Below are positions 1-37,725 of a stretch of 37,725 nucleotides of DNA, piece by piece. Position 1 is the stretch's first letter, and every line of letters begins with the position of its first letter. Below the pieces are notes generated by a model. The model worked only from the letters and a program-made list of their open reading frames with translations. It had not been told where the DNA came from and ran no database searches. Made by a program: the position numbers and the translations under genes. The DNA comes from Thermoplasmata archaeon (GTDB taxonomy: Archaea; Thermoplasmatota; Thermoplasmata; Thermoplasmatales; Thermoplasmataceae). The stretch spans positions 1 to 37,725 of the forward strand of contig WAQW01000051.1 of NCBI GenBank assembly GCA_015520045.1, read 5' to 3'.

Positions 1-126
1 ATTGCCACTCATGTTAATGGAATATATGGATGCAGCATAGGCACCCGCAACAATGATTGCTGAAGATATAATGGCAAACAGAATCCTCCTTCTCCCGGGA
101 TCAGAGGGGATTTTCCACCTCACCAT
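1..126 (-). CDS. N-terminus of a membrane or exported protein (cut by window edge)
   Basis: Only the first 42 codons are in the window. The frame opens with ATG at 126 and reads a short basic stretch (MVRWKIPSDPGRRR) followed by about 20 hydrophobic residues rich in Ala and Ile. This is the shape of a signal peptide or first transmembrane anchor. A TATA-like element lies 155-166, which would give an almost leaderless mRNA. The decayed insertion sequence ends about 50 bases upstream, close behind that promoter. The function cannot be named from this piece. Confidence 0.55.
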   Translation of the reverse strand, partial: MVRWKIPSDPGRRRILFAIISSAIIVAGAYAASIYSINMSGN

Positions 127-154
127 TTTAGATCAGAGATATACATGATTTGCA

Positions 155-166
155 GGTATATATATC
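155..166 (-). promoter_or_regulatory. TATA element for the truncated gene at the left edge
   Basis: On the minus strand the sequence reads GATATATATACC. Its centre is about 34 bases before the ATG at 126, so transcription would start within about ten bases of the start codon. The inserted element's presumed left end at 175 lies directly behind it. Confidence 0.45.
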
Positions 167-174
167 GATTTTCC

Positions 175-1355
175 GACATTGTCAAGTTCCGGCTGATAAG
201 TATCAGTGATACCAGTAGGATATCCTCAGCGACCCTTCTTTTATCTTAACCCAGTGTTTCAGCAGCCATGACTGGATGGAGAAATGCTATTCTGCCTTGT
301 CTGAGATCTTCTCCACCCGTGGATACTAAAGATGCATGAATACCTCTTTCCGATGCTTTTTGACAGAACTGAGGAAACCGAAAATTATAATGTCCTCACC
401 GTAAAGGCTCATGATCTTATCCAGAATTGTCTCAACAATCTCCTCGTCGTTCCTGCCTTCGGTGAGCCTCATGATCGCATCCCGGTTCTTTCCCAGTTTG
501 TCCAGATTTGTTTTATTCTAGAAGAACGTGTACCTGATCATACGCTCTGCTATGTCAAGTTCTCCTTCCTTCCCTGAATAGGCTATCCTGTGCGCGAGAT
601 CCTTATCGATGTGGAAGAGGCACCTCTACCTTCTTATGCGTATGCTCAGTCTTTCCGGTACCGTTCCAAGACGGATTCGTAATGGTACCAGTCTGTTGTG
701 ATGAATATCTACTTCGGGATGGCAAATCTCTGGAGTGCCCTGTATTTCTCCATTCCGTTAATACATGCGTACTGCTCTTCATGCACGAAATATCCGGAAG
801 AATGCATAACCACGTCCGGTGGGGAAGGAACATATTTCCTGATGGTTTCATATGATATGATCACGTTACCGAGAAGCGGAAGAGGTCTGCTGCCTTCCTC
901 ATAGATGTTTTCACTCTTATTTTGAGACTCTTTTCCCTGACATCGTCAGGGTAGGTAGTGCTTTCCACGACCGTAGTTCGACGGACGTGCAACGAATGAA
1001 TATCTGCAGTCATTGCGGATATAATTCTGAACCCTGAACACTGTACCATTCTCCATGGTCCTGAGGCATGTTCTTTTTCTAACCACATTCTTTGAGCGGC
1101 ATTTATGGCAAGCTGGATTCATGAAGCTGATGAGATCGTTTTCCTTGAGTTAGATGTCCATCACAGGGATGTTGTTAACCAGAAAGAGAGGAGGAGAATC
1201 CACTGAGGCATAATCGTCAAGATGTGTGGAGATCCTCCTGAACTCAGTGTAGGGCGCCTTCCTCAGTCGCATGTAAATGAATGTTTCCGCCATATTTCAT
1301 GATTTCGGTTGTGAACTGCAAATCCTTAAAAAATCAACTAAATTTTGACAATCTC
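175..1355 (-). mobile_element. Decayed insertion sequence with short matching ends
   Basis: A transposase pseudogene fills this stretch. The left boundary carries GACATTGTCAA (175-185). The right boundary carries TTGACAATCTC (1345-1355), whose reverse complement GAGATTGTCAA matches the left end in 10 of 11 positions. The left copy overlaps the transposase stop codon, as often seen in compact insertion sequences. No target duplication could be confirmed by eye, so the exact ends are an inference. Confidence 0.45.
182..1293 (-). pseudogene. Transposase pseudogene (DDE type, archaeal)
   Basis: The minus strand encodes one protein broken across frames by stops and frameshifts. Following it from ATG 1293, frame pieces include MAETFIYMRLRKAPYTEFRR, then a zinc-finger-like CHKCRSKNVVRKRTCLRTMENG, then SSGYFVHEEQYACINGMEKY, then IFITTDWYHYESVLERYRK (the ITTD/WYHYE region typical of the DDE core). 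It closes with KHRKEVFMH, SDKAE-HFSIQSWLLKHWVK and RISYWYH-YLSAGT before the TGA at 182-184. At least four in-frame stops (for example TAG after RFAIPK and TGA after SYWYH) and several frame changes show it is dead. The intact protein would have been about 370 residues, and neighbouring short open frames on both strands are by-products of it. Confidence 0.75.
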
Positions 1356-1431
1356 CCAGTCTGAGAACTTCTCCCAAATAGGAAGTAAAACATCAGATGA
1401 TGGGATCACCTCAATATACCACGACAGATTT

Positions 1432-1632
1432 TTAATCAATAAGCATTAAGGAGATGGGTGATTTATGGTCAGGTTTTAGGACCTTACCATAGAATTCCTC
1501 TACAAAGCTAATTGACACACCAGAGATAGTTTGTTTAACTATTTTCTGTGCCATATTTTTGAGCATACTCATACACACACGATCCAGAAGAGAGCCATTC
1601 AGAATATTATATAATATTTCAAAAGGAAGAGA
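1432..1632 (-). pseudogene. Coding remnant or possible 46-residue small protein
   Basis: The minus strand is open for 67 codons between a TGA at 1633-1635 and a TAA at 1432-1434. The translation has natural-looking composition, for example FEILYNILNGSLLDRVCMSM and ISFVEEFYGKVLKPDHKSP. There is no start codon at the head of the frame. The first ATG is at 1572, which would leave 46 residues. A strong TATA-like TATTATATAAT lies about 1602-1612, so a short expressed gene is possible. A C-terminal fragment of a gene destroyed by insertion is equally possible. I do not recognise the family. Confidence 0.25.
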
Positions 1633-1750
1633 TCATGAACGATAGTACACCATTCTGCACCTGTTATTTATATTGTTTACCCGTCCTAGCTATTTCCTAT
1701 GGTATGATCCCACACAAATCCACCTCACAACACTTAAGTAGTGATTACTT

Positions 1751-1766
1751 ATGTCGAATTCGACAT
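1751..1766. promoter_or_regulatory. 16-bp perfect palindrome, putative operator
   Basis: ATGTCGAATTCGACAT is a perfect 16-bp dyad. It lies just upstream of the AT-rich promoter-like ATAAATTTATT (1783-1793) of the ABC exporter that starts at 1833. A palindrome of this length next to an efflux-type operon fits a homodimeric repressor site, but no regulator gene is adjacent. Confidence 0.5.
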
Positions 1767-1832
1767 TAACAAAAGTCTGACCATAAATTTATTGCAAAAA
1801 TATAGTGCGTTGGGGGGAGTAGTATAGGTAGT

Positions 1833-2825
1833 ATGGAATCCATCATAACAACCGAGAATCTGACAAAGATCTATAGGGGTTCTATTAAAGCCGTTGATAG
1901 TTTAACCGTCCAGATACGGAAGGGTGAGGTTTATGGTATACTCGGCCCAAACGGAGCTGGAAAAACCACGTTTATAGGGATGCTGACCACCAGAGTGACG
2001 CCAACATCGGGAAGAGCCACCGTTGCAGGGCTTGATATTCTTAAAGAATCATTGAAAGTGAGAAAGAGGATAGGAGTTGTGCCACAAGATCTCACTACTG
2101 ATGAGGATCTGACAGGTTACGAGAACCTTAAGTTAGTTTCAAGGTTTTATGATATAACCGCCAATGAAGCAAACCGCAGGATAGATCAGTTACTAAACAT
2201 GGTGCAACTCCAAAAGCATTCGCACAGGCGTGTGAAAACCTATTCCGGCGGGATGAGAAAGAGGTTAGAACTAATTGTTGGTCTGGTTAATGATCCGGAG
2301 ATCCTTTTTCTGGATGAGCCTACCCTCGGTCTTGACGTTAACACGAGAATGCAGATGTGGGAATACATACGCGACCTGAGAAAAAGGCTGGATGTCACGA
2401 TAATCCTTACGAGCCACTATCTTGAGGAGATTGATGCCCTTGCGGATCGTGTGTCCATTATGGACAACGGTAAGATTCTTGTTACCGATACACCGTCAAA
2501 CCTGAAAAATTCCATGAAGGAAGACTACATAACGATAACGTTCGCCTCCCCTGATGATCTTAAGCTTGGAGAGAAATTCTTCTCCAATAATGAGAAAAGA
2601 TTCTCGGGAATTAATACGCTAAGAGTAAAAGTTCCCAATTCAGACGAGACCATGCCCGATCTCATCAACTACTTTTCATCCCACTCTGTTAAGATTACCA
2701 GAATAACCATACAGAAACCCACACTTGATGAGGTTTTTCTTGAATACACAGGTAGAAGCCTAAGGGATGAGGAGAGGGGCGATGCCAGAAAGAGTATGTT
2801 CACTATAGGGAGGTTGAGGCGTTGA
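1833..2825 (+). CDS. ABC exporter ATP-binding protein, DrrA-like
   Basis: This 330-residue protein is the cytoplasmic ATPase of a two-component ABC-2 exporter. It has Walker A GPNGAGKTT (38-46), a signature YSGGM (137-141) and Walker B ILFLDEP with the catalytic Asp-Glu at 161-162. The last third is the extra C-terminal domain usual in DrrA, CcmA and NatA-type subunits. The start is ATG 1833, preceded by a strong GGGGGGAG Shine-Dalgarno. The stop codon overlaps the TTG start of the permease (TTGA), so the two are translationally coupled. Drug, lipid or peptide export is typical of the family, but the substrate cannot be told here. Confidence 0.9.
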   Translation: MESIITTENLTKIYRGSIKAVDSLTVQIRKGEVYGILGPNGAGKTTFIGMLTTRVTPTSGRATVAGLDILKESLKVRKRIGVVPQDLTTDEDLTGYENLKLVSRFYDITANEANRRIDQLLNMVQLQKHSHRRVKTYSGGMRKRLELIVGLVNDPEILFLDEPTLGLDVNTRMQMWEYIRDLRKRLDVTIILTSHYLEEIDALADRVSIMDNGKILVTDTPSNLKNSMKEDYITITFASPDDLKLGEKFFSNNEKRFSGINTLRVKVPNSDETMPDLINYFSSHSVKITRITIQKPTLDEVFLEYTGRSLRDEERGDARKSMFTIGRLRR

Positions 2826-3607
2826 GTGGACTCATCCCTCTCACCTCCCGGGAACTGATCAGGTGGTACAGGAATCCCGTATCCCTCATAACGGGGCTTA
2901 TTCAACCATTTTTCTGGATCGCTCTGTTTGGAAGCGCTCTCGGGCGTTTTCCGACAATATTTCTTCAGGGCGCTCCAAACTACATTACTTATATCATTGG
3001 TGGAGTTCTCTCAATAACATCTGTGTTCACGGCAATGTTCTCCGGTGTGAACATCATCTTCGATAGGAGGCTCGGCCCCCTAGGTCGGTACCTTTCATCA
3101 CCCATCAGGAGAAGTTCTATCGTGTTCTCCAAGATATTCTCGTCCACACTCAGAATCCTGGTCCAGGTGGCAATACTCATTTTCGCCGCCATGATTCTTC
3201 CAAACGGCCTGCGATTTGAGAACGGGTTCTCACTCTTTGACTCAGCTGTTCTGATCACGGCGGTCGTTCTTCTAGCTCTGATCTTCTCCTCCCTTTTCAG
3301 CATCATTGCGATCAGGGTAACGAGGATGGAGACGATATTCGGCATACTAAATCTCGTAAATCTACCCCTGATATTTGTCAGCTATGCCATGTTTCCGCCG
3401 GGGATCATGGCCGGGTGGATCAACAGCATCGCCAAGTACAACCCTGTATCCTGGTCGTCAGAGGCTATTCGGACGGTTATAATCAACGGCACGCTCACAG
3501 GAAGCCAATTGGCCAACGTAGGGCTCTGGTTATTATATTTAACTATTCTTGCCGCGTCACTGATCATCCTGACATATGTGATCTCTGAAAGGGGAATAAG
3601 AGACTGA
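2822..3607 (+). CDS. ABC-2 type exporter permease, DrrB-like
   Basis: This 261-residue polytopic membrane protein has about six hydrophobic segments. It carries the ABC-2 hallmarks: an N-terminal amphipathic stretch (SRELIRWYRNPVSL), the central RLGPLGRYLSSPIRRSSI loop, and a segment near the C-terminus ending in Pro-rich MFPPGIMAGWI before the last helix. It pairs with the upstream ATPase through a four-base overlap. The TTG start at 2822 is supported by GGGAGG at 2808-2813, eight bases upstream. The gene ends just before a convergent DUF488 gene. Confidence 0.88.
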   Translation: MSGLIPLTSRELIRWYRNPVSLITGLIQPFFWIALFGSALGRFPTIFLQGAPNYITYIIGGVLSITSVFTAMFSGVNIIFDRRLGPLGRYLSSPIRRSSIVFSKIFSSTLRILVQVAILIFAAMILPNGLRFENGFSLFDSAVLITAVVLLALIFSSLFSIIAIRVTRMETIFGILNLVNLPLIFVSYAMFPPGIMAGWINSIAKYNPVSWSSEAIRTVIINGTLTGSQLANVGLWLLYLTILAASLIILTYVISERGIRD

Positions 3608-3621
3608 GAATAACTAACAAA

Positions 3622-3975
3622 TTATTTCCTGTTCATCGATAAAAGCGCTCTCAGGACCACAGCATTGTTCATCTCTCTATTCCTGGATGCAAAAAGGAGG
3701 GTGACGTCCTGGTTGCTGCATATCTTTCTCAGCTCCCTGAATTCAGGGGTGTTAACGATCTCTTCTTCATATCGTTTTGCGAACTCCTCCCACCTTGACG
3801 GATCATGAGCAAACCATCTCCTGAGATCCGGGGAGGGGGCGATATTTTTCATCCACAAATCTATTTTTGCATCTTCTTTCTTGAGACCGCGGGGCCAGAG
3901 TCTATCGACGAGCACCCTCAGGCCATCTGATTGAGACGGGGGATCATAAACCCTCTTGATCCTCAACGAAACCAC
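3622..3975 (-). CDS. DUF488 family protein (YeaO-like)
   Basis: This 117-residue soluble protein shows the DUF488 hallmarks: an N-terminal RIKRVYDPP, the block VLVDRLWPRGLKKEDAKID, then LRRWFAHDPSRWEEFAKRY, and a C-terminal VTLLFASR. The family is widespread and biochemically undefined. The start is GTG at 3975, with a TATTC-type promoter element about 24 bases upstream, which suggests a leaderless transcript. It converges on the ABC exporter with only 14 bases between the two stop codons, so it is probably transcribed alone. Confidence 0.85.
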   Translation of the reverse strand: MVSLRIKRVYDPPSQSDGLRVLVDRLWPRGLKKEDAKIDLWMKNIAPSPDLRRWFAHDPSRWEEFAKRYEEEIVNTPEFRELRKICSNQDVTLLFASRNREMNNAVVLRALLSMNRK

Positions 3976-4147
3976 GGACTTATATGAATTCTGAATAAAT
4001 TAAGATTATCTAGGGAGAATATCTCTTTCTAAGAGTTCCATCACACATCACACGGCAATCAATGAAGATAAAGTTAGAATAATTCAGCCTGAACACTGCG
4101 AGAAGCACAATAAATTTATTTATGGTAGAATGATGGGGTGAGCAAGC

Positions 4148-4411
4148 ATGGATAGAAAACTGGCTGGGCAGCCTTCAAAATCGCTTGAGCGGGATCACGT
4201 TGAGAAGAGAGGTGGGTTTACCATCTTCTCGTTTTACAGGTTCTTTGGCCTGATACTCATATCTATACCACTCGGATTTTATGTGGTCTGGAACATCCTT
4301 TACAATGACTGGGGCGATATAGGAATGTATTCATTTGTGGCGCCTGTAACCATCTTTGGCATTCTCTTCGTTGCCCTCGGTTTTGAAAAAGAGAATGAAT
4401 CAAAGGCATGA
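4148..4411 (+). CDS. Small two-helix membrane protein
   Basis: This is an 87-residue protein with a charged N-terminus of about 25 residues and two predicted membrane helices (roughly 29-51 and 59-79). It ends in a short charged tail (EKENESKA). A GGGGTGAG Shine-Dalgarno ends about seven bases before the ATG. I do not recognise the family. It lies tail to tail with the VirB4-like operon, 59 bases from that operon's last gene. A role in the same machine is possible but unsupported, since it is on the opposite strand. Confidence 0.65.
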   Translation: MDRKLAGQPSKSLERDHVEKRGGFTIFSFYRFFGLILISIPLGFYVVWNILYNDWGDIGMYSFVAPVTIFGILFVALGFEKENESKA

Positions 4412-4470
4412 CGCTTAAGAGATAGATGCGTATTCCATCCTGATGGGTTATTCTTTATTTCGCTTATCTA

Positions 4471-6723
4471 TCACGAAAGTTCCTGAGGGGTAGATATTAT
4501 TTTTACTGGATAGGAGCGGGATCCGGATATTCTGACACACTCCGAGTATGAGGCGCCTTTCCCACCTCTGAGACCCCGTAGAAATGCATTCCCGGGAATA
4601 AGGTCTCCAAAGAGTGCAGAAAGTTCATCGCTATCAAGTTTGTTTCTGAATAGAAAAATTTCAGCGCTATTGTTTATCATGCTAAGAGAGTAAGTGCTCC
4701 TGCGAAAATCGGAAAAATTCTGCGTTACGTTTATTATGGACGTTCCAAAATGCCGCGAGTTACGGACCATCTGATCCATCACCCTTACAGTTTGACCCTG
4801 ATCAAGGAAGAGGTGCGCTTCATCTACAATGATTGCCTTTGCATCACCTCCTGAACTCATCCATTCGTACGAGAAGGACGCAATCTGAAGAAGCTGAATT
4901 TCACGAGATATGCTGTCACCTGATGAGAGCCTCACAACAGTTAGATCCTGACCGGGATCCAGGTTCACAGGTCTGATAAAGTAGTTGGATATTGCATAAT
5001 CTATGAGGTCGCCATACAGACCTGACTTCTGCTTTAAGCCAAGCAATATGTCCCTGATATCCCTGACCCCTGAGGAAATGAATGAAGCTACAAGCGACTG
5101 TATGTGGTTGTAATCATCTGGATCTAGATCCAGAATTCTTTTCAGTAGCGATGTTAGATTATTCAGGAGATCAGAAGATGCTGAATCAGGCAATACGGGA
5201 TAATCACCAGCCGAGAGATCAATGATGCCTGTGTTTCCGGGAAAATAATCTGGATCATATTCGTGCAGAGGATCAATTATCAATACCCTTCTGAATACCC
5301 CTGCCTGAATTCCACGTCTGGCAATGAGTTTCACCAGATGAGTTTTCCCGGAACCCGTTTCACCGACCACGAGCATATTGAATGAATGCCCGGAGAAAGG
5401 TGATAGGTATTCGCCTTTTCCCGTCACACCGTTAAGTCCAATCAGGATCCCAACACTGTCTGCGGGCTCAAAGAAGCCCGGGAGGATACACGAAAGGTTC
5501 TCAGAACTTGAAATATAAGGGTATCCTGAATCACCCAATGGCATCAATCGCTCGATCTTCTTTCTGTTTAGATATTCAGTGACCTTGATCCTGAAGCCCA
5601 TGAATTCTAAAGCTGCACTTATACGCCTGTATCTCCTGGAGAGTTCTATAGGGCTGTCTGCACTAATTAAGATGGTGAGAGAGCCCTTTATCAGCGGCAC
5701 TCCCGCCGTTTCAAGTGAGGATGAGATCTTCCTGAGTTCATGAAGCTGCCGGGTGGCCTGTTTTCTTCCGGTGTCAGGAAGTCCACCAAGTTTCAAGTCT
5801 GACGATCTTTCAGCGATCATCGATCTGAGAATTCTTTCCGCCCTGTTTTTTGGCAGCACGTTTCCGTGAAAAAGTACATAACAGGGGAAATTAAGAGAGT
5901 CAATTTCCTGGGAAAGATAGCCAGCATTTCCTGATCCATAATCCGTTATCTCGATCCCCATATAGTAGTGGACACCAAGCTTGAAGTATTTTCTTCCGCA
6001 TCTGCAGGGAATGTATAGCTGAGGCGAGCTGGGCTTTGCGGGAAGAATATATCCAAAAAGATCTTCCAGTGAGGCGGGTTCAATCCTTATCCCCCGGGAG
6101 ACCTCCCTTATCTTTTCTGCGCTGGCACTCAAAGATAATATAGCATCTTCCGTCGTGTTCCTCGCCTCCAGAACGATGAACGAAGCGTTCGATACCGATC
6201 CCTCCTCTATTCTCCTCTTCATTTCGAAGTAATCCCCAGTACTTTTATTACCTTCATAACTGGTCACACGGGTGCTTGTTATGGGTGTGGATATTACTGA
6301 AAAGCCGCATTCTATACGCTTCAGAATCTCTTCAATGATATCACATTGAAGTTTTCTCTCTGATGATGTGGCACCTACCCTCCGCGGTGCTATGAGCTTC
6401 AGTGGAAGATAAAGCTTACCGCGGTATGTGTAAAAGTAATTGTCGCCTCTCTTTACTGCTGATATCCTAATCTTCAGGTCTCCCGCCCTTCCCGAAATAT
6501 AAAATGAGATCAAGCGCCATAGTATCATAAGCAGGGGCTCAGAATTGATCCGGAGGGCTCCGAGAAAGAATAACATTGCGGCCGGAATCAGTGCCATATC
6601 ACCGATGAACTTTCCTAGCAGGGTTGCGGTGATAACCGACACCACGAGTAAAAGAAGAATTCTCACCAGAGATTTATGTTGATAACCCCTGTAAGCGTAA
6701 GGATTCGAATTTAAACTATTCAT
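4471..6723 (-). CDS. VirB4/HerA-like ATPase (CedB-like candidate)
   Basis: This 750-residue protein would power DNA or protein transfer across the membrane. Two hydrophobic helices near the N-terminus (about 20-58) are followed by a long mixed region and then a RecA-like motor. Walker A GETGSGKT is at 454-461, Walker B IIVDEAHLF at 631-639 (Asp634, Glu635), an arginine-rich RNSRHFGTS segment at 654-662, and the sensor TQN at 667-669 typical of VirB4, HerA and TraC ATPases. The N-terminal hairpin resembles a VirB3-type fusion or the membrane anchor of crenarchaeal CedB. The start overlaps the stop of the seven-helix gene by four bases (ATGA). Whether it is truly CedB needs a profile or structure comparison; a generic VirB4 ATPase is the safe reading. 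Confidence 0.85.
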   Translation of the reverse strand: MNSLNSNPYAYRGYQHKSLVRILLLLVVSVITATLLGKFIGDMALIPAAMLFFLGALRINSEPLLMILWRLISFYISGRAGDLKIRISAVKRGDNYFYTYRGKLYLPLKLIAPRRVGATSSERKLQCDIIEEILKRIECGFSVISTPITSTRVTSYEGNKSTGDYFEMKRRIEEGSVSNASFIVLEARNTTEDAILSLSASAEKIREVSRGIRIEPASLEDLFGYILPAKPSSPQLYIPCRCGRKYFKLGVHYYMGIEITDYGSGNAGYLSQEIDSLNFPCYVLFHGNVLPKNRAERILRSMIAERSSDLKLGGLPDTGRKQATRQLHELRKISSSLETAGVPLIKGSLTILISADSPIELSRRYRRISAALEFMGFRIKVTEYLNRKKIERLMPLGDSGYPYISSSENLSCILPGFFEPADSVGILIGLNGVTGKGEYLSPFSGHSFNMLVVGETGSGKTHLVKLIARRGIQAGVFRRVLIIDPLHEYDPDYFPGNTGIIDLSAGDYPVLPDSASSDLLNNLTSLLKRILDLDPDDYNHIQSLVASFISSGVRDIRDILLGLKQKSGLYGDLIDYAISNYFIRPVNLDPGQDLTVVRLSSGDSISREIQLLQIASFSYEWMSSGGDAKAIIVDEAHLFLDQGQTVRVMDQMVRNSRHFGTSIINVTQNFSDFRRSTYSLSMINNSAEIFLFRNKLDSDELSALFGDLIPGNAFLRGLRGGKGASYSECVRISGSRSYPVKIISTPQELS

Positions 6724-7745
6724 GGGCGATCACCTCCATATCTCCGGTAGTCGGAACCGATCGATTCCAGATGCTCCCACCTAACCTTTCCATCTCTGGT
6801 GATTGCCTCCACACCACGATCACTTTTACCCTGAAGGAACTCCTTTTCGGAAAAACCCGGCGGGAAATTGGGCTTGCTGTAAGAACGTACGAATGAGAAT
6901 GGTTGGGAACTGCTTAAATCAAACAGTGAGAGAACCGCACCCAGTGAAAAGGCTCTCTTCTCCCTCAGGAAGATTACGGGGATAATGGGTACCGATCCAA
7001 GAAGCGCAAGCTGCAGCGGAAAGTTAAAGGAGAACAGACTGGCCAGGTAGATCGGGACCAGCATTATGAAGGGGAGGGCTGTCATCTGGATCGTGAATAC
7101 CCAGAGATTGTAAGCATATCTGTCCAGACCGGGGACAATAAATAGAGCAGATATAAAAGGGAGAGTGATTATGAGAACAAGAAGAAGGGCTTCGCGTATC
7201 ATCAGCGTGCCGAGCATTGTTCCAGTTACCGTGAAAAGAGATGTCAACAGAAGAAAAGTCACCAGTTCGTTATTGATCCCGTTGAGGGAAGTGGGTAGCA
7301 GTGTCTTGCTGTTGAGCCCGAGAATTGAGGTGAGGGAATACCAGTTTAGGCCTGCGCTCTGCCATACAAGAGAATAGAGGGAATGCTCAAAAACCAGCAG
7401 ATATTTCATAATGTCAAAGGAGAAAATCATCACAGAAACCCCGGCAGCCAACCGCACCACATATCTAACAGGAGAAGGCGATTCATAGAGAGAATTAAGT
7501 GAGAGGAAAAGAATCGCGGAGATAGCTGCGATGAGTGCTATTATCTGCGCATCAATACCCGAGAAAAATGCAAACAGCGATACAAAGGAACTTTGACTGA
7601 GCTCCGGCTGCAAGTAAGCATTTGATGGTGATATCCCATACTGAGCTATCGCAAGCCACATTGTTGAAATGATATAGATATAAGCGTGATTAACGATAGC
7701 CACAGCAGCACCAAGGTACTGTGCGATCACGTTGATCGACAGCAT
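6720..7745 (-). CDS. Polytopic membrane protein, VirB6/CedA-like candidate
   Basis: This 341-residue protein has about seven hydrophobic segments (roughly 10-36, 62-85, 96-118, 160-181, 184-205, 213-238, 244-261) and a hydrophilic C-terminal tail of about 80 residues. The tail ends in a charged GSDYRRYGGDRP. The pattern, together with its place between a two-helix small protein and a VirB4-type ATPase, matches the channel component VirB6/TrbL of type IV secretion and CedA of crenarchaeal DNA import. The protein starts two bases after the upstream stop and overlaps the ATPase start, so the three subunits are coupled. Assignment is by topology and context, not by a sequence motif. Confidence 0.72.
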   Translation of the reverse strand: MLSINVIAQYLGAAVAIVNHAYIYIISTMWLAIAQYGISPSNAYLQPELSQSSFVSLFAFFSGIDAQIIALIAAISAILFLSLNSLYESPSPVRYVVRLAAGVSVMIFSFDIMKYLLVFEHSLYSLVWQSAGLNWYSLTSILGLNSKTLLPTSLNGINNELVTFLLLTSLFTVTGTMLGTLMIREALLLVLIITLPFISALFIVPGLDRYAYNLWVFTIQMTALPFIMLVPIYLASLFSFNFPLQLALLGSVPIIPVIFLREKRAFSLGAVLSLFDLSSSQPFSFVRSYSKPNFPPGFSEKEFLQGKSDRGVEAITRDGKVRWEHLESIGSDYRRYGGDRP

Positions 7746-7747
7746 AC

Positions 7748-8026
7748 CTATGAACCTGTGACTATGAATGTGAATATGGCGTAAAGTGCTCCACTTACGG
7801 CAAGTATATAAATGAAGGTGCCTATAACGGCATTCTTGAATCTGGATTTAGCTTCAAGCTTTTTTGATTCGTCAGAACTGAAAAATCCTATACCTATAGG
7901 AATCCAGAGAATCGCAATTACAATCGCGGAGACCGATATTATCAACTCGTATATTCTGTTGATCATCCCCTGTATCTGCAACTGAGTACCTATAACTGCA
8001 AGGGGAATTATTGCATTAATTACCAT
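7748..8026 (-). CDS. Two-helix small protein, VirB2/CedA1 pilin-like candidate
   Basis: I take the start at ATG 8026, giving 92 residues, because a TATA element at 8044-8055 would start transcription at that codon. An upstream start at 8074 would lie before the promoter. The product has two hydrophobic helices (about 24-49 and 66-88) joined by a short lysine-rich loop (SSDESKKLEAKSRFKN). This is the two-helix hairpin of VirB2 conjugative pilins and of the archaeal DNA-import pilins CedA1 and TedC. The first 20 residues are also rather hydrophobic. It is the first gene of the operon, where an abundant structural subunit would be expected. Confidence 0.7.
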   Translation of the reverse strand: MVINAIIPLAVIGTQLQIQGMINRIYELIISVSAIVIAILWIPIGIGFFSSDESKKLEAKSRFKNAVIGTFIYILAVSGALYAIFTFIVTGS

Positions 8027-8043
8027 TTTTCGTGATCTTATGG

Positions 8044-8055
8044 ATATATATAAAC
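8044..8055 (-). promoter_or_regulatory. TATA element of the VirB-like operon
   Basis: The minus strand reads GTTTATATATAT. Its centre is about 24 bases before ATG 8026, the expected distance for a leaderless archaeal mRNA. This also decides the start codon of the first gene. Confidence 0.6.
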
Positions 8056-8099
8056 GATGGGCGCTAAAACTCACAGAATTCGCAAAACATGGGCTTTCT

Positions 8100-8138
8100 C
8101 ATCTATCAAGGTTACGTGCACATCTCCTTTGATAGATG
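8100..8138. repeat. 10-bp inverted repeat upstream of the VirB-like operon
   Basis: CATCTATCAA (8100-8109) and its exact reverse complement TTGATAGATG (8129-8138) flank a 19-base spacer. With one bulged base the arms extend to 12. It lies 45-95 bases upstream of the operon's TATA box, and no gene occupies 8056-8302. It could be a regulator site or the tail structure of a transcript; the sequence does not decide. Confidence 0.45.
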
Positions 8139-8302
8139 GGAAATTGGTTGAACAAATAGCATGTGGAAAATGACCCAAACAATCCCTTGCTGCCATGACT
8201 TTCAACAAGAAAACTGCGATGTTATTAACTCGCTCCGGAAGATATCTCCTTTTCTGATAAACCTATGCAAGCCTCAGTTCGATAGCGAGAAGATTTAAAA
8301 AC

Positions 8303-8803
8303 TCATTCAGATACCTTTTCACGCATGGCTCTTTTAACGATCTCCAGATTTCTCTTCCTCACAATGTTTCTCTGCTCCGCTTCCGCATATCTCCTCTTAT
8401 CTTCTTCGGTTTTGAGAATAAGCTGAGGAACCTTGGTTGGATGCCCAAGATCGTCAACAGCAACATACGTCAGGAATGCTTTTGTGGTAAACCTCCTGTC
8501 ACCCGTGGTTCCTTCCTCAGAGTATACATTTACCTCGATCTCCATTGTTGATGTCGTTACGAAGTTTATTCTCCCATCGAGACTCACAATATCTCCCATT
8601 CTGATGGGAGACATGAAAAAGAGACTGTCTATACTGCCAGTGACAGCTTTCCTTCTTGCGTGCCTGAAGGCAACTATCGAAGCAACGTTGTCTATCCATT
8701 CAACAAGGCGCCCTCCGTAAAGATTTCCATAAACATTGGTATCCTCAGGTAGAACAATCCTCTGAAGCTGAGCGGCAGATTCTTTCCAATACTTCTTTTC
8801 CAT
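8303..8803 (-). CDS. Acyl-CoA thioesterase, hot-dog fold
   Basis: The product hydrolyses acyl-CoA thioesters in the cytoplasm. The hot-dog domain shows the family pattern PEDTNVYGNLYGGRLVEWID, in which the Asn/Gly and Asp residues frame the active site. Then follow AVTGSIDSLFFMSPIRMGD and a strand pair ending in FLTYVAVDDLGHPTKVP. ATG 8803 is chosen because TTATAAT at 8824-8830 sits about 24 bases upstream. A GTG at 8818 would add five residues (MIWIL) but lies too close to the promoter. The C-terminal 30 residues are highly charged (KRRYAEAEQRNIVRKRNLEI). It is a stand-alone gene. Confidence 0.88.
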   Translation of the reverse strand: MEKKYWKESAAQLQRIVLPEDTNVYGNLYGGRLVEWIDNVASIVAFRHARRKAVTGSIDSLFFMSPIRMGDIVSLDGRINFVTTSTMEIEVNVYSEEGTTGDRRFTTKAFLTYVAVDDLGHPTKVPQLILKTEEDKRRYAEAEQRNIVRKRNLEIVKRAMREKVSE

Positions 8804-8845
8804 AAGTATCCATATCACCGTTCATTATAACCTTTCCCTCGAACC

Positions 8846-11134
8846 TCACCACCTTCTCCTTCTTGTGGCGAGGAGGATAAGGGAAATGAATAGAGCTATA
8901 GCCCCCAGGACAGAGTATACGAGCCAGCCGGAGAGCGTTGTGAACGGATGATTTCTTCCTTCAGTCTGATTCGGTTGAATAACGATCGAAAGGGACGTAC
9001 CGTTTACCGTAAAGGCGCCGACGAGGGTGTGTAAAGTGCTATTCTTTAACTTTACCGTATAATGATAAGTGCCATTGTTCAAGAAGAGGATGAAATGAGT
9101 TTTATTCCATGGCACAGTGTTGTTGTCCACTGTCACCTTCAAGACACCGCTGCTGTTTCCGGTAGCTATTGTGAAATTTACGGCGTAAATGGGAAGTGCT
9201 ACCATGTCATGCACAACGTCATGGGTAATATTGATCACGTTTGGTGTTCCGAGGCCCGTTACAAGACTGTAACCATACTGTTCTCTGTATAGGGAATTGT
9301 GTCCGCTGAGGATCTCAAAATACGGATCCTCGAAGAGATATCCTCCCAGCGAGAGTCTTCCCTGATGAAAACCATACTGAGCATTTCCCAATCTGTAGAG
9401 AAGAGGATTGAGGTATCCAAGTGGTGGTTCACCGGAAGCTGCCAGATAAGAATCGATCTCAGCCACTATACCAGCAAGTACGGGGCTGGATATGCTCGTA
9501 CCCTTCGTCACAATGTAACCGCTAGAACCCCCATAGTAGGAGACTCCATGAAGTGTGATGAAAATGATCGTGTTGTTGGCAACTGCTGAAATGTCGGGCA
9601 CGCCTCTGCCGCGCCCTCCGAGGATGTTATTCGCCAATGAGCTGCTCTGCCACACGGGCTCCGATATGTTAAGATCAATGCCTCCTTCAGAACCCAGCGT
9701 ATCGCCGCTCGGAACGTTCGAGCCATTCACAAACCACGCGACCTGATCGATGGGTTTCAGGTATTGCACCTGAGAAGCGTTTGAGAGATTTAGCCTCATC
9801 GTGGTGCCTCCCACCGATGTCACACCATAACCTCCAAAAGCCTCACAACCCGGAAAGGACGTAAAACTACCCGTGTACTTGGAACTGGAGCGGTTATCAC
9901 CAGAATCCCCACTTGCAGCGAGTATGGTGATCCCCCTGGCCTCTGCCTCCATCGAGAGGTCGTTCCAGGCTGTGAGGTTCATCTGCCTGGATGTCCATGA
10001 ATTTGTAATTACCCGTAAATTGTAAAGACCGGGGTACAGAGAATAATTGGGATTCAGGGCATAATCCAGGGCAGTAAGTATCGACGAAATGCTATGATCC
10101 GGACCATATACATCGTATATTCTGGAACCTGGAGCGAGGCTCCCGAGCATCTCCAGATCAAGAGTGTTCTCAACCGATGCCCCGGTGATATCCTTTTGTG
10201 ACGATGATCCCGGGGAGGGAGCACCATTTACAGGTATAGCGTAGATTTTTGGCTTCATCTCCCAGGGAGGAAGCGTTGTGTTCAGATATCCATAGACATC
10301 CGGAGGATAGAAAGGAGCGGTGGGTTGCTGCAGATCGGTGTGGCCTGACCACATTATGTTTACGATAGAAATGTTCCCCTTCTGACTCTCATTGAGAATG
10401 GGCAGTTCGGCATATGCTCGCTGAAAATCTGAACCCCAGAGAAACTGTACTATTGAGTGGGTTCCAGAAGTCAGGAGTGGGGCCGGATACCCGAAATGGT
10501 ACTGTATTGGCGGGATTGAATCGCTACGCCTTTTTTCGAAATGCAGAGCTGCGCCAGCTTTGGGCAGAGGTGTCAGTCCTATGATCTCGCCTATCTTGCT
10601 GGCAATCCACGAAGGCAGCCTCGGGGGTTTTGTTATTGAATGAAAGAATCTGCCTCCGTGGGAGAACAGAATGATCTGTGTGTTCATTACTCTTGAGAAA
10701 TAAGATGATTTTCCAGATAGGAGGAGGGAATTGTGGTCACTGAAGGTCGATACATTGACATGCCCCATGGAGGAGAAAAACCTAACTATTGACGAATAGG
10801 TGGATGGGGAGAGACCGAACAGGCGGTCGAATCCCTCCGGACTGAGATAACGGTGATAGTATGCACTGTGCGGGTTATTGAGATCTGCGAGATACCTGGA
10901 AAGCATGGAACTATTTGCGTACTTAAGAAAAATAAGAATACTCATCGAGCCCCTGTATTCTCCCACCGGATTTGAGCTGCTGAGAAGAGAGTGGGGGATC
11001 TTAATGTGCAGCGGCACCAAACGCGTTTTCCCGCCTGAAGATGCATCAGAGGTATGAACCGCAATCTGCGATAAGGGTGTTGACACAACCAGCAATGCCG
11101 CACCGATCACGAAGATAAGGGTCAGAATCCTCAT
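8846..11134 (-). CDS. Secreted sedolisin-type acid protease (S53), membrane-anchored
   Basis: This 762-residue exported peptidase has an N-terminal signal helix (about 3-20), a pro-kumamolisin activation domain (about 45-200) and an S53 catalytic domain. The sedolisin residues are visible: Glu322 and Asp326 in ENTLD, Asp410 in AASGDSGDN and Ser547 in GTSISSP. ILSGHN (608-613) with TGLGTPN matches the C-terminal calcium site. A domain of about 90 residues with many N-glycosylation sequons follows, then a membrane helix (about 735-757) and a basic end (RRRRW), so the enzyme should stay tethered to the outer surface. S53 enzymes work at low pH. The start is supported by CCGGAGGA seven bases before ATG 11134. 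It probably feeds peptides to the cell. Confidence 0.92.
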   Translation of the reverse strand: MRILTLIFVIGAALLVVSTPLSQIAVHTSDASSGGKTRLVPLHIKIPHSLLSSSNPVGEYRGSMSILIFLKYANSSMLSRYLADLNNPHSAYYHRYLSPEGFDRLFGLSPSTYSSIVRFFSSMGHVNVSTFSDHNSLLLSGKSSYFSRVMNTQIILFSHGGRFFHSITKPPRLPSWIASKIGEIIGLTPLPKAGAALHFEKRRSDSIPPIQYHFGYPAPLLTSGTHSIVQFLWGSDFQRAYAELPILNESQKGNISIVNIMWSGHTDLQQPTAPFYPPDVYGYLNTTLPPWEMKPKIYAIPVNGAPSPGSSSQKDITGASVENTLDLEMLGSLAPGSRIYDVYGPDHSISSILTALDYALNPNYSLYPGLYNLRVITNSWTSRQMNLTAWNDLSMEAEARGITILAASGDSGDNRSSSKYTGSFTSFPGCEAFGGYGVTSVGGTTMRLNLSNASQVQYLKPIDQVAWFVNGSNVPSGDTLGSEGGIDLNISEPVWQSSSLANNILGGRGRGVPDISAVANNTIIFITLHGVSYYGGSSGYIVTKGTSISSPVLAGIVAEIDSYLAASGEPPLGYLNPLLYRLGNAQYGFHQGRLSLGGYLFEDPYFEILSGHNSLYREQYGYSLVTGLGTPNVINITHDVVHDMVALPIYAVNFTIATGNSSGVLKVTVDNNTVPWNKTHFILFLNNGTYHYTVKLKNSTLHTLVGAFTVNGTSLSIVIQPNQTEGRNHPFTTLSGWLVYSVLGAIALFISLILLATRRRRW

Positions 11135-11240
11135 TGATTATCCTCCGGTTCAGGGGTGTTGAAAATCATGATCCACAATATCATGGCTACATCATAAATA
11201 AATGTAAACATTTTTTATGGCCCACCAGGCTATAGCATTC

Positions 11241-12065
11241 TCACTGAAGAAAGGGTTCCGCAAGCACTCTCTTGATCCATGGAATTACCTCTCTGAAGAA
11301 AGAGGGACCGTGGTGAGCAAAGAAGTCAAGGTCTCCGGGAGTCTTGAAAATCAAATCATTACTGTAAGCTGTCAATCTATCCCATCCCCTCTCTCGCACC
11401 AGCGATCGAAATTTATCGCCACTCATACCGCTGAACATTTTAGGCTCATAGATTACCACGTCAGGATCTGCGGAAAGAATCCGATCGTCTGACGGCTGGA
11501 GCCATTCTCTGTCAGCATTTGAGTAAATGCTTTCAAAACCGAAATACGAAAGTGTGTCGGTGATGTAAGAATACCTACCGAATGTTACCGGCCCACCCAG
11601 ATCAATCTCAAGATAATAGGTGATCCTCCTGCCCAGGTCTATGGGACGCAGATGCTCAATCAACATCTGAACAAGACCATGAGCTTCATCTGATCGATTC
11701 ACGGCACCACCAATCTGGATGAACATATCCAGAATGCCCATGATGGTTCTCGGTAACTCAAAGACCACGGTGGGATAACTTGATGAAAGTTCCTTCAAAA
11801 AACCTTCCGGATAGCCAGAAACACCGAGAATCAGGTCGGGCTTTAACTCATCGAGAAGTTTTCTATTCACCGTTCCGTAGGAACCGATTTTTCTCTTTGA
11901 AGCAGCCTTTTCTGGCCTTCTGCAGAACGCTGAGACCCCTGCTATCTCTCTATCAAGAGATAGATCGAAGAGTGTTTCGGTTATGGCAGGGCTGAGACTG
12001 ACTATTCTTTCCGGTGTTTCGGGAATCTCCACGACATTCCCCCTGAAATCCCTGAATTCTCTCAT
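11241..12065 (-). CDS. BtuF-like helical-backbone binding protein without signal peptide
   Basis: This 274-residue protein belongs to the cobalamin/siderophore-type periplasmic binding fold (BtuF/FepB). It contains VVEIPETPERIVSLSPAITE, then KPDLILGVSGYPEGFLKEL and a C-terminal DRLTAYSNDLIFKTPGDL. Uniquely for a binding protein, the N-terminus is soluble, with no signal peptide or lipobox. No ABC permease or ATPase is adjacent. ATG 12065 is chosen because TTTAATATGA at 12085-12094 lies 25 bases upstream, while the longer TTG start at 12077 would fall between promoter and transcription start. It may be a cytosolic corrinoid or heme-type binder; that is inference. Confidence 0.82.
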   Translation of the reverse strand: MREFRDFRGNVVEIPETPERIVSLSPAITETLFDLSLDREIAGVSAFCRRPEKAASKRKIGSYGTVNRKLLDELKPDLILGVSGYPEGFLKELSSSYPTVVFELPRTIMGILDMFIQIGGAVNRSDEAHGLVQMLIEHLRPIDLGRRITYYLEIDLGGPVTFGRYSYITDTLSYFGFESIYSNADREWLQPSDDRILSADPDVVIYEPKMFSGMSGDKFRSLVRERGWDRLTAYSNDLIFKTPGDLDFFAHHGPSFFREVIPWIKRVLAEPFLQ

Positions 12066-12084
12066 AGGTGTGATCAATCTTCGA

Positions 12085-12094
12085 TCATATTAAA
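12085..12094 (-). promoter_or_regulatory. TATA element of the BtuF-like gene
   Basis: The minus strand reads TTTAATATGA, centred 25 bases before ATG 12065. It straddles the gap just behind the stop of the upstream methyltransferase gene, implying an independent leaderless transcript. Confidence 0.5.
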
Positions 12095-12096
12095 AC

Positions 12097-13080
12097 CTAA
12101 AGCAATTTTCCCTGCACCTTTCTCTTCCTCAGAGAAACAAAGTATCTGGTAAGTGACCTGTGCTGTCTGAATGATGTAACACTCACGACATCAAATAAAG
12201 AAGCTGAATACCTCTCCACGAGTTCCATATCTGGAGTGATCATGGAAATATATCCTGAATCCCTGAGAAGGCTAAAAAATTTAGGAAACATCAGGCTGTA
12301 CAGTTCATCGACCGAATAGATGGGATTTGGAGAGCTCCTCCCATATGGAGGGTCGGTTATTATGGCATCGAATTTTTCCTCAAACTCAAATCCGATGATG
12401 TTGCCCCTCAAAACAGTGCCACTGAGATTATAGTATTTGAGGTTGAGCCTAGAGCCGCTCACCATTCTGAGAGAAACATCCACACCTGTGACCTTCCTAC
12501 CCATTAGAGCTGCCTCAATCAATATACCTCCAGTCCCGCAGAAGGGATCGAGTACTCTATCGCCTGATCGGGTTTGGCTCAGATTCACCAGAAATCTAGC
12601 GTACTTCGGAGGGAGAGTGATTGGAGAAAAGAAAGGCCTAAGAGGTGCCCTTCTCCTGTTCTCAAATTTTCGGTCTCTCTGGAATTTAAGTATGCCGAGG
12701 TACCATTTATCGATGTAAACAGCCCTTACTATGAAATCAGGATTTTTGAAACTGATGGATCTTTTTCCTTGGAGAGCTGAGCCCAGGGCTGATTCCGAAA
12801 TTTTTTTCTCTGACAGGTAATGTGTGACCCTGACGTGGAAGGTGCCATCTGGAAGAAGAGTATCACTGAGTTCGTCAAGATCCTCAAAAGTTGTAAGAAC
12901 CTCAGATGCATAGTTCAGGAAAGCCATCTCTTTGATCGATGAGAGATCAGCACGAACGACCGCAAGATTCTCTCTACGAACGATGACACGAAATTCCGGA
13001 AGAAGGCTAGAAAAGGATAGCAGGATATTTGAAACGGCCAAGAACGATTCCCTGGTGAATTCGAGGATGTACTCTCTCAA
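12097..13080 (-). CDS. tRNA (guanine10-N2)-methyltransferase, archaeal Trm-G10
   Basis: This 327-residue RNA methyltransferase is expected to methylate G10 of tRNA. The N-terminal half is the region where the family carries its RNA-binding THUMP module. The C-terminal half is a Rossmann methyltransferase with the SAM-binding motif DPFCGTGGILIEAALMG (about 178-194) and the N2-guanine catalytic motif ITDPPYGRSS. These two motifs are the signature of the Trm11/Trm-G10 family. It lies 20 bases downstream of rpo11 and is likely co-transcribed with it. Confidence 0.9.
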   Translation of the reverse strand: MREYILEFTRESFLAVSNILLSFSSLLPEFRVIVRRENLAVVRADLSSIKEMAFLNYASEVLTTFEDLDELSDTLLPDGTFHVRVTHYLSEKKISESALGSALQGKRSISFKNPDFIVRAVYIDKWYLGILKFQRDRKFENRRRAPLRPFFSPITLPPKYARFLVNLSQTRSGDRVLDPFCGTGGILIEAALMGRKVTGVDVSLRMVSGSRLNLKYYNLSGTVLRGNIIGFEFEEKFDAIITDPPYGRSSPNPIYSVDELYSLMFPKFFSLLRDSGYISMITPDMELVERYSASLFDVVSVTSFRQHRSLTRYFVSLRKRKVQGKLL

Positions 13081-13100
13081 CTCTTATCCTTGTACCGATC

Positions 13101-13391
13101 TTAAGTAATTTGCTTGAGCTCTCTGTTAAAATCAGCCAGGAGATCCTCAAAGTTCTTACTCAGACGTTTTATGGATCTGTTCAGCGCTGCCTGAGGGCTT
13201 CCTCCCTTAACCTTTATGATGATTTCAGGATCATCTATGACAGGGTGGCGTATGTAATATCTCGCCTCCTCAACCATGTCATCCTTCAACATTTCCTCGA
13301 TCAGAGGCTTGAGGAGAGTGTTGTCATAGTGCAGCATCTTCAGCTTTATTGATTTCTTCTGTTTTTCCACTATCTCGAGAGAAGATTCCAT
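13101..13391 (-). CDS. rpo11: DNA-directed RNA polymerase subunit Rpo11 (RpoL)
   Basis: This 96-residue protein is the archaeal equivalent of eukaryotic RPB11 and pairs with Rpo3 in the polymerase assembly platform. The diagnostic sequence runs from DNTLLKPLIEEMLKDD through ARYYIRHPVIDDPEIIIK to KGGSPQAALNRSIKRL, ending in a C-terminal helix. Family members are usually 90-100 residues. GATTTATATC at 13408-13417 is about 22 bases before ATG 13391, so the mRNA is probably leaderless. It is followed by the Trm-G10 gene. Confidence 0.88.
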   Translation of the reverse strand: MESSLEIVEKQKKSIKLKMLHYDNTLLKPLIEEMLKDDMVEEARYYIRHPVIDDPEIIIKVKGGSPQAALNRSIKRLSKNFEDLLADFNRELKQIT

Positions 13392-13585
13392 TGGTGCTCA
13401 ATATAACATTGATATAAATCTTTATCTTAATTAACCTTCAGGGAAAAATCTCGAAACGTTCATTGCGTCAAAAAAGGGGCAGAAGATTAGAACCTTTGGC
13501 TTAAGAGACCAGAACAACAGTTTCATAAGCAGCTCAAAGATATAAACGGGAATTATAATATAAAACGGTGAAATACCTACCTGTA
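13392..13585. other. Divergent intergenic region between rpo11 and the SQR-like gene
   Basis: Apart from the rpo11 promoter near 13410 and the AT-rich promoter-like ATTATAATATAAAA near 13553-13566 facing right, I see no gene or RNA here. The SQR-like mRNA would have an unusually long leader of roughly 125 bases if it starts from that element. Confidence 0.4.
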
Positions 13586-13726
13586 ATGAGATCTGATATG
13601 ATTGCTGGCGAGAGGAGGCTGAGCGGATCTCTTCAGCCAGATTTCACCCATATTTCGTTTTTTGTATTGCCGAATTCATTTCTTAGCACTCTCTCTGTGA
13701 AAAGGTGTAAAAATGTCTGCCCATAA
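13586..13726 (+). CDS. Possible 46-residue leader open frame before the SQR-like gene
   Basis: The frame runs from ATG 13586 to TAA 13724-13726 and overlaps the first four codons of the downstream oxidoreductase in another frame. A TATA-like ATTATAATATAAAA about 26 bases upstream would make this ATG the 5' end of the mRNA. The region also folds into a hairpin (GGCTGA and TCAGCC around 13617-13640). The product (beginning MRSDMIAGERRLSGSLQPDF) resembles nothing I know. It may be chance. Confidence 0.2.
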   Translation: MRSDMIAGERRLSGSLQPDFTHISFFVLPNSFLSTLSVKRCKNVCP

Positions 13727-14852
13727 TAGAATTCTCATTGTAGGAGGTGGAAGTGCAGCCATAGCTCTTGCGAACAGGCTGAGGAGGTTAAATTCTACCG
13801 ATGACCTCAGCATTACGCTCATAGGAGATCAGCCCAAGCACTTCTGCAAATCAGATGGTACGCTGATTTCCCTTGGTTTGAAGGAGTACAGGTCCAGTGT
13901 TAAGGCAACGAGGTTTTTACTTTCCAGTGGAATTCGCTACGTTAGAGACTATGTTACAAATATCCGGGTTAATGAAAAGGTCGTAAAAACTGGATCCAAT
14001 GAGATCTTCAAATTTGACAGGCTTGTTCTGGCCACAGGCACTGTTCCCGCGACTTACCAGATACCGGGATATGATGGCGAGGGTAAACACTTTAGAGATC
14101 TTCAGCACGCCCTTGAACTGAGAAAAAATATTGAAAAGTTTAAAGGTGGACGTGTTGTTGTCGGTCTAAGCGGCCCTCCGCTTCACTGTCCCCTTGATAT
14201 TCATGAATTCGCACTGTTGTTTGCCGAGATGGTGAAGAACGGCAGGCTCCCAAAATCTGAAGTCCATCTTGTTTATCCTGATGCCGATCTCTTTGGCCAT
14301 GAGAATATCTCTTCACTCCTGAATGATTTATACCACAAGATGGGAGTTAACATTCACACAAATTTCAGGGCAGCTGAGATAAGCCAAAAAAACCGGGAGC
14401 TAATATCTGAATCCGGTGAGATCCTGAACTATGATCTGCTGGTGCTGACTCCCTCTGTATCTGGTAGCACATCCCTTCAGAACATCGGTATAACAGACGA
14501 GGGTGGCCTCGTGAGGGTAGATAGGGAAACTTTGAAGGTTGAGGGTGCAGAGAACCTATATGCTATTGGGGACGCCACCATCAACGAGGTTCCAAAATCA
14601 GAACTTTCAACGGTCTATCAGGTAAAGTACCTGTCCAGGAGAATAACGGACGAGATCAGGGGTCTTGAATCAGAGGAAAGATATGATGGTACAACTGGTT
14701 GCAGTGCAATGGTTGGTGGTAGAAAGGGAATCAGCATTTCGTATAATTATGAGGAGCCCCCGAGAACGCCCCTTCCCAGTGAGAGTGATTTCTGGTATCG
14801 CCTTAACTATTCTGATACTTATTTTTCCGCGGTAATTAGAGGAATAATATGA
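13713..14852 (+). CDS. Sulfide:quinone oxidoreductase-like flavoprotein
   Basis: This 379-residue FAD enzyme probably transfers electrons from sulfide to membrane quinone. The N-terminal dinucleotide motif ILIVGGGSAAIALANRLRR (7-25), the ATGT motif (107-110) and the second FAD motif NLYAIGDATINEVPKS (281-296) place it in the SQR/NDH-2 superfamily. Cys159 (LHCPLD) and Cys330 (TTGCSAM) sit at the spacing of the redox pair of archaeal SQR (171 apart). The third cysteine of classical SQR is not evident, although a Cys at 45 exists. The C-terminus is short. The DUF1641 gene follows 12 bases later, a partnership common for this enzyme family. Sulfide oxidation is therefore likely but other thiol or persulfide substrates remain possible. 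Confidence 0.85.
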   Translation: MSAHNRILIVGGGSAAIALANRLRRLNSTDDLSITLIGDQPKHFCKSDGTLISLGLKEYRSSVKATRFLLSSGIRYVRDYVTNIRVNEKVVKTGSNEIFKFDRLVLATGTVPATYQIPGYDGEGKHFRDLQHALELRKNIEKFKGGRVVVGLSGPPLHCPLDIHEFALLFAEMVKNGRLPKSEVHLVYPDADLFGHENISSLLNDLYHKMGVNIHTNFRAAEISQKNRELISESGEILNYDLLVLTPSVSGSTSLQNIGITDEGGLVRVDRETLKVEGAENLYAIGDATINEVPKSELSTVYQVKYLSRRITDEIRGLESEERYDGTTGCSAMVGGRKGISISYNYEEPPRTPLPSESDFWYRLNYSDTYFSAVIRGII

Positions 14853-14864
14853 GGTGAATATAAA

Positions 14865-15344
14865 ATGAATGCTATAAATGAGAAAGAGCTTGATAATGAA
14901 AGAGATGGAATAGAAGAGCTACTGAGGTTCGTTTACGAAAATAGTGAGCTAACCCTCGAACTGGTCGAACTCCTGGAAAAACTCAACACAAGCGGTGTGC
15001 TGAAGACTCTAATAAAAATAGTCTCGAATCTGGTTCCAACAGACAAAACTGTCCTTACCTCATACCTTGAGTCAGATGAAGCGATGAATGCCATTGGGAA
15101 GTTGGTAAATGTCCTGCCTGCTCTGAGCACCGCCCTATCCTCTGAGAAGAATAGAGATCTCATCAAACTCATCCTGTTCAACAGCGAGGCGCTTTCTGAT
15201 GCTCTGATAAATGGTGCTAAGAATCCGGAACCTCTCGGGTTAATGAAAATGATGTCTCTCATGAAGGATCCGGAGCTCTCCAGAGCAACAACAGGATTTA
15301 TTCACATGCTGATGGCCCTCGGGTCATTGCTTGAAAAAGCATAA
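14865..15344 (+). CDS. DUF1641 protein, partner of the SQR-like enzyme
   Basis: This 159-residue, mostly helical protein has low sequence complexity rich in Leu, Ser and Glu. The DUF1641 core is recognisable in the C-terminal part: ALSDALINGAKNPEPLGLM followed by SLMKDPELSRATTGF and a final hydrophobic helix. DUF1641 genes often accompany SQR-like and formate-dehydrogenase-like flavoproteins, and the protein is thought to dock the enzyme to the membrane or to another subunit. A GAGGTG Shine-Dalgarno overlaps the stop of the upstream gene, so both are made from one mRNA. Confidence 0.82.
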   Translation: MNAINEKELDNERDGIEELLRFVYENSELTLELVELLEKLNTSGVLKTLIKIVSNLVPTDKTVLTSYLESDEAMNAIGKLVNVLPALSTALSSEKNRDLIKLILFNSEALSDALINGAKNPEPLGLMKMMSLMKDPELSRATTGFIHMLMALGSLLEKA

Positions 15345-15563
15345 TCCCACTCAATACCTCGCTTTCAGCTATCGTAATGCGTTATTCAGAGGTCCACCAT
15401 AGAGGGTGTTTTCAGTTCTCCTGTAATTTTTCCTGGTGGCTGGGCCTCAAACGGATATCTTTGATACCCAACGTAAATTCCACAATCACCTATGCAATTT
15501 TGTTTCAAGAATGCCCGGCAGAAGAGATTTTAAACAGAATGCCCATTCCGAACTGATACTGGG

Positions 15564-16256
15564 ATGGGAAAGATCATATGTTTTGATGTGGGAAGACTAC
15601 CCTATGAGAAAGCACTGAACCTCCAGGAAGCAACCGTTCGCGCAATAAGGGAGAGGATCGTTGAAGAGGTTTTCTTTTTCACTGAGCATGATCCGGTATA
15701 CACTGCGGGCATTCACCAGAAGAAGAGCGATGATCCTGAAGGAATTGAGGTAATCAGGGTAAGAAGGGGTGGGAAAATTACATTCCACGGCCCCGGACAG
15801 ATTGTTCTGTACATACTGACCGATCTATCCAGGCGGAAACTGAACATAAAGGAACTCATTATTTTGGTCCAGAATTCTGTGATTGCTACGCTCTCTGGAT
15901 ACGGTTTACCAGCCGAAGGGAGACTCCATGAAGAGACGGGAGTGTGGACACGGGGAAGAAAGATATGTTCAATAGGGTTTCAGTTGAATGGCTCCATAAC
16001 CATGCACGGAATCGCCCTGAACGTGACCACCAACATGAGCTATTTCGAGAAAATAAAACCCTGTGGCTTTCCATCCAGCGTGATGACATCGATGATGATG
16101 GAGTTGAATGGTGATGTGGATATCAACGATGTGAAGAAGAGACTCTGGGAGAATATAAAATTAAATCTCGGGGTTAAGGAATCTGTTTGCATCACGGAGC
16201 AGGATTCTTTCCTTGGGCTGCTGTCTAGTGAGCAATCGTCTGAGACTGCTCTCTGA
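15564..16256 (+). CDS. lipB: Octanoyltransferase LipB
   Basis: LipB moves octanoyl groups from acyl carrier protein to lipoate-dependent enzymes, where lipoyl synthase completes the cofactor. The 230-residue protein shows the family blocks RRGGKITFHGPGQIVLYIL, then GVWTRGRKICSIGFQ with catalytic Lys133, then TMHGIALNV, and PCGFPSSVMTS with catalytic Cys167. TTTTAAAC near 15528-15535 lies about 30 bases upstream of ATG 15564, giving a very short leader. Its 3' end overlaps the convergent dehydrogenase gene by 32 bases. No lipoyl synthase lies in this window. Confidence 0.92.
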   Translation: MGKIICFDVGRLPYEKALNLQEATVRAIRERIVEEVFFFTEHDPVYTAGIHQKKSDDPEGIEVIRVRRGGKITFHGPGQIVLYILTDLSRRKLNIKELIILVQNSVIATLSGYGLPAEGRLHEETGVWTRGRKICSIGFQLNGSITMHGIALNVTTNMSYFEKIKPCGFPSSVMTSMMMELNGDVDINDVKKRLWENIKLNLGVKESVCITEQDSFLGLLSSEQSSETAL

Positions 16257-17778
16257 GGAACTGCGACAGGTAATAGAAGGATCCTGTTCCCTTACCGGTG
16301 CTTCCGCTGGCCTTCCATCCCACAAATGGCTGGGAACCAACCATTGCCCCTGAAGAGCCACCTGATCTTCTGTTAGCATAAATCACACCCACCTCAATGT
16401 TGTCAAAGTACTCCTTTATCTCTTCCGGATCCTCCGTAAATATACCACCGGTGAGGCCGTAATCGAGTTCATTTATTTTTTCAATGGCGGTATTCAGGGA
16501 ATCAACCCTCACAACAGCTATTATTGGCAAGAAAAGCTCCTGTTTGAGGATGAAGCTGTCTTCTTTGACGTCTGTTACAACCGTTGGCTCAACGTAATAG
16601 CCGTCCCTATCCAATACCTTTGCTCCAGTTAAAATTTTACCTTCATTCGGTAGCTGTTCAATGATTTTCTTGTACTTTTCAAAGGCCTGCTTATTTATAA
16701 CGGGTGTTACAAAAGCATCCTTTTCCTTGGGGTCTCTGGGCGTAATTTTTTTGACCTTCTCGATAAAAATGTTCATGAATTTATCGTAGATCGAATCGTC
16801 AACATAGGCTATAGAGCAGGCGCTGCATTTCTGCCCGGAGTATCCAAAAGCAGAGCGCATTACACCATCGGATGCTTTGTCAAGATCTGCTTTTGAGGTG
16901 ACTATGATGGCATCTTTGCCGCCCATCTCGGTTATAACCGGCTTGACGCGCTTTTTGGTAGCGTTGTGGAATATACTCATACCGGTCTCCCTTGAACCGG
17001 TGAACACTATACCATCTACCTGATCGTGGGAAGAGATGGTATTACCAATAACACTCCCGGAACCAGTTATGAACGCGATAACATCGGAAGGAATTCCAGC
17101 ATCGACGAGTATCTTGACAAAGAGATAGGACGCGAGAGGAATGTCGCTTGAGGGTTTCAGAAGAACGGAGTTCCCGGTTACCAGTGGACCAACAGTCATA
17201 CCGACGGTGATTGAGAAGAAGTTAAATGGAGCTATAACAGCGAAGACACCATAAGGTTTCATCACACTTCTACTCTCTTCATTCTCATATCCCTTTCCAG
17301 TGAAACGGTCAAATCCCTGATTCTCTATGAGATTAAGAGCATAGTATCGCATGAAGTCTATAGCCTCATCCACATCACCCATAGCTTCGTACCTGTTCTT
17401 TCCGTGTTCGTACGCAAGAAGGGCTGCCAGCTCAAATTTCCTCTCTGCCATTATATCCGCTGCAGCTAACAACTTTCTAGCCCTGACAATATACCCTTGC
17501 TCATACCACGCCTTGTAGGATTTTTTCAGGAAGCTAACAGCAGAATCCACATCGTCGGATTTGGCCTTCTGAAATTTTGCAATAACTTCCGTGTTAATAG
17601 GTGAGATATCATCGAAGAGCTCCCTACCTGTTTCTTCATGGGGAAGGAGAAGGGGGTACTCACGGTTAAAGTACTTTTCCCTGACCTCCTTGAGGGAAGC
17701 CTCATACATATCATCAAATTCTTTTTCTCTCCCAGCTGCTTTCATGTTGATATAAGTATTCTCATTCTTAAAAGGCAT
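16225..17778 (-). CDS. Aldehyde dehydrogenase, 1-pyrroline-5-carboxylate dehydrogenase type
   Basis: The enzyme would oxidise glutamate semialdehyde (from proline) to glutamate with NAD(P)+. It has VITEMGGKDAIIV carrying the catalytic-base Glu and GYSGQKCSACSIAYVD carrying the nucleophilic Cys, with PFNFFSITVGM and KPSSDIPL in the NAD-binding domain. The N-terminal segment NTYINMKAAGREKEFDDMYE and the C-terminal end GSFYYLSQFLREQS resemble P5C dehydrogenases rather than generic ALDHs. I choose ATG 17778 (517 residues) because TATATTATTTG at 17794-17804 is about 22 bases upstream; the open frame extends 21 codons further without support. Glutamate dehydrogenase lies nearby, which fits proline catabolism. 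Confidence 0.88.
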   Translation of the reverse strand: MPFKNENTYINMKAAGREKEFDDMYEASLKEVREKYFNREYPLLLPHEETGRELFDDISPINTEVIAKFQKAKSDDVDSAVSFLKKSYKAWYEQGYIVRARKLLAAADIMAERKFELAALLAYEHGKNRYEAMGDVDEAIDFMRYYALNLIENQGFDRFTGKGYENEESRSVMKPYGVFAVIAPFNFFSITVGMTVGPLVTGNSVLLKPSSDIPLASYLFVKILVDAGIPSDVIAFITGSGSVIGNTISSHDQVDGIVFTGSRETGMSIFHNATKKRVKPVITEMGGKDAIIVTSKADLDKASDGVMRSAFGYSGQKCSACSIAYVDDSIYDKFMNIFIEKVKKITPRDPKEKDAFVTPVINKQAFEKYKKIIEQLPNEGKILTGAKVLDRDGYYVEPTVVTDVKEDSFILKQELFLPIIAVVRVDSLNTAIEKINELDYGLTGGIFTEDPEEIKEYFDNIEVGVIYANRRSGGSSGAMVGSQPFVGWKASGSTGKGTGSFYYLSQFLREQSQTIAH

Positions 17779-17841
17779 AAGAGCGTATAGCTTCAAATAA
17801 TATACATTTTCGGTTTCTGCATATCTTTTCCGGCAAGTCAT

Positions 17842-18131
17842 TGTTTATCTATCAATCAGGACCGATTGAGTCTCGAATTTTGTATGTGAGTAACTAGAAT
17901 TAATCCTGGATCAAGAGGGAAAAATATTGAAAAAAAAGGATGCTTCTTGAGTGATCGATGAGAAGGTAAACAATGGAAGAACTGGATAAAAGGGCATCGG
18001 GAATTATGGGAGCGATCCTGAACAGATGTAGAAGGATCAAGGCTCCAGAATAGCATGAAACAGAAACAATGCTTTCCTTATTTTAGAGGCTTCTACGGAA
18101 ACTTAAAATAATGTATCTGATAACCACATAG
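17842..18131. other. Intergenic region between the P5CDH-type gene and threonine synthase
   Basis: I see only the promoter of the threonine synthase gene, CTTAAAATAA at 18102-18111, centred about 25 bases before ATG 18132 (leaderless). A 26-codon frame starting at 17973 has no promoter or homology that I recognise. Confidence 0.5.
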
Positions 18132-19196
18132 ATGAATGTAAAGTGCATGTCGTGTGGACATCGCCGCGAAGGTCTTGAAAGGCTTTGCCCCGAATGCGGA
18201 CATCCTTTTGAAATCATTCCGGATGGCAAATTTAACGACACAGTTACCAAGAATTTTAATTACATCAAGGAGTGGGTTTCACTGGGAGAGACCACAACCC
18301 CGCTGATAAAGTTCGATAAAGTATCGTTCAAACTTGATTATTTTCAGCCAACATTCTCATATAAGGACAGAGGCTCCAGAGTGGCAATTTCCTTTCTGTT
18401 AAAATATCTTAAGAAAGGAGAGATCACCGAGATCAACGAGGATTCTTCGGGAAATGCCGGGGCATCCATAGCAGCTTACGGTGTGGCGGCAGGATTCAGA
18501 GTGAATATCTTTGTTCCTGATGATGCTAATCCAATAAAACTGTATCAGATTAGAGAATACTCAGCCAATGTAATTAAAATACCGGGGGGAAGAAACGCTG
18601 TTGCAGAGGCCGCATCGCAGCACGTGGGTTTCCATTTGAGTCATGTTCTATTCCCGGAATTTAGAGATGGTATCAGAACTCTAGCATATGAAATCTTCAA
18701 CCAATTCAGTGGTAAGCTACCTGACAGGGTGTTTATACCAATATCTGCTGGTTCGCTTTTTTTAGGATTGTATTCTGGCTTTCAACACCTCGTAGATTCC
18801 TCTGAGATTGACGAGATACCGGAAATAATCGGGGTTCAACCTCAACTGATCTCCCCGATCTGCTCCTCGGTGAACGATACAAACTGGATCAATAACGGAG
18901 ATACATCCATAGCTGACGCACTAGTAACAAGAAATTCGCCACTCGCGCCGTTCGTTATAAACCGCTTGAGAAAACACGGTCACTGCGTTTCTGTCTCTGA
19001 AGAGGAAATAATCGGTGCGAGAGAGGAACTGGCAAGAAAAGGAATTCTTACAGAGTACAGCTCGGCCACTGTTTATGCTGCCTTCAAAAAGCGCCCCTAT
19101 GACGGAAAGAATCTTCTCATCTTGACTGGAAACGGACTTAAAAACGCGGTTCCATTACCAGTAGAGAAGAAAACAGAGAAGGATATTCAAGATTGA
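18132..19196 (+). CDS. Threonine synthase (PLP enzyme), somewhat divergent
   Basis: This 354-residue PLP enzyme should convert O-phosphohomoserine to threonine. It begins with a zinc ribbon (CMSCGHRREG, CPECGHPF), continues with the PLP-lysine motif PTFSYKDRGS and the substrate loop EDSSGNAGAS, and ends with LILTGNGLK, which is typical of threonine synthase. The glycine-rich phosphate loop reads PISAGSLFLG rather than the common PVGNGG form, so a related dehydratase or mutase activity is not excluded. The mRNA is probably leaderless. Confidence 0.78.
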   Translation: MNVKCMSCGHRREGLERLCPECGHPFEIIPDGKFNDTVTKNFNYIKEWVSLGETTTPLIKFDKVSFKLDYFQPTFSYKDRGSRVAISFLLKYLKKGEITEINEDSSGNAGASIAAYGVAAGFRVNIFVPDDANPIKLYQIREYSANVIKIPGGRNAVAEAASQHVGFHLSHVLFPEFRDGIRTLAYEIFNQFSGKLPDRVFIPISAGSLFLGLYSGFQHLVDSSEIDEIPEIIGVQPQLISPICSSVNDTNWINNGDTSIADALVTRNSPLAPFVINRLRKHGHCVSVSEEEIIGAREELARKGILTEYSSATVYAAFKKRPYDGKNLLILTGNGLKNAVPLPVEKKTEKDIQD

Positions 19197-19679
19197 ACTG
19201 CGACAATTTTCATTGCTGGCTTTAATAAAATTAAACATAGCATCTTCTCATCCCTGGCAAGAAAAGATGGGGTTGCACTGGTGATTCCTTTCATTTTGAT
19301 AGCGGAATACCTTTGATGAATCCAGATCCGCTATTAATTCATTTTTAACAGACATTCATATTAGTGTCCACTTATGATTGCACGGGAACTACAGAACACA
19401 TAGGAATTAGCATGCCGAAAGGGCCTATTACTTTCAGTTAATGATGGCCTGCCAATCCCACAACAAGCAGCCGCTCATTTCATGATGACAAAGTATTTCT
19501 TGTATACTGAATGAGAATGAATTCTGGGATGGAAAAAACCAGCTTACTCCAGAGTAATTCTCCCACAATTCTGAGACGTGATCTAACGGCGCTCTGATAC
19601 ACGCCCTCTCATTGAGCCAAGCAGAGATACCATATATAAATGTTTCTAAGGAACCTAAGAATTCTACCACAAAAGACAT
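19197..19679. other. Long intergenic region before tRNA-Gly
   Basis: No gene that I can support lies here. A minus-strand TATA-like CATTTATATATGG occurs near 19631-19643, pointing away from the tRNA into about 200 bases of sequence. The minus-strand frame there stays open to 19434 but its translation has no familiar pattern. It could serve a small non-coding RNA. Confidence 0.35.
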
Positions 19680-19750
19680 GCGGAAGCCGGGATTCGAACC
19701 CGGGTTAGGGGCTTGGGAAGCCCCGGTGATAACCACTACACTACTCCCGC
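19680..19750 (-). tRNA. tRNA-Gly (anticodon CCC)
   Basis: The minus strand folds as a standard cloverleaf. The acceptor stem GCGGGAG pairs with CTTCCGC (one G-U). The anticodon stem GGGGC/GCCCC encloses the loop TTCCCAA with CCC at positions 34-36. The T arm is CCGGG TTCGAAT CCCGG. It is 71 bases long with no intron and no encoded CCA. Confidence 0.95.
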
Positions 19751-19796
19751 TGAGAAACGTTTATTTAAAAGAGAGATAAAAAAATTTTGTAAGGGG

Positions 19797-21062
19797 TCAG
19801 TAATAACCCCTGAGCTTCATTGCATCCGCGACCCTTTTGATTGACAGCGTGTACGCAGCCATTCTCGGATCTACCTTCAGCTTATCTGATTGATCAAATA
19901 CCTCTTTGGTGGCCTTGCTCATTTTTTTATCAAGTTTTTCGTACACGTCATCTTCGTCCCAGTAATATCCGCTTACATTCTGAACCCACTCAAAGTACGA
20001 GACCGTGACGCCTCCAGCGTTTGCAAGGAAGTCAGGAATAACAACAATATTTTTCCTGTAAAATATCTCATCGGCCTCTGGAGTCGTTGGTCCGTTCGCA
20101 AGCTCTAGAATTATCTTGGCTTTAACCCTATCCGCATTTTCAGCGGTAAGAACTTCTTCAATTGCTGCTGGGATAAGAACATCCACATCTAATTCAAGCA
20201 GATCCTCGTTGCTTATATCCTTAGCTCCCGGATAACCTTTGACTGAACCCGTCTTTTTCTTGTGCTCGAGCACCTCATCAAATTCAAAACCGTCCTTGGA
20301 GTATATGCCACCCTTTGTATCAGAAATTGCGACGACCTTTGAGTTAAACATCTCTCTGACAAGCTTTACGGCAAACTGTCCCGCATTTCCAAACCCCTGA
20401 ACGGCAACCGTGGCCTTTGACAGATCAAGCCCTATTCTCTTTGCAACCTCTCTGAGGGAGTACATTCCACCTCTGGCTGTTGCATCGCCACGACCCTTGG
20501 AACCTCCCAGTTCAAGGGGTTTGCCTGTTATCACACCGGGAGCAGATCTCCGCGTGAGCTTTTCATATTCATCCATCATCCAGGCCATTATCTGCGGAGT
20601 TGTGTAGACATCTGGTGCAGGTACATCAACCTCAGGGCCGATGAACTCTCCAACAGCTCTCACATAGCCCCTGCTCAATCTCTCAAGTTCACCGGGGCTG
20701 AGCTTCTTGGGATCACATATAATGCCACCCTTTCCTCCGCCCAGTGGAATGTCGACAATGGCAGTTTTCCAGGTCATCCAGGCAGCGAGTGCCTTTACCG
20801 TGGAAAGTTTCTCTTCCGGATGGAACCTTATCCCTCCCTTCAAAGGACCACGGGCATTGTTGTAATGGACTCTGAAACCAGTAAAAGTCTTCGTGGTGCC
20901 GTCATCCATCTTTACGGGAATCCTGACCTGCAGAATCTGCATCGGTTCCCTCAAAATCTCCAGAGCCTGCTCATCGAGCCTTATTATCTTTGCAGCCTTC
21001 TCAAGCTGCGCCACGGCCATTTCAAACGGATCCATTTTGCCATTTTCTTGACCCATCTTCAT
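19797..21062 (-). CDS. gdhA: Glutamate dehydrogenase
   Basis: This 421-residue cytoplasmic enzyme interconverts glutamate with 2-oxoglutarate and ammonia. The dimerisation/substrate domain contains [20 protein letters not shown] and the catalytic lysine motif [10 protein letters not shown]. The NAD(P) domain carries [13 protein letters not shown], and the C-terminal region carries [10 protein letters not shown] and [17 protein letters not shown]. The length matches the hexameric archaeal type. Start is ATG 21062, with a second ATG two codons later. A TGATATATTATATCA dyad near 21114-21128 overlaps the likely promoter. The mRNA would have a leader of about 30 bases or more. Confidence 0.95.
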
Positions 21063-21113
21063 TTCCTACCCCGAGGGGCATGGGGATATTGCTGGATACT
21101 AAATTAACATTCC

Positions 21114-21128
21114 CTGATATATTATATC
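21114..21128 (-). promoter_or_regulatory. Dyad-shaped TATA region upstream of gdhA
   Basis: TGATATATTATATCA consists of two 7-base arms, TGATATA and TATATCA, around a single base. It is the best TATA candidate for glutamate dehydrogenase, 52-66 bases before the ATG. The remainder of 21129-21303 shows no gene. Confidence 0.35.
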
Positions 21129-21303
21129 AATCCGTAAAACGATGGCACAGCATCTTATGGAGTTCCCGAAAATGTAAATAATCAAATCCGGTAAAAAGCT
21201 TACATATGAAGGTAGAAGGTAAACAGCCATATGGCCACGATGATCCACACCACGGTATTGCATAAACCGGGATGCACTCAACATTACGATAATTGTATAT
21301 CCT

Positions 21304-21320
21304 TTATGTTTGAAACATAA
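21304..21320. repeat. 17-bp dyad (8-bp arms) upstream of the dead transposase
   Basis: TTATGTTTGAAACATAA is two perfect 8-base arms around one base. It sits about 75 bases before the ATG of the downstream remnant and could be a protein-binding site. Confidence 0.35.
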
Positions 21321-21370
21321 CAATGCGGTTTCCAATATTTGATCCATTATCTGACAGATGTCATATTTAT

Positions 21371-21389
21371 TTAATGATGTAATCATTAA
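21371..21389. promoter_or_regulatory. 19-bp dyad between TATA box and start codon
   Basis: TTAATGATGTAATCATTAA has two perfect 8-base arms around a 3-base spacer. It lies between the TATA-like ATTTATTTA (21364-21372) and the ATG at 21393, the classic position of a repressor operator on a leaderless archaeal promoter. The gene it would control is now broken. Confidence 0.45.
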
Positions 21390-21392
21390 TTC

Positions 21393-21826
21393 ATGTCCGA
21401 TCCCATCAGGAAAGCTCCGAATAATGTCTGTTCAGGCCTTTCACAGGAAACCCTTATCTATCTGAATTCAAAGAAGATCAATCTGCTTGAACGCCCAGTA
21501 CTGCTTGCTATATCAACAATGAGGAATCAGGACTTAACGGATATTGCAATTATAGAGGGATAAGCAAATCCCAGATCTCCAAACTGGATACAGTGAGACC
21601 ATACCAGATCTTCGTTGAGATGTTCTATTGCCTTATGTATCCGCATATAATGTCGCATAACCTTTCCGAATACGGAAGCTTTCTCAATATCATAGGCATA
21701 GATTCAACGTTTATACGCCTGCATTGTGTTCCACGGAACGCACGGTTTAATGGTGTGACACCAGAGAACCTGTTTTCCTGTTTGCCAGTTCAGGTTCAAC
21801 CAAGCATCTTGCGGTCTGTGGATTAG
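21393..21826 (+). pseudogene. IS4/IS5-type transposase remnant
   Basis: An open frame begins at ATG 21393 (MSDPIRKAPNNVCSGLSQET) and stops at a TAA near 21561 right after LTDIAIIEG. The next frame continues the same protein with RGISKSQISKLDTVRPYQIF, MSHNLSEYGSFLNIIGIDST and ARFNGVTPENLF before it too ends at 21826. GIDSTFI is the first-aspartate region of IS4/IS5-type DDE transposases, and ISKSQISK looks like its helix-turn-helix. The rest of the catalytic domain is gone, so the gene is both frameshifted and truncated. The first 55 codons could instead belong to a separate regulator fused by deletion. Confidence 0.6.
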
Positions 21827-21943
21827 CGATCATGCGATTCAACAGGTAACCAATTTACGTTCCGAATAACTTAACATCTTTATATCAATGCACAATATCT
21901 CGTAGAAATATGAAGATCATACTGATACGAGGTGAAGGAATAA

Positions 21944-22108
21944 ATGGTTGCCGGTAACTGTATATCCTGCGGCGTTGGACTTGTTGATGCTGGTTTCTCT
22001 CAGTTCTACTGCCCAAACTGTGGGAATGTTCTTATTGGAAGATGTAAAACATGCCGTGAACATTCAACTCCGTACGTCTGCCCCGACTGCGGCTTTGTGG
22101 GTCCTTAG
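21944..22108 (+). CDS. Small zinc-ribbon protein linked to aEF1B
   Basis: This 54-residue gene is too short for common cut-offs and is overlapped by a longer spurious frame. Its product has four CxxC knuckles: CISCG, CPNCG, CKTC and CPDCG, the arrangement of the archaeal double zinc-ribbon proteins found directly upstream of elongation factor 1-beta. TTTATATC at 21880-21887 is the promoter, and GAGGTGAAGG at 21930-21939 is the Shine-Dalgarno before ATG 21944. The stop is 10 bases before the aEF1B start, so the two form an operon. It probably has a translation-related role; the molecular function is unknown. Confidence 0.85.
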   Translation: MVAGNCISCGVGLVDAGFSQFYCPNCGNVLIGRCKTCREHSTPYVCPDCGFVGP

Positions 22109-22118
22109 AGGTGTTAAG

Positions 22119-22385
22119 ATGGGAGAAGTAATGGTAACCTTCAAGGTGCTTCCAGCCGACTCTGATACTGACATAAATGTGTTGAAGAGATCCGCCTCGG
22201 AATCTATAAAAGAGCTGTGTTCACTGGATAATTTAGCTGTCGTTGATATAGGCTACGGTCTCAAAGCTCTCAAGCTCACAATTAGGGTGGCTGATGAGGA
22301 AGGAAAGATCGGGGTGATAGAGGATAAATTGGGTTCCCTTCCAGAGGTTGGACAGGTGGACACGGAAGAAGTAACCTTAGCTTAA
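22119..22385 (+). CDS. Translation elongation factor 1-beta (aEF1B)
   Basis: This 88-residue protein is the guanine-nucleotide exchange factor for aEF1A. It has the compact ferredoxin-like fold: MGEVMVTFKVLPADSDTDIN, then VVDIGYGLKALKLTIRVAD, and a C-terminal VEDKLGSLPEVGQVDTEEVT-like stretch reading IEDKLGSLPEVGQVDTEEV. Archaeal members are 85-92 residues. ATG 22119 has a GAGGTG Shine-Dalgarno at 22108-22113. A longer reading from 21948 in the same frame is rejected because its extra part lies over the zinc-ribbon gene. Confidence 0.92.
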   Translation: MGEVMVTFKVLPADSDTDINVLKRSASESIKELCSLDNLAVVDIGYGLKALKLTIRVADEEGKIGVIEDKLGSLPEVGQVDTEEVTLA

Positions 22386-22389
22386 AGTT

Positions 22390-23460
22390 ATGTGGTTATA
22401 TGGCATAATTTTTCCGGTTCTGGAATTTTTTTCGGTCTTAGTCTTCATTTTCTTCCTCATTTTGTCGCTCCGGCGATATCGAGATAATGCGTACACACTG
22501 GAGAAAAAAAGGGTCAAACTAATTTATCCCTGTCGCGGCGTAGACTTTAATTTTGATTCAAACATTAAATCACTTCTCTCGCAAAATTACGATAATTATG
22601 ACATAGTGGGAGTGGTGGACGATCGGAAAGATCCAGCATTCGATCACCTCACGAGAAATGGAATCCGGGTAGTGGTTTCCGATTTTGACTGTGAAACCTG
22701 CAGTGGAAAAGTAAAGGCCATAGCCACTATTCTTGAAAAGGAGAATGATGCTGACCTTTATGCAGTCGCAGATTCCGATGCCACGGTACGCCCTGAATGG
22801 CTCTCCCTTCTTGTGGCACCATTCAGTGACCCTTCAGTTGGGGTTACAACCACATTTCCTGTGTTTAAACCTGCAGGAGGATTCTGGTCCGTTGTCAAAT
22901 CAGTTTGGGGAACTGTGGGCATGGGAATGATGCAATCGGATCTTACGCGTTTTGTTTGGGGAGGATCGATGGTCTTCAGGAAGGAGCTTATTGATGCCAA
23001 ATCTCTGTCATTTCTCAAAGACCAGGTTTCTGACGATGTTGCAATCATGCGTATATCAAAAGAGAGAAAATATCGTGTTGAGTTCGTGAGATCGGCTTCA
23101 CCAACCATATACAGCCCGGAAGACTTTCACACCTTTTTTGAATGGGCAAACCGCCAGACTGCCCTGACAGTATCCGCAGCACCAGAAGCCCTGAAGTACG
23201 GTATCATATTCTATTCTCTCAACTTGTATCTCCTGATCTCATCAATCATTTTTACTCTGTTGGCTTCTCCTTTCTTCCTCCTCCTGCTTCTTCCATTCGT
23301 GTTAAGCGGAATAAAAAATAGCATTTTGATCTCCCGCAGGAAGATAGCCGTTTTCGCCGTAACGTTTATGCTCCCGGCCCTGTACATAATCAACCTCATT
23401 ATATCATCAAAAATGAGAAGCATCACCTGGCGGGGGAGGAAATATAAATTATACCCGTAG
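22390..23460 (+). CDS. Membrane glycosyltransferase family 2, GT21-like
   Basis: This 356-residue protein has one N-terminal membrane helix (about 3-25), a cytosolic GT-A domain and about two to three C-terminal helices (about 282-345). The catalytic domain has LIYPCRGVDF, VVDDRKDPAF, the DxD-type motif AVADSDATVRPEW, the acceptor motif VWGGSMVFRKEL, and QVSDDVAIM with EWANRQ near the end. These are the blocks of ceramide-glucosyltransferase-like GT21 enzymes. It would transfer a sugar to a lipid on the cytoplasmic face. It starts five bases after the aEF1B stop, so it may share that operon. The next gene makes a sugar phosphate, which suits glycolipid synthesis. Confidence 0.83.
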   Translation: MWLYGIIFPVLEFFSVLVFIFFLILSLRRYRDNAYTLEKKRVKLIYPCRGVDFNFDSNIKSLLSQNYDNYDIVGVVDDRKDPAFDHLTRNGIRVVVSDFDCETCSGKVKAIATILEKENDADLYAVADSDATVRPEWLSLLVAPFSDPSVGVTTTFPVFKPAGGFWSVVKSVWGTVGMGMMQSDLTRFVWGGSMVFRKELIDAKSLSFLKDQVSDDVAIMRISKERKYRVEFVRSASPTIYSPEDFHTFFEWANRQTALTVSAAPEALKYGIIFYSLNLYLLISSIIFTLLASPFFLLLLLPFVLSGIKNSILISRRKIAVFAVTFMLPALYIINLIISSKMRSITWRGRKYKLYP

Positions 23461-23487
23461 TGCTATACCTTCCTGGAGCTGATTGCT

Positions 23488-24849
23488 TTGACCGTCCGGA
23501 AGAGACTGTTTGGTACGAATGGGATCAGGGGTATACCGAATGAGGATCTAACTACAGAATTCTGCTCGTCCATAGGAAAAGCTATCGGTACATCTTTGTC
23601 AGGTTCTACCATAGCCGTGGGGAGGGATACAAGAATCTCCGGCGATTCGATTCTGAGTTCTGTGGTTGGTGGAATCACCTCCACAGGAAAGAGCGTAATA
23701 GATCTTGGAGTTCTGCCGACTCCTGCCCTGCAATATTATTGCAAGAAACACGGTATCTATGGGGTGATGATAACCGCATCACACAATCCTCCACAATTCA
23801 ACGGGATCAAGTGTATAGACAGTGATGGCACAGAGCTCTCACGGGAAGATGAGGAGAGAATTGAGAACATATTTTATGATCAAGACTTTAAAACCGTTGC
23901 CTGGTATGCATTCGGAAGGGTTATTCCCTACATTTCGGCCATAAGGGATTACATCGAAGGCATAATCTCCCTCATCGATGCCGAAAAGATCAGGTCCGCA
24001 GGATTTCGTGTTGCCTTCGATGCGGGAAACGGTGCTTCATATTCTTCAACCCCTCTTTTGCTTGAGTCGCTTGGTTGTTCTATCACAGCCCTAAATTGCA
24101 ATCCAGACGGTCGCTTTACCTCTCGCCCCTCAGAACCCACAGAGAGGAATCTCTCACAGCTGAAGGCCCTGGTGAAAGCGGGCGGATTTGACATCGGTAT
24201 TGCCCACGACGGTGATGCTGACAGGGCGGTCTTCTTCACTGAAGAAGGAGAATTTATTGATGGAGATATTTCTCTCAGCCTCCTCGTTGACAGCATTATC
24301 AAAAGCGGAGACGTTGTCGTAACACCCATTAGCAGTTCTGATACCATTTCGAGAGTTTGTGAAAAAAAGGGAGCAAAACTCATCCGAACGAGAGTTGGCG
24401 CCCCCATTGTCTCAAGAGAGATGATCTCCCGCAGAGCAAGGATAGGTGGAGAAGAGAACGGAGGCATAATATTTTCTGATCATCAATACTGCAGAGATGG
24501 AGCCATGGCAGCGGCACTTTTCCTGAACCTAATGGCAAAAACGGGAAAAAGGCCTTCTGAACTGATATCCAGCCTTGATGCATATCATCTTCACCGCATC
24601 ACGGTGCAGCTGACCCGAAAATGGGAGGATGTTGAGTCAAGGTTTCAGGAAGAGGTTTCTGGAATGGATATCGACCGTACAGACGGATTCAAGATATTCT
24701 TAAACGATGGGTGGGTCCTCGTCAGGCCATCTGGAACCGAACCGATCGTCCGGATCTACGGCCATTCCAAGAAAGCAAGCAGAGCAAGAGAGATAGCGGA
24801 AAAGTTCAGAGACATTATAGATAGATTGCAGAATCATAATGCCCGGTAG
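23488..24849 (+). CDS. glmM: Phosphoglucosamine mutase / phosphomannomutase
   Basis: This 453-residue alpha-D-phosphohexomutase has the expected order: RLFGTNGIRG near the N-terminus, the phosphoserine loop TASHNPP (Ser98), the metal loop DGDADR (241-246), the sugar-specificity loop GEENGG and the phosphate-binding RPSGTEP near the C-terminus. The start is TTG 23488, helped by GGAG nine bases upstream; no ATG fits better. The substrate (glucosamine versus mannose phosphate) cannot be told by eye. Its last 16 bases overlap the end of the convergent CDP-alcohol phosphatidyltransferase gene. Confidence 0.87.
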   Translation: MTVRKRLFGTNGIRGIPNEDLTTEFCSSIGKAIGTSLSGSTIAVGRDTRISGDSILSSVVGGITSTGKSVIDLGVLPTPALQYYCKKHGIYGVMITASHNPPQFNGIKCIDSDGTELSREDEERIENIFYDQDFKTVAWYAFGRVIPYISAIRDYIEGIISLIDAEKIRSAGFRVAFDAGNGASYSSTPLLLESLGCSITALNCNPDGRFTSRPSEPTERNLSQLKALVKAGGFDIGIAHDGDADRAVFFTEEGEFIDGDISLSLLVDSIIKSGDVVVTPISSSDTISRVCEKKGAKLIRTRVGAPIVSREMISRRARIGGEENGGIIFSDHQYCRDGAMAAALFLNLMAKTGKRPSELISSLDAYHLHRITVQLTRKWEDVESRFQEEVSGMDIDRTDGFKIFLNDGWVLVRPSGTEPIVRIYGHSKKASRAREIAEKFRDIIDRLQNHNAR

Positions 24850-25439
24850 GCTTTTCTGAATCTGGATATTGCTGTTGCATTCCCCGCAATAGCGAAGATG
24901 ATCATGAGAATAACGGAAGGGGTGACCCAAAACCCGAAGATATGAAAGCTGAACGGAACAGAAAACTGGAGCAGTGCGAATATCATCACGAGAACGAGTC
25001 GATCTGCCCTCCCCATTATTCCAGAGTAATCTCTCTTCAGTCCAAGTGCCTGGCTCTGGGTACCCATATAGCTTGTCATGAGAACGCCTTCTATTGCGAA
25101 GAAACCCAGAACGTCTGATCCGTAGGCACTGAGGCTGATGCCCGCGACCAGGGCCACATCAGAAAGCCTGTCGAGAAAATGATCTATCAGATCTCCCCTT
25201 CTGCTCTGTAATTTTCTCCTCCTTGCAACATTGCCGTCAACAGCATCCAGAATACCCGAGAGGATCACCAGAACGAAAGAGAGAAGAAGAAGATAACCAC
25301 CAAAAAAATAGAAGAGCCCGGCAAAAAATGCTGCAACAAACGAAAATAAAGAGAGTATATTTGGATGAATGCCCATAAATGGAGAGGAGATACGGTCAAG
25401 CACTTTCTGAGTCTTGGGCCTCAAGCTGTCCAGAACCAT
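24834..25439 (-). CDS. CDP-alcohol phosphatidyltransferase, archaetidylinositol phosphate synthase type
   Basis: This 201-residue membrane enzyme joins a CDP-archaeol donor to an alcohol, most likely inositol phosphate, in archaeal phospholipid synthesis. The family motif is visible as GILDAVDGNVARRR followed by GDLIDHFLDRLSD, containing all the conserved Asp residues. About six membrane helices surround it. It is the last gene of the operon led by hel308, 16 bases downstream of the kinase gene. Confidence 0.87.
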   Translation of the reverse strand: MVLDSLRPKTQKVLDRISSPFMGIHPNILSLFSFVAAFFAGLFYFFGGYLLLLSFVLVILSGILDAVDGNVARRRKLQSRRGDLIDHFLDRLSDVALVAGISLSAYGSDVLGFFAIEGVLMTSYMGTQSQALGLKRDYSGIMGRADRLVLVMIFALLQFSVPFSFHIFGFWVTPSVILMIIFAIAGNATAISRFRKAYRAL

Positions 25440-25455
25440 GTATCTTCAACACCAC

Positions 25456-25914
25456 TCACAAATTAATACTGTCGGTCCCGCCAACAAATTGGATAATTCT
25501 TTCAACCACCTCATCGGCGCCCATGGAACAGGTATCTATCCGAAGTATCCTCCCGGCGGGAAGCCTGTCAAGGGCTTCAAAATATAGGATGCCCGAAAGT
25601 TGCACATCAACATTTTCATCTATCTTGCTCTTAGGATATCCCCTGGACAGTAACCTTTTCCTGAGATCGATCTCCCCGCACTCCAGAATGATCACCATCC
25701 GGCAATCAAGCAGATGAGCATAGTGGGCTTCAACAGCAAATGCTTCAATCCTCTGACTGTTGAGGCATTCAATATCAACTTCATCACCATGGAGGCAGCC
25801 AGCACTTGCAGCAACGGCGTCAAGATGCTTACAGGAGTAACCCCTATCCGATAGTATATCGCAAATGGTGGTCTTTCCCGTTCCTGGAACACCGCTTATG
25901 CAAACTTTGATCAC
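25456..25914 (-). CDS. AK6/Fap7-like adenylate kinase
   Basis: This nucleotide kinase of 152 residues belongs to the AK6/Fap7 group, which in archaea and eukaryotes acts in small-subunit ribosome maturation with uS11. It has Walker A GVPGTGKTT close to the N-terminus and the lid-like ECGEIDLRKRLLSRGYPKSK with KIDENVDVQ. I choose GTG 25914 rather than the longer frame: GAGGTG lies upstream and the GTGA overlaps the TiaS stop by four bases. A start at 25965 would intrude 55 bases into tiaS. Confidence 0.82.
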   Translation of the reverse strand: MIKVCISGVPGTGKTTICDILSDRGYSCKHLDAVAASAGCLHGDEVDIECLNSQRIEAFAVEAHYAHLLDCRMVIILECGEIDLRKRLLSRGYPKSKIDENVDVQLSGILYFEALDRLPAGRILRIDTCSMGADEVVERIIQFVGGTDSINL

Positions 25915-27194
25915 CGTTTCAACACCTCTCTCGGAAGGGGAGCCGAAAGATGCCTTCGGGCGCATACAGGAACTGTATAGTCACCGGGTGATATCTTTCT
26001 TTCCAGAGGAACGTAAGCTGGCAAATGAGATCTGGAACCGCAGGATCCACAGGTGTAATCAAATGCCCCCCTGGTGTCCATCCTGGATCCGCATTGAGGG
26101 CATACCGGAGGAGTTTTAATGTAGACTTTTGAAGTCGATAAAACCGACAGCTTTTCCACGTTTAACGTTCCCCTTATGTAAGATCCTGAAACGACAACCT
26201 CATCTCCGGGGCACAGTCCTGAGAAGATCCTGCGAAATTCTTTTGTTGGCTCAAAAGCGGCGAGCTTGATGGTTCTGCCAAGGGTAGATAAACTGCTGAA
26301 ATAATGCCCTCCCCGGATATAGTGCGGATTTTCAGATATCACCCCCTGCACGGTGTAGGAGGAAAGATCCCTGAGCTCTCCTGCATACGGTATGAGGTGA
26401 TCATCGGTTGCCTGATTGGTCTTGAACACGAAAACCCTCTGAACCGGCAGGTTAAATCTTTCGTTTATATCCAGAGAGAGGGACAGTAGTTTTTCAGGGT
26501 CGGTCCCCCGTATCCCATAGATGATTGGAGTTCTTGGCGAAGGAAATATTGTTGCTCTCCTGTTTCTGTGGTCCACGTTGTCAAAGGTGAAATCAAATGA
26601 ATCAGCATAATCTGCAATACTGAACATCACATCCCTTGGAACGGGTTCCGGATGAGGATACTGATAGGCGAGAACCTCATATGTTACCCTCTCCGATGGC
26701 CATGATATGGATGCAAACGCACCAATGGTGCCCCTACCGTTCCCCAGGGAAAAAATTCTGGAACTGAATCTGCCTATGTAGTTGTTTGCAAAAATCCTAT
26801 CAACCACACCCTTGACCGCAAGTTCATAAAAGGTGCCACCATCTCTCTCTTGAGCGAGAACCATACCAGGGTTTGTGTTGGCATCTCTGGAAGAATACTT
26901 CTTCACGATCTTCCAAAATTCCAGGATTTTCTTTTCCAGATCCGGTTCCGGTTCTACCACTCCGGCAACAATGGGTTCGCCGTTTACGTATCCGATGGTG
27001 AAACGCTTTCTCCCGCGATCCAGTTGGAGGGACAGGGCTCCGTTTCCACGTGTTCTGAACGGGATATTTGGATTCAGTCTCACCAGGCGAGGGTAATCCT
27101 CCACGTAAGAGGAAAACCGTTCCGCCGCGAGAGTCATGAGATATGTGGTGCACATCCCATCTGGACCATCAGTATCATCTATACCCAAAAACAT
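25911..27194 (-). CDS. tiaS: tRNA(Ile2) 2-agmatinylcytidine synthetase TiaS
   Basis: TiaS attaches agmatine to cytidine-34 of tRNA-Ile2 so that it reads AUA, an archaeal-specific step. The 427-residue protein opens with FLGIDDTDGPDGMCTTYL, the signature of the family. A kinase-like catalytic part follows, then an OB-fold-like segment (GDEVVVSGSYIRGTLNVEKL) and a zinc ribbon with CPQCG and CGSCG near the end. Family members run about 420-460 residues. The ATG follows the uppS stop with no gap, so translation is coupled. Confidence 0.93.
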   Translation of the reverse strand: MFLGIDDTDGPDGMCTTYLMTLAAERFSSYVEDYPRLVRLNPNIPFRTRGNGALSLQLDRGRKRFTIGYVNGEPIVAGVVEPEPDLEKKILEFWKIVKKYSSRDANTNPGMVLAQERDGGTFYELAVKGVVDRIFANNYIGRFSSRIFSLGNGRGTIGAFASISWPSERVTYEVLAYQYPHPEPVPRDVMFSIADYADSFDFTFDNVDHRNRRATIFPSPRTPIIYGIRGTDPEKLLSLSLDINERFNLPVQRVFVFKTNQATDDHLIPYAGELRDLSSYTVQGVISENPHYIRGGHYFSSLSTLGRTIKLAAFEPTKEFRRIFSGLCPGDEVVVSGSYIRGTLNVEKLSVLSTSKVYIKTPPVCPQCGSRMDTRGAFDYTCGSCGSRSHLPAYVPLERKISPGDYTVPVCARRHLSAPLPREVLKR

Positions 27195-27971
27195 TCACTT
27201 ACCAAACCTCCGCTGCCTCTGCTGGTATGAGTATATGGCTCTGAGAAAATCTATCTTTCTCAGCGAGGGCCAGTTTACCTCAGTAAAATAAAGCTCAGAA
27301 TAGGCACCCTGCCACAAAAGAAAGTTCGAAACCCTTTCCTCACCACTTGTTCTCAGTATCAGATCGGGATCAGGAAGGGAAGAATCATAGAGGTAGTCCC
27401 TGAACTTCTCTTCCGTTATGTCATCTACCGTGATCTTTCCGTCCATAACGTCCCTGACCACCTTCTTTATACCGTTGATTATCTCCTCCCTGCCGCCATA
27501 GCCAATGGCGAGGTTTAATCTGAAGTTACTGAACTGTGATGTAAATTTTTCAGTTTTTTTTATTGTCTCCACCAGATAACGTGGCAACCTACCAAATTCC
27601 CCGATAACCTTCACCCGCATACCATTCCTTCGAACTCTTTCATCTACCATAAGATTCTCGAGAGATCTGTTAATAAGCTTGAAGAGGAAATCGACCTCTT
27701 TTTTATTTCTCTTGAAATTCTCCGTAGAAAATCCATACACGGTAACAATCTTTATACCGATATCCATGCACCACTGGAGAACCTCCTCCAGTTTATCCTT
27801 ACCCTTCACGTGGCCATCATTCGGATCCATACCCTTTTGAGCGGCGTAACGTCTGTTCCCATCAGTGATGATGCCGAGGTGTCTTGGCTTCTCACCCTTT
27901 TTGATTTCCTCCAGAAGAAATTTCTCCAGAACCTCTGCGGCAACATCACCAATTTTTTCGGATATGACCAT
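27195..27971 (-). CDS. uppS: cis-Prenyltransferase (undecaprenyl/dolichyl diphosphate synthase family)
   Basis: This 258-residue soluble enzyme extends isoprenyl diphosphates with cis geometry to make the lipid carrier used for glycan assembly. Motifs are HLGIITDGNRRYAAQKG (catalytic Asp in TDGNRR), VTVYGFSTENFKR, LNLAIGYGGREEI and LILRTSGEERVSNFLLWQ with LYFTEVNWP. It sits 25 bases downstream of trm5 in the operon and is directly joined to tiaS. Confidence 0.93.
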   Translation of the reverse strand: MVISEKIGDVAAEVLEKFLLEEIKKGEKPRHLGIITDGNRRYAAQKGMDPNDGHVKGKDKLEEVLQWCMDIGIKIVTVYGFSTENFKRNKKEVDFLFKLINRSLENLMVDERVRRNGMRVKVIGEFGRLPRYLVETIKKTEKFTSQFSNFRLNLAIGYGGREEIINGIKKVVRDVMDGKITVDDITEEKFRDYLYDSSLPDPDLILRTSGEERVSNFLLWQGAYSELYFTEVNWPSLRKIDFLRAIYSYQQRQRRFGK

Positions 27972-27996
27972 TGTACCGCATATCTATTAATTATAT

Positions 27997-28944
27997 TTAG
28001 ATTAATTTGATAAGATCGAGAGAGAACATCATCTCATTCCTGGAATACCCATGAACCTCACGCTTTGATACTATATCAAAACCTTTTGCGCGGAAATCCT
28101 GCATTCTTGCAGCGATCCCTTCATGATCGCAGATCTCGTAATAATTAAGGATTCCACCTCTCCTCAGTGAGCCCCTTGCAAGTTCAACATATCTGGCGGA
28201 TTCGTGAGGAAGGTTCATTATGATCCTATCCGCTTTTGATAATCCTGGCATGGCACGTGAAACATCCTCGTTTATGGCTGTAATGTTACCCTTGAGCCTG
28301 TTAAGCCCCATGTTCTCCTTCAGAAGAGATATGGCGAGAGGATTCTTATCTATTGCCACAATTTTCACAGAGTGCATACGCGCGATGAGAATGGAGAAAG
28401 GACCCACTCCCGAGAACATATCAATGATATATTCACCTTCCTTAACGGATCTTGCAACCCTCATCCTTTCGGTCGCAAGGCGTGGAGAAAAATAGACACC
28501 GGAAAGATCAACACGCAAAACGATCCCGTTCTCCCTGTGCAGGGTGGTGGTATCATCAACACCGGCCAGCAGCTTCATATTACGTATCCTCAGGTCACCT
28601 GAGATTCCGGTATCAAGGTATACTGATCTGATATGGCCATTCGTGCTTATGATGTTTCTTGCAAGAAGCTTGACATTTCGCCCTATGTTTTTGTGGAAAA
28701 CCGCGATGCTGCCAATAGTATCGTAAGAGCCTCTGATCTTAGAAGGATACTTCCATAGTTCATTCCTGACCCCCTCGAGGCCGATGATTTCCATGCCATC
28801 TCTACTCACACGTTCCTTCAACGGGATATATACAAAATCTTTATCGCTGAATATTTTGTAAGAGTAGTCAATCGCACCGAGCGACCTCAGCGAATCTATG
28901 GTCTTCTGGGCCTCTATCTTCGAAACTCGCCCATGCAGTTTCAT
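27997..28944 (-). CDS. tRNA (guanine37-N1)-methyltransferase Trm5
   Basis: This 315-residue methyltransferase is expected to make m1G37 in tRNA. It has the SAM-binding core GEYIIDMFSGVGPFSILIAR, then IVAIDKNPLAISLLKENMGL, and the substrate motif NLPHESARYV. The N-terminal half is the smaller Trm5-specific domain. Taw2, which makes wyosine precursors, is a close relative and cannot be ruled out by eye. Its ATG overlaps the hel308 stop by four bases. Confidence 0.85.
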   Translation of the reverse strand: MKLHGRVSKIEAQKTIDSLRSLGAIDYSYKIFSDKDFVYIPLKERVSRDGMEIIGLEGVRNELWKYPSKIRGSYDTIGSIAVFHKNIGRNVKLLARNIISTNGHIRSVYLDTGISGDLRIRNMKLLAGVDDTTTLHRENGIVLRVDLSGVYFSPRLATERMRVARSVKEGEYIIDMFSGVGPFSILIARMHSVKIVAIDKNPLAISLLKENMGLNRLKGNITAINEDVSRAMPGLSKADRIIMNLPHESARYVELARGSLRRGGILNYYEICDHEGIAARMQDFRAKGFDIVSKREVHGYSRNEMMFSLDLIKLI

Positions 28945-30998
28945 GAGAACCCCTCCATCTGCTTCTTCGCCGTCATTATTATACTCTTTGCCAACCTTTG
29001 TGAGAATCCATATATGGAGGATATTGAAGCCTCTGAAGCGTTTGCTATGGATTCGATGCTTCTGAACCCGTTCTCATAAAGCCTTCTTGCCCTCACACGC
29101 CCGATTCCACGAATGAGTGTAAGTGCGATCACGTCTTCCCTCACTCCTTCCTTTATTCTGAAATTGAGATTCTCAAGCTGCAAATGTACCTCAGGCTTGA
29201 ACTTCCTTGATAACCTTGAGAGAGAATAGGATATCCAATCGGCGGAAGATGTTCTGCTCTGCAGGTCTCCGTAGCCTATTGCGTACTTATGCTCAATCAC
29301 CCTGAGAGGGACCTCATTTATCCAGTCGTGGAGCACGACAGCAGTCTTTGCGGCATTAAGGTCTTCATCGGTCTCTATCTCCTCATCTATATTCATTAAG
29401 AATGCATTAACAGAAGCATAGTCGCTCTTCCTGTAGGGAATCGGCAGCATATCCGGGACCTTACATATATGGAAGAGAGCGGAATCTACAGAGTATCTTT
29501 TGTTCAGGAATTCCCTGAGAATCAGGGATGTTACTGGATCTATATAGAGCTCGCTGGTAAGTTTCCCAAATTGAGTTGCAACCAACCGTTCTCCTCTTTG
29601 CCTGACAAACTCATTATCGATCAGAAACTCAATGGTCTCACCGATATTATCAGAGAAGAAGCGGGGGCCGTGCTGGAGTGCATAGAAGGTGCCTGACAGG
29701 AATTTAAGAATCTCATCAGAATTCCTTGCAATCTCCGTTGATATGAGGGAAAGTACCATTTTCCTGAGAAAAGATGGTGAGCCGATCATGGACATTATGG
29801 GGTGTGGAGGCGAGTAGAGTACCTCTTCTGCAATCTCACGGGATCTCTCGCTTGAGGCGTATATCAGCGCGTAGCCCTTTGTGTCGAAACCCGGTCTACC
29901 TGCCCTTCCAACCATCTGATTTATTTCAATGTCTGGTATGAAATGAGAGTAGCCCCCACTGTATCTCGTAATGTCTCTGACCACCACAAGTCTAGCTGGA
30001 AGATTTACTCCCGAGGCCAGGGTGGGAGTTGCAAAAAGGATCTTTATCTTCCCCTCCACGAAGAGGCTCTCGATAAGGTTCCTCTGCTTCCCTGAAAGGC
30101 CAGCGTGGTGGAATGAAACTCCTCTGGATATTACACGGTTTAGAACCTCATCGTAAATATCCTGTTCCTCCAGTTCCTTTGTAGAAATTTTACTGCCACC
30201 AAAATTGAGCTTCCCCGCATAGCTCTTTGAGAATTCCTCAGCTCTGCGGCGAGAATTCACAAAGATTAAAGCCTGCCCCCCCTCTTTGATGTGGCGAACT
30301 GAAATACCCAGAACAGGATCCGTTTCAGAGAATTCCTCGACACTGCCATCATCGTATTCTATCCCCTTTCCGTGGATTATGCCGCGAACGAGCGGAACCG
30401 GCCTGAAGTCGCTAACCACCGAAACTCCCCCAATCCATCTGGCAAACTGCTCATGGTTGGGCAGTGTGGCAGATAGGCAGAGCAATGTTGCATCAGGATT
30501 TACGTGCTTTACCGTTGTTATCAGGAATTCCATCACCGGTCCACGATTCTCGCTTCCTATGAGATGGGTTTCATCGAACACGACAAGGCCAACATCCAGG
30601 AGAGCAAACGGATCGTGCCTGATCATGGAGTCTACCTTCTCTGATGTGGCGATCAGCACATCCGATCTTCTGATTATGTCAAAACCCTCATCGTAATCTC
30701 CCGAGGCAACTCTTACCCTCAAACCATAAGCGCTTAGTTTCTTCAGTTCGTTGTATTTTTCACTGGCCAAGGCTTTCAGTGGAACCACATAAATACTCTT
30801 CCGGCCAGAAAGGAAGGTATCAAATATTGTGACGTAAGCTATGAGTGTTTTTCCTGCCGCTGTGGGAACGCTCACCACAACATTCTTTCCTTTTCGTATA
30901 GCTTCTATTGCCTCAATCTGGTGCTGGTAAAGGTCAAGATCTTTATTGGCATATATGGAAAGAAATTCAGGGGGGAGCCCGAGGGAACTTAACTTCAT
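28941..30998 (-). CDS. hel308: DNA repair helicase Hel308 (Hjm), Ski2-like
   Basis: This 685-residue SF2 helicase unwinds stalled replication forks. Motif I is PTAAGKTLIAY, motif II VVFDETHLIG, motif III LSATLPN and motif VI QMVGRAGRPGF. The C-terminus has the winged-helix, ratchet and helix-hairpin-helix elements (LTLIRGIGRVRARRLYENG). The order and length match archaeal Hel308. It is the first gene of the operon, starting at ATG 30998 about 24 bases from the shared TATA element, and is probably leaderless. Confidence 0.93.
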   Translation of the reverse strand: MKLSSLGLPPEFLSIYANKDLDLYQHQIEAIEAIRKGKNVVVSVPTAAGKTLIAYVTIFDTFLSGRKSIYVVPLKALASEKYNELKKLSAYGLRVRVASGDYDEGFDIIRRSDVLIATSEKVDSMIRHDPFALLDVGLVVFDETHLIGSENRGPVMEFLITTVKHVNPDATLLCLSATLPNHEQFARWIGGVSVVSDFRPVPLVRGIIHGKGIEYDDGSVEEFSETDPVLGISVRHIKEGGQALIFVNSRRRAEEFSKSYAGKLNFGGSKISTKELEEQDIYDEVLNRVISRGVSFHHAGLSGKQRNLIESLFVEGKIKILFATPTLASGVNLPARLVVVRDITRYSGGYSHFIPDIEINQMVGRAGRPGFDTKGYALIYASSERSREIAEEVLYSPPHPIMSMIGSPSFLRKMVLSLISTEIARNSDEILKFLSGTFYALQHGPRFFSDNIGETIEFLIDNEFVRQRGERLVATQFGKLTSELYIDPVTSLILREFLNKRYSVDSALFHICKVPDMLPIPYRKSDYASVNAFLMNIDEEIETDEDLNAAKTAVVLHDWINEVPLRVIEHKYAIGYGDLQSRTSSADWISYSLSRLSRKFKPEVHLQLENLNFRIKEGVREDVIALTLIRGIGRVRARRLYENGFRSIESIANASEASISSIYGFSQRLAKSIIMTAKKQMEGFS

Positions 30999-31015
30999 CT
31001 GTACCCGATAGCATG

Positions 31016-31029
31016 TTATTTTATAAGTA
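31016..31029. promoter_or_regulatory. Shared divergent TATA element between hel308 and the RibD-like gene
   Basis: The 43-bp gap contains TTATTTTATAAGTA. TTATAA is self-complementary, so a TATA box is readable on both strands. The element's centre is about 24 bases from ATG 30998 and 20 bases from ATG 31042, the spacing expected of leaderless archaeal promoters in both directions. Confidence 0.5.
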
Positions 31030-31041
31030 TTGAAACATTAC

Positions 31042-31698
31042 ATGGAAAAACAGGTCGTTACGATGAGCAAGGGTGTTCACATTATAGCAAACGTTGCCCA
31101 GAGCTTAAACGGGGTGATTTCTGGAGATTCTCCCAGACGGGTGATCATCTCGAACCGTGAAGATCTGGAGAGGGTTCACAGGTTGAGAGCACAATCCGAT
31201 GCTATCATTGTTGGAGCAAATACTGTTAAAAGTGATAATCCAGATTTAAAGGTCAACCGAACCTACTTTAACTCCTCATCCCAACCTGTAAGAATTATTC
31301 TGGACGGAAAACTAACAATACCGGATGATAGCAAGGTTCTAGATGGCTCATCAAAGACGCTTGTCTTCACGGCCAACAGAGAAAGAAAAATAAAGGGAGC
31401 TGAAACCATTCTCTCCGAATATGATAGGATTCCTATCGATTTCATTGTTGAGGAACTTGCGAAGCGCAGTATCAAGAATGTGTTGATAGAAGGTGGTGCT
31501 TACACCATCAACACATTCCTTCAAGAGGGAGTTGTTGATGAGTTCTATCTGTTCATAGGCAACGTTATACTCCCAGAGAATGGCATTCACCTTTTCAGGT
31601 CCACAGAACAGATAAGAAATGTTATTCTCAACCGAAGCATATTGGGAGATGGCTTACTGCTGAGCCTGGATGCCAGGAAAATTGGTGAGGAAAAATGA
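31042..31698 (+). CDS. RibD-type diaminohydroxyphosphoribosylaminopyrimidine reductase (archaeal RIB7-like)
   Basis: The product belongs to the RibD C-terminal, DHFR-fold family that makes 2,5-diamino-6-ribitylamino-pyrimidinone 5'-phosphate in archaeal riboflavin/F420 synthesis. The motifs are HIIANVAQSLNGVISGDSPR, IIVGANTVKSDNPDLKVN and VLIEGGAYTINTFLQEGVVD. I choose ATG 31042 (218 residues) from the TATA position; TTG 31030 is too close to the promoter, and ATG 31063 is a possible alternative. The 3' end overlaps the adenosylhomocysteinase start (ATGA). Confidence 0.85.
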   Translation: MEKQVVTMSKGVHIIANVAQSLNGVISGDSPRRVIISNREDLERVHRLRAQSDAIIVGANTVKSDNPDLKVNRTYFNSSSQPVRIILDGKLTIPDDSKVLDGSSKTLVFTANRERKIKGAETILSEYDRIPIDFIVEELAKRSIKNVLIEGGAYTINTFLQEGVVDEFYLFIGNVILPENGIHLFRSTEQIRNVILNRSILGDGLLLSLDARKIGEEK

Positions 31699-32924
31699 GT
31701 GAAACAGGATATCTAAGATTAGAATGGGCAAGGAACCACATGGATGTCATGAGCAAAGTAAGGGAGCGCTTTACCGAGAAGAAACCTCTCAGAGGACAGA
31801 AGATAAGCATGGCTCTTCATGTTGAGGCAAAAACGGGCATATTTGCCCTTCTCCTGAGGGAGGGTGGCGCAGACGTCAGGTTAGCCTCTTGCAATCCCTT
31901 GAGTTCAGACAACGATGTCGTTGATTCCCTAAAGAAGGATTACAATCTCCCGGTTTTTGCCAGAAAAGGGGAGTCAAGAGATGAGTACTACGAACATCTA
32001 AACAAAGTGCTGGATCAGAAGCCAACGATTATCATTGATGATGGTGGTGATCTGGTTAAGCTCATTCACGAAGAGCGCAGGGACCTTATTGACGGAATAA
32101 TAGGTGGAAACGAAGAAACAACAACAGGAGTTGTAAGGCTGAAGGCCATGGATAAAGCTGGAGCCCTGAAGTTCCCCATGTTCAATGTTAATGATGCCAA
32201 GATGAAACACTTTTTCGACAACAGATACGGAACCGGCCAGAGTACCCTTGATGGTTTTATGCATGCAACAAATCTTGTGATAGCGGGAAAAAAAGTGCTC
32301 GTCGCGGGGTATGGTTTTTGCGGCAGAGGCATAGCGATGAGAATGAAGGGCATGGGAGCAAATGTTACGGTTACAGAAGTGGATCCTGTGAAAGCAATTG
32401 AGGCTGCCATGGACGGTTACCGCGTTGATAAGCTGAACCGCGCAATACGAGAATCTGACATAGTTATCACGGCGACGGGTATGAAAAATGTCGTTTCGTA
32501 TCAGGATTTCACAGTAGCAAAAAAGGGGGTTGTTGTTGCAAACGCTGGCCACTTCAATAATGAACTGGACGTTGATTCTCTGGAGAAGAATTCCATATCT
32601 AAAAAGCAGGTCAGGGATAACGTTACCGAATACAAGCTTGACAATGGGAACATAATAAACCTCATCTCGGATGGAAGGCTTGTCAACCTCGCATCCGGGC
32701 AGGGACACCCAGTCGAGATAATGGATATGAGCTTCTCCATACAGGCACTGGTTGCAGAATACCTTGCCAAAAATCACGAAACACTGGAAAACAGACTGTA
32801 TCCAGTTCCACAGCAGATAGATGAGGAAGTTGCCAGAATTAAACTCGAAACCATGGGTATTCAGATTGATAGGTTAAGCGATGAGCAGCTAAAATATCTC
32901 GAAACCTGGAGCGAAGGTACGTAA
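31695..32924 (+). CDS. ahcY: Adenosylhomocysteinase
   Basis: This 409-residue enzyme cleaves S-adenosylhomocysteine, the by-product of SAM-dependent methylation, to adenosine and homocysteine. The N-terminal substrate region contains SMALHVEAKTGIFALLLREG and NEETTTGVVRLKAM. The NAD-binding core is VAGYGFCGRGIAMRMKG. The C-terminal portion holds GHFNNELDVDSLE and LASGQGHPVEIMDMSFS. This is the archaeal length, without the bacterial insertion. It is coupled by a 4-base overlap to the upstream gene. Confidence 0.95.
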   Translation: MSETGYLRLEWARNHMDVMSKVRERFTEKKPLRGQKISMALHVEAKTGIFALLLREGGADVRLASCNPLSSDNDVVDSLKKDYNLPVFARKGESRDEYYEHLNKVLDQKPTIIIDDGGDLVKLIHEERRDLIDGIIGGNEETTTGVVRLKAMDKAGALKFPMFNVNDAKMKHFFDNRYGTGQSTLDGFMHATNLVIAGKKVLVAGYGFCGRGIAMRMKGMGANVTVTEVDPVKAIEAAMDGYRVDKLNRAIRESDIVITATGMKNVVSYQDFTVAKKGVVVANAGHFNNELDVDSLEKNSISKKQVRDNVTEYKLDNGNIINLISDGRLVNLASGQGHPVEIMDMSFSIQALVAEYLAKNHETLENRLYPVPQQIDEEVARIKLETMGIQIDRLSDEQLKYLETWSEGT

Positions 32925-32974
32925 TGTCTGTGCAAATTTAATTATAAACTTAGTATTACCTAAAAGCATCATAT

Positions 32975-33048
32975 GCCGCCGTAGCTCAGCCTGGCAGAGC
33001 GCGTGCTTGGTAAGCACGAGGTCGCGGGATCGAATCCCGTCGGCGGCT
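32975..33048 (+). tRNA. tRNA-Thr (anticodon GGT)
   Basis: The cloverleaf is complete: acceptor GCCGCCG pairs with CGGCGGC, the anticodon stem CGTGC/GCACG encloses TTGGTAA with GGT at 34-36, and the T arm is GCGGG ATCGAAT CCCGT. It has no intron and no encoded CCA. A TTATAAAC element near 32943-32950 is at the right distance for a promoter, and a short T run follows the 3' end. Confidence 0.95.
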
Positions 33049-33127
33049 TTTACTATGATCGAGGGTATTCAATTACCGGATCTATCGTTCCATGATAAAT
33101 TGTGGGAAATAGCTTCTCTCCACTGTA

Positions 33128-33274
33128 TTACTGCCTGATTTTCCCTCTATTTTCCATGATCTCCATATGCCGCGCTATCCTGTCGAGGAATCCTGCCCTC
33201 ATAAGGTTGTAGCAAATTTCTGTGAAACGTGTTCTAAACCTTATCTCTGTATTGTTGTTAACGTGGTCTGTTAT
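33128..33274 (-). pseudogene. C-terminal coding remnant of unknown origin
   Basis: Between the tRNA and the surface-protein gene the minus strand stays open for about 48 codons with protein-like content, including TEIRFRTRFTEICYNLMRAG and FLDRIARHMEIMENRGK, ending at a TAA at 33128-33130. A TAG precedes the stretch and there is no start codon inside the frame. I read it as the surviving tail of a lost gene, possibly a mobile-element protein. The remaining bases of 33049-33367 show nothing else. Confidence 0.35.
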
Positions 33275-33367
33275 CTACAGCACACCCACGCTTCCTGAGT
33301 ATGGGTTTATGAAACATATTTCCGTAATGTCTTCAGGAATCCTTACAAATTATCGTTTATGCATCTG

Positions 33368-33979
33368 CTACTTTTTACGTAAACCTCTGTTGAATTTTCC
33401 CAGTTCAAGTACTGATATGGCAATAACGACTGCTAGAACAAAAATTGAAGAAACAAATGGATAAATGTATATGGTAGACTGTGGTTTGTTAAGTATAGTG
33501 ATGAATGTACCTGAGACATTTTTTGACAGCTGATAACCTTGCGCCGCGGTCATACCTTTCTTTCCTGTGTAGATATTTAAGAAGAAAAATGCTGTTACAT
33601 TGTAGAAGCCGGGCTTAAGTCCAAGTTTAACTGTGCCAGAGCTTCCATAACTTAAGTTATTTATTGATATGTTGAAACTGGATGAACCGGAGTCAAAATA
33701 TATGACGTATTCCGTACTTACGGGTTGAATTGTACCATTAACCCTCACGCCATCATAATATGATAACTCACCTCCGTTGCCGTATGAAGTGATCTCCAGT
33801 GAGTTAGGGAAAGTCACAATGCCTATACTGGAGGAAGTATTATTATAAAATTGAAAAGCGACTTCCGTTTTTACATTTAATATTTGATTTTGCGAGCTTG
33901 AATAGTGCCAGACACCTGAGAATATCACCAAGAATACTACGGAAATAATTGCCAGCCTTAAAAACTGCTTCCAGATCAC
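33368..33979 (-). CDS. Membrane-anchored surface protein of the second ABC cluster
   Basis: This 203-residue protein has an N-terminal helix (about 7-25), an outer domain of about 130 residues with many N-glycosylation sequons (NNTSS, NISINNLS, NVSG), and a C-terminal helix (about 172-190) with a basic tail (KFNRGLRKK). The architecture repeats that of the 289-residue protein earlier in the cluster. The GTG start at 33979 lies four bases after the permease stop, so it is likely translated with it. The function is unknown. Confidence 0.7.
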   Translation of the reverse strand: MIWKQFLRLAIISVVFLVIFSGVWHYSSSQNQILNVKTEVAFQFYNNTSSSIGIVTFPNSLEITSYGNGGELSYYDGVRVNGTIQPVSTEYVIYFDSGSSSFNISINNLSYGSSGTVKLGLKPGFYNVTAFFFLNIYTGKKGMTAAQGYQLSKNVSGTFITILNKPQSTIYIYPFVSSIFVLAVVIAISVLELGKFNRGLRKK

Positions 33980-33983
33980 GATA

Positions 33984-34712
33984 TCACATCCTCACTGGTT
34001 TTAGACTCCTTCTCTTAAGTAGAAATGAGCCAATAATTAAAAACACAAGACCGATAAATATTTCCAGAATTCCACCACTAAGGAACAACATTGAAAACGG
34101 ATCTGAGATTCCTATGGAATAGAAGCCGGTGAGCGCATAGAATATGAAATTTTTATCAGATGCTTTAGAAAAGATATCAGGTAAAGCTATTAGGAACAGA
34201 ACCAATGTAGAACTCACGGGTATGATTAGATTTCTGATTAATATGGAAATGAGGAAACCGGTCCCTATCACCATAACAGAGAATGAGAGAATGTAGAACA
34301 ACATTTCAAACAATGCAGGCAAAGTTTCCCCGAACTCAAAAAGATAGATGTTCACGGAAAAAATGAGGGTGGATAACAAGGTGGGATAAATCACGGCCCA
34401 AATAAAGGAAAACACCATAACTCTTTTTGCGCTATAACCTAATGCTACAAGGGTTAGAATCTTCCCACTCTCAAGCAGATAAGTGAAGGCATAAACGTTA
34501 ACTGCCAATACCATAACATAAAAGACATATATCTCCTTCAATAACAATCCAGTAGAGATTATGGTTCTTAAAGATCCGACGATCGGCCACTGTGGGCCAG
34601 AGCCTGAGATATAGAAATCAAAAACCAATGCAGCAAATAGCACCGTTAATTCGGATAAGAAATATGGATCCATTTCAAAAGAAATCAATCTACCAAGTGC
34701 GAATCTACTCAT
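33984..34712 (-). CDS. ABC-2 type permease-like membrane protein
   Basis: This 242-residue protein has about six membrane segments, including VLFAALVFDFYIS, VIWAVIYPTLLSTLIFSV-like stretches reading FIWAVIYPTLLSTLIFSV, and a C-terminal GLVFLIIGSFLLKRRSL. Its position directly after an ABC ATPase identifies it as the transmembrane half of an ABC-2 transporter. I choose ATG 34712, which overlaps the ATPase stop by eight bases; the longer frame from 34772 lies inside the ATPase gene. Confidence 0.8.
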   Translation of the reverse strand: MSRFALGRLISFEMDPYFLSELTVLFAALVFDFYISGSGPQWPIVGSLRTIISTGLLLKEIYVFYVMVLAVNVYAFTYLLESGKILTLVALGYSAKRVMVFSFIWAVIYPTLLSTLIFSVNIYLFEFGETLPALFEMLFYILSFSVMVIGTGFLISILIRNLIIPVSSTLVLFLIALPDIFSKASDKNFIFYALTGFYSIGISDPFSMLFLSGGILEIFIGLVFLIIGSFLLKRRSLKPVRM

Positions 34713-35571
34713 ATAAAACACCCATCTCTCCTGGCAATGAAAAAAATGAGAGAATTCTAACTCCATTCTCATTTGCGAGTCTAGCGCAATCCTCCATACC
34801 CAGTGATGTGAAAATTGAATCTTGATTTAGGGAAGCCTCATTATCTAATTTTTTGATCAAATCAAGCATCAGATCGTTTTTATCTGTTCTAAGAACGCTT
34901 ATGAAGGAAATATTCTCTTTCCCCTTTATTGATTTAATGCTCCCATCTACAAGTAGTAAAATGCGATCATAGATAGTCATAATTTCATCAAATACGTGTG
35001 TTGAGATCAAAAAGAGGGAATTTGTTTGTTTGGCCTTTTTTCTTATTACAGAGGCAACAATTGATCGTTTGCTAACATCAAGATTAGAATTAGGCTCATC
35101 GAGCATGAAGATTGATGAATCAGTGCTGAGGTAGCAGGAAAGCATTACAAGTTGACTCTCTCCCATGCTCAGGGACTGAAACGTGGATGAAAGCGCATAA
35201 TCCATTCCAAACATCCCCATGTAATTAAGTATTTCCTCTTTCCCTGTGCCTTTTAAGCTGGAGAACCAGTATATGTACTCCTTAACTGAACTCGAACCCA
35301 AAGTCGCTGGCCTTTCAGGCATAAATGAAACTTCACTCAGAACCTCATGATGCTGCTTAACAGGATCGACGCCGTTGATTCGTACACTTCCCGCATCTGG
35401 TGAAATAATCCCGTTTATAAGATATAGAAGAGTGCTTTTACCTGCACCATTATCTCCCGCGAGAATGTTGATTCCATCGTACAGTTCAAAGTTTATGTTG
35501 TCCAGCACCCTTCTTTTTTTGAAGAATTTCGTCAAGCCACTGCAAGAAATTACATTTGATGATGACACCAT
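34705..35571 (-). CDS. ABC transporter ATPase
   Basis: This 288-residue ATPase has Walker A AGDNGAGKST (38-47), a variant signature LSMGESQ (about 134-140), Walker B SIFMLDEP and the H-loop STHVFDE (His192). The signature LSMGE departs from LSGGQ but such forms are common in ABC-2 exporters. ATG 35571 is chosen for AGGAGAT just upstream; it is five bases after the previous stop, and the frame from 35628 is inside the previous gene. It is the motor for the permease downstream. The surface proteins on both sides suggest a dedicated substrate. Confidence 0.85.
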   Translation of the reverse strand: MVSSSNVISCSGLTKFFKKRRVLDNINFELYDGINILAGDNGAGKSTLLYLINGIISPDAGSVRINGVDPVKQHHEVLSEVSFMPERPATLGSSSVKEYIYWFSSLKGTGKEEILNYMGMFGMDYALSSTFQSLSMGESQLVMLSCYLSTDSSIFMLDEPNSNLDVSKRSIVASVIRKKAKQTNSLFLISTHVFDEIMTIYDRILLLVDGSIKSIKGKENISFISVLRTDKNDLMLDLIKKLDNEASLNQDSIFTSLGMEDCARLANENGVRILSFFSLPGEMGVLYE

Positions 35572-35575
35572 CAAT

Positions 35576-36445
35576 TCATCTCCTTCTCTTCCTTGAAATT
35601 CTTCTGTATATGGATACCATGTATACAACCCCTATAATCCACAAAAGTGGAACTATTGCTAAATATCTATCCAAGTAGTATGATAGATTCAGGGTGTCTA
35701 CACCAACGTTTGTCTTCTGTAATTTGATACTAAAAAGAGTTACATTAGAAACCGATGAATTATCGAAAAGAGCCGCTATGACGGAAGAGTTTCCTGACAT
35801 AAGGAGATAAGATAAAAATGCTCCTCCAGATCTGGAGTTAATGTAATACAGGTAATTGCCTCTCGCCTGATTGGTGACGTTTTTTAAAAACCCCTTTGGT
35901 TCTTGAGGTACATTTATGAGATCAAATTTTTCTGAAATAGAATTAAGCGAATACCTTCCATTACTTACAGAAGAAAAATACCAATAGGTTGATTTACCGG
36001 TATATTTTGCTGTCAAGTTAAAAACGTCGATAAAAATGGTGTTACTTCCCATACTATTATTAGGAAAGAAGGAACGTGTAATCTCCGAGGTCTTGCTCTC
36101 CACCAAATTAAATGATTTTGCCAGCTTGACCTTTAGGGATGTGGGAACATTTTGATAATATAACCTTATATTGAAAATAACCTTCTCACTTTCAACTGTC
36201 ACATTTATATAGCCATCTACAAAATTCATGTTGGATAATTTTTTACTGAGTGTATTTTCCTTATAGAAATTGATTGTGCCGCCCGTAGACTCTATTATAT
36301 AGCTGTAGGTGGCTCCAGAATTCAAAGATCCTTCTACAAGGGAATTGTTTAAAGATTCAGCCTTCAACACAGGAACAAATAGAAGAATTGCGGATAAAAT
36401 TAACAGAACAACAAGTATCACAGTTATGAACATCCTCAACCTCAA
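35576..36445 (-). CDS. Membrane-anchored surface protein of the ABC cluster (TM-ectodomain-TM)
   Basis: This 289-residue protein has an N-terminal helix (about 6-28), a long outer domain with several N-glycosylation sequons (NNS, NVTV-type, NLTAKY, NQAR region), and a C-terminal helix (about 262-281) followed by RRISRKRRR. I recognise no family. The TTG start at 36445 has AGGAGGTG eight bases upstream, a strong ribosome site; ATG 36433 is the alternative. It lies just upstream of the ATPase, four bases apart, in the position of GldG- or NosD-like accessory proteins of other ABC-2 systems, but that is only analogy. Confidence 0.7.
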   Translation of the reverse strand: MRLRMFITVILVVLLILSAILLFVPVLKAESLNNSLVEGSLNSGATYSYIIESTGGTINFYKENTLSKKLSNMNFVDGYINVTVESEKVIFNIRLYYQNVPTSLKVKLAKSFNLVESKTSEITRSFFPNNSMGSNTIFIDVFNLTAKYTGKSTYWYFSSVSNGRYSLNSISEKFDLINVPQEPKGFLKNVTNQARGNYLYYINSRSGGAFLSYLLMSGNSSVIAALFDNSSVSNVTLFSIKLQKTNVGVDTLNLSYYLDRYLAIVPLLWIIGVVYMVSIYRRISRKRRR

Positions 36446-36563
36446 GCAGTGAGCACCTCCTGAAAGATCCGCATATTATACATCATAAAATGGTAACTCT
36501 TAATGGTGACTGTTTCTGTTAAAATAATCAATAGATAGAAAATATGATGAAATTTACTTATTT

Positions 36564-37376
36564 CTATCCACCTCCAGATGCTGCAAACCTTTCCGCTGCG
36601 TTTGTAATGGCCATATAAGCTGCAAGTTTAGCGCTGAGGACCCCGTTGTATTTAACCCAATATTTTATATATATGTGCCCGTTGCCCATTACTAGATAAC
36701 CTACCATGATATTGGTGTACATATTATTCAACGGGCTGCTCTCACCATATACTAGAGCATAATTTACCATCATAACATCAGCAAGAAATATTTCAACTTG
36801 AGTACCATTGGAATTCGTGTAATTTTTGAAATGATATGGTCCATTTTTGCTGATAACTTCTCCTCCGGGGAATCCTGATACTTTTGCATTTAAATTAAGG
36901 GAAGGAGGTTTGATCATTTTCCCCCCTTCGTAATAGTTTGTCACATTAAAATATACCACTTCTTTGGAGTGAACTATGTACCAGAATGACCACCACGGAG
37001 TGTTGTTTGTTATTGAAAATTCCATTGACGCGGATGTTGGATACGGTGGCGTGTTTCCCCCACCACCATTACCCCCGGGTGGCATTATAACACTAGGAAT
37101 GAAGTTAACACCCACTGGCAAATTATTTAATCCCCGGTCTGAGGCACTCACTATACCGCCCAGTGAGGATACAAACAAGGAAAACACTCTAAAAAAGGCA
37201 ACAACTCCAAAAAGTGCTGAAAGAGCATCTAGCATAGATACATCTTCGTCGAGAACAGATGTAATATTCTCTGATCTCTCGTTTTGAGAATTGCCTCTCC
37301 ACTCACCTCTAATCATATAGGAATGTTTTCCAGGTCCTCTATCAAGCTTCCATAGAAACGAATTCCTTCTTAGCAT
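36564..37376 (-). CDS. Type II membrane surface protein with Gly/Pro-rich linker and GGG end
   Basis: This 270-residue protein has a hydrophilic N-terminal part of about 47 residues, one hydrophobic helix (about 49-75), and then a PPGGNGGGGNTPPYP linker followed by an outer domain of about 150 residues rich in aromatic residues and sequons (WWSFWYIV, NVTNYY). The C-terminus is a hydrophobic, alanine-rich segment ending NAAERFAASGGG. I recognise no family. ATG 37376 is about 25 bases from a TATA box, so the mRNA is probably leaderless. It is the first gene of the accessory ABC cluster and may be its substrate or receptor; both are inference. Confidence 0.65.
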   Translation of the reverse strand: MLRRNSFLWKLDRGPGKHSYMIRGEWRGNSQNERSENITSVLDEDVSMLDALSALFGVVAFFRVFSLFVSSLGGIVSASDRGLNNLPVGVNFIPSVIMPPGGNGGGGNTPPYPTSASMEFSITNNTPWWSFWYIVHSKEVVYFNVTNYYEGGKMIKPPSLNLNAKVSGFPGGEVISKNGPYHFKNYTNSNGTQVEIFLADVMMVNYALVYGESSPLNNMYTNIMVGYLVMGNGHIYIKYWVKYNGVLSAKLAAYMAITNAAERFAASGGG

Positions 37377-37395
37377 CGGATATTGTAATGTTGCA

Positions 37396-37413
37396 ATATA
37401 TATATATATATAT
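37396..37413 (-). promoter_or_regulatory. (AT)9 run acting as TATA box
   Basis: Eighteen bases of alternating A and T lie 20-37 bases before ATG 37376. This is where the TATA box of the leaderless gene should be. Dinucleotide runs of this length can change size by slippage. Confidence 0.5.
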
Positions 37414-37524
37414 TATGTTCCAGTAGATACTACAAATATCTAACATAAGCACTTATAGCGGGGTCAGGTGAGTCTGAGAATGCTTGATATAAATCCCCGA
37501 AATCATAGTATCTGATAAATCTAC

Positions 37525-37683
37525 ATGGAAAATGATAACAATTTGATTTTTTATGAATCTAGACAATTTGGTCAAAATGTAGGAATGTCAAAGGATAGTG
37601 TACCGAATTTTGTGTATAAGGATCTGGTACTAACAGTACTAACAGTACTAACTAGAGCCAGAAACCATGGGAGAAGCCCATAG
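37525..37683 (+). CDS. Small 52-residue open frame with tandem VLT repeat
   Basis: The frame runs from ATG 37525 to TAG 37681-37683. GATATAAATC near 37488-37497 is a plausible promoter, about 9 bases leader. The product (FYESRQFGQNVGMSKDSVPN, then YKDLVLTVLTVLTRARN) contains three copies of VLT made by three perfect 9-bp repeats (37627-37653). The family is unknown; it could be a remnant. Confidence 0.35.
   Translation: MENDNNLIFYESRQFGQNVGMSKDSVPNFVYKDLVLTVLTVLTRARNHGRSP
37627..37653. repeat. Three 9-bp tandem repeats
   Basis: GTACTAACA is repeated three times, with only the last base of the third copy changed. The period of nine keeps the reading frame of the small gene around it (VLT-VLT-VLT). 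Confidence 0.7.
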
Positions 37684-37693
37684 GGGAAATCTC

Positions 37694-37725
37694 ATGAAGA
37701 AGAAAAGGATGCCTCCTGAAACCAC
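37694..37725 (+). CDS. Start of a gene cut by the right window edge
   Basis: ATG 37694 is preceded by AGGGGA eight bases upstream and begins 10 bases after the previous stop. Only MKKKRMPPET is visible. The frame is open back to an in-frame ATG at 37667, so the true start may be earlier. The basic, proline-containing start gives no family clue. Confidence 0.35.
   Translation, partial: MKKKRMPPET

Follow-up and report, generated by a model that had tools for sequence, protein, structure and literature searches.

Bacteria use type IV secretion machines to pass DNA from cell to cell, and some type IV secretion systems (T4SSs) transfer proteins. In archaea, the Sulfolobales have the Ced system (CedA, CedA1, CedA2, CedB and CedD), in which the role of VirB4 is split between CedB and CedD (PMC11868833), and the Thermoproteales have the Ted system (TedC, TedA and TedB), which has a whole VirB4 (PMC9905601, PMC11868833). 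VirB3 has been reported to be absent from archaea (PMC11868833). The bacterial monoderm T4SSs (MPF-FATA) occur in Saccharibacteria/Patescibacteria and in Mollicutes ICEs; those of the Patescibacteria are of MPF-FATA descent, and the data set examined contained no fusions of VirB3 with VirB4 (PMC12102498). As regards the Thermoplasmatales, “type IV secretion components” have been annotated in Cuniculiplasma, namely a VirD4-family ATPase (CSP5_0791) and a cluster, CSP5_1185-1189, that comprises VirB4 along with a multipass protein and membrane proteins (Golyshina et al. 2016, PMC5155288), and VirB4 has been mentioned for E-plasma (PMC10354927); our literature search found no DNA-transfer machine named for this order.

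The locus analysed here, a trio of adjoining genes that very probably constitutes the core of a T4SS, is nearer to Ted or to the bacterial monoderm T4SSs than to Ced. By gene inventory, set side by side by description, Ted is the closest archaeal system: both have three parts, are chromosomal and have a pilin gene adjoining a VirB6-like gene. They differ in that the Ted VirB4 gene lies upstream and is often separated (PMC9905601), and in that the trio has no adjoining HerA/Rad50 genes. With Ced the trio shares machinery derived from VirB2, VirB6 and VirB4, but its ATPase is not CedB, the cluster has no CedA2 gene, and there is one VirB4 as opposed to CedB plus CedD, the N-terminal domain of which is, across the trio family, either fused to the rest or encoded by a gene right next to it. 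The likeness to monoderm T4SSs comprises VirB6, VirB4 with its N-terminal domain and a probable PrgI-like hairpin, and in the case of Saccharibacteria also a PF18895 pilin and the gene order, which is VirB2-VirB6-PrgI-VirB4N-VirB4 at the Saccharibacteria locus L119 and, equivalently, pilin-VirB6-[PrgI-VirB4N]-VirB4 in the archaea. In contrast to the monoderm systems, the archaeal PrgI-like element, VirB4N and VirB4 are fused or down to two ORFs, and the cluster has neither a VirB1/VirB8-type gene nor a linked VirD4 or relaxase. CSP5_1185-1189 and CSP5_0791 of Cuniculiplasma very probably correspond, in a relative, to the locus analysed here and to the VirD4-like ATPase encoded apart from it, annotated with no pilin, VirB6 or VirB3 assignment and no comparative analysis (PMC5155288). 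When their gene numbers are scaled to genome position, they fit the VirD4-like gene (0.757 Mb) and the trio (1.158 Mb) of genome G012, provided that G012 is the strain concerned. Some of the parts were thus already known; the pilin/VirB6/VirB3-VirB4 assignment, the core status of the trio and the bacterial-type gene order appear to be new.

Results

Gene layout and neighborhood

The window, i.e. the whole stretch of DNA analysed, is an entire 37.7-kb contig (C51) of a draft genome (1.14 Mb, 76% complete). The trio lies on its minus strand and encodes proteins of 92 aa (8026-7748), 341 aa (7745-6720) and 750 aa (6723-4471); the first junction measures +2 nt and the second is a 4-nt ATGA overlap (-4), just as the initial annotation had read them. 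This is not a chance arrangement, because homologous trios keep the order in tens of genomes. The 92-aa ORF starts with ATG, whereas an alternative GTG at 8074 would give 108 aa; the shorter form is favored because a TATA-like TTTATATA (8047-8054, minus strand) sits 28-21 nt before the ATG (-28 to -21). This putative TATA box implies that the pilin transcript may be leaderless, beginning near the ATG. AT-rich boxes resembling TTTATATA, judged by eye and unscored, are seen in many relatives.

The remaining annotated genes of the window are chromosomal (lipoate ligase, glutamate dehydrogenase, TiaS, undecaprenyl diphosphate synthase family, Trm5, an archaeal DEAD/HHH helicase and S-adenosylhomocysteine hydrolase), and no transposase, integrase or relaxase was found among the annotated window genes (20 proteins scanned). 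A two-helix protein of 87 aa (4148-4411, plus strand), whose gene converges on that of the ATPase, is a conserved neighbor; its family is present at 28 of 40 fetched relative loci, and a Pfam search with it gave no match. On the other side, a hotdog acyl-CoA thioesterase (PF03061; 8303-8818, minus strand), a chromosomal neighbor that provides context and stands outside the machine, lies close upstream of the pilin gene on the same strand in 21 of 36 loci.

The pilin

The 92-aa protein (7748-8026, minus strand) matches PF18895 (T4SS_pilin) of Pfam with 31.2 bits against a cut-off of 26.6. Its AF2 model has two long helices, at residues 3-48 and 53-90, and its Lys/Arg-rich loop reads SSDESKKLEAKSRFK, which agrees with the two-helix protein with a Lys-rich loop described initially. 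A structural comparison with VirB2 had been suggested too; Foldseek with the AF2 model returned no pilin and gave uninformative matches to GltPh helices. A PDB sequence search with the pilin family profile likewise gave no match. The pilin assignment consequently rests on sequence family and gene context. Among genomes of the order, PF18895 scores above cut-off in 20 and at E<=0.01 in 84 of 117; pilin homologues precede VirB6/VirB4 in about 35 fetched loci. The same family matches at L119 a pilin (37.2 bits) that is co-encoded with VirB6/VirB4, and also the N-terminus of VirB6 (35.2 bits), the direct hhalign comparison of the archaeal pilin profile with the Saccharibacteria pilin being weak (E 0.12). 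By family and context, with an uninformative fold search, the 92-aa protein is a VirB2-like pilin.

The VirB6-like protein

Pfam and NCBIfam searches with the 341-aa protein (6720-7745, minus strand) gave no match. It had been described as a seven-helix protein with a cytosolic tail, of which the polytopic character and the tail are borne out and the count of seven is approximate only: hydropathy gives 6 helices, and the AF2 model (mean pLDDT 81, pTM 0.71) five long helices plus short ones, followed by a disordered cytosolic C-terminal tail. The structural comparison with VirB6 that had been suggested came out in favor of the assignment, since R388 TrwI/VirB6 fills all of Foldseek ranks 1-4 among 350,542 PDB chains, the support being rank-based, with a probability of 0.82 and an E of 0.19 for the best match. 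With hhalign, for which E-values are single-pair values, the archaeal family profile aligned with L119 VirB6 over 172 columns (E 2.1e-5) at a score of 43.9, the next best being 21.0 among a control background of 68 unrelated polytopic membrane proteins. R184 and P196, both invariant in the archaeal family, align with an R and a P of L119 VirB6. A PDB sequence search with the VirB6 family profile gave no match, and the VirB6 of an Alicyclobacillus plasmid gave no significant profile match to the archaeal family. Judged from a rank-specific fold match to its model and a profile score well above the controls, with individual E-values that are modest, the 341-aa protein is VirB6-like.

The VirB4-type ATPase and its N-terminal hairpin

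The 750-aa protein (4471-6723, minus strand) has AAA_10 and DUF87 domains (PF12846/PF01935, above the Pfam cut-off). In an alignment of 31 sequences, G454, G457, G459 and K460 of its Walker A motif GETGSGKT (5341-5364, minus strand) and E635 of its Walker B motif IIVDEAH (4813-4833, minus strand) are invariant; the ATPase with an N-terminal two-helix hairpin and VirB4/HerA motifs noted at the outset is confirmed. The single sequence found no match among PDB sequences, and the family profile found VirB4 4ag5 as its best match (E 1.9e-22). Among family models, that of the mycoplasma VirB4 family (VirB4_plasma) gave the protein 65 bits, as opposed to 23.2 bits with CedB (cut-off 700) and 17.3 bits with CedD (cut-off 600), so that “Ced-like”, the specific term of the initial annotation, finds no support; the minimal T4SS with VirB2/VirB6/VirB4-like parts that it had also proposed is upheld by PF18895, the R388 VirB6 fold ranks and the VirB4 4ag5 profile match.

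In many relatives the N-terminal part of the ATPase is a separate ORF of 230-250 aa, and the profile of these N-terminal ORFs aligns with the VirB4 N-terminal ORF of L119 (hhalign E 1.8e-8, score 56.3; unrelated controls <=20.7). As far as family comparison can tell, the 750-aa protein is a VirB4-type AAA+ ATPase with the VirB4 N-terminal domain, and not CedB. Its first 80 or so residues (6484-6723, minus strand) form the hairpin module, which belongs to the separate ORF in many relatives. Compared with Pfam, the hairpin in 17 homologous N-terminal ORFs gave PrgI (3 members), VirB3 and TcpE, all weak and below cut-off, and its position matches that of PrgI at L119; the PrgI of the Alicyclobacillus plasmid gave no significant profile match. 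The hairpin is probably VirB3/PrgI-like.

Distribution and inheritance

ATPase homologues were found in 51 of 61 relatives, in 29/29 family genomes of high quality from a phylum sample, nearly all of which have a single such place, and, at E<=1e-8 and with some weak matches included, in 106 of 117 genomes of the order; some members of a further family of the class have the ATPase as well. At nearly all fetched loci the pilin and VirB6 homologues lie directly upstream, and synteny of the trio extends to nearly every genus of the family, in keeping with the stand-alone trio conserved across Thermoplasmatales that had been postulated. Further families of the order have the trio too (L034, L049 and L146 are examples), and among the genomes that carry it are those of Ferroplasma acidarmanus Fer1, Thermoplasma sp. 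FL, I-plasma and a Cuniculiplasma MAG. Identities averaged over 231 family pairs come to 62% (thioesterase), 56% (pilin), 38% (C-terminal part of VirB4) and 31% (VirB6), and the divergences of these genes correlate (r about 0.6), from which it follows that the locus is for the most part passed down with the species, yet fast-evolving. Some movement does occur, because in Thermoplasma sp. FL (L032) the trio sits at a different genomic place. On these genomic comparisons, the trio is chromosomal, almost always single-copy and core equipment of the family.

Coupling ATPase and relaxase

A different contig of the source genome encodes a VirD4/TraD-like ATPase (C23:1874-3898; PF10412 and PF12696 above cut-off). 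The argument made earlier from the absence of VirD4 to DNA import hence fails, because this ATPase exists elsewhere in the same genome, and import specifically is now a doubtful proposition. The VirD4-like ATPase is full-length in most genera and is missing from three genera of Ferroplasma type (g9, g18 and g19), where the trio persists; Ferroplasma acidarmanus (G025) belongs to g9. Its gene is unlinked to the trio, and a link in function is a candidate only. PF03432, the only MOB relaxase family covered, was found in none of 37 family genomes, which says little because a recognised relaxase is lacking from every archaeal conjugative plasmid (PMC12857230).

Discussion

We think it probable that the trio forms a minimal, chromosomally domesticated T4SS of the monoderm type, composed of a VirB2 pilin, a VirB6 platform and a VirB4 with a VirB3/PrgI-like hairpin, which serves DNA exchange between cells. 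As to its role taken separately, DNA exchange is the likeliest by analogy, at a confidence that is evenly balanced; it is preferred because the chromosomal Ced and Ted systems do so and because Ferroplasma populations recombine heavily, those in acid mine drainage being mosaics that arise from frequent homologous recombination (PMC2704941). Ferroplasma acidarmanus Fer1 carries the trio. By what is known of T4SSs, the VirB4 hexamer would dock onto VirB6 via the hairpin and would pull pilin subunits out of the membrane to form a short, lipid-containing pilus or channel; it would also drive transfer, and DNA could travel through this structure between conspecific cells of a population and there undergo homologous recombination. 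Where it is present, as in most genera, the VirD4/TraD-like ATPase encoded elsewhere may supply the DNA or pull it.

A narrower form of this explanation, which we consider rather unlikely, makes the trio the euryarchaeal counterpart of Ced/Ted, that is, a DNA-damage-induced DNA importer for recombinational repair. The three-part inventory is common to all of them, Ted too has a whole VirB4 (PMC9905601, PMC11868833), and chromosomal conservation across the order fits a domesticated function; however, the ATPase is not CedB by family model, and a VirD4-like ATPase is present in most genera. Less probable still is that the trio secretes proteins or mediates cell contact, for example with DPANN archaea that live as epibionts, along the lines proposed for Patescibacteria T4SSs. 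Protein transfer by the trio is possible: the closest comparable gene order that we found is that of Saccharibacteria L119, the T4SSs of Patescibacteria (including Saccharibacteria) mostly have no relaxase and are thought to be co-opted for another role (PMC12102498), and divergence is faster in VirB6 and VirB4 than in the neighboring genes, as can be the case in contact machines. Against this, no effector candidates were recognised in or near the trio, which is moreover present in cultured free-living lineages of Thermoplasma and Ferroplasma.

It is very improbable that the trio is what remains of an integrated conjugative element. VirB4 relatives are found on plasmids, and in some genomes (L032) the trio occupies another locus, but the intact motifs, the near-universal presence and the conserved chromosomal neighbors, with no integrase or relaxase, largely refute this, and degenerate remnants would not persist in 29/29 high-quality genomes. 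Finally, a HerA-like repair helicase with two incidental membrane-protein neighbors, as the PF01935 (DUF87/HerA) matches of the ATPase might suggest, is hardly tenable: the matches found for pilin and VirB6 contradict it, as do the almost invariable adjacency of these two genes to that of the ATPase and VirB4 as the best structural relative and family of the ATPase, VirB4 N-terminal domain included.

Returning to the domesticated T4SS, we tentatively extend it, at somewhat less than even confidence, to a core inherited machine of the whole order, consisting of VirB2-VirB6-VirB3/VirB4 and a separate VirD4-like motor, which would perform conspecific chromosomal DNA exchange, would cause the high recombination of Ferroplasma-type populations and would extend the VirB3-VirB4 fusion to archaea. 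The hairpin of the ATPase suggests that VirB3-like elements exist in archaea, and the trio, through its fuller gene set and its gene order, links archaeal Ced/Ted to the bacterial monoderm T4SSs. In hosts whose cells are wall-less or wall-poor, a pilin, a channel and an ATPase alone may suffice, and this near-universal, single-copy minimal T4SS is a candidate gene-exchange machine for an acid-loving family of Thermoplasmatales.

The trio of pilin, VirB6-like and VirB4-type ATPase genes has varied neighbours. On the plus strand of the window, converging on the VirB4 gene, lies a gene (4148-4411) for an 87-aa two-helix protein that has no match in Pfam and whose family flanks the trio in 28 of the 40 fetched relative loci; it may be an additional component or merely a neighbour. 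Clusters of family f3 include a second, VirB4/CedB/HerA-like ATPase right behind VirB4, as in the relative locus L049, where this protein of 677 aa is encoded immediately 3' of VirB4 (9832-11865, plus strand) and scores 35 bits against the CedB model. In a family f5 genome, five consecutive proteins of 160-405 aa, each with a pilin-like hairpin at its end and most with long ectodomains, are encoded upstream of VirB6/VirB4 (L146:10826-15685, minus strand) and adjoined by an Ig-like surface protein; these five constitute an enlarged set of pilin-like proteins.

Pilins of families f3 and f4 (loci L033, L037 and L034) resemble TedC of the Thermoproteales in carrying signal-peptide-like sequences at their N-termini; most f1 pilins, including the 92-aa pilin of the window, resemble CedA1 of the Sulfolobales in lacking them. 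Haloferax volcanii, a control genome, also has a match over the cut-off to PF18895 (T4SS_pilin), and mating in Haloferax is of the cell-fusion type.

The Ferroplasma-type genera g9, g18 and g19 keep the trio and lack the VirD4-like ATPase; type IV pili genes are likewise missing from Fer1 and Fer2 (PMC3750248). Within Thermoplasma, the L032 trio has a different location from that of L043, and their VirB6 and VirB4 proteins are only 39% and 42% identical, compared with 94% for the thioesterase, a pattern that reflects either rapid divergence of the trio or its replacement.
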